Shown: positions 1 through 64,000 of the stretch, piece by piece
Layout of the letters: the number at the start of each line of letters is the position of its first letter
Position numbering within the stretch: the first letter of the stretch is position 1
Assembly: GCF_014191985.1 (NCBI RefSeq)
Contig: NZ_JACHXI010000018.1
Span: 1 to 64,000 of the forward strand
DNA from: Azomonas macrocytogenes
GTDB taxonomy: Bacteria > Pseudomonadota > Gammaproteobacteria > Pseudomonadales > Pseudomonadaceae
Reading direction: 5' to 3'
Length of the DNA stretch: 64,000 bases
The notes under the pieces: model-generated
Database searches by the model: none
Told to the model about the DNA's origin: nothing
What the model saw: only the letters and a program-made list of their open reading frames with translations
Made by a program: the position numbers and the translations under genes

Positions 1-277
1 TTTCGTTTTCTACTCAATTGCTTGCCGCTGACTGCTGGGCTAACCAGCTGCCTGCGGGAGGCGCATAATACAGCATCTCAAACTACCGTCAAGCCAATAA
101 AGCGATTCAGTCAAAATTAAAACAACGAACGAAATTCAGGGGACAAGTAATGAACACGATCACACTACAGAGGCTTCAGGTATGACGGCCAGGAACACTA
201 TGGAACCTGGCCAGGCCTTTCACTCCTCCAACCAGCTTTCAGAAGAAGGAGCTCAGACAGGCAGCGGGCAAAGAAGA
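1..277. other. Leading non-coding stretch, no gene recognised
   Basis: No convincing coding region. An open frame on the plus strand runs from base 1 to a TAA near 120 with no start inside the window, so it could be the tail of a gene cut by the edge, but I do not recognise it. A short hairpin lies near 26-46 (CTGCTGG paired with CCAGCTG). A second inverted repeat, GGCCAGG/CCTGGCC, lies at 187-212 beyond the 3' end of the lipoprotein gene. Neither has a clear T-run. Confidence 0.4.
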
Positions 278-511
278 TCAGTGCTGTTGCGGAGCTGCGG
301 GTTCTCCAACAGGCGCAGCGGGAGTTTGCTCAGCGGGGTTGGCAGTACCTGGAGTCGACGGCACTTCGCTGGCAGGGGCAGCCGGCTTTTGTTCGATATC
401 TTGTTGTTGTGGCGGATTAACTTCCGGAGCCTTGGGCTGAGCCGGCTTGTCGCAAGCTGCCAGCGCAATGGTAGTAGTCAGCAGCAGAGCGTGAGCAAAA
501 GATATCCGCAT
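278..511 (-). CDS. Small proline/alanine-rich lipoprotein
   Basis: A 77-residue protein with a hydrophobic signal (residues 3-19) ending in the lipobox LAAC, so Cys20 would be lipidated and the protein anchored in a membrane facing the periplasm. The rest is low complexity: Pro, Ala, Gln and Glu without a fold I recognise, resembling a flexible linker. The ATG at 511 has a good AGGAG ribosome-binding site, which rules out the in-frame start 63 bases upstream. It lies on the same strand as the DUF3299/ABC genes, about 160 bases beyond them. Function unknown. Confidence 0.75.
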   Translation of the reverse strand: MRISFAHALLLTTTIALAACDKPAQPKAPEVNPPQQQDIEQKPAAPASEVPSTPGTANPAEQTPAAPVGEPAAPQQH

Positions 512-670
512 GATGTTCTCCTGATTGTCATAAATTCCAAGAGTTAACAACCATAGCAGAATTTTTCCGCACATAAACGAGCCGGCTACTACATTGCCGA
601 AGAAGTAAAGCCTGGACTGCGTATTGCCGCCCCTTGCTGAGCAGTACGGAATATCACGCGGTACTGGACT

Positions 671-1189
671 TCAATTGCCCTCGGGCAATTCATACACATA
701 GATCTTCTCGGCCTGCATCGCGTAGCCGGCTGTGGTCAGTTCGTGCCGGCTCAGTTCGACCTTCAACCGGCCTTCAATCCAATATGGCTGGTAAAGCGCC
801 TCCTGAACCACGCCAGGCTCGCTGCTGACATGTACGATCTGGTTCGAAGGCGGTGGCGGTACATGAATACAGGCCCCGAAATACGGCACCAGGAAGAATT
901 CGATGACCCGGCCATTACTGTCTGTTTCCAGCGGCACGATATACCCCGGCAGCTTGACCCAGGCACCAGTCAGCTCAGGTACGACTGGAGCATTCGGCAG
1001 TTGCTGGATGGCGGCTGGCGCCTCTTCTCCCGCTTCGTGGATCGCCATAGGTATCTCTGCCGGCATGCTGCCTTGCGGAACCATCTCGCTCCAGGACAAC
1101 TCACGGATCTCCTGCGCCCAGGCAGGCATGCTCAGCAGCAAAACCACATGCAACAATAGAAGGCGCATCATCAGTGGATACTCACTCAT
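671..1189 (-). CDS. DUF3299 family periplasmic protein
   Basis: A 172-residue secreted protein. A signal peptide covers about residues 7-21 and ends AWA-Q. The mature part carries the DUF3299 core (LTGAWVKLPGYIVPLE, FFLVPYFGACIHVPPPPSNQ). The ATG at 1189 overlaps the upstream permease stop as ATGA, which argues for translational coupling; an alternative ATG lies at 1171. The order ATPase, permease, DUF3299 recalls P. aeruginosa PA4064-PA4066, reported there as zinc/Zur-responsive. From that context I infer a role in metal handling with the ABC pair, but no metal-binding motif is obvious here. Confidence 0.8.
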   Translation of the reverse strand: MSEYPLMMRLLLLHVVLLLSMPAWAQEIRELSWSEMVPQGSMPAEIPMAIHEAGEEAPAAIQQLPNAPVVPELTGAWVKLPGYIVPLETDSNGRVIEFFLVPYFGACIHVPPPPSNQIVHVSSEPGVVQEALYQPYWIEGRLKVELSRHELTTAGYAMQAEKIYVYELPEGN

Positions 1190-2451
1190 AGGCGAATAGA
1201 CAATCCATCGGCCAGCGATTGCCGATAGGCACGCCAGGCTGGCAGACAGCCCATTAACAGGGCAGCCAGCAGAATTCCACCGAGCAGTATCCATTCGTGA
1301 AGGTTCGGCCAAGCCAGCGGCAGATACAGGCCGTAATTGGCTTGCAGATAACCTCGGGCTATAACGATGCCAAAGTACAACAGGGCCAACCCGAAAGACA
1401 CGCCGGCGAGCGCTAGAAAAGTGGATTCGAAAATCAACAACCCAGCGATATGCCAGGGCCGCGCCCCTACTGAACGGAGAATGGCCATTTCCCGACGGCG
1501 CTCGTTGAGACTGGCCAGGATTGCGGTAAGCATACCAATCAGGCCCGTTAGGACGACAAACAACGAGACAACGAACAGCGCCTTTTCTGCCGTCCCCATC
1601 AGACTCCACAGCTCTTGCAAGGCAACACCGGGCAAAATCGCCAGCAAGGGCTCGCCCTGATAGTCATTAATCTCGCGCTGCAGCGTGAAGGTAGCGATCT
1701 TGCTGTCCAGCCCCAGCAGGAAAGCAGTGATAGCCTTGGGCGTCAGGTCCCGCCGGCGAGACTCGTCGGCACTGATTCTGGCCGTGCCTTGAGCCGGCAT
1801 GCCGCTGTGCCAGTCGATATGGATGGCCTCCATTCCGGCGAGGGAAATATGCAGGGTGCGATCCACCGGCGTGCCGGTACGCGCCAGTACGCCAACCACG
1901 GTGAAGGGCTTGTCGTCGTGCTGCACCAGACTGACAGTGGCGACACCGTGGGCCAGCACGATGTGCTCACCTAGCCGGTAGTGCAGCGCCTGAGCCACCT
2001 CGGCGCCAAGTACAACTTCGAACGGATCGTCAGCGAAGGCACGCCCTTCGGCTAGCCGCAATGGCTGGCCGTGCCCGTAGTGATAGTGTTCAAAATAGAC
2101 CTGGTTGGTACCGAGCACGCGATAACCACGATGTGAATCGCCCAGTGACAAGGGAATTGCCCAGCTCACCCGAGGGTGCTCGGCATAGTGCAGGAAACTA
2201 TCCCAGCGGATATTGCTGGTGGCATTGCCGATACGGAAAACCGAATAGAGCAGCAGGTTGACTGGGCCGGAGCGCGCTCCAACGACCAGATCGGTACCAC
2301 TGATAGTACTGGCGAAACTGACTCGCGCTTCACTGCGTATCCGCTCAACGGCCAGCAGCAGGGTCACCGAAAGAGCAACGGCGAATACGGTTAGCAATAC
2401 GGTGAAACGGCGATTGGCCAGGCTAGCCAGAGCAAGACGCAGAAGATGCAT
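1186..2451 (-). CDS. MacB/FtsX-type ABC transporter permease
   Basis: About 421 residues with the FtsX/LolC/MacB layout: one membrane helix near the N-terminus (residues 15-35), a large periplasmic domain (about 40-290), then three C-terminal helices. The start at 2451 (MHLLRLALASLANRRF) is typical of these permeases, but no strong ribosome-binding site is visible. An in-frame start further upstream would overlap the ATPase gene. It lies 50 bases after the ATPase stop and overlaps the DUF3299 gene. Such pairs work as mechanotransmitters or substrate extractors rather than classical channels. The substrate is not evident. Confidence 0.85.
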   Translation of the reverse strand: MHLLRLALASLANRRFTVLLTVFAVALSVTLLLAVERIRSEARVSFASTISGTDLVVGARSGPVNLLLYSVFRIGNATSNIRWDSFLHYAEHPRVSWAIPLSLGDSHRGYRVLGTNQVYFEHYHYGHGQPLRLAEGRAFADDPFEVVLGAEVAQALHYRLGEHIVLAHGVATVSLVQHDDKPFTVVGVLARTGTPVDRTLHISLAGMEAIHIDWHSGMPAQGTARISADESRRRDLTPKAITAFLLGLDSKIATFTLQREINDYQGEPLLAILPGVALQELWSLMGTAEKALFVVSLFVVLTGLIGMLTAILASLNERRREMAILRSVGARPWHIAGLLIFESTFLALAGVSFGLALLYFGIVIARGYLQANYGLYLPLAWPNLHEWILLGGILLAALLMGCLPAWRAYRQSLADGLSIRL

Positions 2452-2500
2452 AAGTAAGGAGGCTTTTGAACGAAAAGTGGATAAAAAACCGAAACAGCGT

Positions 2501-3214
2501 CTACAAAATGTTGCAATGATCTTCGGCGTGCGCTCGATTGAGCTCAACTAATGACAGGCTGCGGTCGAACAATGGTGCCAGGCTCTGGTCATGGCTGACG
2601 AACAGCAGGCTGGCACCCGCCGCTCGGCATTCACCGAACAGCAATTGTAAAAAAGCCTCACGGGTGTCGGCGTCCAGGGCCGATGTGGGCTCGTCGGCAA
2701 TCACCAGTTCAGGCTGACCGATCAAGGCACGAGCGGCAGCAATCCGCTGCTGCTGCCCAATGGATAAACTGTCGGCCCGTCGCCCCTGCAGTTCAGCGCT
2801 CAAACCAAGATGTTCAAGCAACGTCACGGCAGCTTTTTCCACGCTACCATGACGCTGGCAGGCGTGCGCGGCACGCAACCTGGAGAAACGGCAAGGCAGC
2901 TCGACGTTTTCCCGTACTGACAGAAATGGCAGTAGGTTGAACTGCTGGAAAATGTAGCCGATATGGTTGGCACGAAAACGATCACGCGCCCCGGAAGAAA
3001 GCCGGCCAAGGTCTTCTTCGAGCAGGCGGACCCTGCCCCGGCTGGCCCGTTGCACACCACCGAGCAGCCCCAGCAGAGTAGTCTTGCCGCTACCGCTCGG
3101 CCCCCGGAGGAATAGAGTTTCACCCCGCACGAGACGAAATTCAGGAATATCCAGCAGTTCCGCTTGGCCGGGCCAGGCGAAGCCGAGCCCGTCGAGTTCA
3201 AGTAATGAATTCAT
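2501..3214 (-). CDS. ABC transporter ATP-binding protein (LolD/MacB type)
   Basis: A 237-residue nucleotide-binding subunit. Walker A is GPSGSGKTT near residue 38, the Q-loop is FQQFN, the signature LSIGQQQR is a variant of LSGGQ (Gly to Ile), Walker B is ELVIADEPT, and the H-loop is FVSHD. It would energise the permease encoded just downstream and act at the inner membrane. It starts with ATG 72 bases after the MFS gene stop on the same strand, so the MFS-ABC-DUF3299 genes could be co-read. No Zur-like operator was recognised in the short gap. Confidence 0.88.
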   Translation of the reverse strand: MNSLLELDGLGFAWPGQAELLDIPEFRLVRGETLFLRGPSGSGKTTLLGLLGGVQRASRGRVRLLEEDLGRLSSGARDRFRANHIGYIFQQFNLLPFLSVRENVELPCRFSRLRAAHACQRHGSVEKAAVTLLEHLGLSAELQGRRADSLSIGQQQRIAAARALIGQPELVIADEPTSALDADTREAFLQLLFGECRAAGASLLFVSHDQSLAPLFDRSLSLVELNRAHAEDHCNIL

Positions 3215-3286
3215 GGGGTGTGCTCGAAATGGCTCGCGGCAGGATGAGTCCAGCCACAGCGCTTGAGAAAAAACTCCGGTTACAGA

Positions 3287-4714
3287 TCAATTGGCCCGCG
3301 GCTTTCCATGTCCGCTCACCGCCGCGCCGGCATTCACTGGTAGCCGCATGCCATCGACTAGAGACAGCAGGGTCAGAATGCCGATCACGACCCAGGCAAA
3401 GTGGAAATGCCCGAGCTGGTGGCCAGTGCCACTGTCGAAGGTCTCGCCCAGGCGCAGCAGAATGGCCGCGATGGCCACGCCGAGGCCGAAGGCGAACTGC
3501 TGCGCCATGCTGAACAACGTGTTCGCACCAGTCATCCTATCCTTGGGTATGTCGGCGAAAGCCATGGTGGCGTAGACAGTGAAGCCCATGGAACGAGCCA
3601 TGCCGGATAACAGTAGAACCGGCAGCAGGATGAACAGCGGCGTGTCCTGGGTAAAAAACGCGCAGGCGAACACGGTCGCGGCCAGGATCAGCACGCTGGC
3701 GAGAAGCGACTGGCGAAAACCGTAGTTGCGCAGTACCCAGCCGGTCATGGGTTTCATGCCGATATTACCGGCGAATAGCGTCAGCACCAGCAAGCCGGAA
3801 GTAAAGGCGTCATAACCGAAACCAAGTTGGAACATCAGCGGCAGCAGAAATGGCATGGCACTGACCATGGCCCGGAATACCGAACCGCCGAAGATAGTGA
3901 CGGCATAGGTGGTCACGTTGAAATTGTCGAAACGCAGCAGCGGCGCAGGATGCCGTCGGCAGTGGCGAAACAGAACGCCCCCCAGCACACCTCCGGCGAC
4001 CAGCAAGGCCAAGGGAAAAGGCCAGGCCGCAACGTCCTGGCCGATTTTTTCCAGGCTGTAAAGCAGTCCCAGACAGGCCAATGCGCAAAGGACGAAACCT
4101 GTAGTATCGAACTGGGCACGGACGATGCTACCAGCATTGGCGGGAATCAGCCGCCAGGCCAGCACCAGGGCGATCAGACCAAGCGGCACATTGAGCAAAA
4201 AAATCCAGTGCCAAGAAGCATAGGTCGTAATAAAGCCGCCAATGGGCGGCCCCAGTACCGGTGCAGTCAGCCCTGGCCAGGTGAGATAGGCGATGGCTTT
4301 TACCAGATCGTCCTTCGGCGTGTTATTGAGCACCGCCAGCCGGCCGACCGGCACCATCATCGCACCGGCAAGTCCTTGCAATACGCGTGCGCCAGTGAAC
4401 ACCCAGAGACTGGTCGAACAGGCACAGAGAATTGAGGCCAACGTGAACAAAGCGATCGCCGCGCTGAATACCGATCGGTGGCCGAAACGATCCGCCACCC
4501 AGCCGCTGGCCGGGATGAAGATCGCGACGGTCAGCACATAGGCGGTGATGCCGATGCTCACGTCCACCGCGTTCACGCCGAAGGAGTCGGCCATCTGCGG
4601 CAGGGCCGTGACGATCACCGTGGCGTCGAGGTTTTCCATGAAAAACGCACTGGCAACCAACAGAGCAATCCGGCGTGCATGGGGGGCCAGCGCTCCCGAT
4701 CTTGTCGTTGTCAT
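3287..4714 (-). CDS. MFS transporter, DHA2 (EmrB-like) family
   Basis: A 475-residue major facilitator with 12-14 predicted helices. It carries motif A (GWVADRFGHRS), the DHA2-type N-terminus (FMENLDATVIVTALPQ) and motif C-like GPPIGGFI. Members are proton antiporters for drugs or small organic acids. The ATG at 4714 has a GGAG ribosome-binding site, better than the in-frame start 75 bases upstream. It lies downstream of quiC on the same strand, separated by a MITE-like element, so it could export or import aromatic compounds linked to that pathway (inference). Its promoter may be displaced by, or lie inside, the element. Confidence 0.88.
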   Translation of the reverse strand: MTTTRSGALAPHARRIALLVASAFFMENLDATVIVTALPQMADSFGVNAVDVSIGITAYVLTVAIFIPASGWVADRFGHRSVFSAAIALFTLASILCACSTSLWVFTGARVLQGLAGAMMVPVGRLAVLNNTPKDDLVKAIAYLTWPGLTAPVLGPPIGGFITTYASWHWIFLLNVPLGLIALVLAWRLIPANAGSIVRAQFDTTGFVLCALACLGLLYSLEKIGQDVAAWPFPLALLVAGGVLGGVLFRHCRRHPAPLLRFDNFNVTTYAVTIFGGSVFRAMVSAMPFLLPLMFQLGFGYDAFTSGLLVLTLFAGNIGMKPMTGWVLRNYGFRQSLLASVLILAATVFACAFFTQDTPLFILLPVLLLSGMARSMGFTVYATMAFADIPKDRMTGANTLFSMAQQFAFGLGVAIAAILLRLGETFDSGTGHQLGHFHFAWVVIGILTLLSLVDGMRLPVNAGAAVSGHGKPRAN

Positions 4715-4816
4715 CGAGGCTCCATCATTCAACAAGGCAATATTGCTTTTTGCTGCTTGCAGCAGGGACCACTTGCAGCACCAACGCACAGGGCAGGATA
4801 TCCGTTCATGGCATTA

Positions 4817-5012
4817 GGGCGTGTCATCAATTGCCACCCCGATTGCGTTGCCGCCTGGCCCGTGTTCAGCCGCAACCCGAAGGGACGGGCCGTATTTTGC
4901 GCAGTGCGGCGTTGCTCGTCGTTCATTTGGAATGACCAAACGTCTCTCCTCACGCCTTGCCCTGCGCAAAATACGGCTCCGGCGCAACGGAGTGGCAATT
5001 GATGACACGCCC
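4817..5012. mobile_element. MITE-like element, 196 bp, flanked by TA
   Basis: Perfect 21-bp terminal inverted repeats (4817-4837, starting GGGCGTGTCATCAATTGC, and 4992-5012) are each flanked outside by TA (4815-4816 and 5013-5014). A second internal inverted repeat, GCCGTATTTTGCGCAG (4889-4904 and 4962-4977), and a short central TTTGG/CCAAA stem let the whole element fold into one long hairpin. It encodes no transposase. TA duplication with perfect ends is the hallmark of non-autonomous elements moved by IS630/Tc1-mariner-type transposases. No second copy occurs in the window. The right TA plus the element's first G form the quiC stop codon. Confidence 0.75.
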
Positions 5013-6922
5013 TAGAGCCTGACAGGCGTCGAGACACCGCTGCGCACCTTGGCCAGCGCAGCCAGCCGCACCGCCACGTTTGCCGCGCCATACCCTACAT
5101 AGCCATTTCGGCGCTGCAGGACTTCGAAGAAGAAGCGATCCTCGAAAGGCTCAGTGTAGACATGGAACAGTTCGCCACCCTGAGCATCACGGTCGTACAG
5201 GACGTTATAGTAGGCCAGTTCGCTGAGGAACTCGTCGTCGAAATCGAAGCGCGCCGCGAGGTCGTCGTAGTAATTCAGCGGAATTTCCAGCAGCGGAAGG
5301 CCGGCATCCTTGGCTCGACTGACCTCGGTAAAGATGTTCTCGCAGGCAAAGGCAATGTGATGCACGCCGGAGCCTCGATAGTTGGACAAGGCATGGGAAA
5401 TGGCCGTGTTGCGGTTTTCCGAAACATTCAGCGGCAGGCGGATACTGCTGCACAGGCTGCGGATCGCCCGGCTTTTTACCAGGCCATAGGGATCGGGCAG
5501 CACGACTTCGTCGTCGGCGGCGAAATCGAACAGGCTTTTATAGAACAGGACCCAGCTGTCGAGCGTATCGGCCGGCACGGCCATGGCCAGATGATCGATA
5601 CTGCTCAGGCTGCCGCCAGGGATCGCCTTCTCGTTCAGGATGAAGTCGCTATCGTAAATAGTCTGGCCGGGTTCGCCATGCTCGACCAAGTAGATGAGAC
5701 TGCCATCCAGCGCCCGCACAGCAGGAATTTCGCGCTCGTTGGGACCCAGCAGGCCGCGGAAAGGCTGCCCCTTGAAAGCCCGGGCACGCTCCAGCGCCGC
5801 ATGACCATCCTTGACGCGGAACGCGGTGGCACACAGCGACGGGCCATGGGCTGCGTAGAAATTGTGCGCAAAAGAATAGGGCTCGGCATTGAGCACGATG
5901 TTGATGCCACCCTGGCGTAACAGGCTGACATCCTTGGAACGGTGCTTACCTACCTGCGCGAAGCCGAGATGCTCCAACCAGCCGGCCAGCTTGGCACCCT
6001 GTGCCTCGTCGACAGCGAATTCAAGGAATTCGACACCTTCGTAGCGGCTGGCCTGCACCGGATTATAGAGAATGTCGAGGTTCGCCGGCGGGACAGGGTC
6101 TTTTTTCAGCAGCTTGCGGGTTTTTTCTTCCAGGTACAGCAAGGAACGTAGCCCGTCAGCGGCATTGGCCCGCGGCGGCGCGGCGCGGAAGCCATCGTTG
6201 AAGATTTCCAGGGACAGCGGGCCAGTGTAGCCACTCTTGAGGATCGGCGCGAGAAAACCGGCCAGATCGAATTCGCCCTGCCCCGGGAAGCAGCGAAAGT
6301 GTCGACTCCATTCCAGCACGTCCATGGCCAGGATCGGCGCATCGGCCATCTGCACGAAGAATATCTTGTCGCCAGGAATATCGGCGATAGCGCTGGGATC
6401 ACCCTTGAGCGAAAGGGTATGAAAGCTGTCCAGTAGCACGCCGAGCGCCGGATGGTCGGCCTGCTTCACGATGCTCCAGACCTGCTGCCAGGTATTGACG
6501 TGGCGTCCCCAGGCCAATGCTTCGTAGCCGATACGCAGGTTGCGAGCGCCGGCGCGCTCGGCCAGTTGGCGCAGGTCATCGACGAGGATTTCCTGCTCGC
6601 CCAGGGAATCGACAGCGACATTGCTGCAGACCAGGACCAGATCCGTGCCCAGTTCCTGCATCACATCGAACTTACGCTCGGCGCGATCGAGGTTCTTCTG
6701 CAAGCGATCGCGGCGACATCCTTCAAAGTCACGAAAAGGCTGGAACAGGGTGATCGCAATCCCAAGATCCTCGCACAGACGGCGAACATCGCGCGGACTG
6801 CCTGAGTAGTACAACAGATCGTTCTCGAAGATCTCGACACCATCGAAACCGGCGGCGGCAACGGCTTCGAGCTTTTCCGGAAGGGTTCCGCTCAAAGAAA
6901 CAGTAGCGATCGAGCGATGCAT
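5012..6922 (-). CDS. quiC: 3-dehydroshikimate dehydratase (QuiC, AP-endonuclease/HPPD-like fusion)
   Basis: A 636-residue two-domain enzyme that dehydrates 3-dehydroshikimate to protocatechuate, feeding quinate and shikimate into the beta-ketoadipate pathway. Residues 1-270 form a sugar-isomerase-like TIM barrel with the expected metal ligands Glu134, Asp165, Gln191 and Glu239. Residues 295-615 form a 4-hydroxyphenylpyruvate-dioxygenase-like vicinal-oxygen-chelate part with His in SIDHLAM, His in GVHHIAF and Glu in FFFEVLQR. Length matches Pseudomonas QuiC1. The stop codon TAG lies exactly at the MITE boundary, built from the flanking TA and the element's first base. Start is ATG at 6922. Confidence 0.93.
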   Translation of the reverse strand: MHRSIATVSLSGTLPEKLEAVAAAGFDGVEIFENDLLYYSGSPRDVRRLCEDLGIAITLFQPFRDFEGCRRDRLQKNLDRAERKFDVMQELGTDLVLVCSNVAVDSLGEQEILVDDLRQLAERAGARNLRIGYEALAWGRHVNTWQQVWSIVKQADHPALGVLLDSFHTLSLKGDPSAIADIPGDKIFFVQMADAPILAMDVLEWSRHFRCFPGQGEFDLAGFLAPILKSGYTGPLSLEIFNDGFRAAPPRANAADGLRSLLYLEEKTRKLLKKDPVPPANLDILYNPVQASRYEGVEFLEFAVDEAQGAKLAGWLEHLGFAQVGKHRSKDVSLLRQGGINIVLNAEPYSFAHNFYAAHGPSLCATAFRVKDGHAALERARAFKGQPFRGLLGPNEREIPAVRALDGSLIYLVEHGEPGQTIYDSDFILNEKAIPGGSLSSIDHLAMAVPADTLDSWVLFYKSLFDFAADDEVVLPDPYGLVKSRAIRSLCSSIRLPLNVSENRNTAISHALSNYRGSGVHHIAFACENIFTEVSRAKDAGLPLLEIPLNYYDDLAARFDFDDEFLSELAYYNVLYDRDAQGGELFHVYTEPFEDRFFFEVLQRRNGYVGYGAANVAVRLAALAKVRSGVSTPVRL

Positions 6923-7096
6923 GCTTTGACTCCTGGTCGATAGCGCGGCGTAGTAACGAAGCCTCTGCTTCGGTTCGGTTCAATGGCTAAGCGTACATGG
7001 TCCACCAATCAATACCAGAAGCCGAGGTGAAACGATTATTCACAAATGACTGACGAACCAGTGAGCCTAATTGGCCAGGTGGCGAAAGCTGGCGTT

Positions 7097-8044
7097 TTAC
7101 CCTACTTCCCCTTTACTCTGCATGGTGTTCGAAACAGCAGCATCCGGCGTTTCAGGGATCGGCAGGGGTTTACGTTGCTGCCAGGCGGCGGCAAAGCCAC
7201 TCAGGCAGATCACCAGAATGCCGAACAGCGACACGAAATCCGGCACATGCGCGAAGATCACGGCGCCAAGCAGACCGGCGAAGACGATCTGGCAATAGGT
7301 AAACGGCGCCAGCAGGGCGGGAGCGGCATGGCGAAAAGCCTGAGTCAGGAGCAGGTGAGCGAACATTCCGCAAAAGCCGAGCGCCAGCATTGGTACGAGA
7401 TATTCGTAACTCGGGGTTACCCAGTAGAACGGCACCAGTATGCTCATCACGGCAGTGGCACACAGACCCGAGAGAAAATTACTGGTAGCCGGGCCGTCAT
7501 GGGCACTGAGTTTGCGTGTGAGCAACTGATAAAAGCTGAAACATAGTGCCGAGCCGAGTGGAAACAGGATCGCCGGAGTGAACAAGGCTCCGCCGGGGTG
7601 GACCACGATCATCACGCCGACGAATCCAACCAGTACCGCCAGCCACTGGCCGCGGCTGACCGGCTCGCCCAAAAAGGGCACCGAAAGCGCCGTGACGAAC
7701 AACGGCGCGAGGAAGTTGACGGCAGTCGCCTCGGCCAGCGGAATGTAGCGCAGGCCGGACGTGAAAAACAGGCTGGTACCCAGCAGGCAGAAGGCACGCA
7801 GCACCTGCATGCCTGGACGCTTGGTGCGCAACAGACGCAGGCCTGATTTTGGCAGGAAGAAACAGGCCATCAGCAGGGAATGCACCACATAACGCACCCA
7901 GACCACCATGATGATTGGATAGATACTACTCAAATATTTCGATAGCGCATCGTGGCTGGAAAACAGGAAGGTTGCCAGAATGATCAGCAGGATGCCCATG
8001 AGCGGCCGCTGGGGTGTAGTCAACGGCGTAGCTGGTATTTTCAT
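7097..8044 (-). CDS. EamA/DMT-family permease
   Basis: A 315-residue inner-membrane protein with ten predicted helices arranged as two EamA repeats (about residues 15-145 and 155-290), typical of drug/metabolite transporters such as RhaT/YdcZ-type exporters. The motif ALSKYL in helix 1 and PLAEATAVNFLAPLF at the end of the first repeat are characteristic. The C-terminal 30 residues are hydrophilic and cytosolic. It lies between quiC and pcaD on the same strand with gaps of 174 and 247 bases, so a link to aromatic-acid metabolism is likely but unproved. Substrate not predictable from sequence. Confidence 0.88.
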   Translation of the reverse strand: MKIPATPLTTPQRPLMGILLIILATFLFSSHDALSKYLSSIYPIIMVVWVRYVVHSLLMACFFLPKSGLRLLRTKRPGMQVLRAFCLLGTSLFFTSGLRYIPLAEATAVNFLAPLFVTALSVPFLGEPVSRGQWLAVLVGFVGVMIVVHPGGALFTPAILFPLGSALCFSFYQLLTRKLSAHDGPATSNFLSGLCATAVMSILVPFYWVTPSYEYLVPMLALGFCGMFAHLLLTQAFRHAAPALLAPFTYCQIVFAGLLGAVIFAHVPDFVSLFGILVICLSGFAAAWQQRKPLPIPETPDAAVSNTMQSKGEVG

Positions 8045-8291
8045 TATCCTATCCTTCGAAATTCTGACTGTATCAATGGGCGGCGCGCCGACATCACGGC
8101 TGATGCTGCGACAATATGAACCACCGGGTCGAGCTTACCAAGCTTAACGGAATGTTCGCAGCAGGGCAGTGCAACGAGCCGGGCCGGTCGAAATCATGGG
8201 TGCGGGGAAATTGCCGCTCGTTATACGCCCTGCTCGTTCCAAACCTCTTTGATCAAGTGGAAGGTGGGTGGCGTTGGCCGCTTCTGTGAAT

Positions 8292-9080
8292 TCAGCTACG
8301 CAGGAAAGCCAGCACAGGATGCGTGAAGTCATCTCGTGCTTCGACATTGGACAGGTGTGCGGTCTCCAGTTCGATCAATTGCGCACCGGGAATGCGCTCC
8401 TGCATGAAGCGACCGTGCTCGAGGGTAGTGACTGGATCATGGCTGCCACACACGATCAGGGTTGGTGCCGTGATCGTACCGATTTGCTCACGGAAATCGG
8501 CGTCGCGCACAGCCGCACAATTGGCAGCATACCCTTGTGGCGACGTGGCGGCGATCATGTCGGCAATGGCCCCGGCATCCTCCGGTTTCGCCTCAGCAAA
8601 GGCCGGGGTGAACCAGCGGCCAATAGAGGCATCGCGCAAATTGCGCATGGCATGGCCGCCACCAGCCTGAACACTGTCGATCCGCTCATTCCAGATTTCA
8701 TCAGTACCGATTTTCGCACCGGTATTGCACAACACCAGCTTGTCCAGTCGCTCGCCGGCATTGATACCCAGCCACTGGCCGATCAGGCCGCCCATAGACA
8801 GCCCGCAGAAGTTGAATGTCTGGATCTTCAGAGCATCCAGCATAGCCAGCACGTCGCGGCCCAGCTGGTCGATACTGTAAGCCCCGGGAGTGACCAGCGA
8901 TCCACCATGGCCGCGTGTGTCATAACGCAGCACACGCAAATGCTCGCTGAAGGCAGGAATCTGCACATCCCACATAGAAAGATTGGTACCCAGCGAGTTG
9001 GAGAGCAACAGTACCGGCGCATCGTTCGGACCATCGAAACGGTAGTTCAGGTCGCCATCAGCAATTCTTACAGCAGGCAT
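8292..9080 (-). CDS. pcaD: 3-oxoadipate enol-lactonase (PcaD)
   Basis: A 262-residue alpha/beta hydrolase with the nucleophile elbow GLSMGG (Ser near residue 95), an oxyanion region at NSLGTN, the acid Asp in CGSHDPVT and the catalytic His in ETAHLSN. The fold and motifs match PcaD, which opens beta-ketoadipate enol-lactone to 3-oxoadipate in the protocatechuate branch. This fits with quiC, which makes protocatechuate, 1.4 kb away. pcaHG and pcaBC are not in the window. Start is the ATG at 9080. A general hydrolase of the same family cannot be fully excluded. Confidence 0.87.
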   Translation of the reverse strand: MPAVRIADGDLNYRFDGPNDAPVLLLSNSLGTNLSMWDVQIPAFSEHLRVLRYDTRGHGGSLVTPGAYSIDQLGRDVLAMLDALKIQTFNFCGLSMGGLIGQWLGINAGERLDKLVLCNTGAKIGTDEIWNERIDSVQAGGGHAMRNLRDASIGRWFTPAFAEAKPEDAGAIADMIAATSPQGYAANCAAVRDADFREQIGTITAPTLIVCGSHDPVTTLEHGRFMQERIPGAQLIELETAHLSNVEARDDFTHPVLAFLRS

Positions 9081-9249
9081 AGGATCATCCTCGACAAGAA
9101 AGATTTCGGTGTTCGGCTACCGCAGGCGCATCGCCCTGCACTTCGCACAGCCAGCGGCGTGCTTGATCGTGGGCAAGCCCAAAACGAACGGGTTTGCCAG
9201 AAACAATATCCGGGACTCGATACTTATGAAAAATCGAATGCTCAACCAA

Positions 9250-10179
9250 TCAGGTCATTACCCACACGAAGAAACTGATAGTCAGGAAGGAAAGCACGGT
9301 GGCCGCCACCAACGTGGCAGCGCAGCGCCTTTCCAGGCCGTAACGCTGCCCAAGAATAGGGAAAATGCTCATCATAGGAGAACAGGCAAAGAGCACCGCA
9401 GCCGTATACAGATCCGGTTCCAGAGTCGGCAATTGCGACAGGCACAGCAATACGGCCAAGGGGTGGAGAATCAGCTTGCCGATAGCCAGTTGAGTCACAT
9501 CGGCAAGCAACCCATCGCCTTTCAATCCATACAGATTCGCACCTATGACGAACAGCGCTACCGGCGCAGAAGCATTGGCCAGCATATCGATCACTTTCAT
9601 GATGATTGCAGGGGGTTGCCAACCCAATAGCGAAAGGAACAGCCCAACCGAAATGGAAATAATGATGGGATTACCCAATAGACGCTCGAAGGTGTTTTTC
9701 AGGGATTGCCCAAGCCCACCCCCGCTTTGGTGACCTACCTCCGCCATAGCCAACGCCATGGGGATCATCAGCAGGTTTTCGACCAGCATGCACAGGGCCA
9801 AGGCGACCGCAGCGCTATGGCCCACGGCCATGGCAACGATGGGATAACCGATGAAACCACTGTTGGATACCGACATGCCCAAGGCGCTCAGCGAACTGCC
9901 GGCAAGCGTATCTTTGCGAATAAAGCGGGAAAACGCGAACCCGAGCCAGAATACAGCCTGTGAGGCCGCGCCGTAAGCCAGCAGAAAATTCAGCTCGAAG
10001 ACTTCCTGAATGGGGCTGGCCAGCAGGGCCCTTATCACCAATGCCGGCAACGCAAAGCTGATGACGAACCGCCCTGTCCCAAGGGCCTGCTCGCGGTTTA
10101 TCACATGAAAGCGAGTAGCCAGGAAACCAATGGCAATGATGATGAAGATCGGCGCAGTGATACCAAGGATCGAAAGCAC
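9250..10179 (-). CDS. AEC family (auxin efflux carrier-like) transporter
   Basis: A 309-residue membrane protein with ten predicted helices in two five-helix halves. The family core NSGFIGYPI in helix 4 and GANLYG in the second half are clear. Bacterial members move malonate, malate or other carboxylates. The start is GTG at 10179, preceded by a GAGG ribosome-binding site, and lies only three bases after the stop of the ZapE-like gene, so the two are probably one transcript. The pairing of an AFG1-type ATPase with a carboxylate carrier has no obvious functional reason. Confidence 0.87.
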   Translation of the reverse strand: MLSILGITAPIFIIIAIGFLATRFHVINREQALGTGRFVISFALPALVIRALLASPIQEVFELNFLLAYGAASQAVFWLGFAFSRFIRKDTLAGSSLSALGMSVSNSGFIGYPIVAMAVGHSAAVALALCMLVENLLMIPMALAMAEVGHQSGGGLGQSLKNTFERLLGNPIIISISVGLFLSLLGWQPPAIIMKVIDMLANASAPVALFVIGANLYGLKGDGLLADVTQLAIGKLILHPLAVLLCLSQLPTLEPDLYTAAVLFACSPMMSIFPILGQRYGLERRCAATLVAATVLSFLTISFFVWVMT

Positions 10180-10182
10180 AGG

Positions 10183-11268
10183 CTAAGCCTCGCCAGAAAG
10201 CTCATCGGTGATTCGAAGCTGCTGCAAGCGGCTGTGCGTCCGCGAAAAATCCGTGTGCGCTCCGTCGCTGAGAAGCTCGTCCAGATGTGTTTCGCCCAAA
10301 AGTAGCAGATGAATCCCGCTGTCGTAGACGATATCGATGAAATTGAGAAAACGCTGCTGTACATCGATACTTTCGCCATCCAGGCGCGGCACCACACCGA
10401 TGGCCAGCCGCTCGAAACGCTGGCAGAGCCAGAGAAAGTCGGCACTGGAACGTGGGCCGCGGCAAAGCTCGTCGAAATCCAGCCAGGCGCTTGCTGCATC
10501 ATGTGCCCGCACGCGCAATGGCCGGTGATTCACTTGGATCACCACATCCTGGACTGCTGCCGCATGCAGGCCCGACTGCCGGCCTAGCCAGTCCTTGTCC
10601 TCGGTAGAGCGCAATGCACGGAAATGTCCCCAAGACTGACCGATGTCCGGCCGCTGACGATAATCTTCGCCCCCATCCACATGCAGCACATTAAAACGCT
10701 TTTCCAGCAAGGCGATGGCTGACTTGAAGCGATCCCGGTACAGCGGATTCGGACAAAGGCCTGAAGGAGCATAGTTGGAAGTCATTACCAGGCCGACATC
10801 ATGCTCCACCAGCATTTTCAGGATTCGTCCGAGCAGCACGGCATCGCCGATATCGTGCACATGGAATTCATCGAAGCAGAGAATCCGGGTTTGCGCAGCG
10901 ATTTGCCGGGCAACCAATGCCAGAGGGTCGGGTTGCCCGCTTATCTCACGCAACCGTACTTGAACCTCGCGCAGAAAAGCATGGAAATGCACTCGTCTCT
11001 TGGCTGGCAAGGGAATGGCAGAAAAAAAGGCATCCATGACAAAACTTTTGCCACGCCCGACACCTCCCCAGAGATAGACGCCGGCAGCAGGCACACGCAA
11101 CAGTGTCCGGCGTCCGCGCAGCCAGGAACCCAGCCATTGGGCCAATGCCTCGATAGCTGCTTGCTGAGCGCTGTCGGCCCGGAAATCCCGGGCTGACAAC
11201 ATGGCCTGGAAGTGTCTGGTGACCTGCCGTTCGACCGATTCGGCAGATTCCTTGATGGTGGAGTTCAA
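10183..11268 (-). CDS. ZapE/AFG1-like AAA ATPase
   Basis: About 361 residues with the AFG1/ZapE ATPase fold: Walker A WGGVGRGKS (near residue 70), Walker B ILCFDEFHV, sensor MTSNY and a C-terminal GETHLDELL region. E. coli ZapE is a cell-division-associated ATPase that acts at the Z-ring under stress. The N-terminus differs from the ZapE gene that in P. aeruginosa lies near rplM, so this may be a second paralogue. The only upstream start in frame is TTG at 11268, with a weak ribosome-binding site; the true N-terminus is uncertain. Probably co-transcribed with the AEC gene. Confidence 0.82.
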   Translation of the reverse strand: MNSTIKESAESVERQVTRHFQAMLSARDFRADSAQQAAIEALAQWLGSWLRGRRTLLRVPAAGVYLWGGVGRGKSFVMDAFFSAIPLPAKRRVHFHAFLREVQVRLREISGQPDPLALVARQIAAQTRILCFDEFHVHDIGDAVLLGRILKMLVEHDVGLVMTSNYAPSGLCPNPLYRDRFKSAIALLEKRFNVLHVDGGEDYRQRPDIGQSWGHFRALRSTEDKDWLGRQSGLHAAAVQDVVIQVNHRPLRVRAHDAASAWLDFDELCRGPRSSADFLWLCQRFERLAIGVVPRLDGESIDVQQRFLNFIDIVYDSGIHLLLLGETHLDELLSDGAHTDFSRTHSRLQQLRITDELSGEA

Positions 11269-11573
11269 AATGGCCTAGAAGTCAAAGAAGACAGTCTCGT
11301 TCTCGCCCTGCAAAGCGCCGTACCAGTAAAGTCTCTCGACGATAGCTCCAGTCCATCAAACGCAGGACCAGATCTTGACATTGGCTTCGAATTCATCTTC
11401 GAGATACGAGTCTGCAAGTGAATATTGATTCCACTGGCGAACAGCGACACATTGAGGCACGGAGCCATCCATCGGTACGCCACCGGCGTTATTGGCTACA
11501 CCAGACTTGTGACTGTTTTGATCGACCCCAGGCCTTCGCTGTCGCTCAATGCACGATCAACCTCGCCATGGTT
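11269..11573. other. Gene-free gap between ZapE-like and LysR genes
   Basis: About 300 bases without a recognisable gene. Short open frames exist on both strands (for example 11265-11483 minus and 11212-11421 plus) but show no familiar motif, convincing ribosome-binding site or conservation clue. It should hold the promoter of the ZapE-like/AEC pair and the 3' end signal of the LysR gene. No strong hairpin with a T-run was seen. Confidence 0.4.
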
Positions 11574-12488
11574 TCAGCGGTAACTTACCGAGAACGCGCG
11601 TAAAGCTTCACAGCACCACTGAGCAGTCAGGGATAAGGGCAGCGATGAATTGCTGCAAATCCCGACCGATCCTGCCGGTTCTTTATAATTCAGATCCAGT
11701 TCGACCAGTTTTTCACTCTGCAAGTCTTGCCGCACAGCATCCAAAGGGGCCACCCAGACAGCATCGCTTTGAAAAACATAATGACGACTGAGGGCGATCG
11801 ACAGGGTTTCCAGGCGGCGTAAGGGCAGACTGATTCCCAACTGAACCAAAATATTATCAGCACAACGGCGAAGCGCACTTCCCGCCAACGGCAGCACCAC
11901 AGGAAAATCGCCTAGCCGGTTCAGCTCTCCCGTTAGTAAAACATGCCCTGCACGCACGACAAGCGTCATCGATTCGCTATAAAGATGCTCGAAGGTCAGA
12001 CCTTCGAGCGGCGCATTGTCGGCCACCCGGCCGACCACCAGATCCAACTCGCCACTACGCAGCTTTTCCAGGAGATACGCACTCGAGCCAGTGACTACAC
12101 TGATTACCAGCGCTGCATGCTGGGCATGCAGGCACTCAATCACCTCCGGCATCAACGAACTTTCGAGCGTGGACAGCACCCCAACACGCACGATACCCAC
12201 TTCATGCTCACCGGCCCGCAAACTGCGTACACCTTCGCGCAAGGATTGGACACTAGGTCCGGCATAACGCAGGAAAGCGCTTCCCGCTGCGGTCAAGGTA
12301 ACGCCATTCTTGCCCCGGTCGAACAGGCTCGACCCGAGCACATCTTCCAGCTCCCGGAGCGTCTTCGAAATCGCCGGCTGGCTGACAGCCAATGCTTCAG
12401 CAGCGCGTACCAGACTACCCTGGCGGGAAACCTCGAGAAAACACAGCAAATGACGATACTTGATGCGATTGTCGACATTATTGTTCAC
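11574..12488 (-). CDS. pcaQ: LysR-family regulator, PcaQ-like
   Basis: A 304-residue LysR regulator. The winged helix-turn-helix spans about residues 5-64 (KYRHLLCFLEVSRQGSL, AVSQPAISKTLRELEDVLG), followed by a periplasmic-binding-like effector domain. The N-terminus VDNRIKYRHL and the helix LREGVRSL resemble PcaQ, the activator of protocatechuate genes. I chose GTG at 12488 because it gives the usual PcaQ length; longer in-frame starts would add a tail of about 30 residues with no domain. The nearby pcaD and quiC are plausible targets, although pcaHG lie outside the window. Confidence 0.8.
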   Translation of the reverse strand: MNNNVDNRIKYRHLLCFLEVSRQGSLVRAAEALAVSQPAISKTLRELEDVLGSSLFDRGKNGVTLTAAGSAFLRYAGPSVQSLREGVRSLRAGEHEVGIVRVGVLSTLESSLMPEVIECLHAQHAALVISVVTGSSAYLLEKLRSGELDLVVGRVADNAPLEGLTFEHLYSESMTLVVRAGHVLLTGELNRLGDFPVVLPLAGSALRRCADNILVQLGISLPLRRLETLSIALSRHYVFQSDAVWVAPLDAVRQDLQSEKLVELDLNYKEPAGSVGICSNSSLPLSLTAQWCCEALRAFSVSYR

Positions 12489-12701
12489 GAATACCCCGAA
12501 CCTGATGCAACGGCGCGTCCAGGGCGATGGCATGAGAAGAGACGCTGGCGGGGCATCCGCTCGCGAAATCAACGAATGAGGCAAACCTCAAGCACAAGCC
12601 AAGAATGACAACGACTGCTTTTTCAGTGTTGATAGCCCGATTATCGAACAAGCCGGGATCATAAAATCTCTTGCAAATCCTTTACAAAACCGGCTCTACA
12701 G

Positions 12702-13613
12702 TCAACCTGCAGCGATGGGCCGCATATATGAAATCGGAGCAGCTCTCGAACTGTCGAAAGTCACTATTTCCCAAGCGTCCCCCTGTGCCATCAGAGTTCG
12801 CAACAAACGGTTATTCAGCGCATGGCCGGACTTGTACCCCCGAAACTCGCCGATAAGGCTATTACCAAGTAGATAAAGATCGCCAATGGCATCCAGGATC
12901 TTGTGCTTGACGAACTCATCCTCGTAACGCAAGCCTTCTTCATTCAGGACACGATGCTCGTCGACCACAATGGCGTTATCGACGCTTCCACCCAGCGCCA
13001 GATTGTGCGAGCGCAGAAACTCGATATCCCGCATGAATCCGAATGTGCGGGCACGACTGACTTCCTTGACAAAAGAAGTACTTGAGAAATCCACGCTGGC
13101 AATCTGGGTTCGCCCTTTGAAGACGGGATGATCGAAATCGATTTCGAAACTAACCTTGAAGCCATCGAATGGCAGGAAGGTGGCGCGCTTATCACCATCC
13201 TCCACGGTAACTTCACGTTTTATGCGGATGAATTTCTTGGCAGCTTCCTGTTCTTGAAGGCCGGCAGACTGGATAAGAAATACGAAAGGACCGGCGCTTC
13301 CATCCATGATCGGTACTTCGGAAGCGGATAATTCGACATAGGCGTTATCAATACCCAAGCCAGCCATGGCTGAAAGCAGATGCTCGACGGTATCGACCTT
13401 GACGCCATCGCTGATCAGCGTTGTCGACATAGTAGTTTCGCCGACATTTCCCGCGAGAGCCTGTATTTCGACCGGAGGAACAAGATCTGTTCGACAGAAT
13501 ACGATTCCGGTATCTACAGGTGCCGGCTTCAGGGTCAGGTAAACCTTTTCCCCTGAGTGTAAACCGACACCTGTGGCACGGATGGTGTTCTTCAAGGTGC
13601 GTTGTCTGATCAT
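12702..13613 (-). CDS. lpxC: UDP-3-O-acyl-N-acetylglucosamine deacetylase
   Basis: A 303-residue zinc enzyme that performs the committed step of lipid A synthesis. It has the zinc-site motif HLLSA near residue 79, [14 protein letters not shown] with the second zinc ligands, and the active-site loop [10 protein letters not shown]. The ATG at 13613 gives exactly the P. aeruginosa LpxC length; 12 extra residues upstream are dropped. It follows ftsZ, as in other Pseudomonas, with about 105 bases between, room for its own promoter. The C-terminus is a typical PISYMRP tail. Confidence 0.97.
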
Positions 13614-13718
13614 GGCTCGCTTCGCTGTGGCCTGTGCGCGAATTCCCATTTGTTGTCGATCATAGCAGAAGCCTTATTTGCTAAACACCAATAACAAGTA
13701 GCTTGCTGATTCAAAAAA

Positions 13719-14915
13719 TCAATCAGCCTGACGTCTCAAGAAAGCAGGAATATCCAGGTAATCCAAATCTTCCTGAGTATTCAGCTTGGTTGCCATGGCA
13801 GTTGCCTGAGCCTGATTGCGCATGACAGTAGGGCGCTCCAGATCACGATAGTTCACAGCTCCCTGCTCTCCCCCACCATTACGCAGGGCAGATGCAGATG
13901 AATTGCCAGCAGCACTGGTCTGAACGGTGTTATCCACGATCTTGACTGGTTTATCGAGACGAGAGCTCAGTCCGGTCGCCACTACGGTGACATTCAATTC
14001 GTCACCCATCTCGGGATCGATGACAGCACCAACTTTTACAGTCGCTTCATCGGAAGCGAAGGCTTCGATGATTTCACCAACGGCGGAATATTCACCGAGA
14101 GACAGGTCAAGCCCGGCAGTGATGTTGACCAGGATACCGCGTGCCCCTTGCAGGTTGACGTCTTCCAGCAGCGGATTGCGAATAGCGGCCTCGGTAGCTT
14201 CCCGAGCACGATTCGGACCGCTGGCGCAGCCAGTTCCCATCATGGCCATGCCCATTTCACCCATTACGGTCTTGACGTCGGCAAAGTCGACGTTCATCAG
14301 ACCAGGACGCTGCATGATGTCCGAAATACCGCGCACGGCACCGGCCAGGACATCATCGGCCTTGGCGAAAGCCGTCAGCAGGCTGGCTTCCTTGCCCAGA
14401 ATGGTCAGTAGCTTCTCGTTGGGAATCGTGATCAAAGAATCCACGCATTCAGACAGGGCACGGATACCATCATCGGCAACCTGCATGCGGCGACGGCCTT
14501 CGAACGGGAAGGGACGGGTTACCACGGCGATGGTCAGAATCCCCATTTCCTTGGCTACCTGAGCAATGATGGGTGCTGCCCCGGTACCGGTTCCACCACC
14601 CATGCCGGTCGTGATAAACACCATATCGGCGCCTTCCAGTACCTCGGCGACACGCTCGCGATCTTCCAGCGCTGCCTGGCGACCGATATCAGGATTGGTT
14701 CCGGCTCCCAGCCCTTTGGTAATACCTGAGCCGAGTTGCAGAACAGTGCGTACATCAACCTTTTTCAAGGCTTGGGCATCTGTGTTGGCACAGATAAACT
14801 CCACACCTTCGACGTTGCTGCGCACCATATGATTGACGGCATTGCCGCCGCCACCACCAACACCGATAACCTTGATGACTGCGTTTTGTGGGGTATGGTC
14901 TACGAGTTCGAACAT
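13719..14915 (-). CDS. ftsZ: Cell division GTPase FtsZ
   Basis: A 398-residue tubulin homologue that polymerises into the Z-ring. The tubulin signature GGGTGTGAAP lies near residue 105, the T7 synergy loop NVDFADVK is present, and a variable linker (about 318-380) precedes the conserved C-terminal peptide DLDYLDIPAFLRRQAD, which binds FtsA and ZipA. It is the last division gene of the dcw cluster, 46 bases after ftsA. Length and sequence are ordinary for Pseudomonas. Confidence 0.98.
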   Translation of the reverse strand: MFELVDHTPQNAVIKVIGVGGGGGNAVNHMVRSNVEGVEFICANTDAQALKKVDVRTVLQLGSGITKGLGAGTNPDIGRQAALEDRERVAEVLEGADMVFITTGMGGGTGTGAAPIIAQVAKEMGILTIAVVTRPFPFEGRRRMQVADDGIRALSECVDSLITIPNEKLLTILGKEASLLTAFAKADDVLAGAVRGISDIMQRPGLMNVDFADVKTVMGEMGMAMMGTGCASGPNRAREATEAAIRNPLLEDVNLQGARGILVNITAGLDLSLGEYSAVGEIIEAFASDEATVKVGAVIDPEMGDELNVTVVATGLSSRLDKPVKIVDNTVQTSAAGNSSASALRNGGGEQGAVNYRDLERPTVMRNQAQATAMATKLNTQEDLDYLDIPAFLRRQAD

Positions 14916-14961
14916 TGCCCGCTCTCCTTGTTAGTTTAAGCTCTATGCTGCGCGCTGCTGT

Positions 14962-16209
14962 TTAAAAATTACCCTGGATCCAGCTTTTCAGCTTTTCCAG
15001 AACGGATGATTTTGGCTCTTCGACCAGATGGCCACGGATAGCAACGGGAGTTCCTTCGGATTGCTTGCGCAACCCGTACAGCAATAACCCCACGCCTGTT
15101 GAATAAATCGGATTACGAACTACATCGGCCAATCCCTGGACGTCCTGTGGCACCCCCAGGCGGACCGGCATATGAAATATTTCTTCGGCAAGTTCGACGG
15201 CTCCTTCCATCTTTGCTGTTCCTCCAGTGAGAACGATCCCGGCAGGAATCAAATCCTCGTAACCGCTACGACGCAATTCGGCTTGAATCAAGGTGAACAA
15301 CTCATCGTAACGAGGTTCCACCACCTCGGCCAAAGCCTGTCGAGAAAGTTCTCGCGGCGGTCGATCACCCACGCTGGGAACCTTGATGGTGTCACCAGCG
15401 CCTGCCAGTTTCGCCAAGGCACAGGCATAGCGAATCTTGATTTCCTCAGCATATTGCGTCGGTGTGCGCAGAGCCATGGCGATGTCATTGGTCACCTGGT
15501 CGCCAGCAATCGGGATGACTGCCGTATGGCGAATCGCACCCTCGGTGAAAATGCAGATATCCGTGGTTCCGCCACCGATATCCACCAGACACACACCCAA
15601 CTCCTTTTCATCATCGGTAAGAACGGCGTGAGCCGAAGCCAGTTGCTCGAGAATGATATCGTCGACCTCCAACCCGCAACGGCGGACACATTTTTCAATG
15701 TTCTGTGCCGCGTTCACCGCGCAGGTGACGACATGGACCTTGGCCTCCAGGCGAACGCCAGACATTCCCAGCGGCTCTCGGACACCTTCCTGATTATCGA
15801 TGACATAGTCCTGGGGAAGAGTATGCAGCACCCGTTGGTCAGCCGGTATCGCGACGGCCTGGGCTGCATCCAGTACGCGCTCCAGATCGGCCTCGCTGAC
15901 CTCGCGATTACGGATGGCGACGATGCCATGGGAGTTCAGACTGCGAACATGACTGCCAGCCAGGCCGACAAAAGCCGAATGGATACGACATCCGGCCATC
16001 AGCTGGGCTTCTTCAATAGCGCGCTGAATCGACTGTACAGTTGACTCGATATTTACCACGACACCTTTTTTCAAGCCTCGGGACGGGTGGCTGCCGATCC
16101 CGACGATCTCTAGTTGACCATCCGACGCGACTTCGCCAACCAAGGCCACGACCTTGGAGGTACCGATGTCGAGCCCAACGATCATCTTGCCGCTTAGCGC
16201 ATTGGACAT
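14962..16209 (-). CDS. ftsA: Cell division actin-like protein FtsA
   Basis: A 415-residue actin-fold ATPase that tethers FtsZ to the inner membrane. It has phosphate-1 (VGLDIGTSKV), phosphate-2 (LVDIGGGTTDI), the adenosine motif (GIVLTGGTAKMEG), the 1C domain around residues 85-165, and a C-terminal amphipathic helix (VLEKLKSWIQGNF) for membrane binding. The ATG at 16209 has an AAGGA ribosome-binding site and leaves a 13-base gap to ftsQ; the longer in-frame start would overlap ftsQ. Confidence 0.98.
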   Translation of the reverse strand: MSNALSGKMIVGLDIGTSKVVALVGEVASDGQLEIVGIGSHPSRGLKKGVVVNIESTVQSIQRAIEEAQLMAGCRIHSAFVGLAGSHVRSLNSHGIVAIRNREVSEADLERVLDAAQAVAIPADQRVLHTLPQDYVIDNQEGVREPLGMSGVRLEAKVHVVTCAVNAAQNIEKCVRRCGLEVDDIILEQLASAHAVLTDDEKELGVCLVDIGGGTTDICIFTEGAIRHTAVIPIAGDQVTNDIAMALRTPTQYAEEIKIRYACALAKLAGAGDTIKVPSVGDRPPRELSRQALAEVVEPRYDELFTLIQAELRRSGYEDLIPAGIVLTGGTAKMEGAVELAEEIFHMPVRLGVPQDVQGLADVVRNPIYSTGVGLLLYGLRKQSEGTPVAIRGHLVEEPKSSVLEKLKSWIQGNF

Positions 16210-16222
16210 GTTCTGGTTTTCC

Positions 16223-17095
16223 TTAATTCTTTCCGGACGCAGCCGCACCCGCCACGCCAGAGACCGACCCTCGCCACGCAACGGCCAGACCATTGGAGTA
16301 ACGAAGATCGATCCTCGCGATATTTTCGCTTTGCTGTTTAAGTGTTTGCCGATAAATAGTGCCGAAACGGCGAATCTTTTCTACCAGATGATCCCTGCCC
16401 AATAGCAACTCGATTCCCTGCCCGGTGGAGAGAAACCAGCTACCACGATCACGTAACTCCAGACGTGTTATGGAAAACCCCACCGGACGCAGCATCTGAC
16501 TCAGAGTCTGATATTGCTGCATGATCCGTTGCTTGGCCCATTGTGGCCCTTGCAGTTGTGGCAGATGCTCATATTCTTTCAATTCAGCGGGCTTGAATGT
16601 CTGTCCCTGATTGTTCAACAAGGCTTCATCGCCCCAGCGCGCAATCGGTAGTTGCTCATCCAGATGGACGACGATCTGATCGGGCCAGACTCGGCGCACT
16701 TCAGCGTGGGCGATCCATGGCATCTGTTCAAGACCATGGCGCATGCCGACAAGATCCACGTCGAAAAAGTTCCGTTCGGCAAAGAAGGAAATATTTTGCT
16801 GCACGGCCTGACGGTCGGCATAAACCAGATCGCCTTCGATAACCACTTTTGCGATTGGTCGATTGGCATAGGACAGTACTTCAGGGCCGAACTCATAAGC
16901 GCCTACCAGTACGCCAGCCACAGCCCCAACTACCGCCAATGTACTCAACAGGTATTTGAGAGCGCCGAATCCAGGCCTGGGCAAGCGAGCGAGAAGAGGC
17001 TCGCGTTCGACCTGGCGACTGGCTCCGCGAAGTACGCCCCGCCCCTGGGGAGCTCGACCGAACCCTGGTTGAGAATGACGCAGCCTGAGGATCAT
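16223..17095 (-). CDS. ftsQ: Cell division protein FtsQ
   Basis: A 290-residue bitopic inner-membrane protein: a basic cytosolic tail of about 45 residues, one helix (about 46-68), then a periplasmic POTRA domain ([18 protein letters not shown]) and a beta domain that binds FtsB/FtsL. The order ddl-ftsQ-ftsA and the three-base gap to ddl are normal for the cluster. The C-terminal 15 residues are Gly/Ala/Ser-rich. Start is ATG at 17095. Confidence 0.96.
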
Positions 17096-17098
17096 GAT

Positions 17099-19491
<2,393 letters not shown>

Positions 19492-19499
<8 letters not shown>

Positions 19500-20562
19500 G
19501 CGCCACCTCCAGGCAGAGATCGACGACCGTACGGGTGGCGTCGGGCCTGGCCAGGCGGCGAGCTGCAATGCCCATAGCCCGGAGCTTTTCCGGCTGAGTC
19601 AGGATATCGGTCAGTTGAACAGCAAGCCTGTCTGCATCGGTTTCCGCCTGTGGCAGGAGAATGGCAGCGCCTTCCTTGGCCAGATAGCCGGCGTTGCGCG
19701 TTTGGTGATCGTCGATGGCGTGCGGCAAAGGCACAAGAATCGATGGCAGGCCAACAGCGGCCAATTCGCTGACAGTCAGCGCGCCAGACCGGCAGAGAAC
19801 CAGATCGGCCCAGGCATAGGCCTGAGCCATATCCTTGATAAAAGGCTCGACCCGGGCATCAACCCCAACGGCCCGATAACGCTCGCCCGTCACATCCGCA
19901 TGCTGCCTGCCTGTCTGGTGCAGAATTTCCGGTCGCGCTTGCAGTGGAACCCTGGCCAAGGCCTCAGGCAACAGCTTGTTCAAGGGCTCGGCACCAAGGC
20001 TGCCACCAAGAATCAATAACCTCGATGGCCGCGTGGCGGGCAACTCGTGCGGAGCGACCTGAAACAGCTCTTCACGTACTGGATTGCCGGTCGTTCGACG
20101 CTTGTCGCTGAACGCAAAAGTATCCGGAAACGCTTCGCAGACCCGGCTTGCAAAAGGGGCAAGACTACGATTGGCTGTGCCCGCCACGGCATTCTGTTCA
20201 TGAATGACCAACGGTACTCCAGAGAGCCTGGCAGCCAAGCCACCCGGCCCCGTAACGTAGCCTCCCAATCCCAGGACACAGACCGGATTCAACTCACGCA
20301 CGATTTTGCGAGCCTGGAACAACGAGCGGAGCAACTGCAGCGGAGCCTTCAACAAAGCGCCAAGGTTCTTGCCACGCAAGCCACTGACATGAATTAAATG
20401 CAGAGGCAATCCAGCGGCCGGAACCAGCTCGTTCTCGATTCCACGCGGGGTACCCAGCCAATGCACACTGTAGCCGCGTGCCTGGAATTCGCGTGCACAG
20501 GCCAGCGCCGGGAAAACATGGCCACCAGTGCCGCCTGCCATGATTAATACGTTAGCGGCCAT
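19492..20562 (-). CDS. murG: Lipid II synthase MurG (GlcNAc transferase)
   Basis: A 356-residue GT-B transferase at the cytosolic face of the inner membrane that adds GlcNAc to lipid I. It has the G-loop [13 protein letters not shown] at the N-terminus, GGYVTGPGG, and the donor-site motifs [10 protein letters not shown] and [30 protein letters not shown]. The ATG at 20562 has GGAG upstream, gives the usual length and overlaps ftsW by 11 bases. An ATG 12 bases further upstream is possible. Confidence 0.98.
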
Positions 20563-21778
20563 GCGTGGCTCCATCGGCAAAACTTCCGTTAGTGGGGTCT
20601 TCTTTTTCGAAACGGTTTTTCTTGTCGGCCGGATCGATCCGGCTTTCCCATTCGATGCGCAGAAGTATCGCCATGCTTGCGCAAGTGACCACCAGAGAAC
20701 TACCTCCATAGCTGAGAAACGGCAACGTTAGCCCCTTGGTTGGTAGCAAACCGACATTCACGCCGACATTGATCAAGAACTGGCCGAGCCACAAAAAGGA
20801 CATACCCCAGGCAACATAGGCGCCAAAGAAGTTCCTGGCTTTTTCGGCCCACAAACCGATAAATAATGCGCGAATACCGATGAAGGCGAAAAGCGCCACG
20901 GTTGCCAGTGCACCGATGGCACCCAGCTCCTCGGCCAGAACGGAGAAGACGAAGTCGGTATGGGCTTCAGGAAGAAAGAATTGCTTTTGCACACTATTGC
21001 CCAGCCCCAGCCCCAGCCATTCGCCACGCCCGAAGGCGATCAATGCCTGAGTCAGCTGATAACCGGCACCGTACTGATCGGCCCACGGATCAGTAAAGGT
21101 AATAAGCCGCTGCATACGATATTGCTGGGTTTGCACCAGGACATAGACCGCCAGGACGGCCAGGACTACCAAGAGCCCGAAGCGAAACAAGCCTACTCCG
21201 CCGAGGAACAGCATCGCGACTGCTGCTCCCATCATCACGACCGTTGCGCCGAAATCAGGCTCCATCAATAGCAGGAAAGCCATCGGCAACAGGATCAGAA
21301 ACGGTTTGAGAAAGCCCCACCATTGGTCACGTACCTCACTCTGGCGACGGGCCAGATAGCTGGCCAGGTAAATGATCACGAAGATCTTGGCCAGCTCGGA
21401 AGGCTGAATGTTGAACAGCCCGAAGCCGATCCAGCGCATCGAACCATTAACCTCCCGACCGATACCGGGCACCAGGACCATGATCAGCAACAGGACAGCA
21501 GCCAACAGCAACGGCCCGCTCAGGCGCATCCAGGTGGAAACGGGTACCAGCAATGTCAGCCCTGCGGCAATCAGTCCAAGCAGCACATAAACCAGATGGC
21601 GGACCAGGTAATACAGAGTGCTGCCGGTGTTGGCGGCGGCAATCTCCGAAGAGGCCGAGGCAATCATGACCAGGCCAAGCCCAAGCAGGGCCAGGCAACC
21701 GGCCAGCATAGGGAAATCGATATCGATGCCATGGCGATTGAACAACGGAGAAGGATGGCGGCGCAGGAAAGCCAGCAT
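20552..21778 (-). CDS. ftsW: Lipid II polymerase FtsW (SEDS family)
   Basis: A 408-residue protein with ten predicted helices, a SEDS glycosyltransferase that polymerises septal peptidoglycan with FtsI. Conserved features are GSMRWIGFGLFNIQPSELAK in loop 2-3, FFLPEAHTDFVFSVLAEELG with the catalytic-loop Asp/Glu, and LPFLSYGGSS near the end. The ATG at 21778 overlaps the murD stop by one base (TAATG). The C-terminal 30 residues are polar and cytosolic. Confidence 0.97.
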   Translation of the reverse strand: MLAFLRRHPSPLFNRHGIDIDFPMLAGCLALLGLGLVMIASASSEIAAANTGSTLYYLVRHLVYVLLGLIAAGLTLLVPVSTWMRLSGPLLLAAVLLLIMVLVPGIGREVNGSMRWIGFGLFNIQPSELAKIFVIIYLASYLARRQSEVRDQWWGFLKPFLILLPMAFLLLMEPDFGATVVMMGAAVAMLFLGGVGLFRFGLLVVLAVLAVYVLVQTQQYRMQRLITFTDPWADQYGAGYQLTQALIAFGRGEWLGLGLGNSVQKQFFLPEAHTDFVFSVLAEELGAIGALATVALFAFIGIRALFIGLWAEKARNFFGAYVAWGMSFLWLGQFLINVGVNVGLLPTKGLTLPFLSYGGSSLVVTCASMAILLRIEWESRIDPADKKNRFEKEDPTNGSFADGATHGR

Positions 21779-23124
21779 TAATCGAGCCCTCCGACGGCAG
21801 CAGCGAACAGACGCCCGCGCTCTTCAAAATTCTTGAACATATCGAGGCTGGCACAAGCTGGCGAAAGCAATACGGCATCTCCTGGAACAGCCAGACTACT
21901 CGCAGCCCAGACCGCCTCGTCCAGGGTTTTGACATGTTCGAGCGGAGCAGCACCCTCCAGGGCCAAGCGCAACCGATCGGCGTCACGCCCCAACAGAATC
22001 ACGGCGCGGCAACGCCTGGCTACGGAGTCGCGCAGAAAAGAAAAATCCGCACCCTTACCATCGCCACCGGCAATCAGAACCAGCTTGCCCGGAATATCGG
22101 CACCCAAACCTTCGATGGCTGCCAAGGCAGCTCCCACATTGGTCGCTTTCGAATCGTCGTAGTAATTCACGCCATGGTGCTTACCGACCCACTGGCAGCG
22201 ATGAGGCAAGCCTGCGAAGGTCCGCAGGGCTTCGAGCATGGACGCCATCGGCAGCCCGGTCGCATATCCCATGGCCAAGGCAGCCAGGGCATTGGCTTGA
22301 TTATGGGCACCCCGGATCGTCAATTCACGTACCGGCATCAGAACCTCTGACTCGAAAGCCAGGTACTTCTCGCCCTTATGTTCGAGCAGCCCGAAGCCGT
22401 TGGCATCCGGAGCATCCAGACCGAACGACCAGACGGGTATCCGGGATGGAAAAGAGTCGGGCTGGCTCGCCGGATCGCCGCGGTTGACGACCATCTGACG
22501 GGCATTCTGGAAAATCCGCTGCTTGGCCTGGCGATACGCCACAAGGTCACGATAGCGATCCATATGATCTTCGCTGACATTGAGGCAGGTTGCGACTTCG
22601 GCCCCCAGCGCCTCGGTCGTCTCCAACTGGAAGCTGGACAGTTCCAGCACATACAAATCTATTTCGGCGTCGAGAAGATCGAGTGCCGGTGTGCCCAAGT
22701 TGCCGCCGACGGCCACTTTGCGACCGGCAACCCTGGCCATTTCGCCGACCAATGTGGTGACAGTACTTTTCGCATTGGAGCCGGTAATTGCCAGGATTGG
22801 TGCTTCCGCCTGGCGCGCAAACAGGTCGATATCTCCCGACATCCGCACACCGTGCGCAGCGGCTGCCTGTAGCGCAGGAATTGCCAGCGCCAGTCCCGGA
22901 CTGACCAGCAACTCACCGGCCTGGCAAAGAAATTCCACATCCAGTTCGCCGCAACGCACCTCCACTCCAGGAAAATCCCGGCGCAAGGTCGCCAGTTCCG
23001 GAGGGGTGGCACGTGTGTCGGCCACAGCAAAAGGCAGATTCCGGCTCGCCAGATGACGAACCACGGACATGCCACTCTTGCCAAGGCCGACAACGATGCG
23101 CAATTGACTGGAAGCGATAGGCAC
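21778..23124 (-). CDS. murD: UDP-N-acetylmuramoyl-L-alanine--D-glutamate ligase
   Basis: A 448-residue Mur ligase that adds D-glutamate. Rossmann N-domain IVVGLGKSGMSVVRHL, ATP site GSNAKSTVTTLVGEM, central VSEDHMDRY, and C-terminal YYDDSKATNVGA and LLSPACASLDMFKNFEERG. The start is GTG at 23124, six bases after the mraY stop. Length fits Pseudomonas MurD. No defects seen. Confidence 0.97.
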   Translation of the reverse strand: MPIASSQLRIVVGLGKSGMSVVRHLASRNLPFAVADTRATPPELATLRRDFPGVEVRCGELDVEFLCQAGELLVSPGLALAIPALQAAAAHGVRMSGDIDLFARQAEAPILAITGSNAKSTVTTLVGEMARVAGRKVAVGGNLGTPALDLLDAEIDLYVLELSSFQLETTEALGAEVATCLNVSEDHMDRYRDLVAYRQAKQRIFQNARQMVVNRGDPASQPDSFPSRIPVWSFGLDAPDANGFGLLEHKGEKYLAFESEVLMPVRELTIRGAHNQANALAALAMGYATGLPMASMLEALRTFAGLPHRCQWVGKHHGVNYYDDSKATNVGAALAAIEGLGADIPGKLVLIAGGDGKGADFSFLRDSVARRCRAVILLGRDADRLRLALEGAAPLEHVKTLDEAVWAASSLAVPGDAVLLSPACASLDMFKNFEERGRLFAAAVGGLD

Positions 23125-23130
23125 TCTCGT

Positions 23131-24213
23131 CTACCTCAGTTTCAAGGTGGCTAGACCGATCAGCACCAGAATCACGGTAATTATCCAGAAACGGACGATC
23201 ACCCGTGGTTCAGGCCAGCCTTTCAGTTCGAAATGATGATGGATCGGAGCCATGCGAAAGACCCGCTTGCCGGTCAGTTTGAAAGAAGCGACCTGAATCA
23301 TTACCGATAGGGTTTCCATCACGAACACCCCACCCATGATGAACAACACCACTTCCTGGCGAACGATGACCGCAATGGTCCCGAGCGCAGCGCCGAGCGC
23401 AAGAGCCCCCACATCGCCCATGAAGACCTGGGCTGGATAGGTGTTGAACCAGAGAAACCCCAAGCCCGAACCAATCAAGGCGCCACAGAAAACCACCAAT
23501 TCACCAGAACCCGGTACATAGGGAATGAACAGGTATTGAGCGAATTTAACGTTACCCGACAGGTAGCAGAAAATTCCCAGGGCACCACCAACCATGACCG
23601 TCGGCATGATCGCCAATCCATCCAGACCATCGGTGAGATTCACCGCGTTGCTCGAACCGACGATGACGAAGTAGGTCAGCACCACGAAACCGATACCCAG
23701 CGGAATTTCGATATTCTTCAGGAGCGGCAGGATCAGGGTGGTCTCGCTCGGCGTTTGCGCCGATATATAAAGGAAAAGAGCGGCTCCCAGGCCAAATACC
23801 GACTGCCAGAAATATTTCCAGCGACTCGGCAGGCCACGCGAGTTCTTCTCGATCACCTTGCGATAGTCATCGACCCAGCCAATGGCACCGAACAACAGAG
23901 TGACCGCTAGAACCACCCAGACATAGCGATTGGAAAGATCGGCCCAGAGCAACGTGCTGATGGCGATGGCAGACAGGATCAAGGCACCGCCCATGGTCGG
24001 AGTGCCTTTTTTCGACAGGTGCGACTGGGGGCCATCATGCCGGACAGACTGACCGATCTGGCGAATCTGCAATGTACGAATCATCCACGGCCCCAGCCAA
24101 AGGGCCAGCACCAGCGCCGTCAGGACTCCAAGAATGCCGCGCAGGCTCAAATACTGGAAAACCGAAAAGCCCGAATACACATGTTGCAGGTACTCCGCGA
24201 GCAACAACAGCAT
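23131..24213 (-). CDS. mraY: Phospho-MurNAc-pentapeptide transferase MraY
   Basis: A 360-residue, ten-helix inner-membrane enzyme that makes lipid I from UDP-MurNAc-pentapeptide and undecaprenyl phosphate. Signature blocks are [12 protein letters not shown], the aspartates in [32 protein letters not shown], and [13 protein letters not shown] with the HHH motif. The ATG at 24213 overlaps the murF stop by one base (TGATG); the in-frame TTG just before it is not needed. Nearly identical in layout to P. aeruginosa MraY. Confidence 0.98.
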
Positions 24214-25595
24214 CAATGTTTCTCCATGGTTGCTTCGCTCAACGCGGCGACGACCTTATCCATCGCGGCACTACGAGAACCCTTTATCAGAATAGTGGTG
24301 TTGGCCTTGCACTCCTGGCGCAAAGCCTCGATCAAGGAGGCCTGATCACCGAAATGCCTGCCTCCGTTTCCAAATGCAGCGACTGCATGACTCATCAATG
24401 GGCCGATTGCCCAAAGTGCATTGACCTTGCCAGAAGCGTAGCTACCTACCTCGCGATGTCCCTCCTCGGCCCACTGGCCCAACTCGCCCATATCGCCTAG
24501 GACGAGCAGGGTCCGCCCAGCACAAAAGCCGGCCAGAATATCGACGGCAGCGCACATTGCAACTGGATTGGCGTTATAGCTGTCATCGATTAGACGAACG
24601 TTATTGAACCCGATGCTCGCGACCGTGCGCCCCTTGACCGGCTGCATACTCTGCAAGCCGGAAACGATCGTCCCCAGGCCAACCCCCAACGCATGAGCGA
24701 CAGCTGCCGCAGCCAAGGCATTGGCGATGTTGTGACGCCCAAGCAGGTTCAGCTGCACCGCAGCAGAGCCGGCAGGGCTGCACAGGGTGAAACCGGGGCA
24801 ACCCCGCTCGTCACGAGTTATCGAGGTGGCATGGAAATCGGCTTGTTGATTTTCCAGGGCAAAACCGAGCACTCGACGCTTGCCTGCGCGCTGACGCCAG
24901 ATGGCGAAAGCTCGATCATCCAGATTGAGTACCGCCGTACCGTCCTCGGCGAGCCCATCGAGAATTTCACCCTTGGCTTCGACGATCTTTTCCGGCCCGC
25001 CGAATTCCCCTACGTGGGCTGTACCGGCATTGGTAATCAGGCTGATCTGGGGACGCACCAATGAAACCGTATAGGCAATTTCACCAACGCCGGAAGCGCC
25101 AAGCTCGATGACCGCGGAACGATGCTCCGCCCCCAGCGCCAGCAACGTGAGCGGAACGCCGAGATCATTGTTGAGGTTGCCACGAGTGGCCAGTACGCCA
25201 GCGATATCACCCTGCGCAACGCGCAGGATACTGGCGATCATCTCCTTGGCCGTGGTTTTGCCACTGGAGCCGGTAACGGCGGCCACCGAGCCATGAAAGG
25301 CAGCACGGTTCAACGCTCCCAGCTTACCCAGTGCCAGGCGGGTATCGGACACCAGCAACAGAGGCAAGGGCGGATTTTCCATCTCTCGTGAAACCAGCGC
25401 AGCAACGGCACCCTTGCTCGCAACCTCGGCCAGATAATCGTGGCCATCGAAACGAGGTCCAACCAGGGCTACGAATAACTGTCCCGGCTCAATGGCCCGA
25501 CTATCGGTGCTAACTGCCGAAAAAGCTGCATCGTCGCCGATCAGGCGAGCCGAAAGCGCATCTTGCAAACGCGAAAGAGACATGGCCTCAAGCAT
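24213..25595 (-). CDS. murF: UDP-MurNAc-tripeptide--D-Ala-D-Ala ligase
   Basis: A 460-residue Mur ligase that attaches D-Ala-D-Ala, made by the downstream ddl product. ATP site [12 protein letters not shown], substrate-binding [11 protein letters not shown], and C-terminal [11 protein letters not shown]. The start at 25595 ([14 protein letters not shown]) matches the family N-terminus and overlaps the murE end by eight bases; ATG at 25583 is the alternative. No anomalies. Confidence 0.97.
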
Positions 25596-27053
25596 GGCCA
25601 ACCTCCCAGGCGCTCAAAGCCTTGCGTGCCTCATCGATATCGGAAAAAGGCGAACGCATACCTTGTATCTCCTGATAGTTTTCATGCCCCTTGCCCGCCA
25701 GTACCACCACATCAGTGGGATGACTATCGGCAATCAACCCGGCAATCGCTTTGGCACGGCCGGCTACGAACTCGACACGATCCGGTTGCTCGAAACCGGC
25801 GCGGATATCGCCCCGGATGCGCTCCGGATCTTCATTGCGCGGATTGTCATCGGTGACCAGGACCGTATCGGCCAGACGTTCGACTGTCCCGGCCATCAAC
25901 GGGCGCTTGCCACGATCACGATCGCCACCACAGCCGAATAGGCAGCGCAAACGTCCCTGAGTATGCGGACGCAGAGCCGTCAATACTTTTTCCAGGGCAT
26001 CCGGTGTATGGGCGTAATCGACGACGACCAGCGGGACATTGCCGCCGCCCAGGCGCTGCATGCGTCCTATTGGCCCTTGCAACTGCGGCAGAACCGCAAG
26101 CACTTCGTCCAATGGATAATCCATGCTCAGCAATGCACCCAAGGCCGCCAGGATGTTGCTGAGGTTAAAACGGCCTAGCAGAGAACTGCGCAGGGAAGCC
26201 TTACCCTGAGGAGTGATCAGCTGCGCCTGGATGCCATCGTCGTTCAACAATGGATTCGGGCAGAAAAGCGTAGCGGAGGCATCCTCCAGACTGTAGGTAA
26301 TCAATCGCGAAGCATGCTTGCGCCTGGCCAACTCACGGCCGAAAGCATCGTCCAGATTGACGACTCGGCACCCCAGGTCGAGCGCTTCGAACAGGCGGGC
26401 CTTGGCTTCGCCATAAGCCTGCATGGTGCCGTGATAATCCAGATGATCGCGCGACAGATTGGTGAAAACCGCCACATCGAAATCCAGTGCAGCTACCCGT
26501 CCCTGCTCCAACCCATGGGAAGACACCTCCATCGCTACGGCACGCGCACCGGCCTGCTTCATACGGGCCAGGCTTTCCTGGACGCCGATGGCATCCGGCG
26601 TGGTATAGATACCCTGCTCCAGCTCGCCATGGAAACCAGTGCCCAAGGTACCGATGATGCCGCAACGCTCCCCCAGAAGATCGAGCCCCTGAGCGATCAG
26701 GTGGCTGACACTGGTTTTGCCATTGGTACCGGTAACGCCGATCAGGCGCAGACTTCGGCAGGGTTCGCCATAGAAACGTCCAGCCAGTGCCGATAATTGG
26801 CGAGCAAGCCCTTTGACTGGCACCAGCAGAGCACCCGGAATATCCAGCTGCTGCGCACTGCCATCCGCCTCATAAGCGACAGCAACGGCACCACGGGCAA
26901 TGGCATCGGCAATATGCTGGCGGCCATCGTGGACTGCTCCCGGAACGGCGAGAAACAGATCGCCCGGCCGAACCTTTCGGCTATCCAGCGTTAGAGCCCG
27001 AATCAGTATCGAGCCTTCCGTCTGCGGCAACAGATGATTCAAGAGCATCGCCA

Positions 27054-27054
<1 letters not shown>
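25588..27054 (-). CDS. murE: UDP-MurNAc-tripeptide synthetase (meso-DAP adding)
   Basis: A 488-residue Mur ligase. The ATP site is GVTGTNGKTSVSH, the central domain has TNLSRDHLDYHG, and the C-terminal motif DDNPRNEDP carries the DNPR signature for meso-diaminopimelate rather than lysine, as expected in a Gram-negative. Start ATG at 27054 overlaps the ftsI stop by one base (TGATG). Confidence 0.98.
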
Positions 27055-29064
<2,010 letters not shown>

Positions 29065-29068
<4 letters not shown>

Positions 29069-30012
29069 CGGAGTTTCTCCGCAACGCGCATGATGGCACT
29101 TCGCGACCTGAAGTTGCTCGCCACCTCTGCCGGTGAAGCGTACTGAGGCTTGCCGATCACTCGCAGACGTGGCTCGAAAATACTCGACCTCACCGGCAGG
29201 TCGCGCGGCAGATGATCGGCTTCGCCTTTGGCGAGTCGACGCATGAAATGCTTGACGATGCGATCTTCCAAGGAATGAAAGCTGATCGTCACCAAGCGCC
29301 CGCCGACGCCAAGTGCATCGAACGCCGCTTCGAGGCCATTCTCCAGATCGACCAGCTCGTTATTGATATGAATGCGTAATCCCTGGAAGGCACGGGTTGC
29401 CGGGTGCCTGCCCTTTTCCCAAGCGGGATTGGCCACGCTCAACACCTCGGCCAGATCGCAGGTCCGCTCGAAAGGCCGCTCGGCCCTGCGTGCGACCACA
29501 GCCCGCGCCATTCGCTTGGCGAAACGCTCTTCACCGTATTCCTTGAAGACTCGGGCGATATCCTGCTCGGGCGCCAGAGCCAACCACTGGGCAGCGCTCA
29601 CGCCCTGCTCCGGATTCATGCGCATATCCAGCGGACCATCGTTAAGGAAGCTGAATCCCCGCCCGGCTTCGTCCAATTGTGGCGACGAAACGCCAAGATC
29701 CAGGAGCACGCCGCAAACCTGGCCAGCCCAACCATTTTCTTCAAGCTCGCTGCCCAGTTCGGAAAAGCTTCGCTGCACGATCGAAAACCGGCTGTCGTCG
29801 CACGCCAGGGATTTTCCGACCTGAATGGCTTGCGGATCCTTATCGAACCCGAGCAGACGCCCTTCCGAGCCCAGTCGACTCAGCAGTAAACGGCTATGTC
29901 CTCCACGACCGAATGTACCGTCGACATAACGGCCATTCGGTTGAACGGCGAGTGCGCTAATCGCCTCGTCGAGCAACACAGTGACATGTTGCAGATTGCT
30001 GTTCTGATTCAC
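29065..30012 (-). CDS. rsmH: 16S rRNA m4C1402 methyltransferase RsmH
   Basis: A 315-residue SAM-dependent methyltransferase (formerly MraW) that modifies 16S rRNA C1402, the site also methylated by RsmI, encoded 2 kb away. It has the SAM site [16 protein letters not shown], the motif [18 protein letters not shown], and the end [18 protein letters not shown]. The start is GTG at 30012, overlapping the mraZ stop by four bases (GTGA), typical of translational coupling in this cluster. Confidence 0.97.
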
Positions 30013-30464
30013 AGGATTAGATCACGCATCTCATCCGGCAGGCCGCCAGGTTGTTTGATGGCCGCAAGATCCGCAGCGGAAATCGCGTTCCAGTCGTTTT
30101 CATTCCACAGTTGGAACTTATTCAGCTGCCCTACAAGAACGACGCGCTTGTCCAGGCTTGCGTAATCACGCAAACGCGGCGGTATCAACACACGACCATT
30201 GGCATCCAACTCCAGGTCTACGGCATTACCAATCAGCAATCTTTGCAGTCGCCGCGCTTCCTCGCGCAATGAAGGCAATTCGCGCAGCTTGGCTTCAATC
30301 AGCTCCCATTCAGGCAAGGGGTATATACAAAGGCAACGATCAATCGCGTCGATCGTAACGATCAACTGACCGGCACAACGCGAAACCAACTCATCGCGAT
30401 ACCGGCTGGGCATCGCAAGCCGCCCTTTGGTATCGAGATTGATCGAATTGGCGCCACGAAACAC
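30009..30464 (-). CDS. mraZ: Transcriptional regulator MraZ
   Basis: A 151-residue AbrB-like protein with two SpoVT/AbrB repeats (about residues 7-55 and 80-125), each with the DxxGR core ([17 protein letters not shown] and [17 protein letters not shown]). It forms rings that bind tandem GTGG repeats upstream of its own gene and dampens the dcw operon. The start is GTG at 30464 with a good AAGGGGA ribosome-binding site. It is first in the operon; matching boxes are visible in its promoter. Confidence 0.97.
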
Positions 30465-30501
30465 GTTCGCGATTCCCCTTGGCTATCCATGCCGATGAAA
30501 T

Positions 30502-30531
30502 CCACTTATTCCCACTTTCTACCACTTCCAC
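30502..30531 (-). promoter_or_regulatory. MraZ boxes upstream of mraZ
   Basis: On the minus strand GTGG occurs at three exact 10-base steps (complements of CCAC at 30502, 30512 and 30522) and again at 30528, just downstream of the -10 element. Tandem GTGG-type repeats with about 10-base period are the known MraZ operator form. Their position over the start of transcription fits repression. Confidence 0.7.
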
Positions 30532-30533
30532 AC

Positions 30534-30562
30534 ACTATAGAAATGCCTTCCCCCACCGTCAA
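30534..30562 (-). promoter_or_regulatory. Sigma70 promoter of the dcw operon
   Basis: On the minus strand TTGACG (complement of 30557-30562) and TATAGT (complement of 30534-30539) are separated by exactly 17 bases, a near-consensus promoter. Transcription would begin about 63 bases before the mraZ GTG start and could run through the whole division cluster down to ftsZ. Confidence 0.75.
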
Positions 30563-30739
30563 GGCAACGAATCGAGACGGGTTCTCAAAAGAGAGAGGTT
30601 TAATGACGCAGGGCGGAACAGACCGCAAATGCCCTTGAATCCTGCGTTTGCGAGAAAAGGAACACCCTGCCCACCAAGGGCAGACATGGCAGCATTTAAA
30701 GAAGGATTCGAACTAAAAACAGATATGAGGAAAAAGAAG

Positions 30740-31094
30740 AGAGTCGGTCTGTAAGCCGGGTTCTGTCGAGGACAGCCATTCCTCTACGACGGCCATCGCT
30801 GACCGCCTCTAGCAACCTACCCGGATCCAGCGCGGGCCACGCCGATGGATCCCTATTTGGTCTTGCTCCAAGTGGGGTTTACCTAGCCACGAACTGTTGC
30901 CAGCCGTGCGGTGCGCTCTTACCGCACCTTTTCACCCTTACCGGCGCCGAAGCGCTTAGGCGGTTATTTTCTGTGGCACTTTCCGTAGGCTCACGCCTCC
31001 CAGGCGTTACCTGGCACTTTGCCCTATGGAGCCCGGACTTTCCTCCCTCCCTTTGCGCAATGCGAAAAAGGACAGCGACTGCCCAACCGACTCT
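30740..31094 (-). ncRNA. rnpB: RNase P RNA (M1 RNA)
   Basis: A 355-base region reading on the minus strand as a bacterial A-type RNase P RNA. The 5' end AGAGTCGG pairs with the 3' end CCGACTCT (P1). Universal pieces are present, such as GAGGAAAGTCCGGGCTCC near the 5' end, the AAGTGCCA-type and GGTAAAC-like core segments, and GGCTTAC before the 3' end. It sits between mraZ and rsmI as in P. aeruginosa (PA4421.1). It cleaves the 5' leader from pre-tRNAs. Confidence 0.95.
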
Positions 31095-31103
31095 CCGGGC
31101 GCA

Positions 31104-31132
31104 AGGATAGGGCGGTAAACTGCAAACTGCAA
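31104..31132 (-). promoter_or_regulatory. rnpB promoter
   Basis: On the minus strand TTGCAG (complement of 31127-31132) lies 17 bases before TATCCT (complement of 31104-31109), and the predicted start falls within a few bases of the rnpB 5' end at 31094. A second TTGCAG sits seven bases closer, part of a short GCAGTTT tandem repeat. Confidence 0.55.
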
Positions 31133-31168
31133 ACTGTAGTGCTTGTAGTGGAACAGCCTCCCGCCTAC

Positions 31169-32116
31169 TCAAGCGCCCTCTTCGCTTTTGCCTGCAGCCT
31201 GTGGCCTGTCGCTTGCCGCTGCTTTTTTCTCCAAAGCCACGTGATACAGCAGGTTCTTCCTGACCCCGGTGATTTCCGCTGCCAATGCCACGGCACGCTT
31301 GACGGGCAACTCAGACAGCAATAAATCCAGCACCTTGAGCGTGCGGGCATCGAGCGCATCTTCATCTTCTGGCGCCTGCCACCCAGATACCAATAGGACG
31401 CATTCGCCACGCTGCTGGTTGCGATCAGCCGCGACCCAGGCCCGCAATTCGCCGAGCGGTGCCCCTTTCAAGGTCTCAAAGGTTTTCGTCAATTCCCGCG
31501 CCAGAAGTGCGGGACGTTCATGTCCCCACAGCTTTTCAAGGTCGCTCAGACAATCGAGCAGGCGATGCGGCGCTTCGTAGAAAATCAGCGTTCGCACTTC
31601 CTCCTTGAGCTGCTCCAGACGTGTCTGGCGAGCGACAGCCTTGGCTGGCAGGAAGCCTTCGAAAACAAACCGGTCGCAAGGCAGTCCGGCCGCCGACAGG
31701 GCAGCAACCAAGGCACAAGCTCCAGGCACCGGGACTACCGTTATACCTGCCGTCCGAACATGCCGGACCAGATTGAAGCCCGGATCGGAAATCAACGGAG
31801 TTCCTGCATCGGAAATCAATGCCACATCATCGCCAGCCTGCAAGCGCGCCAGGAATCGGGCACTTTCGTCTCGTTCGTTATGGTCATGGCAGGCCGTCAG
31901 TGGCGTAGTTATGCCGAAATGCTGCAGCAACCTGATCGAATGGCGGGTGTCTTCGGCGGCGATCAGTGCTACATCCCGCAGAATGCGTAGAGCCCGCGCA
32001 CTGATATCTTCGAGGTTGCCTATCGGCGTAGCCACCACATATAGCGTGCCAGCCTCTGTGTCCGTGCAATCCGAAGAAGTCACAGTGCTTATACCTCGGT
32101 TATAAAAAGGCGGCAT
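31169..32116 (-). CDS. rsmI: 16S rRNA 2'-O-ribose C1402 methyltransferase RsmI
   Basis: A 315-residue tetrapyrrole-methylase-fold enzyme (YraL family) that adds the 2'-O-methyl at C1402, partner to RsmH. It has LYVVATPIGNLEDISARAL, AAEDTRHS, ISDAGTPLISDPG, VPGACALVAALSAAGLPCDRFVFEGFLP and FYEAPHRL. ATG at 32116 was chosen over an in-frame GTG five codons upstream. It is divergent from lpoA, with 85 bases for both promoters. The C-terminal 12 residues are low complexity. Confidence 0.97.
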   Translation of the reverse strand: MPPFYNRGISTVTSSDCTDTEAGTLYVVATPIGNLEDISARALRILRDVALIAAEDTRHSIRLLQHFGITTPLTACHDHNERDESARFLARLQAGDDVALISDAGTPLISDPGFNLVRHVRTAGITVVPVPGACALVAALSAAGLPCDRFVFEGFLPAKAVARQTRLEQLKEEVRTLIFYEAPHRLLDCLSDLEKLWGHERPALLARELTKTFETLKGAPLGELRAWVAADRNQQRGECVLLVSGWQAPEDEDALDARTLKVLDLLLSELPVKRAVALAAEITGVRKNLLYHVALEKKAAASDRPQAAGKSEEGA

Positions 32117-32201
32117 TGTATCTCGTTTCACGTTAGCAACGTCGCAGCCCGTTCATCGCTTGGTTACAATCCGCGTTCACGCGATTATCAGGAACAGTCC
32201 A

Positions 32202-34028
32202 ATGACGGCCGCCCGCCTGCGCCAGCTTTTCCCCATTTGTCTTGCCATATTTCTCTCAGCTTGCAGCAGCACTCCCTCATCCCCTCTCGGAGAACTGCCC
32301 CGCACTCCCCAAGCCACGACACAACAGCTCTTGCAGCAAGCGGACGCCAGCGACCCCGAAGAAGCTCGACTATTACGCCTTTCCGCTGCGGATCAGAGCT
32401 TCCGCCAAGGCGATCAGGCACAAGCCAGGCGAATCATGGAACAGGTACCGCTGGACGCCCTGAAGCCTGCCCAGCAGATCTTTGCCAGCACCCTCCTTGC
32501 AGAACTGGCAATGGCCGATAACCGACCCGATCAGGCACTGGCGGCTATTCAGCACCCCAGCTTCCAGTGGCTCGCCGAAATGCCTCCCGCGCAGCAAATT
32601 CGCAGCCACCTGATCCGAGCCCGGACATTCGAAGCCAACAAGCAAGCCATGACAGCGATCCGGGAGCGAGTTTTCCTCGCACCGCTTCTGAACGCGCAAC
32701 CGACCCAGGCCAAAGAAAACCACGAAGCTATCTGGTCGCAAGTATCGATCCTGCCAATCGAGAACCTGCAACCGACCGGCGAAACGGATCTCGATGGCTG
32801 GCTCAGCCTGGCTGCCGGTATCAGGCAAGCAGGGACCCTGAGCCTGCAACAAACAGCCATCGGCAACTGGCAAAAGCAGAATCCAAAGCATCCGGCGGCC
32901 AGGCAATTACCCGAGCCACTGGTGAAACTGCTGGCATTGACCGAGCGGCCAGTCGATCGCGTTGCCTTGCTGCTTCCCACACAAGGGCAATTGGCCAATG
33001 TTGCCCAGGCCATTCGCAATGGCTTCCTGACTGCCCATCTGCAGGCACAGCAGACTGGCCAGGCGCTCCCTTATATAAAACTGTATGACAGCAGCCGTAT
33101 TACATCGCTGGATGCGTTCTATCAACAAGCCCAGGCTGACGGCATGCAACTGGTCATCGGGCCACTCGAGAAAGATCTGGTCCGCCAGTTGGGCAATCGC
33201 CAACAACTACCCATCACTACCCTGGCGTTGAACTACGGCGATATTGGACAGCGACTACCTCCCCAATTGTTTCAGTTCGGCCTGGCCGCCGAAGACGAAG
33301 CCCGCGAAGTCGCTCGCCAGGCCTGGGTCGATGGCCACCGCAATGCGATTGCCCTGGTTCCGGCGGGAGATTGGGGTAATCGGGTCCTGGCCGCCTTCCG
33401 CCAGAGTTGGCAGGATGCCGGCGGTACAGTCGTAGCCGCCGAACCACTGGCCCAACCAGTTGCACTGGCCCAGCAGATAGCCAACCTGCTCAAACTGCAT
33501 GCAAGTGCGGCTCGCGACCAACAAGCAGAGGGTACGACAGGCCAAGCCATAGCTTCGCAACCCGCACGCAGGCAGGGTGCCGACTTTCTCTTTCTGACCG
33601 CAACACCGCAACAAGCCCAACAGGTCAACCCAACCCTGGCCTATCAGAACGCCGGCGACATACCGGTCTATGCCACCTCGCATGTATACGCTGCCAACAA
33701 TAATCCCAGTCAATTCCAGGATCTCGAAGGTATCCGCTTTACCGAAACTCCCTGGCTGTTGAACACCCAACAACCTTTGCGGCAACAGGCGGAAAGGCAG
33801 TGGCCACAGGCCGGCGGCAGTCTCGGACGCCTGTACGCCATGGGCGCCGACGCCTATCTGCTCGCACCGCTCCTGAATCAACTTGCAGTATTGCCTTCTA
33901 CCCAGCTCGACGGACTTTCCGGCAGGCTTAGTCTAGGCCCGCAACAACGGATCGTCCGCACCTTGTCTTGGGCAGAGTTCCGTAATGGCACAGTCGTGCC
34001 GCTGGCGACAACCGGCAATAGTCAATGA
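32202..34028 (+). CDS. lpoA: Outer-membrane lipoprotein LpoA, PBP1A activator
   Basis: A 608-residue lipoprotein. The signal ends in the lipobox LSAC with Cys21. The N-terminal half (about 30-250) is helical TPR-like, and the C-terminal half (about 265-600) has the periplasmic-binding-protein-like fold of LpoA (VALLLPTQGQLANVAQAIRNGF, VIGPLEKDLVRQL). LpoA reaches from the outer membrane to stimulate PBP1A. The ATG at 32202 has an AGGAA site; 14 residues upstream are excluded. It heads the operon lpoA-yraN-gmhA/diaA-dolP, the same order as E. coli yraMNOP. Confidence 0.93.
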   Translation: MTAARLRQLFPICLAIFLSACSSTPSSPLGELPRTPQATTQQLLQQADASDPEEARLLRLSAADQSFRQGDQAQARRIMEQVPLDALKPAQQIFASTLLAELAMADNRPDQALAAIQHPSFQWLAEMPPAQQIRSHLIRARTFEANKQAMTAIRERVFLAPLLNAQPTQAKENHEAIWSQVSILPIENLQPTGETDLDGWLSLAAGIRQAGTLSLQQTAIGNWQKQNPKHPAARQLPEPLVKLLALTERPVDRVALLLPTQGQLANVAQAIRNGFLTAHLQAQQTGQALPYIKLYDSSRITSLDAFYQQAQADGMQLVIGPLEKDLVRQLGNRQQLPITTLALNYGDIGQRLPPQLFQFGLAAEDEAREVARQAWVDGHRNAIALVPAGDWGNRVLAAFRQSWQDAGGTVVAAEPLAQPVALAQQIANLLKLHASAARDQQAEGTTGQAIASQPARRQGADFLFLTATPQQAQQVNPTLAYQNAGDIPVYATSHVYAANNNPSQFQDLEGIRFTETPWLLNTQQPLRQQAERQWPQAGGSLGRLYAMGADAYLLAPLLNQLAVLPSTQLDGLSGRLSLGPQQRIVRTLSWAEFRNGTVVPLATTGNSQ

Positions 34029-34390
34029 CCGACGACACCCGGAGCCGCGGACGCGCAGCTGAAGCGTTCGCACTCGCCCATCTCAGTCGGCACGGTTTGC
34101 GGCTACTGGCACAAAACTGGTCCTGTCGCCTGGGCGAACTCGATCTGGTCATGCTCGACGGCGATACAGTAGTATTTGTCGAGGTTCGCTACAGAAGCCA
34201 CCAGGCCTGGGGTGGCGCACTGGAAAGCGTGAATGCGCGCAAACAGCAAAAACTGATCCGCGCAGCTCAGTTGTTTCTACAGAAAGAACGCCGCTGGGCC
34301 GAACATCCTTGCCGATTCGATGTCGTTGCTCTCGACTCCAGCAGCCCTCGCCCGGAGCCGAGCTGGATTCGCAACGCCTTCGACGGCTGA
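34025..34390 (+). CDS. yraN: YraN family (UPF0102) putative endonuclease
   Basis: A 121-residue protein with the restriction-endonuclease-like core of UPF0102: GRAAEAFALAHLSRHG, then GELDLVMLDGDTVVFVEVRYR, supplying the D-ExK-like catalytic set (here E-V-R, as in many YraN proteins), and INARK-like VNARKQQKL. Its cellular role is not established. The ATG overlaps the lpoA stop by four bases (ATGA). Confidence 0.93.
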   Translation: MTDDTRSRGRAAEAFALAHLSRHGLRLLAQNWSCRLGELDLVMLDGDTVVFVEVRYRSHQAWGGALESVNARKQQKLIRAAQLFLQKERRWAEHPCRFDVVALDSSSPRPEPSWIRNAFDG

Positions 34391-34442
34391 GGATCGATTG
34401 CGCAAAGTGGATCATCGTCCGGCAAGCCCCGGCCGATCATGA

Positions 34443-35629
<1,187 letters not shown>

Positions 35630-35792
35630 GCGATCACCAAGCCTTCACTGGAAAGGCGTAGGAGGCTGAGGGCAAGACAAGCAGCAGCCCGTTCAGCCTC
35701 CAGTGCACTTGGCATAATCAACAGCACCGCTGACGATTCAGGACACTGCAAAAAAGCGCACCAAGCAAGATGCACTTCGTCAAGGCTGCCCC

Positions 35793-36194
35793 CTACTTCA
35801 CCACCTTCAAGCTCGGACGACCAGTGGGCCGGGAACCGGCAACATCCGAAGGAGCACTATCGTCAGGCCCATCACCTTCCGGCTCAGGCTCGGTTTCGAA
35901 CACCATGCCTTGCCCGTTTTCCCGAGCATAGATGGCCATGACAGCATTGACGGGAATATAGAGCTCATGTGCGACGCCACCAAAGCGCCCTTCGAAACTC
36001 ACCGCATCATTATTCATCTGCAGTTGACGAATAGCGTTCGGAGAAACGTTCAGCACAATCTGCCCATCATTCACATATCCGGAGGGTACCTGCACCTTTG
36101 GGTGCTCGGCATCTACCAGGAGATGTGGCGTACATTCATTGTCGACAATCCACTCGTACAAGGCACGAACAAGGTAGGGTCGGCTTGAAGTCAT
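35793..36194 (-). CDS. sspB: ClpXP adaptor SspB
   Basis: A 133-residue adaptor that delivers ssrA-tagged proteins to ClpXP. The N-terminal fold (RPYLVRALYEWIVDNECTPHLLVDA) and the middle (IVLNVSPNAIRQLQMNNDAVSFEGRFGG) are typical, followed by an acidic linker (about 98-115) and the short ClpX-binding tail RPSLKVVK. ATG at 36194 with GAGG upstream; a GTG directly before it is ignored. Its usual upstream partner sspA is missing here apart from a short scar. Confidence 0.95.
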   Translation of the reverse strand: MTSSRPYLVRALYEWIVDNECTPHLLVDAEHPKVQVPSGYVNDGQIVLNVSPNAIRQLQMNNDAVSFEGRFGGVAHELYIPVNAVMAIYARENGQGMVFETEPEPEGDGPDDSAPSDVAGSRPTGRPSLKVVK

Positions 36195-36206
36195 CACAAC
36201 GGCCTC

Positions 36207-36328
36207 TTAGCGAATCTGTCGCTCGATATCGGAAAACCAGCCTTTCAGGCCTGGCACTTGTCGCGCCATGACCGATTCCTGCAGCATCCGATATCCAGTT
36301 GCAGGACAGGCAATTGTCGCCAGTCTAC
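36207..36328 (-). pseudogene. sspA: Degenerate C-terminal remnant of sspA
   Basis: Between petC and sspB, where Pseudomonas carries sspA, only about 180 bases remain. On the minus strand one frame reads WRQLPVLQLD, close to the SspA segment WRLPVLGIEL. A second frame, offset by one base and directly following, reads ARQVPGLKGWFSDIERQIR and then a stop, like the SspA end (FARxxFxxSLSxxERxMR). Order, spacing and position fit a gene that lost its 5' two thirds and suffered a small deletion with frameshift. Matches are short and from memory, so confidence is moderate. Confidence 0.5.
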
Positions 36329-36374
36329 CAAGACCTGCGCCCTGAACCAAAAACACGCTAAAAACCAGACCATA

Positions 36375-37100
36375 TCAGCGGATATCCCGCCAATATTCTC
36401 TTTTGAGCAAATAGGCAAAAACGAAAAACACCAAAAGAAACAGCAGTACGTAAGTGCCGATACGCCGGCTCTCCAACCTGGACGGATCGGCGGAATAAGC
36501 TAGGAACGTCACCAAGTTCCTGACCATTTCATCATAGTCGCTCTGACTCAGCCTGCCGGTACCCGGTATGACAGCCAGGCGCTCGCAAGCCCCGTCATTC
36601 CCGGCAGGCGCACAGGTAAGTACCTGGCGTCCCTGCAGAGGAGCAAGCACATGCGGCATTCCCACATTCGGAAAAACCGTATTGTTCACACCATACGGGC
36701 GGGTGGAATCCTCGTAGAAACCCCGCAGATAGGTATAGAGCCAATCGCTCCCGCGCACCCTCGCGACCAGGGTCAGATCCGGCGCTCCGGACCCGAACCA
36801 GGCCTTGGCATCCGCAGACTGCATGCTGGACTCCATGTGATCGCCAACCCTCGCGCCAGTGAATACCACACTCTTCAGCAAGATCGCCTCGGGAATACCA
36901 AGATCAGCAGCCACTCGTTCGTAACGTTGATAACGGGCACCGTGACAACCCATGCAGTAATTGACAAAGGTACGCAAGCCATCCTGCATCGCCGCCTTGT
37001 CCTGCAGATCCAGCGCAACCCTGTCGAGCGACAGAGTGCCATCAGCCAGAGACAGGGCAGGCAGAAGCACGACGATCAGCATGATGAAAAACCGTTTCAT
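36375..37100 (-). CDS. petC: Cytochrome c1 of the bc1 complex
   Basis: A 241-residue protein with a signal peptide (residues 1-19, ending SLA-D), the heme c motif CMGCH near residue 51, and a C-terminal membrane anchor (about 215-235, YVLLFLLVFFVFAYLL). It carries electrons from the Rieske protein to periplasmic cytochrome c. The ATG at 37100 overlaps the petB stop (ATGA). About 66 extra in-frame residues upstream lie within petB and are rejected. Confidence 0.96.
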   Translation of the reverse strand: MKRFFIMLIVVLLPALSLADGTLSLDRVALDLQDKAAMQDGLRTFVNYCMGCHGARYQRYERVAADLGIPEAILLKSVVFTGARVGDHMESSMQSADAKAWFGSGAPDLTLVARVRGSDWLYTYLRGFYEDSTRPYGVNNTVFPNVGMPHVLAPLQGRQVLTCAPAGNDGACERLAVIPGTGRLSQSDYDEMVRNLVTFLAYSADPSRLESRRIGTYVLLFLLVFFVFAYLLKREYWRDIR

Positions 37101-38311
37101 CGGCTGCCTACTCTCTGGGGCACTGCCCGCGTGCGCTCCATCCGGGTATAGAACGGCATCAGAATGAAAAAAGCGAAATAGGCCACCGTACAGATTCGCG
37201 ATAGCAGAATCCGCTCGGGCGTAGGAGACAACACGCCAAGCACCCCAAGCGAGATAAAGGAAAGGCAGAACACCAGCAAGGCAACCCTGCTGCCCCACCC
37301 CTTGTAATGCATGGACTTGACCGGGCTGCGGTCCAACCAGGGCAGAATAAACAGCACGGCAATCGAAGCCCCCATGGCCATGACCCCCAGCAACTTATCC
37401 GGCACTGCACGCAAAATTGCGTAGAACGGCGTGAAATACCAGGCAGGCGTAATGTGTTCGGGAGTCTTCAGCGGATTCGCCACTTCGAAATTCGACCTTT
37501 CCAGAAAATAGCCTCCCATCTCTGGAAAAAAGAACACGACGGTGCAGAAAATGAATAGAAAAACCACCACACCGACGATGTCCTTCACCGTGTAGTAAGG
37601 GTGAAACGGAATCCCGTCTAATGGCCGACCAGATTCATCCCTGGCCTTTTTAATATCCACACCCAGCGGATTATTCGCCCCCACCTCATGCAAAGCCACC
37701 ACATGCAAGGCGACCAACCCTACAAGAATCAGAGGCAGGGCAATTACATGCAGGGCGAAAAAACGGTTCAAGGTAATTCCCGAAACCAGATAGTCGCCAC
37801 GAATCCACTGGGCGAGATCATCACCGATAAAAGGAATCGCACTGAACAACGAAATAATGACCTGGGCGCCCCAGTAAGACATCTGCCCCCAGGGCAAGAG
37901 GTAACCCATGAATGCCTCGGCCATCACCACGAGATAGATCAGCATTCCGAAGATCCATACCAGCTCGCGCGGTTTCTGATAGGAACCGTAGAGCAAGCCA
38001 CGAAACATATGCAGATATAGAACGATAAAGAATGCTGATGCGCCGGTTGAATGCAGATAGCGAATCAACCAGCCGAACTCCACATCGCGCATGATGTACT
38101 CGACGGAAGCAAAGGCCCCTTCGGCAGAAGGCTCGAAACTCATAGCCAGCCAGATACCGGTAACGATCTGGTTGAGCAGAATCAGTAGGGCCAGCGAACC
38201 GAAGAAATACAAGACATTGAAGTTCTTGGGAACGTAATACCTGCCAAGATGGTTTTCCCATAGATGGGTTGCAGGAAACCGTGCATCGATCCAATCCATA
38301 AGCTTGCTCAT
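37097..38311 (-). CDS. petB: Cytochrome b of the bc1 complex
   Basis: A 404-residue membrane protein with eight predicted helices. Paired His ligands for the two b hemes occur in helices 2 and 4 (RYLHSTGASAFFIVLYLHMFRG and FFALHVIALPLILVGLVALHVVALH). The Qo-site motif is PEW-like (PAWYFTPFYAILR). ATG at 38311 is preceded by AGGAG inside petA and overlaps its stop by one base (TGATG); a TTG just before it is ignored. Confidence 0.97.
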   Translation of the reverse strand: MSKLMDWIDARFPATHLWENHLGRYYVPKNFNVLYFFGSLALLILLNQIVTGIWLAMSFEPSAEGAFASVEYIMRDVEFGWLIRYLHSTGASAFFIVLYLHMFRGLLYGSYQKPRELVWIFGMLIYLVVMAEAFMGYLLPWGQMSYWGAQVIISLFSAIPFIGDDLAQWIRGDYLVSGITLNRFFALHVIALPLILVGLVALHVVALHEVGANNPLGVDIKKARDESGRPLDGIPFHPYYTVKDIVGVVVFLFIFCTVVFFFPEMGGYFLERSNFEVANPLKTPEHITPAWYFTPFYAILRAVPDKLLGVMAMGASIAVLFILPWLDRSPVKSMHYKGWGSRVALLVFCLSFISLGVLGVLSPTPERILLSRICTVAYFAFFILMPFYTRMERTRAVPQRVGSR

Positions 38312-38904
38312 CAAGCGTTCTCCTGATCGGCACCGATAACGATCACGTCATCCGATTCATACGAATAAGGAGGTACCGGCAGATTCAAGGGTGCCGGCTG
38401 CCTCTTATAGACTCGCCCGGCCAGATCATAGCGAGAACCATGGCAAGGACAGAAATAACCGCCGAGCCAATCGGAACCGAGATCGGCAGGAGCACTCTCA
38501 GGACGGAAAGATGGGGCGCAACCAAGATGGGTGCACAGACCGATGACGACCAGAATATCCGGTCTGATCGAGCGATTTCCGGGATCGACATAAGCAGGCT
38601 GGACCGAAGCACGGGATTCAGCATCTGCCAGCACGCTCGGTAACTTTTCAAGGTTTCGTAGAATTTGCTCGCTCCGCCGCAAAATGAAAATCGGTTGACC
38701 TCGCCACTCGATCACAACCTGCTGGCCAGGCGCGATCTTGCCGATATCGATTTTCACCGGAGCGCCTGCAGCCCTGGCTTTAGCACTAGGGAGCCAGGAC
38801 TTTATAAAAGGAACAGCGGCACCTGCTATTCCTACCGCCCCCATGACAGAAGTAGCGGCCACCAGAAACCGACGCCGCCCGGCATTTTCGCCGTCATCCC
38901 TCAT
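38311..38904 (-). CDS. petA: Rieske iron-sulfur protein of the bc1 complex
   Basis: A 197-residue protein. A twin-arginine-like start (GRRRFLVAATSVMG) is followed by the single N-terminal helix, then the Rieske domain with cluster motifs CTHLGC and CPCHGS. It moves electrons from quinol to cytochrome c1. The ATG at 38904 has a GGAGG ribosome-binding site. First gene of petABC, which supplies the respiratory bc1 complex. Confidence 0.97.
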   Translation of the reverse strand: MRDDGENAGRRRFLVAATSVMGAVGIAGAAVPFIKSWLPSAKARAAGAPVKIDIGKIAPGQQVVIEWRGQPIFILRRSEQILRNLEKLPSVLADAESRASVQPAYVDPGNRSIRPDILVVIGLCTHLGCAPSFRPESAPADLGSDWLGGYFCPCHGSRYDLAGRVYKRQPAPLNLPVPPYSYESDDVIVIGADQENA

Positions 38905-39060
38905 CCAACTGCCTCCATCCAGGCCGTTTCTTATTTCTTGCTGAACAATGAGCAAGCGCTCGAAAAATTCGGAAGGATGTTAGAGAAGCAATCTCATTTG
39001 GACAAGAAAACCGCACAAATAGAAAACGGGCCATGAATAAAACAATAAAGCCCGAAAAAC

Positions 39061-39093
39061 AAAAACGCCCGTGCTTCGAAGAAGCCGGGCGTT
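39061..39093 (-). terminator. Rho-independent terminator after rpsI
   Basis: On the minus strand a GC stem (AACGCCCGGCTTC pairing with GAAGCACGGGCGTT) with a tiny loop is followed by TTTTTG and further T-rich sequence, 20 bases beyond the rpsI stop. Classical intrinsic terminator form. Confidence 0.85.
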
Positions 39094-39112
39094 TCGTACA
39101 AGCGATGAAAAA

Positions 39113-39505
39113 TCAGCGCTTGGAGTACTGCGGACGTTTACGCGCTTTGCGTAGACCAACTTTCTTACGCTCAACTTCACGTGCATCGCGGGTAACATAA
39201 CCAGCTTTGCGCAGCGAACCACGCAGAGACTCGTCGTACTCGATCAATGCCCGAGTGATACCGTGACGAATGGCACCAGCCTGTCCGCTCACGCCACCAC
39301 CCAGAACAGTCACGTAAATGTCGAACTTCTCGACAGTCTCGGTCAGCTCCAGGGGCTGACGCACGACCATCCGCGCAGTTTCGCGGCCAAAGAAGTTTTC
39401 CAGCGTGCGATCATTGATGGAAATCTTACCAGTACCCGGGCGCAGGAACACCCGAGCAGTTGCAGTCTTACGACGGCCAGTGCCGTAGTTTTGAGTCGCC
39501 GACAT
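39113..39505 (-). CDS. rpsI: 30S ribosomal protein S9
   Basis: A 130-residue S9. The N-terminus [18 protein letters not shown], the middle [16 protein letters not shown], and the C-terminal tail [11 protein letters not shown], which reaches the P-site tRNA, are all standard. It follows rplM by 14 bases; the pair is a normal ribosomal operon ended by the terminator at 39061-39093. Confidence 0.99.
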
Positions 39506-39519
39506 AATGATCTATCCCG

Positions 39520-39948
39520 TTAAATCTTGAGTTCTTGGGGCTGCTGGGCAGTGTGCGGATGGGCTGAACCCTTGTACACCTTCAGCTTGCGATACATGTC
39601 TCGACCCAGTGGGTTCTTCGGCAACATGCCTTTGACTGCGATCTCGATCACGCGCTCGGGAGCCCGGTCGATCAGTTTCTCGAAACTGATCGACTTGATG
39701 CCGCCCGGAAAACCGGAATGGGAGTAGTACATCTTGTCGCTGGACTTGGCACCGGTAACACGCACCTGCTCGGCATTGATCACGACGATATAGTCGCCAG
39801 TATCAACATGCGGAGTGTATTCGGGCTTGTGCTTGCCGCGCAGACGCGTAGCGATTTCGGTGGCCAGACGACCCAGGGTCTGACCGGCAGCATCGACCAC
39901 ATACCAGTCGCGCTTTACAGTTTCCGGTTTAGCTGTGTAAGTCTTCAT
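39520..39948 (-). CDS. rplM: 50S ribosomal protein L13
   Basis: A 142-residue L13 with [36 protein letters not shown] and [19 protein letters not shown]. Length is exactly that of E. coli and Pseudomonas L13. ATG at 39948. The leader contains a small hairpin (CAGGG/CCCTG, 39964-39977), possibly part of L13 autoregulation, but I cannot show that from sequence alone. Confidence 0.99.
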
Positions 39949-39991
39949 TCTTTCTAATAGCCTCAGGGGCCGCCCTGAAATAAGACGGCGG

Positions 39992-40021
39992 ATCTTACCG
40001 AATAAGTACTTTCCCTGGCAA
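39992..40021 (-). promoter_or_regulatory. Probable rplM-rpsI promoter
   Basis: On the minus strand TTGCCA (complement of 40016-40021) and TAAGAT (complement of 39992-39997) lie 18 bases apart, about 45 bases before the rplM ATG. The rest of the gap to the divergent aldo/keto reductase gene (39949-40342) holds no gene that I can support. Confidence 0.45.
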
Positions 40022-40342
40022 GGCCAGGCGGCCGGAAACAGACGCTATCGGGGGCTCGGGTCAGCGCGTCCGCCACGGCAGAAATGCGACAGGCTAGGCA
40101 TCCCCTGCCGGAATTTCACTCGACGGGCCAGGCGTTCCCGACGAAGGCGCAAAATTATGCTGATTTCGAGAAAAATAGCAACCTGCCAAATCTACAGACA
40201 AAAAATGCTTGTCCGAATCGGCAACGCACTCGCCTTGATTACCGGCATGTCCAGCTAACGCCCAAGCTTCGCTCTTTGGCCTTCCAGCGGTTTTTTTGGC
40301 TAAGCTTGCAGACACCCAGCGAATTCGATAATGAGGAGAAGC

Positions 40343-41380
40343 ATGAAATATCGCCGACTAAGCCGAACGGACCTCAATGTCAGCGCGCTCTGCCTGGGCA
40401 CCATGACCTGGGGCGAGCAGAACACCCAGGCCGAGGCCTTTGCCCAGATCGATATGGCAAAAGCAGCAGGAGTCAACTTCATCGATACGGCCGAGATGTA
40501 TCCGGTTCCGCCAAAGGCCGAAACCTATGCCTCGACCGAACGCATCATCGGTAACTACTTCAAGACACACGGCAATCGTGCCGACTGGATTCTCGCCAGC
40601 AAGATCGCCGGGCCGGGCAATGGCATCGACTACATCAGGAACGGTGAACTGAAATTCAATCGCCAGCATATCCAGGCAGCCGTAGACGCAAGCCTCGAAC
40701 GCTTGCAGACCGACTGGATCGACCTCTATCAATTGCATTGGCCCGAACGCAGCACCAATTTTTTCGGGCAACTCGGCTATAGCCACAAGGAACAGAATTT
40801 CACGCCGCTCGAAGAAACCCTGGCTGCATTGGACGAACAGGTGAAAGCCGGCAAGATCCGCCATATTGGCCTGTCCAACGAAACGCCCTGGGGAACCATG
40901 AAGTATCTTCAGTTGGCTGAATCTCGTGGCTGGCCACGAGCCGTTTCAATCCAGAATCCCTACAACCTGCTCAACCGCAGCTTCGAGGTCGGCCTGGCGG
41001 AAATTGCGCTACGCGAAGATTGTGGCCTGCTGGCCTACTCACCGATGGCGTTCGGCATGCTATCGGGCAAATACGAAAACGGAGCCCATCCGGCAGACGC
41101 CCGCATTACCTTGTTCAGCCGCTTCACGCGCTATACCAACCCGCAAGCCATTGCCGCCTGTTCGCAATACGTCGAACTGGCTCGCCAGCACAGCCTGGAC
41201 CCAGCGCAGATGGCCCTGGCCTTCGTTACCGGACAACCATTCGTGACCAGCAATATCATCGGCGCCACGACGCTCAAGCAGTTGGAAAGCAATCTGGCCA
41301 GCATCGATCTCGACCTATCGAGCGACCTGCTCGAAGCCATCGAAGCCATTCATCGGAAACAACCCAATCCCGCCCCCTGA
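40343..41380 (+). CDS. Aldo/keto reductase (Tas-like)
   Basis: A 345-residue TIM-barrel oxidoreductase, NADP(H)-dependent. It has the N-terminal LGTMTWGEQN, the active-site Asp and Tyr in FIDTAEMYPVPPKAETY, the catalytic His in LYQLHWPER, and the cofactor end IIGATTLKQLESNL. It resembles E. coli Tas and the gene next to rplM in P. aeruginosa (PA4434). The ATG at 40343 has a strong GAGGAG site; an ATG 12 bases upstream lacks one. Physiological substrate unknown. Confidence 0.92.
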   Translation: MKYRRLSRTDLNVSALCLGTMTWGEQNTQAEAFAQIDMAKAAGVNFIDTAEMYPVPPKAETYASTERIIGNYFKTHGNRADWILASKIAGPGNGIDYIRNGELKFNRQHIQAAVDASLERLQTDWIDLYQLHWPERSTNFFGQLGYSHKEQNFTPLEETLAALDEQVKAGKIRHIGLSNETPWGTMKYLQLAESRGWPRAVSIQNPYNLLNRSFEVGLAEIALREDCGLLAYSPMAFGMLSGKYENGAHPADARITLFSRFTRYTNPQAIAACSQYVELARQHSLDPAQMALAFVTGQPFVTSNIIGATTLKQLESNLASIDLDLSSDLLEAIEAIHRKQPNPAP

Positions 41381-41518
41381 ATATCGAGTCGGACCAAGGT
41401 TGGAAATATAGACGGCCAGTCCAGGACGGGCTGACGCAAGAAAGGGAATAATTGCTGAAAGAAACTGCCCGACAGCCACCGAGCAGAACAGGTGGTTGTC
41501 GAGCCGAACGAAGCAGAA

Positions 41519-41842
41519 TCAGTTAAGAGCGTTTCTGCCTCTACGCTCCAGATTAGCAACGCGCTCGTCGGCGGATTTTTTCTCTGACATCTTTTTAGCC
41601 AGCATTTCTTTATTGTCGTTGGCGGAAATACCGGCTACGTCCTGAACGCTTCCACCAGTGAACATGCCAGCCACGGCACCGGCTACTGCACCGATGGGGC
41701 CACCGGCAGCAGCACCCACCATCATGCCGGACAGGCCACCGAACCCCTCTCCTGCCTTGGCATCACTTTCGGCATGCACCTCAGAGGCTGCTGAATATTG
41801 ACTTCCTGCCAGAAGCAGGGAAAAAGCAACAATTTTCTTCAT
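41519..41842 (-). CDS. Small secreted glycine-zipper protein, copy A
   Basis: A 107-residue protein: signal peptide (1-20, MKKIVAFSLLLAG), then a Gly/Ala-rich hydrophobic stretch (about residues 34-62, GLSGMMVGAAAGGPIGAVAG) forming a glycine zipper, then a charged helical tail ending in LERRGRNALN. ATG at 41842 with AAGGAA upstream. About 80% identical to the neighbour at 42187-42510, with a copied promoter region. The N-terminal layout recalls the start of PdsO-type proteins but lacks an OmpA domain. Function unknown. Confidence 0.85.
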   Translation of the reverse strand: MKKIVAFSLLLAGSQYSAASEVHAESDAKAGEGFGGLSGMMVGAAAGGPIGAVAGAVAGMFTGGSVQDVAGISANDNKEMLAKKMSEKKSADERVANLERRGRNALN

Positions 41843-42186
41843 TTTAACGAAGTTCCTTTTTTGCTCTGGAGTTCTTTGAATACAGTCACGCAAGGCAAGG
41901 AAAAAAGATGTCTACAGCATCTTTTGTTACATACAGATTCAAAGATTTTTTACTAATGGTCAATAAGGATTTTTCCTTATTTACAACAACCTTCCCATTC
42001 TGATAGGAATGGCCGACCATCTTAGAGCCTGCGTATTTTCATACTGCATACCCGCTCACAACCCATTGCCGCCGGCCCATGGCATAGCCAGCCCGCGATG
42101 AACTGGCCTTAAGGAAGTGAATGATTATCGGCAGGAACAGCTCGGCAATCACCAAGAGGAACGGGTAATTGCCGAGCAGAGCTACA

Positions 42187-42510
42187 TCAGTTGAGAGCGT
42201 TTCTGCTTCCACGCTCCAGGTTAGCAAAGCGCTCGTCGAGAGCCTTCTTCTCCGACAACTTGCTGGCTAATACATCTTTATTATCGGTGGCGGAGATCCC
42301 GGTTACGTCCTGGACGTTTTCACCGGTGAACATACCGGCCATGGCACCAGCCAACGCGCCAACGGGACCACCCGCAGCTGCGCCCACCATCATGCCGGAC
42401 AGGCCGCCAAACCCCTCTCCCGCCTTGGCATCGCTTTCAGCATGTACTTCGGAGGCACTCGCGTAATGACTCCCTGCCAGCAGCAGGGAAAAAGCAACGA
42501 TCTTTTTCAT
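42187..42510 (-). CDS. Small secreted glycine-zipper protein, copy B
   Basis: A 107-residue paralogue of the gene 345 bases downstream. Same signal peptide, same glycine zipper (VGAAAGGPVGALAGAMAGMF) and same charged C-terminal helix (LSEKKALDERFANLE). Differences are scattered conservative substitutions, so both copies look to be under selection rather than decaying. ATG at 42510 with AAGGAA upstream. It precedes copy A in the direction of transcription. Likely periplasmic or membrane-inserting; no partner evident. Confidence 0.85.
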   Translation of the reverse strand: MKKIVAFSLLLAGSHYASASEVHAESDAKAGEGFGGLSGMMVGAAAGGPVGALAGAMAGMFTGENVQDVTGISATDNKDVLASKLSEKKALDERFANLERGSRNALN

Positions 42511-42700
42511 TCGATAAAGTTCCTTTTTGCTCTGTAATTTCTGGATAAGGCACGCGAGGCAAGATACCGCAAGATGTCTACAGCATCTTTTTGTTACACA
42601 CTTTCAGATTCAAAGATTTTCCACTGATGGTCAATAAAGATTTTTTCTTATTGGCGACAACGACCCAATTCTGGCAACGCAATCGAGCAATAGCCTGGCT

Positions 42701-42898
42701 TCAGTGCTTGCGCGGCGGCAGATCTTCGGAAAACAGCTCATCTGCCAGCAAATCACCGGGGATCGCATGCTCTTCGGCCGCCCAGGCGCCAAGGTCGATC
42801 AACTTGCAACGATGAGAGCAAAAAGGCCGGTGCGTACTTTGCGGCCCCCATTCCACCGGAGAGCCGCAGGTTGGGCAACGTATAATGGTACTCGTCAT
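42701..42898 (-). CDS. yacG: DNA gyrase inhibitor YacG
   Basis: A 65-residue zinc-finger protein. Four cysteines, CPTCG near the N-terminus and [13 protein letters not shown], form the zinc site, and the C-terminal acidic tail follows. YacG binds GyrB and blocks DNA binding. ATG overlaps the coaE stop (ATGA). The neighbourhood pilD-coaE-yacG is the standard Pseudomonas order. Confidence 0.95.
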
Positions 42899-43509
42899 GT
42901 TCGACCTCCTTTCAGAGTCAGATAGAAACCGTGCAGGCGCTCGACCTCCTGGCGCAACCAGGATCGATCGCGATCGTTTACCAGCACATCGTCGGCATGC
43001 CGCAAGCGCTCATCGCGTTGCATCTGGATCTTGAGAATAGCGCGGACCTGCTCTTCATCGGCGGAATCGCGCGCCATGGCACGCTGTATTTGCAGCGACT
43101 CGGGCGTATCGACCACCAACACCCGCTGCATGCGCTGATATTGCCCCGACTCGATCAACAGCGGCGATACCAAGATAGCGTAAGGCGATTGAGCAAGCGC
43201 GAGGCTATGGCCAATCTCCTCCCTGATCAGAGGATGCAGCAAACCCTCCAGCCACTTGCGCTGCTCGGCATCCTGGAAGATCCGCGCCCGTAGCGCGCCA
43301 CGGTCCAGCGCACCGGAAGCCAGCAACACCTCTCTGCCGAAATGCTCGACAATCCGTTCGAGCGCCGGTTGCCCCGGCTCGACGACCCAGCGAGCGACCT
43401 GATCGGCATCGACCAGATGCACGCCCAGCTCGGAAAAGTTTTCCGCCGCCGCACTCTTACCGCTACCGATGCCACCTGTCAGACCGAGAACCCAAGGTTT
43501 CAATACCAT
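42895..43509 (-). CDS. coaE: Dephospho-CoA kinase
   Basis: A 204-residue P-loop kinase that performs the last step of coenzyme A synthesis. Walker A is [12 protein letters not shown] at residues 9-20, with the CoA-binding [20 protein letters not shown] and the lid region [20 protein letters not shown] at 43509. Ordinary length; co-transcribed with yacG and probably with pilD, 103 bases upstream. Confidence 0.96.
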
Positions 43510-43612
43510 CCCCTACACAAGCTGGAGTACGAAGAAATAGTGCCCGAAGCACTGAAAAGCAAATCGGTTTGACCGAAGGAAGCCAGGCCAGGCACGCCTA
43601 ACGAAGCCGAGA

Positions 43613-44482
43613 TCAAAACCCGGCAAACGCCAGATAGCTTGCAGTAAGGAAATCGCCCCACAGCAACGCTACCCAGCCGGCAACAGCAAGAAAAGGCCCG
43701 AATGGAATTGGCGTACTGCTATCAGCACCGCGCAAGCGCAGCATTATGGTACCGAGAATCGCGCCAACCAGGGCTGAGAACAGAATCGTCAAAGGCAGAA
43801 TCTGCCAGCTACCCCAGGCGCCCAGCAGCGCCAGCAGCTTGAAATCGCCATGGCCCATGCCCTCCTTGCCCGTTGCCAGCTTGAACAGCCAATACACCGA
43901 CCACAGGGAAAGATATCCGCCAACCGCGCCCCAGACAGCATCCTCCAGCGAAGCGAAAAGACCGAAGCAATTGACGATAAGACCCAGCCACAACAGCGGC
44001 AGCACCAGGGAATCGGGAATTAGCTGATGATCGATATCGATCATGCTCATGGCCAGCAAGCCCCACGTCAGCACCAGCAGCGCAGCGGCCTGCCAGCCGA
44101 ACCCGAAATGCCAGGCCACATAGGCCGAAAGCAGCCCCGCAACCAACTCGATCAGCGGATAACGCTTGCTGATTACGGCCTGGCACGCAGAACACCGACC
44201 ACGCAAGGCCAGCCAGCTGAACAGTGGAATATTTTCCCACGGGCGAATCCGGTGCCCGCAATGCGGACAGCGCGAAGCCGGTCGCGCCAGATCGAAAGGC
44301 TCGGATTCCGGCTCCGCTGGCAGCTCCAGAAACTCCCGCGCCTGCGCACGCCAGTCGCGCAGCAGCATGATCGGCAGGCGATAGATCACAACATTCAGGA
44401 AACTGCCGACCAGAAGCCCCAGCACCAGCGCAGACAAAACGAAGGCCAGCGTATTGCTGGCCAGAAATTCGACAAGATCCAT
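43613..44482 (-). CDS. pilD: Prepilin peptidase/N-methyltransferase PilD
   Basis: A 289-residue inner-membrane aspartyl protease that cleaves and N-methylates type IV prepilins and pseudopilins. The cytosolic zinc loop has Cys72, Cys75, Cys97 and Cys100 (CPHC, CSAC), matching P. aeruginosa PilD numbering. The two catalytic Asp lie in SMIDIDHQLIPD and GMGHGDFK. About eight helices. It lies four bases after pilC. Confidence 0.97.
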   Translation of the reverse strand: MDLVEFLASNTLAFVLSALVLGLLVGSFLNVVIYRLPIMLLRDWRAQAREFLELPAEPESEPFDLARPASRCPHCGHRIRPWENIPLFSWLALRGRCSACQAVISKRYPLIELVAGLLSAYVAWHFGFGWQAAALLVLTWGLLAMSMIDIDHQLIPDSLVLPLLWLGLIVNCFGLFASLEDAVWGAVGGYLSLWSVYWLFKLATGKEGMGHGDFKLLALLGAWGSWQILPLTILFSALVGAILGTIMLRLRGADSSTPIPFGPFLAVAGWVALLWGDFLTASYLAFAGF

Positions 44483-44486
44483 TGAC

Positions 44487-45704
44487 TTAAACCACGGCTC
44501 CCAGTTGGAAAATCGGCAGATACATGGCGATGATCAAACCACCCACCAACACGCCAAGAACCGCCATGATCATTGGCTCCATCAACGTGGTGAGGTTATC
44601 CACCATATTGTCGACCTCGGCCTCGTAGAAACTGGCCACCTTATCCAACATCTCGTCCAGGGCTCCGGATTCCTCGCCAATGGCGGTCATCTGCACGGCC
44701 ATCGCTGGAAATACGCTGACGTTTCGCATCGAGACGTTCAGTTGCACGCCCGATGACACATCGTTGCGGATCTTGTCCACGGCATTCTTGAATACCACGT
44801 TGCCCGTCGCCCCGGATACGGACTCCAACGCCTCGACCAGCGGCACGCCGGCCGCGAAAGTCGTCGCCAGGGTTCTGGCATAACGGGCGATGACCGACTT
44901 ATAGACGATGCTGCCAACGAGAGGCAGCTTGAGCAGCAACCGGTCCCAGCCGTCACGGAACTTTGCCGAACGCCGGTATATTTCCTTGATGGTGAAAGCA
45001 GCCGCAAAAAAACCAAACAACGCCACATACCACCACTCCTGCAACCAGCGCGACATAGCGATGACCATCATGGTGAAAGCAGGAAGCTCGGCACCGAAAC
45101 TGGCGAAAACGGTTTCGAACTGCGGCACAACCTTGATCAGCAAAATAGCGGACACGATGACAGCCACTACAACTACCGCAATCGGATAGGTCATCGCCTT
45201 CTTGATCTTGGCCTTCAGCGCCTCGGTTTTTTCCTTGTAGGTCGCCACCCGGTCCAGCAAAGACTCCAGCGCACCAGACTGCTCGCCAGAGTCGACCAGG
45301 TTGCAGTAAAGATCATCGAAAAAAGTCGGCTTCTTGCGCAAGGAATTGGCGAAGCTGTTGCCCGCAGCGACCTCCAGCTTGATGTCGTCCACCAGCTTGC
45401 GCATGTTCGGGTTTTCGAAACCGCCGGAAATGATATCGAAGGCCTGCAGCAACGGCACCCCGGCCTTCATCATGGTCGCCATCTGCCGGGTGAACAAGGC
45501 GATATCCATCGGCTTGATCTTCTTGCCCGAACTCAACAGCGAAATACCCCTCTTGCGCACCTTCTGCGGATTGATACCCTGCTTGCGCAGTTGGGCCTTG
45601 ATCAGGGCCGGGCTGATTCCACTCATCTCCCCCTTGATTCTGGCGCCCTTCCTGTCGAGCCCCTCCCATAGGAAAACGCTCGTCTTCATCGCCTTTTGCG
45701 CCAT
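44487..45704 (-). CDS. pilC: Type IV pilus inner-membrane platform protein PilC
   Basis: A 405-residue GspF-family protein with two cytosolic helical domains (about 65-190 and 270-395) and three membrane helices (about 170-195, 220-245, 375-400). It has ARxMATMMKAGVPL-type motifs and FPxMAVQMTAIGEESG. It anchors the pilus base and couples to PilB. ATG at 45704, two bases after pilB; a TTG two codons earlier is ignored. Confidence 0.96.
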   Translation of the reverse strand: MAQKAMKTSVFLWEGLDRKGARIKGEMSGISPALIKAQLRKQGINPQKVRKRGISLLSSGKKIKPMDIALFTRQMATMMKAGVPLLQAFDIISGGFENPNMRKLVDDIKLEVAAGNSFANSLRKKPTFFDDLYCNLVDSGEQSGALESLLDRVATYKEKTEALKAKIKKAMTYPIAVVVVAVIVSAILLIKVVPQFETVFASFGAELPAFTMMVIAMSRWLQEWWYVALFGFFAAAFTIKEIYRRSAKFRDGWDRLLLKLPLVGSIVYKSVIARYARTLATTFAAGVPLVEALESVSGATGNVVFKNAVDKIRNDVSSGVQLNVSMRNVSVFPAMAVQMTAIGEESGALDEMLDKVASFYEAEVDNMVDNLTTLMEPMIMAVLGVLVGGLIIAMYLPIFQLGAVV

Positions 45705-45706
45705 AT

Positions 45707-47407
45707 TCAATCCTTGGTTACGCGGTTGACCTCTTCCAGGCTGGTCACACCCTGCATAGCCTTATACAGGGCCGAAGTACGCAGGTCGTTGAAGCCTTCC
45801 CGGCGCATCGTGCTGGAAATATCGATGGAGTTGCCGTCCTCCATAATAAGCTGCTGCAGGGGTGGCGTGACTTTAACCACTTCATAAATGCCGACACGCC
45901 CCTTGTAGCCGCCAGTGCAATGATCGCAACCGACCGGGCGGTACAGCTTGAACGTACCGATGGTGCTTTCTGCGAAGCCTTCCTCAAGCAGCACATCATG
46001 CGGCAGCTCCACCTCCTGCTTGCAGGCCGGGCATAGCTTGCGCGCCAGGCGCTGGGCGATGATCAGGTTCACCGACGTGGCGATATTGAACGACGGCACC
46101 CCCATGTTGCGCAGGCGCGTCAGGGTTTCCGCCGCACTGTTGGTGTGCAGGGTCGAGAGCACCATATGCCCCGTCTGCGCTGCCTTGATGGCGATCTCGG
46201 CGGTTTCCAGATCGCGGATCTCGCCGACCATGATGATATCCGGGTCCTGGCGCAGGAAGGCCCGCAGCGCCTGTGCGAAATCCAACCCCTGGCGCGGGTT
46301 GACGTTGACCTGGTTGATCCCCTCCAGATTGATCTCCACCGGGTCTTCGGCCGTGGAGATATTCACATCCGGCGTATTGAGAATATTCAGGCCGGTGTAC
46401 AGCGAGACCGTCTTGCCTGAACCGGTCGGCCCGGTCACCAGGATCATGCCCTGCGGCTGCTTCAACGCCTGCAGGTACAATTCCTTCTGCTCCGGTTCAT
46501 AGCCCAGCGCATCGATCCCCATCTTGGCGCTGGCGGAATCGAGAATCCGCATCACGATCTTCTCGCCCCACAGCGTGGGCAGGGTATTGACGCGAAAATC
46601 GATGGACTTGGTAGTGGAAACCTTGAGCTTGATGCGCCCGTCCTGCGGCTTGCGGCGCTCGGCGATATCCAGGCTGGCCATCACCTTCAGACGCGCGGAA
46701 ATACGGCTGACCAGCCCGACCGGCGGCCGCGCCACCTCGTGCAGCACACCATCGGTACGGAAGCGCACCCGGTACGTCTTTTCATAAGGCTCGAAGTGCA
46801 AATCCGAAGAACCCAGGCGAATGGCATCCAGCAGCATCTTGTTGACGAAGCGAACCACTGGGCCGTCTTCCTCGGGCTTTTCTTCCTCTTCGTCCTTCTG
46901 CTCGTTACCCGCCTCGATCTCCAGTTCACCCAAGTCGCTTTCCAGCAAGGCCCCCAAACCACTTTCGGCCGACTCGTAAAACTTGTCGACAGCGACTTTC
47001 AGCTGCTTTTCTTCGACCAGCACAGCCTCGACCGTCAGTTGGGTACTGAACTGGATATCGACGATTGCCTGGTGGTTGGAAGGATCGGAAAGCGCGATAT
47101 ACAGCTTGTTGCCTCGCAATCTGAGCGGTAGCACATGATGCTGGCGAACCAGCTTTTCGCTGACGATATCCTTGGGCAGCGCCTCTTTATCCAGTGCATC
47201 CAAGTCCAAACAGGGGAGACCGAACTGCTCGGTAGCGATCTCAAGCACTGTCCGGCTATTGATCAATTTGTTCTGCACCAGCCAGCTGACCAGCGGCACC
47301 TGGTCACGCCGGGCCTGTGCTTGCCCATATCGAGCATTTTTCTCGTCCAGATGACCCGCCAGTACCAACTGCCGGACAAAGCCGCCAAGCGGCGCGTTAT
47401 CGTCCAT
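45707..47407 (-). CDS. pilB: Type IV pilus extension ATPase PilB
   Basis: A 566-residue hexameric ATPase. An N1 domain (1-150) is followed by an acidic linker rich in Glu (about 178-192) and the N2/C motor: Walker A GPTGSGKT, Asp box STAEDPVE, Walker B IIMVGEIRD, His box TGHMVLSTLHTN and a tetra-cysteine zinc site CPAC/CDHC. ATG at 47407 aligns with the P. aeruginosa N-terminus and length. ATG at 47419 is the alternative. Divergent from pilA. Confidence 0.96.
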   Translation of the reverse strand: MDDNAPLGGFVRQLVLAGHLDEKNARYGQAQARRDQVPLVSWLVQNKLINSRTVLEIATEQFGLPCLDLDALDKEALPKDIVSEKLVRQHHVLPLRLRGNKLYIALSDPSNHQAIVDIQFSTQLTVEAVLVEEKQLKVAVDKFYESAESGLGALLESDLGELEIEAGNEQKDEEEEKPEEDGPVVRFVNKMLLDAIRLGSSDLHFEPYEKTYRVRFRTDGVLHEVARPPVGLVSRISARLKVMASLDIAERRKPQDGRIKLKVSTTKSIDFRVNTLPTLWGEKIVMRILDSASAKMGIDALGYEPEQKELYLQALKQPQGMILVTGPTGSGKTVSLYTGLNILNTPDVNISTAEDPVEINLEGINQVNVNPRQGLDFAQALRAFLRQDPDIIMVGEIRDLETAEIAIKAAQTGHMVLSTLHTNSAAETLTRLRNMGVPSFNIATSVNLIIAQRLARKLCPACKQEVELPHDVLLEEGFAESTIGTFKLYRPVGCDHCTGGYKGRVGIYEVVKVTPPLQQLIMEDGNSIDISSTMRREGFNDLRTSALYKAMQGVTSLEEVNRVTKD

Positions 47408-47736
47408 ATAAGTACTCATGCATTGGATTGATGCTGCGCTTATATCCCAACTGTTTTCGCCAGCCAAACTGGATTAAAGGGAGGTGACAAAAGTTGTCAG
47501 TTCATGACCTGGGGAGGTTAAAAAAACAACCTCAGATAACTTACCTTTATAAATTCACATCAAGTTTTACCCATTCAAAAGCCCTTTAATAAAAATCCGA
47601 ATAATATTTATCAAGCATGCCGGTTAATTTGAGAGATTGATCACAGAACAAATACCAAATACACATAATGGCCCAATAGCGGCACAAGTAATGCCTTTGC
47701 TCTTTCGAGTCTGAAACATCAACAAGGAGTTATAGG
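47408..47736. promoter_or_regulatory. AT-rich pilB/pilA divergent intergenic region with sigma54-like site
   Basis: This 329-base gap is much richer in A and T (about 47520-47650) than its surroundings. At 47681-47694 the plus strand reads GGCAC-AAGTA-ATGC, with the GG and GC exactly 12 apart, matching the sigma54 -24/-12 layout (TGGCAC-N5-TTGC) with mismatches outside the core. pilA is RpoN/PilR-controlled in Pseudomonas, and the AT-rich stretch upstream suits activator binding. A strong AAGGAG ribosome-binding site precedes pilA. Confidence 0.5.
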
Positions 47737-48306
47737 ATGAATTCGAAACAGCAGGGTTTTACGCTTATTGAATTGATGATCGTGGTGGCGATTATCGGGA
47801 TTTTGGCGGCAGTGGCGTTACCGGCTTATCAAGATTACACAAGAAAAGCCAAGATGACAGAAGTCATTCTTGCAGCATCTTCTTGTCGCACCACAATTAC
47901 TGAAAAATATCAAACAGCAACAACAGGTAATGGTCCTGGTGCAGGTAACTGGGGTTGCGAATTTGCTGGAACTACTGATGGCACAACTGGAACAAAATAC
48001 GTATCTGAAATTGGAACAACTCTAAATGGCAAGGTGCGAGTCGGTATCCGTACAAACTCTGGAGTCATTGGAGATCCTCTTACTACAGCCAGTGCTGACT
48101 CTGTAGGATACATTTATTTAGAACCAATGAACGGAGGAACTTCAGCTACAGCAATGACAGTTGCAAACGATCTTGGTAAAGCAGTGAACTCGTGGCGCTG
48201 CGGTACTCCTGATGCTACAGTAAAAAAATATCTTCCAGGTTCATGCTCTGACGCAGGCATTACTAACGCTGGAGATTTTTTGACTGGTCCTCCTGAAGCC
48301 TTGTAG
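47737..48306 (+). CDS. pilA: Type IV major pilin PilA
   Basis: A 189-residue prepilin: leader MNSKQQG cut before Phe, then the hydrophobic helix [20 protein letters not shown] with Glu5. The mature globular part has two cysteine pairs (SSC...WGC, and C-terminal WRC...PGSC spanning 15 residues, the D-loop). PilD, encoded 3 kb away, would process it. The body is more AT-rich than neighbouring genes, as pilins often are. The last codon and the TAG stop lie in the GTAG head of the first REP, so the tail ([11 protein letters not shown]) may have been changed by that insertion. Confidence 0.95.
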
Positions 48307-48875
48307 GGCGGGTGCAACCCGCCACTGCACACCGGCGCACATCACTAAATACCCCGCCTCGTGCGGGGTATTCGCATTCTGCGGCCCCGTCGATTGCCTA
48401 TGACTCTGCGGCACAACCCACTGCCGCGAACCGGCACGCTCCTTCATCGGCGGGTTACACTCGCCCTACAAAATCCGCTTCCGTAGCCTTGTAGGGCGGG
48501 TGCAACCCGCCACTGCACACCGGCGCACATCACCGAATACCCCGCCCCGTGCGGGGTATTTATATTCTATGGCCTCGTCAATTACCGATGGCCTTACGGC
48601 ACAATCCACCACCGCGAACCGGCACGCTCCTTCATCGGCGGGTTACACCCGCCCTACAAAATCCGCTTCCGTAGGGCGGGTGCAACCCGCCATTACAAAC
48701 CGGCACGCATCACCCACCAAATACCCCGCCCCGTGCGGGGTGTTTGTATTCTATGGCCTCGTCGATTACCGATGGCCTTACGGCACCATCCACCACCACG
48801 AACCGGCCCGCTCCTTCATCGGCGAGTTGCACCCGCCCTACAAAATCCGCTTCCGTAGGGCGGGTGCAACCCGCC
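48303..48875. repeat. REP array, left part (three ~184-bp units plus one REP)
   Basis: Direct REPs with a GTAG head followed by the palindrome GGCGGGTGCAACCCGCC start at 48303, 48491, 48671 and 48855. Inverted partners (ending CCCTAC) lie at 48449-48469, 48637-48657 and 48821-48841. Each unit of 180-188 bases therefore has a head-to-head REP pair with about 125 bases between. That spacer holds a third strong hairpin (ACCCCGC/GCGGGGT) and conserved text such as ATGGCCTCGTC and CTCCTTCATCGGCG. A GTAG-headed palindrome is the classic substrate of RAYT transposases. Confidence 0.93.
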
Positions 48876-48916
48876 ATTACATGGCGGTATACCTGACCAC
48901 CACAAACTCCGTTCCC

Positions 48917-49441
48917 TCACCCCAAATCGTCACCACCCCAATCGTTCGGATACACGCCCTGCCGAACCCAACGATGGAACGAAGACCACGGCCAGTCAGC
49001 CACCCGTTCGACCAGGCCATGCTTCAATGGGTTGCCGTGCAGGTAGTCCAGATGCCGCCGGAAATCTTGCTCGTCGCGAATCAGATGCTCCCAGAACCGA
49101 TGCTGCCAGAGCGTGCCGCATTGCTTCGCTATGCGTCGCGGGGTCAGGTAGTCTGGACGTGCATAAGTAGCCCCGCAGCTATGGGTGACATGGCGCTTGA
49201 TCCGCTGCCAGCGGCTGGAAAAATCGGCATCGCCTTCGGGCAAGGTCCACATGGCATGCAAATGATCGGGCAGCAATACCCAACCATCGATGCGAAAAGG
49301 CAGCGTTTCCCGCACAAGAACGATAGCCTCGCGCAGGGCTTGCCGGATATCTGCATTATTCAGGATTGGCTGACGCCGCTCCGTAACCACTGTGAAGAAA
49401 TAAGTCCCACCGGGAACAGTGGCCCGCCGATAACCTGACAT
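48917..49441 (-). CDS. REP-associated tyrosine transposase (RAYT)
   Basis: A 174-residue Y1/HUH enzyme of the TnpA-REP family. The HUH motif is His60-Leu-His62 in LLPDHLHAMW, the catalytic tyrosine is Tyr133 in LDYLHGNPLKHGLV, and the RAYT-typical LWQHRFWEHLIRD and DWPWSSFHRW follow. It acts on single-stranded REP hairpins next to their GTAG. ATG at 49441 gives the usual N-terminus (GYRRATVPGGTYFFTVVT); 33 further in-frame residues overlap repeat sequence and are excluded. It lies inside its REP array on the opposite strand to pilA. Motifs look intact. Confidence 0.93.
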   Translation of the reverse strand: MSGYRRATVPGGTYFFTVVTERRQPILNNADIRQALREAIVLVRETLPFRIDGWVLLPDHLHAMWTLPEGDADFSSRWQRIKRHVTHSCGATYARPDYLTPRRIAKQCGTLWQHRFWEHLIRDEQDFRRHLDYLHGNPLKHGLVERVADWPWSSFHRWVRQGVYPNDWGGDDLG

Positions 49442-49505
49442 GACAACATCCTTGTTGTGCTGGAACAGGGGAACGATCCATATTGTCTGAATCGGATTTT
49501 CGTGA

Positions 49506-50130
49506 GGCGGCATTGCAAACCAGCGCGCATCGCCGGACACTCATTCTATACGGGATGTTTGCATTTTGCGGTCTCGTCGATTGCCTATGGCCTGCGGCAC
49601 AACCCACCGCGCTGAACCAGCCCGCTCCTTCATCGGCGGGTTGCACCCGCCCTACAAAATCCGCTTCCGTAGCCTTGTAGGGCGGATGCAACCCGCCATT
49701 ACAAATCGGCACGCATCATCCACCGAATACCCCGCCCCGTGCGGGGTGTTTGTATTCTATGGCCTCGTCAATTACCGATGGCCTTACGGCACAATCCACC
49801 ACCACGAACCGGCCCGCTCCTTCATCGGCGAGTTGCACCCGCCCTACAAAATCCGCTTCCGTAGGGCGGGTGCAACCCGCCATTACAAACCGGCACGCAT
49901 TATCCACCGAATACCCCGCCCCGTGCGGGGTGTTTGTATTCTATGGCCTCGTCGATTACGGATGGCCTTACGGCACAATCCACCAACACGAACCGGCCCG
50001 CCCCTTCATCGGCGAGTTGCACCCGCCCTACAAAATCCGCTTCCGTAGGGCGGGTGCAACCCGCCATTACAAACCGGCACGCATCACCGAATACCCCGCC
50101 CCATGCGGGGTGTTTGCATTCTGCTGTATT
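49506..50130. repeat. REP array, right part (one truncated, two full, one partial unit)
   Basis: A first unit (about 49506-49672) has lost its direct REP and drifted but keeps the inverted REP at 49635-49655. Direct REPs then start at 49677 (one G-to-A change), 49861 and 50045. Inverted REPs lie at 49827-49847 and 50011-50031. Full units are exactly 184 bases and almost identical, suggesting recent tandem duplication. The final unit stops after its central hairpin near 50130. Confidence 0.92.
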
Positions 50131-50475
50131 GGCACACATCCGATGAGTCGTATCCAGCGCCGCTATCGCGCCAAAAAAACGCCAAATCGCCGGGAATACC
50201 AAGCGTTACAACCTGCCATAGGCTCCCTGAGGCACAATGGCAATGAGAATGACCTATTATCCGCCAGGCAGTCATTCCCAAACTTGTCACAATCGTTTCG
50301 TTATGGCCTGATTAAGCCCCAGCTAATCAAGGACGAGGAGATTCTCGCCGCCATGCTTACCGACTGGCTCAAGTGCCTGAAACACTTGCTGCTCGGCCTT
50401 GCCGATATCCTTTACAACCTGCTCACCAAGGCTTTTCGACACCTGGAGAAGTCTATCCAAGGAGATTCTTCGAAC
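50131..50475. other. Region between REP array and psiE
   Basis: An open frame in phase with psiE crosses this region. Its first half looks non-coding (basic, low complexity). The last part from ATG 50355 (MLTDWLKCLKHLL) reads like an amphipathic helix and has its own GAGGAG site, so psiE might begin there and encode about 199 residues. Otherwise it is the psiE leader. Confidence 0.35.
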
Positions 50476-50952
50476 ATGCGTATCCATTGGGCCAAGCGCC
50501 TTCACAGCTATATCAACGTGCAGGCGGACAGCTACGGCAGTCTGTTGGTCGATGCCTTCCACTATCTGGCACTGTTTGCCATCGGGGCTACCGTCACCTG
50601 GGCCGGTATCGGGACCTTTTTCGACATGCTCGAAGAAGGAAACGCGACGATTGACCATATCCTGCTGCTGTTCATCTATCTCGAACTGGGTGCGATGGTT
50701 GGCATCTACTTCAAAACCAAGCACATGCCGGTGCGCTTTCTGATTTATGTAGCAATCACCGCGCTGACTCGCATGCTGATTGGTTCCATCCAGCATGACC
50801 ATACGCCGAATATGGGCATCATCATGATCAGCGGCGCTATCCTGCTGCTGTCGTTAGCGACGCTGGTGGTTCGTTATGGCTCTTATCGTTTCCCTTCTGG
50901 TTCGAGCGATAGCATAGAGCAGCAAAAGCCCCGTCCCAACGAAGGCGATTGA
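50476..50952 (+). CDS. psiE: PsiE-family phosphate-starvation-inducible membrane protein
   Basis: A 158-residue protein with four predicted helices of the PsiE family. The conserved block DHILLLFIYLELGAMVGIYFKTKHMPVRFLIYVAITALTR is close to other Pseudomonas PsiE proteins (it runs from about residue 57 to 96). The molecular function is unknown; the E. coli gene responds to phosphate starvation and cAMP-CRP. ATG at 50476 has AAGGAG ten bases upstream; an in-frame ATG at 50355 would add 41 residues. No pho box was recognised. It converges on cysNC. Confidence 0.85.
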   Translation: MRIHWAKRLHSYINVQADSYGSLLVDAFHYLALFAIGATVTWAGIGTFFDMLEEGNATIDHILLLFIYLELGAMVGIYFKTKHMPVRFLIYVAITALTRMLIGSIQHDHTPNMGIIMISGAILLLSLATLVVRYGSYRFPSGSSDSIEQQKPRPNEGD

Positions 50953-51033
50953 TGCTGTATTCGGTCGAACCTGGAAGCTGAAACGACGTGGCACTTACCT
51001 TCCCCCATTGCAGGGGAAGGGAAACCAGTGTCC

Positions 51034-52935
51034 TCAGATCAAGCCGCGTCCACGCAAGAGAGCCAATACGTCCTTGACGCCCTGCTCTATGGAAACGGAT
51101 TCGGTATCGATCACCAGGTCGGTATCTACCGGTGCGTCGTACGGGAAGGATTCGCCAGGAATATTATCCCCACCAGCCGCATACAAGCCTTGCGGATCGC
51201 GCTCGCGGCAGGTTTGTAGTGAAGCCTGGACGTAGACGGTGATCAAGCGTCCGGCACCGATAAGCGCCTTGGCCTGCTCGCGGCCTTCGGCATCCGGAGC
51301 GACGAAAGCGGCCAGGGTAAGCAGGCCTGCTTCATTGAACTGCTTGGCAACCTGGGCGGCCCGGCGCCAGTTTTCGGCACGTCCGGCCCGATTGGGCGGC
51401 AGTCCCTTGTTCAGGTCGTGACGCAGGTTCTGCCCATCCAGGACATAGACCGCCCGTCCGCTATCGAATAGCTTGCGCTCGACGGCATAGGCCAGGGTAC
51501 TTTTGCCCGCGCCGGACAGGCCGGTGAATAACAGCGTGGCCGGCTGCTGGCCGAAGCGGGCCGCCCGTTCTTCAGTGGCAACATGCGCCAGCTTGCCATG
51601 ATGTCTCCCCGAACTGTGCCCACGTGTTGGCTCGGCGACGATCATGCCGGCGCCGACCGTGCCGTTGGTGAGACGGTCGATGACAATAAAAGCGCCTGTG
51701 GTGCGGTTCTGCTCGTAGCCATCCAAAGCAATAGCAGCGTCCAGGCTGACGCGAACCTTGGCGATTTCGTTGAGCTTGAGTTCGCTCGTCGCATTCTTTT
51801 CCAGGCTGTTAACGTCAATGCGGTATTCGATAGCCGCAATATTGCCGGGTACGTAGCTGGTAGCACGCTTGATGTCGTACTTTTTGCCCGGAAGCAGCGG
51901 TTCTTCGGCCATCCAGACCAACATAGCATCAAAGCTGTCAGTAACCTGTGGCAGGTTGTCGGCATGCACCAGCATGTCGCCACGGGAAACGTCTATCTCG
52001 TCCTCCAGCGTCAGGGTGATGGCTTCACCCGGACCGGCCTGCTCCAGCTCACCATCGAAGGTAACGATGGATTTGATCTTGCTGCCCTTGCCGGAAGGCA
52101 ATGCCACGACCTCATCACCCTTGCGCACAATACCGCTGGCCAGGGTGCCGGCGAAGCCACGGAAATTCAGGTTCGGTCGGTTGACGTACTGCACCGGGAA
52201 GCGCATATCGTCGAAGTTGCGATCACCGGCGATCTCTACGGTTTCGAGGATTTCCATCAACGACTGGCCGTCGTACCAGGGCGCTTTCTCGGTGCGGTTG
52301 ACTACGTTATCGCCCTTGAGCGCCGACATCGGTACGAAGTACAGCGACGTGGGCTTCAAGCCGATGCGGTCGGCAAAAGCCAGGTAATCGGCCTTGATGC
52401 GTTCGAAGACGGTTTGGTCGAAATCCATCAGGTCCATCTTGTTGATGGCCACGACGATATGCCGGATACCCAGCAGGGATGCGATGAAGCTGTGCCGGCG
52501 CGTCTGGGTCTGTACGCCATAGCGGGCGTCGATCAGGATGATCGCCAGATCGCAGGTCGAGGCACCGGTGGCCATGTTGCGGGTGTACTGCTCATGGCCG
52601 GGCGTATCGGCAATGATGAACTTGCGCTTGGCCGTGCTGAAGTAACGGTAGGCCACATCGATGGTGATGCCCTGCTCCCGCTCGGCTTGCAAGCCATCGA
52701 CCAGCAACGCCAGGTCCACGTCTTCACCGGTGGTGCCGACTTTTTTGGAATCACGGGTAATGGCTTCGAGGTGGTCTTCGTAGATCATCTTGGAGTCGTG
52801 CAGCAAACGCCCGATCAGGGTGCTCTTGCCGTCATCGACATTGCCACAGGTCAGAAAGCGCAGCAGTTCCTTGCGCTCGTGCTGGGCCAGGTAAGCGAGG
52901 ATATCCTCGCTGATCAGTTCGGATTGATGCGACAT
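51034..52935 (-). CDS. cysNC: Bifunctional sulfate adenylyltransferase large subunit/APS kinase CysNC
   Basis: A 633-residue fusion. Residues 1-430 are the GTPase CysN (G1 [11 protein letters not shown]3 DTPGH, G4 NKMD), which drives APS formation with CysD. Residues 455-633 are APS kinase (Walker [42 protein letters not shown]), making PAPS. The fused form is usual in Pseudomonas. It follows cysD by 12 bases. Start ATG at 52935. Confidence 0.97.
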
Positions 52936-52947
52936 GATGCGTAAACC

Positions 52948-53865
52948 TTAGAAGTAGCCCTGACGTTTTTTTTCTTCCATCGATCCGGCGCCGTCGTGGT
53001 CGATGACCCGGCCCTGACGTTCGGAGGTTCTGGTCAGGAGCATTTCCTGGATGATATCCGGCAAGGTGGCAGCAGTGGATTCCACCGCGCCGGTCAGTGG
53101 GTAGCAGCCCAGGGTGCGGAAGCGGACCATTTTCTTCTGGATACGCGCCTTTTCCTCATCGGAGAGGTGTTCGAGAATTCGCTCATCGTCGATCATGACC
53201 AGCGTACCGTTCCGCTCGACCACTTCACGTTCGGCGGCAAAATACAGTGGCACGATCGGAATGCTTTCCAGGTAGATATATTGCCAGATGTCCAGCTCGG
53301 TCCAGTTGGAGAGTGGGAATACGCGAATGGATTCGCCCTTCTTGACCTTGCCGTTGTAGACGTTCCACAACTCAGGTCGCTGGTTCTTCGGGTCCCAACG
53401 GTGCTTGCTGTCACGGAAGGAATACACCCGCTCCTTGGCGCGGGATTTTTCCTCGTCGCGCCGAGCGCCACCGAAAGCAGCATCGAAACCATATTTGTCG
53501 AGCGCCTGCTTCAGGCCCTCGGTCTTCATCACGTCGGTATGCTTGGCGCTGCCGTGAGTGAAGGGGTTGATGCCCTGAGCCTGACCGTCGAGGTTTACAT
53601 AGGTGATCAGGTCCAGATTCATTTCGGCAACTATTTTCTCGCGGAAACGATACATCTCCTGGAATTTCCATTGCGTATCGACATGCATGACCGGGAACGG
53701 CAGTTTGCCGGGGAAGAAGGCTTTGCGCGCGAGATGCAGCATCACGGCGGAATCCTTCCCGATGGAATAGAGCATCACCGGATTATCGAACTCGGCAGCC
53801 ACTTCACGAATGATGTGGATGCTTTCCGCCTCCAGCTGCTTTAAATGCGTCAGTTTGTCGACCAT
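52948..53865 (-). CDS. cysD: Sulfate adenylyltransferase small subunit CysD
   Basis: A 305-residue PP-loop ATP pyrophosphatase ([12 protein letters not shown] near residue 34) that transfers AMP to sulfate within the CysDN complex. Later blocks [21 protein letters not shown] and [15 protein letters not shown] are standard. ATG at 53865. First gene of the cysDNC operon; a 16-base perfect palindrome lies 49 bases upstream. Confidence 0.97.
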
Positions 53866-53913
53866 GGCTACTCACGAAAGGCAATTGCGGCCGGCAGGCC
53901 AGGAAACGCTGCA

Positions 53914-53974
53914 TTTTATCATGATAAAAGCTTCTATTCAGGCGGCAGCTCTAGATGAAAGCAATCTAATTATA
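53914..53974 (-). promoter_or_regulatory. cysD upstream region: -10 element and palindrome
   Basis: On the minus strand a perfect -10 TATAAT (complement of 53969-53974) lacks a good -35 at 16-18 bases, which suits an activator-dependent promoter such as CysB. Between it and the ATG is the perfect palindrome TTTTATCATGATAAAA (53914-53929). CysB sites are poorly defined, so the assignment is only a suggestion. Confidence 0.35.
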
Positions 53975-54025
53975 TGCAGCAAGGGTCAAAAGCATGAAGT
54001 TGCTACGATGCAGGAGAAGCCTTTG

Positions 54026-54784
54026 TCAGACCGGGTTCGGGCAATCAATGAAAAGATGTTCGATATCGAAATGCCGCGCCAGGTAATCACCAAGCGCCTG
54101 TACTCCATAACGCTCGGTCGCATGATGGCCGGCGGCAAAAAAGCTCAGGCCGCTTTCCCGGGCGATATGCACACTGGGTTCGGAGGCTTCTCCAGTCAGG
54201 TAGGCATCGACCCCGGCAGCTACGGCCTGCTCGATATAGCCCTGGGCCGCTCCGGTACACCAGGCGATGCGACGAATGCTCTTTTCGGCATCAATCATCA
54301 GGGGCTCACGTCCCAAGACCTGCTGGATGCGGCGCTGGAATTCGCTGGGCGTCACCGCTGCCTTGAGCGAGCCGAGCAGGCCGACCGATCTGGGGTTATC
54401 CGGCTCCAATGGCCCTTCGACGATCAGGCCGAGCAAGCGGGCAAGCTGGACGTTGTTGCCGACCTCGGGATGGACATCCAGGGGAAGATGATAGGCAAGC
54501 AGGCTGATGTCGTTGTTCAACAAGGTTTTCAGACGCCGCTGCTTGATTCCGACAATGCAGGGGGCTTCGTTTTTCCAGAAATAGCCGTGATGAACCAGTA
54601 TTGCATCGGCTTCGGCCCGGACGGCTGCATCGAGCAATGCCTGGCTGGCCGTGACGCCACTGACGATGCGCCGAACCTGCGAACGCCCCTGGACCTGTAA
54701 ACCATTCGGGCAGTAATCGGCAATTTTGGTTACATTCAGATAGCGATTGGCTTCCTCGACGAGCGTGGAAAGAGAAGTGTGCAT
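54026..54784 (-). CDS. Nif3-like dinuclear metal centre protein
   Basis: A 252-residue NIF3/YbgI/GTP cyclohydrolase I type 2-like protein. The metal-binding blocks DYCPNGLQVQG, LVHHGYFW, SLLAYHLPLDVHP and the C-terminal AGHHATERYG supply the His/Glu ligands of a dinuclear site. The enzymatic role in the cell is unsettled. ATG at 54784; 71 residues of longer frame are rejected because they run into the divergent algW promoter and gene. Position next to algW matches PA4445. Confidence 0.93.
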   Translation of the reverse strand: MHTSLSTLVEEANRYLNVTKIADYCPNGLQVQGRSQVRRIVSGVTASQALLDAAVRAEADAILVHHGYFWKNEAPCIVGIKQRRLKTLLNNDISLLAYHLPLDVHPEVGNNVQLARLLGLIVEGPLEPDNPRSVGLLGSLKAAVTPSEFQRRIQQVLGREPLMIDAEKSIRRIAWCTGAAQGYIEQAVAAGVDAYLTGEASEPSVHIARESGLSFFAAGHHATERYGVQALGDYLARHFDIEHLFIDCPNPV

Positions 54785-54896
54785 GTTCTTGTCCTTTTCG
54801 ACTGATGCCGAGACTGCATTCTTTATGCAGCTTCGTATAATGCCGCACATTAAGGGCCGATTTCCGCGCCCGCAACTGCCCGGATAGTTGTCATCG

Positions 54897-56039
54897 ATGG
54901 TAAACGCGCTACGCTTCCTTGGCTGGCCATTGCTGGTCGGCGTACTTGTGGCCTTGCTGATTATCCAGCGCTTTCCACACTGGGTGGGCCTGCCCAAACA
55001 CGATTACCACCTGCAACAGTCGCATTCAACACTGGGCTCCCAGCAGCAGGCGCCTCGTTCCTATGCCTATGCGGTGAGCCATGCGGCGCCGGCCGTGGCC
55101 AATCTCTATACGACCAAGACGGCAGCGAACCCCGAAGGCCCGGCCAGTAAAGATCCGGCCATGCAGAAGTTTTTCAGTGATAACCTGCCACGCCAGAAGC
55201 GGATCGAATCAAGCCTGGGCTCGGCGGTGATCATGAGTACCGAAGGCTATCTGCTGACCAACTACCATGTGACGGCTAATGCCGATCAGATCATCGTGGC
55301 GCTCAAAGATGGCAGGGAAACTCTGGCACGCCTGATAGGCAGCGATCCGGAAACAGATTTGGCGGTGCTCAAGATAGATCTTGCCAACCTGCCGAGCATC
55401 ACTATCGGCCATTCCGACCAGATCCGCATCGGCGATGTCACCCTTGCCATCGGCAACCCCTTCGGAGTCGGCCAGACTGTGACCATGGGGATTATCAGTG
55501 CAACTGGCCGTAACCAACTGGGCCTGAATACCTATGAGGATTTCATCCAGACCGATGCTGCGATCAATCGGGGGAATTCCGGTGGCGCATTGGTGGACGC
55601 GGATGGCAACCTGATCGGAATCAATGCGGCAATCATCTCTGAAACCGGCGCTTCGCAAGGAATCGGCTTTGCGATCCCGGTCAAGCTGGCGCTCGAGGTA
55701 ATGGATTCGATTATCCGGTATGGCCAGGTCATTCGAGGTTGGCTCGGCGTGGAAGTCCAGTCCATGACGCCCGAACTGGCGGAATCCTACGGGATGAAGG
55801 GTCACCCAGGGATCGTGGTCGCCGGAGCCTATGACAAGGGGCCGGCAGCCCTGGCAGGGCTGCAGCCGGGCGACGTCATCGTCAGCATTGATGGTGCCGT
55901 CGCTAGCGATGGCCGCACATCGATGAACCAGGTTGCGCGGACGCGGCCTGGCGATCACATCGATATCAAGATCCTGCGCAATGGCAAGCCCATGACCTTT
56001 ACCGCCGAAGTGGGCATACGTCCGCAGGTCAAGAAGTAA
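54897..56039 (+). CDS. algW: Periplasmic envelope-stress protease AlgW (DegS family)
   Basis: A 380-residue HtrA-type protease: N-terminal anchor helix (about 8-24), trypsin-like domain with triad His124, Asp154 and Ser228, and one PDZ domain (about 280-370). AlgW senses misfolded outer-membrane proteins and cuts MucA to free sigma AlgU. The ATG at 54897 matches the P. aeruginosa start; a TTG three codons earlier is ignored. Odd point: the nearly invariant INPGNSGG around the serine reads INRGNSGG here, with Arg225 in place of proline. Confidence 0.94.
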   Translation: MVNALRFLGWPLLVGVLVALLIIQRFPHWVGLPKHDYHLQQSHSTLGSQQQAPRSYAYAVSHAAPAVANLYTTKTAANPEGPASKDPAMQKFFSDNLPRQKRIESSLGSAVIMSTEGYLLTNYHVTANADQIIVALKDGRETLARLIGSDPETDLAVLKIDLANLPSITIGHSDQIRIGDVTLAIGNPFGVGQTVTMGIISATGRNQLGLNTYEDFIQTDAAINRGNSGGALVDADGNLIGINAAIISETGASQGIGFAIPVKLALEVMDSIIRYGQVIRGWLGVEVQSMTPELAESYGMKGHPGIVVAGAYDKGPAALAGLQPGDVIVSIDGAVASDGRTSMNQVARTRPGDHIDIKILRNGKPMTFTAEVGIRPQVKK

Positions 56040-56072
56040 GGCCTGGCCCCCCCCGCCAGGCCCAGGCTTCCT

Positions 56073-57131
56073 TCAGCCTTGCTGCCCAGCCAGGGCGTCC
56101 AGCAGTGCCTGATTCTGCTCCGGCGTGCCGATGGTGATACGCAGGAATTGTTCGATTCGCGGATGTTTGAAGTGACGAACGATCACGCCTTGCTCTCGCA
56201 AGGTTGCGGCCAGTTGGGCGGCATCCCATGCCGGATGGCGGACAAAAATGAAGTTGGCCGCCGAGGGTAGCGCCTCAAATCCCAGAACTTGCAACGCGGC
56301 GACCAGCCGTTCGCGGCTGTCGATCACGGCGTTGCACGTCCGGCTGAAGTGCTCGCGATCCGCGAATGCAGCTGCTGCTCCGGCAATAGCCAGACGGTCG
56401 AGCGGATAGGAATTGAAGCTGTTCTTGACCCGCTCGAGAGCCTCGATCAGTTCCGGGTGACCGATGGCCAGACCAACCCGCAGACCAGCCAGCGAGCGCG
56501 ATTTGGACAGCGTCTGGCAAACCAGCAGATTGGGATACCGATCCACCAGACCGACCGCTGTCTCGCCGCCGAAATCGATATACGCCTCGTCTACCAGCAC
56601 GACTGAATCGGGATTGGCCTGCAAAATGCGCTCAATAGCAACCAGCGGCAGCAGGCAGCCAGTCGGTGCATTGGGGTTGGGAAAAACGATTCCACCATTC
56701 GGTCGTGCGTAGTCTTCGGCGCGAATCTGGAAGTTTTCATCCAGCGCGACCGTTTCGAAAGAGATCCCGTAAAGGCCGCAATAAACCGGATAGAAGCTAT
56801 AGGTGATGTCGGGAAACAGGAGCGGCTTGTCGTGCTGGAACAATCCCTGAAATGCGTGGGCCAGTACTTCATCAGAACCATTGCCGACAAAAACCCGATC
56901 CGGCTGAATGCTGTAGTAATCGGCTACTGCTTGCTTGAGATGCTCGCCATTCGGATCGGGGTAAAGACGCAGACTATCGCCCAGCTCGGCCTGCATGGCT
57001 GCCAAGGCCAATGGCGAAGGGCCATAGGGGTTTTCGTTGGTGTTGAGTTTGACCAGCCGGGATAGTTTTGGCTGCTCGCCCGGCACGTAAGGCACCAGGT
57101 TTTTTACGAACGGGCTCCAGAACCTGCTCAT
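56073..57131 (-). CDS. hisC: Histidinol-phosphate aminotransferase
   Basis: A 352-residue fold-type I PLP enzyme. It has [25 protein letters not shown], the PLP-contacting FPNPNAPTG and DEAYIDFG, and the Schiff-base lysine in [17 protein letters not shown] at 57131; the longer frame overlaps hisD and is dropped. Third in the order hisG-hisD-hisC, as PA4449-PA4447. Confidence 0.96.
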
Positions 57132-57222
57132 CGCCCTTCTCTCCTGAAAATGCTTTGAAAACGCTGGCAGCTGAATACCGGACGAAAAGTATCTTCCGTC
57201 CAGCTTCGAATCTTGGACGACT

Positions 57223-58533
57223 TTATTGCTTGATCCGATATTCCGCACTGCGGGCATGGGCGGTCAGCGATTCTCCGCGCGCGAGCACCGAGGCGACCTT
57301 GCCCAAAACCGAAGCGCCGGCAGCCGAGCAGTGAATGATCGACGAGCGCTTCTGGAAATCATAGACCCCCAGTGGCGAGGAAAAGCGCGCCGTGCCGGAA
57401 GTGGGCAGTACATGGTTCGGGCCGGCACAGTAGTCGCCGAGTGCTTCGGCCGTGTAACGCCCCATAAAAATGGCACCCGCATGGCGTATTTGCGGCAACC
57501 ATTGTTCAGGCTCGGCAACGGATAGCTCCAGGTGTTCCGGGGCAATCCGGTTGGCAACCTCTATAGCCTGGGACATATCTTTCACCTGGATGAGTACGCC
57601 CCGGTTCGCCAGCGAGGTACGAATGATCTCGACACGCTCCATGGTGGGCAGCAACTTGGCAATGCTTTCTGCGACCCGGTAGAGGAAAGCTGCATCAGGA
57701 CTGACCAGAATGGCCTGGGCGTCTTCATCGTGTTCGGCCTGGGAGAACAGGTCCATGGCGATCCAGTCGGGATCGGTCTGGCCATCGCAGACGACGAGGA
57801 TTTCCGACGGCCCGGCAATCATGTCGATACCGACCTGGCCAAAGACATGGCGCTTGGCCGTGGCCACATAGATATTGCCGGGGCCAACGATCTTGTCCAC
57901 ACGCGGCACGCTTGCGGTCCCATAGGCCAAGGCAGCCACGGCTTGCGCACCACCAATAGTAAAGACCCGATCAACCCCGGCCACGCAAGCCGCGGCGAGA
58001 ACCAGCTCGTTGATTTCGCCGCGCGGAGTCGGCACGACCATTACCACCTCGGCGACACCTGCGACCTTTGCTGGAATGGCATTCATCAGAACCGACGACG
58101 GGTAAGCTGCCTTTCCGCCCGGAACATACAGGCCGGCGCGATCCAGTGGCGTGACCTGCTGGCCCAGCACTGTGCCGTCCGGCTCGGTGTAGGTCCAGGA
58201 GTCCTGCTTCTGACGTTCATGGTAAAGGCGGACACGCTCGGCGGATTCTTCCAAGGCGACGCGCTGCTCGGAGCTGATGCGCGTCAAAGCCAGCTCGAGC
58301 CGCTCCCGAGGCAGGATCAGCTCGGATATGTCGGTTGCCTCGACACCGTCGAAACGCCGGGTAAATTCGACAACAGCGGTATCGCCTTGCTGGCGCACCG
58401 CATCGATGATTTCCAGTACTCGCTGGTTGACCGCACCGTCCGAGACGCTTTCCCAGCTCAGGAGGTGGTCCAGCTGTCGGGCAAAATCCGGATCGGCAGC
58501 GTTGAGACGGCGGATGGCGATAGGAGCGGTCAT
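57223..58533 (-). CDS. hisD: Histidinol dehydrogenase
   Basis: A 436-residue zinc enzyme for the last two oxidations to histidine. The family signature appears as [24 protein letters not shown], followed by [11 protein letters not shown] with zinc-ligand His, then [14 protein letters not shown] and the catalytic Glu/His pair in [12 protein letters not shown] at 58533. It lies 218 bases after hisG, enough for a separate promoter, and 91 bases before hisC. Confidence 0.97.
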
Positions 58534-58751
58534 GACAGAGCCTCGTATAATTGCGTGAATCCGGGTGCGATCTTTCGCCCAGAGCCCAATGGCCTACTAT
58601 TTGGTTAATTCAATATGACTCGTCGCGGCGCCTTGTCTCGAAACCTCGGTCATCCGAACTTGAGCTAATCCATTAACCGCTCAGGCCACTAGCGAGCCTA
58701 TCGTGAAGACACCCGGAAAATTTCACTCTGTCACGGATAGGCGGGAATCGC

Positions 58752-59387
58752 TCAACCGTGGTGTCGAGATTCAACCGCAGCGCCCAGAGAGTCAATCAGG
58801 GTTTGGATACGTGCATGCTGCATCTTCATCGACGCCTTGTTCACGATCAGGCGCGAGCTGATGGTGGCGATCAACTCCTGCGGCTCGAGACCGTTGGCAC
58901 GTAACGTATTGCCAGTATCTACCACATCAATGATCTTGTCGGCCAACCCCACCAGGGGAGCCAGTTCCATCGAACCGTAAAGCTTGATGATATCGACCTG
59001 CCGCCCCTGCTCCGCATAGTAGCGCTTGGCGACATTGACGAATTTGGTCGCTACCCGCAATCGCCCCTTGGGCTGGGGAGCCCCTACCTTGCCGGCGGTC
59101 ATCAGCCTGCAGTTGGCAATGCGCAAATCCAGTGGCTCGTACAAGCCGCGACCATCGAACTCCATGAGTACATCCTTGCCTGCGACACCGAGATCGGCTG
59201 CGCCATTTTCCACGTAGGTAGGCACGTCAGTCGCACGAACGATCAGCAAGCGAACATCTTCCTGGGTCGTCGGGATGATGAGCTTGCGGCTCTTGTCCGG
59301 ATTTTCGGTTGGTACGATGCCGGCTTCCGCCAGCAAAGGCAGGGTGTCGTCGAGAATACGACCCTTGGAAAGGGCAATGGTCAGCAT
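58752..59387 (-). CDS. hisG: ATP phosphoribosyltransferase, short form
   Basis: A 211-residue short-form HisG, which works with a HisZ regulatory subunit not seen in this window. It has the N-terminal [10 protein letters not shown], the domain-[11 protein letters not shown] and the PRPP loop [16 protein letters not shown]. It catalyses the first step of histidine synthesis. The ATG at 59387 has AGGA upstream and gives the exact Pseudomonas length. Only eight bases after murA, so probably co-transcribed. Confidence 0.97.
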
Positions 59388-59395
59388 AAGGATTC

Positions 59396-60730
<1,335 letters not shown>

Positions 60731-60783
60731 TTAATCCCTGAGAGGAAACGGCACGATGTGCCGCTTGGCTACCGATGCGTTGA

Positions 60784-61023
60784 TCAGGAGCGTGCAGCCC
60801 ACTCGCCGCGACTGAAGAACTTCATGGTAACCGCGTGGATACGGCCATCGACAATCCATGGGTTGAGATGCGAATAAACCTGCTGCTGGCGCTTTACGGG
60901 GCTAATACCAGCCAATTCGTCGCTGATGACATTCAGCAAGAAATCACAGCCCTCGCCTTCCACTTCGACTTGAGCCCCTGGAATTCCCGCCTCCAGAATA
61001 TTCTTCACTTCCAAAGCCTGCAT
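60784..61023 (-). CDS. ibaG: BolA-family protein IbaG
   Basis: A 79-residue BolA-like protein with a class II KH-like fold. The invariant His lies in GRIHAVTMKFFS, with the loop Cys in GEGCDFLLNV, features used with monothiol glutaredoxins to bind Fe-S clusters. IbaG (YrbA) is encoded between mlaB and murA in most gammaproteobacteria. ATG at 61023. Confidence 0.95.
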   Translation of the reverse strand: MQALEVKNILEAGIPGAQVEVEGEGCDFLLNVISDELAGISPVKRQQQVYSHLNPWIVDGRIHAVTMKFFSRGEWAARS

Positions 61024-61099
61024 ATTCCACCTCGATCATCACGCCTGGGGGCACGCATCATACAAAAAAGCCGCACGACTGCGAACCCTACCCCGTTAT

Positions 61100-61408
61100 T
61101 CAACTTTCCAGCGACAGAATATCCTGCAGGCCGGAAACCTCAGCGATATGAGCCATATCCTGCGGAAGATTGACGATATCGAGCTCTCGTCCCTGTTTCT
61201 TTGCCAAGCGCATATAGGCTAGCAACAGGGACACACCGACACTACTGGACTTATCGACTGCGCTGCAGTCGACCACCAGTCGTTCAGCCTTGGATTGGCC
61301 GATCAGGACTTTCCCCGAGCGCAGGAGTTCCGGTCCGGTTCGGTAGTCGAGGATACCGGAAAGACGCAGCTCTCCGGCTTCACCAAGACTGACACCACCG
61401 TCACTCAT
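61100..61408 (-). CDS. mlaB: STAS-domain protein MlaB
   Basis: A 102-residue STAS domain that binds MlaF inside the cell and stabilises the MlaFEDB transporter. The region VVDCSAVDKSSSVGVSLLLAYMRLA matches the STAS helix with the conserved Ser patch. The ATG overlaps the mlaC stop by four bases (ATGA). Part of the mlaFEDCB operon. Confidence 0.93.
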   Translation of the reverse strand: MSDGGVSLGEAGELRLSGILDYRTGPELLRSGKVLIGQSKAERLVVDCSAVDKSSSVGVSLLLAYMRLAKKQGRELDIVNLPQDMAHIAEVSGLQDILSLES

Positions 61409-62061
61409 TGTCCGGTTGCCTTTTGGGCTTCAACAGAATCCTGGGCCTGGGCAACCACGCCTCCCCAACCGTCGATGGTCTTGTCCAGATTGCCGCCATT
61501 GCGCTGCATGGATTCGGCAAACTGGTCACGGAACAGCTTGCCCAGGTTGATACCATTGATAATGATATTGCGTACGCGCCATTGGTCCTGCAGGTTTACC
61601 ATGGTATAGGAGACCGGATAGATCTCACCGTGGGTACCCACCACTTCCATGCCGACACTGGCACGATCAGCTTCTTGTTGCCTGCCGCTCGGTGGCAAAA
61701 CACGGATTACCTGGTCGTTGTACTCGAGCAGGGCATTTCCGTAGAACTGAATAAGACTGCGCTTGAAGTTTTCCTGGAAGCGGTTCATCTGTTCGGGAGT
61801 CGCCTGACGAGAATATTTCACTGTCATGATGCTGCGGGAAATGCCATCGGCATCGATCGCCGGACCTAGAATACGGTTGAGCGACTCATAAAGCGCATCA
61901 GGATCCTTACGGTACTTTTCCTTGTTGGTCTTTAGATCAGCCAGCAACTGGTCTGTCGCGCGCTGGATGACATCATGCGGAGAAGTGGTAGCAGCACTAG
62001 CGAACAACGGCACTAGAACCGCTAAAAGAATCAAAAAAGAACGGCGCAGGGCAATCGACAT
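61405..62061 (-). CDS. mlaC: Phospholipid-binding periplasmic protein MlaC
   Basis: A 218-residue protein with a signal peptide (about 1-23, ending ASA) and a Tol-Tol-Ttg2-type lipid pocket domain (GISRSIMTVKYSRQATPEQMNRF, QWRVRNIIINGINLGKLFRDQF). It shuttles phospholipids between the outer-membrane MlaA complex and the inner-membrane MlaFEDB. ATG at 62061, 20 bases after mlaD. Confidence 0.95.
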   Translation of the reverse strand: MSIALRRSFLILLAVLVPLFASAATTSPHDVIQRATDQLLADLKTNKEKYRKDPDALYESLNRILGPAIDADGISRSIMTVKYSRQATPEQMNRFQENFKRSLIQFYGNALLEYNDQVIRVLPPSGRQQEADRASVGMEVVGTHGEIYPVSYTMVNLQDQWRVRNIIINGINLGKLFRDQFAESMQRNGGNLDKTIDGWGGVVAQAQDSVEAQKATGQ

Positions 62062-62081
62062 AAAAACTCTCCTTATTACGC

Positions 62082-62567
62082 TTACTCAGCTTTTTTATCG
62101 TCTTTATTGACGGTATTGAGCATGAACTTGCCAATCAGATCTTCGAGCACTAATGCAGACTGCGTATCATGGATAGTGCCGCCATCGGCCAGCAGTTCTT
62201 CTTCACCGCCTACGGAAATACCAATATATTTTTCACCGAGCAAGCCAGCAGTAAGAATCGCAGCAGTGGAATCGATCGGTAGAAAATTGACAGTCTTGTC
62301 GATATCCATGGCAATACGGCTGGAAAATGTTTGGTGATCCAACTCGACACCGACCACCTTGCCGATGGTGACACCTGCCATGGCAACTCTGGCACGCTGA
62401 CTGATGCCGGCGGAATTATCGAAGTAGGCGTAAACGCGATAGGTACCTTCGTTGCCTCCAAAAGAGCCAAAGGTCAGTCCACTGACACGCAAGGCCAGCA
62501 GTAGCAAAGCCAGCAGGCCGGCCAACAGGAAAAGGCCGACACCGACTTCCAGGGAGCGGTTTTGCAT
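62082..62567 (-). CDS. mlaD: MCE-domain protein MlaD
   Basis: A 161-residue protein: one N-terminal helix (about 7-28), then a single MCE domain (about 40-120: GVTIGKVVGVEL, ILTAGLLGEKYIGIS) and a short C-terminal helix. Six copies form the periplasmic ring of the Mla transporter. ATG overlaps the mlaE stop by one base (TAATG). Confidence 0.96.
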   Translation of the reverse strand: MQNRSLEVGVGLFLLAGLLALLLLALRVSGLTFGSFGGNEGTYRVYAYFDNSAGISQRARVAMAGVTIGKVVGVELDHQTFSSRIAMDIDKTVNFLPIDSTAAILTAGLLGEKYIGISVGGEEELLADGGTIHDTQSALVLEDLIGKFMLNTVNKDDKKAE

Positions 62568-63364
62568 TACAGATCTCCAAACATCAAGGCGGTCAGAACG
62601 AAATCGAGACCAAGGACGGCCAGCGACCCATAAACGACGGTACGAGTAGTGGCGCGACTGATACCTTCTGAGGTCGATTCGCAGTCATAACCCTGAAATA
62701 CTGCAATCCAGGTCACGACGACCGCAAACACCATGCTTTTGATGACACCATTCAGGACGTCGCTATGAAAGTCGACGCTTTGTTGCATGTTGCCCCAGTA
62801 GGACCCCTCGTAGACTCCGAGCCAGTCCACTGCGACCATGGCTCCCCCCCAGATTCCGACTACGCTGAAAATGGCCGAAAGCAGCGGCAGGGAAATGAAG
62901 CCGGCCCACAAGCGTGGGGCAATGATGTATTTGAGCGGGTCTACGCCGATCATCTCCAGGCTGGAAAGCTGCTCGGTGGATTTCATGTTACCGATTTCGG
63001 CGGTCAATGCCGAGCCGGCACGTCCGGCGAACAACAACGCAGAAACGACTGGACCTAGTTCGCGCAAGAGTGTCAGCGCCACCATCTGGCCAACAGCTTC
63101 TTCCGAACCGTAACCGACCAGGATGTTGTATCCCTGCAACGCCAGCACCATTCCGATGAAGATGCCGGAAACGACGATAATCGCCAACGACAGGACACCG
63201 ACCGAAAACAGCTGCCGGAACAGAAGATACAGACCGCTACCAGCGGTTCTGGCACCAAAAAGCGCATGAAAGAAAAACAGCGTCGAACGTCCCATCGCTT
63301 CGACCACATCGAGCCAGGCCCGCCCAAGCAGGCGCACGCGCTCGATCAAGGAAGTCCTGCGCAT
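62567..63364 (-). CDS. mlaE: Mla transporter permease MlaE
   Basis: A 265-residue permease with about five or six helices. Conserved family blocks are [37 protein letters not shown] and [13 protein letters not shown]. It is the membrane core of MlaFEDB. ATG at 63364 overlaps the mlaF stop by one base (TGATG); a GTG directly before it is ignored. Confidence 0.96.
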
Positions 63365-64000
63365 CACGTTTCTCCCAGCAGGTCACGCCGCAGTTCCGGC
63401 GCAGGAAAGTGGAAGGGAACCGGCCCATCGGCCAGTCCTTTCATAAACTGGCGAATGCGCGGGTTATCCGAATCCATCAAGTCGGCAGGCTCGCCCTGCC
63501 CCAGTATCTGGGCATCTCCTACGACGTAGATATAGTCGGCAATGCTCGCGGTTTCGGCCAAGTCGTGGGAGACCACGATACTGGTGATGCCAAGAGCGTC
63601 GTTGAGCTGGCGGATCAGTCTTACCAGCACTCCCATGGCAATCGGATCCTGCCCCGCAAAAGGCTCATCGTACAGCAGGATCTGTGGATCCAGAGCAATC
63701 GCACGGGCCAGGGCCACCCGTCGCTTCATGCCGCCGGATAACTCGTCAGGCATCAGCTCGAAAGCACCGCGCAACCCTACCGCCTGCAGTTTCATCAGGA
63801 CGATATCGCGGATCATTTCCTCTGGCAGCTTGGTATGCACACGCAGAGGAAAGGCCACGTTCTCGAACACGTCGAGATCCGTAAACAAGGCGCCACTCTG
63901 GAACAGCACCCCCATCTGCTTGCGCATATCGAACAGCTCGCTACGCGAAAGAGTCGGCAGGTTCTTTCCGGTAAGCCATACTTCACCCTTATCGGGCGAT
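63364..64000 (-). CDS. mlaF: Mla transporter ATPase MlaF (5' end cut by the window)
   Basis: The frame stays open to the window edge, so about 212 residues of the C-terminal part are seen. The Walker A lies outside. Visible are the Q-loop [24 protein letters not shown], the signature [17 protein letters not shown], Walker [14 protein letters not shown] and the switch VVSHDL. An internal ATG at 63927 is not the start. First gene of mlaFEDCB. Confidence 0.96.

Follow-up and report, generated by a model that had tools for sequence, protein, structure and literature searches.

Gene order between petC and sspB

The window, a stretch of 64,000 nucleotides from a contig of Azomonas macrocytogenes, carries on its minus strand rplM, rpsI, petA, petB, petC and sspB, in this order as read from its open reading frames. 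In relatives the sspB orthologs adjoin sspA, and in Pseudomonas aeruginosa sspA (PA4428) adjoins the cytochrome c1 gene PA4429 (PMC3750012). In the window, petC is followed directly by sspB with a spacing of 180 nt (petC end at 36375, sspB ATG at 36194), and a 177-nt interval (36198-36374) stands where sspA would be expected, as the first-pass annotation had noticed. The features of the locus are collected in Table 1. The sspA remnant occupies the syntenic place of the gene on the same strand, and 12 nt separate its TAA from the ATG of sspB. A scan of the interval found no sigma-70-like promoter; it returned one terminator-like stem after petC, which is no more than expected by chance.

Table 1. 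Features around the petC-sspB junction (window coordinates).
Feature	Position	Strand	Evidence and remarks
petC, cytochrome c1	36375-37100	-	Intact; open reading frame and alignment with petC of relatives, in which it sits upstream of sspA
Probable sspA remnant, upstream piece	36302-36331	-	Codons resembling those for LVDCCLLPIL of intact SspA; frame differs from that of the C-terminal piece
sspA remnant, 3' end including stop TAA (36207-36209)	36207-36270	-	Reads MARQVPGLKGWFSDIERQIR before the stop; a typical intact end reads MERQFAREAFQASLSAVERDMR
sspB, ClpXP specificity-enhancing factor	35793-36194	-	Intact; NCBIfam NF008764, 220 bits (cut-off 191)

No SspA ortholog was found in the 4.09-Mb, 99.99%-complete genome with a profile built from 30 SspA proteins, for which the best match had an E-value of 5.1e-6. 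With the same profile, true SspA orthologs gave values of 1e-101 to 1e-117, and control genomes 1e-101 to 1e-107. When E. coli SspA was used as the query, the best match in the genome reached only 3.3e-4. The protein behind the 5.1e-6 match is a 219-residue member of the GST superfamily. For this protein the SspA model NF007016 gives 31.6 bits (cut-off 314), and maleylacetoacetate isomerase gives a better score; a genuine Stutzerimonas SspA scores 262.7 bits on NF007016. Relocation of the gene, which had at first been left open beside its loss, is ruled out by the profile search, which finds no intact sspA at any other place; the gene has therefore been lost. The genome is a draft in 70 contigs, so an assembly artefact was also considered; however, the petC-sspB junction lies inside a 90-kb contig, the completeness is as given above, and independent genomes of the genus lack sspA at the same junction, which leaves this explanation hardly credible.

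Homology of the interval to the 3' end of sspA

In a multiple alignment, the petC-sspB interval falls on the 3' portion of intact sspA genes. The 60-61 nt or so before the TAA align with the 3' ends of these genes at up to 76% identity, a value reached over 59 aligned nt with a Stutzerimonas gene (L111). The same gene provides the best local match, which covers its last 50 nt, the end of the match coinciding with the stop codon of the gene. Since nhmmer, run with an sspA nucleotide profile of 88 sequences, reported no match in the interval, local and end-anchored alignments were compared with shuffled sequences instead. Aligned from the stop codon, the last 60 nt obtained a mean score of 5.2 against 44 intact genes, as compared with -9.1 ± 2.1 for dinucleotide shuffles (z=6.7), and none of 1,000 shuffles reached the observed score. 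Of 3,210 places anchored at a stop across the two strands of the window, the TAA ranked first. We conclude that MARQVPGLKGWFSDIERQIR is the modified C terminus of a protein that ended like MERQFAREAFQASLSAVERDMR.

Chance matches had been suspected first, since the congeners carry no such scar. On that explanation SspA was lost, the peptides mean nothing, and the interval is an ordinary spacer, left when the ancestor of the genus lost the gene cleanly long ago. The nhmmer result would agree with it, as would the sspA-free spacers of G001, G003 and G005 (genus g3), in which the same alignment tests detected no remnant. The end-anchored test, however, speaks against it both by the shuffles and by the rank of the true place within the window, and the match ends at a stop just upstream of sspB, precisely where intact sspA ends; we thus reject coincidence, to which we assign a very small probability.

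The first-pass annotation had taken two peptides to be consecutive parts of the SspA C terminus. The second of these is well supported, being significant and in the right place, strand and order. The first, WRQLPVLQLD, is weaker: the 99 nt farther upstream reach weak significance, 5 of 300 shuffles doing as well in local alignments, and its register is also different from the one proposed. The peptide resembles WRLPVLGIEL superficially, a stretch that lies beside LVDCCLLPIL in SspA, but the commonest registers place TTGGTAGACTGGCGACAATTGCCTGTCCTG (LVDWRQLPVL, 36331-36302) on the codons for LVDCCLLPIL itself. The two pieces do lie in different minus-strand frames and in the right order, so that the description of a frameshifted scar was accurate. 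The stretch from LVD to the stop measures 122 nt, as against 156 in intact genes; 34 nt are therefore gone, which shifts the reading frame. Between the petC stop and LVD there are 43 nt, where intact loci (L009, for example) have roughly 540, and about 500 nt have therefore been deleted. About 150 N-terminal codons of sspA are absent.

The absence of an intact copy, the synteny and the 3'-end homology together identify the petC-sspB interval as a decayed remnant of sspA with a probability of about 90%, the homology extending over a short stretch of about 60 strong and 30 weak nt. In this lineage one or more deletions took away approximately 500 nt, beginning directly behind petC and reaching to around codon 152 of sspA, as well as approximately 34 nt within the remaining 3' part; what was left has substitutions at all codon positions. 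The cell thus does without SspA modulation of RNA polymerase and sigma-70, keeping the ClpXP adaptor SspB, and sspB must be transcribed without the sspA region, either through transcripts that continue from petABC or from a promoter that our scan did not recognise.

The locus retains the plan of the sspA-sspB operon of Pseudomonas and E. coli, namely the petABC-(sspA)-sspB order, an intact sspB and an sspA remnant in place, but sspA is reduced to a frameshifted 3' stub and the genome has no functional SspA. Like an ordinary deletion pseudogene, it has lost most of its coding sequence, bears substitutions at all codon positions and has received no replacement gene. It differs from one in that nearly the whole family carries the lost gene, and in that related genomes seem to have lost sspA separately. 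The type of decay is thus ordinary, while the gene affected is a near-universal regulator. Literature searches turned up no account of sspA loss in Azomonas among the titles listed.

Distribution and timing of the loss

SspA is present in 241 of the 248 Pseudomonadaceae genomes searched (97%), some of them near 2 Mb. The seven without it comprise all four genomes of this GTDB genus, G005 from a separate genus, and two fragmented assemblies. At the order level, 93 of 97 good genomes have SspA and the absences are sporadic, occurring in three other families; G272, G273 and G279 are good-quality genomes from these families without SspA. In 106 fetched loci of other genera, an SspA frame stands next to sspB. 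The only sspB loci without one are that of the window (L005) and those of G001 (L017), G003 (L021) and G005 (L022); in the fourth member of the genus, G002, neither petC nor sspB was matched. The loss is thus shared by all members of the genus that were sampled, apparently through separate events, and is no peculiarity of the window genome.

In a tree of six proteins, the window genome, G001 and G003 group together beside Stutzerimonas (support of 100 for the joint clade), and G005 falls outside their clade with weak support; the placements of G005 and G003 are poorly supported (52-84), and the G003 contig is short. Between the window genome and G001, 64% of fourfold-degenerate sites differ, which is near saturation, so that a remnant free of constraint since before their split should no longer be recognisable. 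The scar has nonetheless stayed up to 76% identical to intact genes. At third positions it is as diverged (0.485) as functional genes are among themselves (0.481), and only its first and second positions are raised, at 0.33 and 0.22 as against 0.16 and 0.12. Most simply read, sspA would have been functional after the split and lost here later. Although the estimate draws on about 60 sites and optimised alignments, we consider it rather likely that the gene was lost after the separation from G001 and at least twice in the genus, and probably again in G005. Parallel loss is apparently the best reading of the genus-wide absence of SspA; its rival is early shared inactivation followed by slow decay in one lineage.

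A single ancestral inactivation could also have left a 3' segment that was kept for another role, such as sspB translation start or expression, or as a leader ORF of 20 codons. SspA is indeed absent from all sampled members of the genus, and the 20-codon ORF opens with an ATG preceded by an AGGAA-like ribosome-binding site and leaves 12 nt between its end and the start codon of sspB. However, G001, G003 and G005 have not conserved the segment, which has accumulated indels as well as first- and second-position changes; a functional 20-codon ORF was rejected on this lack of conservation, and the explanation as a whole is improbable, if less so than a chance match.

Tolerance of the loss and genus context

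In E. coli, RNA-polymerase-associated SspA lowers sigma-70-dependent transcription, and in P. aeruginosa strain CF149 overexpression of SspA raises AlgU and alginate (PMC3750012 and references in it). In P. aeruginosa, the E. coli sspA gene is able to stand in for algQ, according to studies that PMC3750012 cites. The window genome keeps RpoS, AlgQ and SspB; a joint loss of rpoS was accordingly rejected, as this gene is present. No alginate exporter (PF13372) was found in the window genome (G000), G001, G003 or G005, and it is present in the Azotobacter-type genomes G019 and G057. One could speculate that the loss of SspA is tolerated through a relaxed need, AlgQ still being present and the exporter absent. 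This idea of compensation is weak, because the exporter is also absent from G009 and G018, which have kept sspA, so that a link between the loss of sspA and that of alginate export is not exclusive, and because G001 has neither SspA nor AlgQ. G001, a 99%-complete genome, has no protein of the Rsd/AlgQ family (PF04353). That the need for SspA went together with the alginate programme is possible but unproven. Tentatively, and with the odds somewhat against it, repeated and independent losses of SspA in Azomonas and at least one other genus of the Pseudomonadaceae, with SspB and RpoS staying, would point to a shared physiological change, for example the giving up of an alginate or stationary-phase programme, that made SspA dispensable.

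The interest of the locus lies in which gene decays and in the recurrence of its loss, decay as such being ordinary, and the apparently separate losses in related genomes are modest but real evolutionary news. Lineages without SspA, with the gene caught in decay in one of them, offer a natural separation of the roles of SspA and SspB and allow the functions that require SspA to be approached by comparison.

Azomonas is a free-living nitrogen fixer. The relevance to virulence that had been suggested for the loss of SspA does not apply here, since the markers of this genome point to Azomonas. A five-residue insertion near the C terminus of SdhA is described as specific for that genus (PMC10797017); the SdhA frame has 596 residues as against 591, with a shared insertion near the C terminus, in the window genome and G001 only. 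G002, assigned to the same GTDB genus, is without the insertion. Azomonas is described as fixing N2 with alternative nitrogenases and as having genomes of 3.3-4.1 Mb with a GC content of 52.0-58.6% (PMC10797017). Three NifH-type genes exceed the curated cut-off in both the window genome and G001, and the genome sizes (4.09 Mb and 3.3 Mb) and the GC content of the window (56.7%) all fall within the range of the genus.
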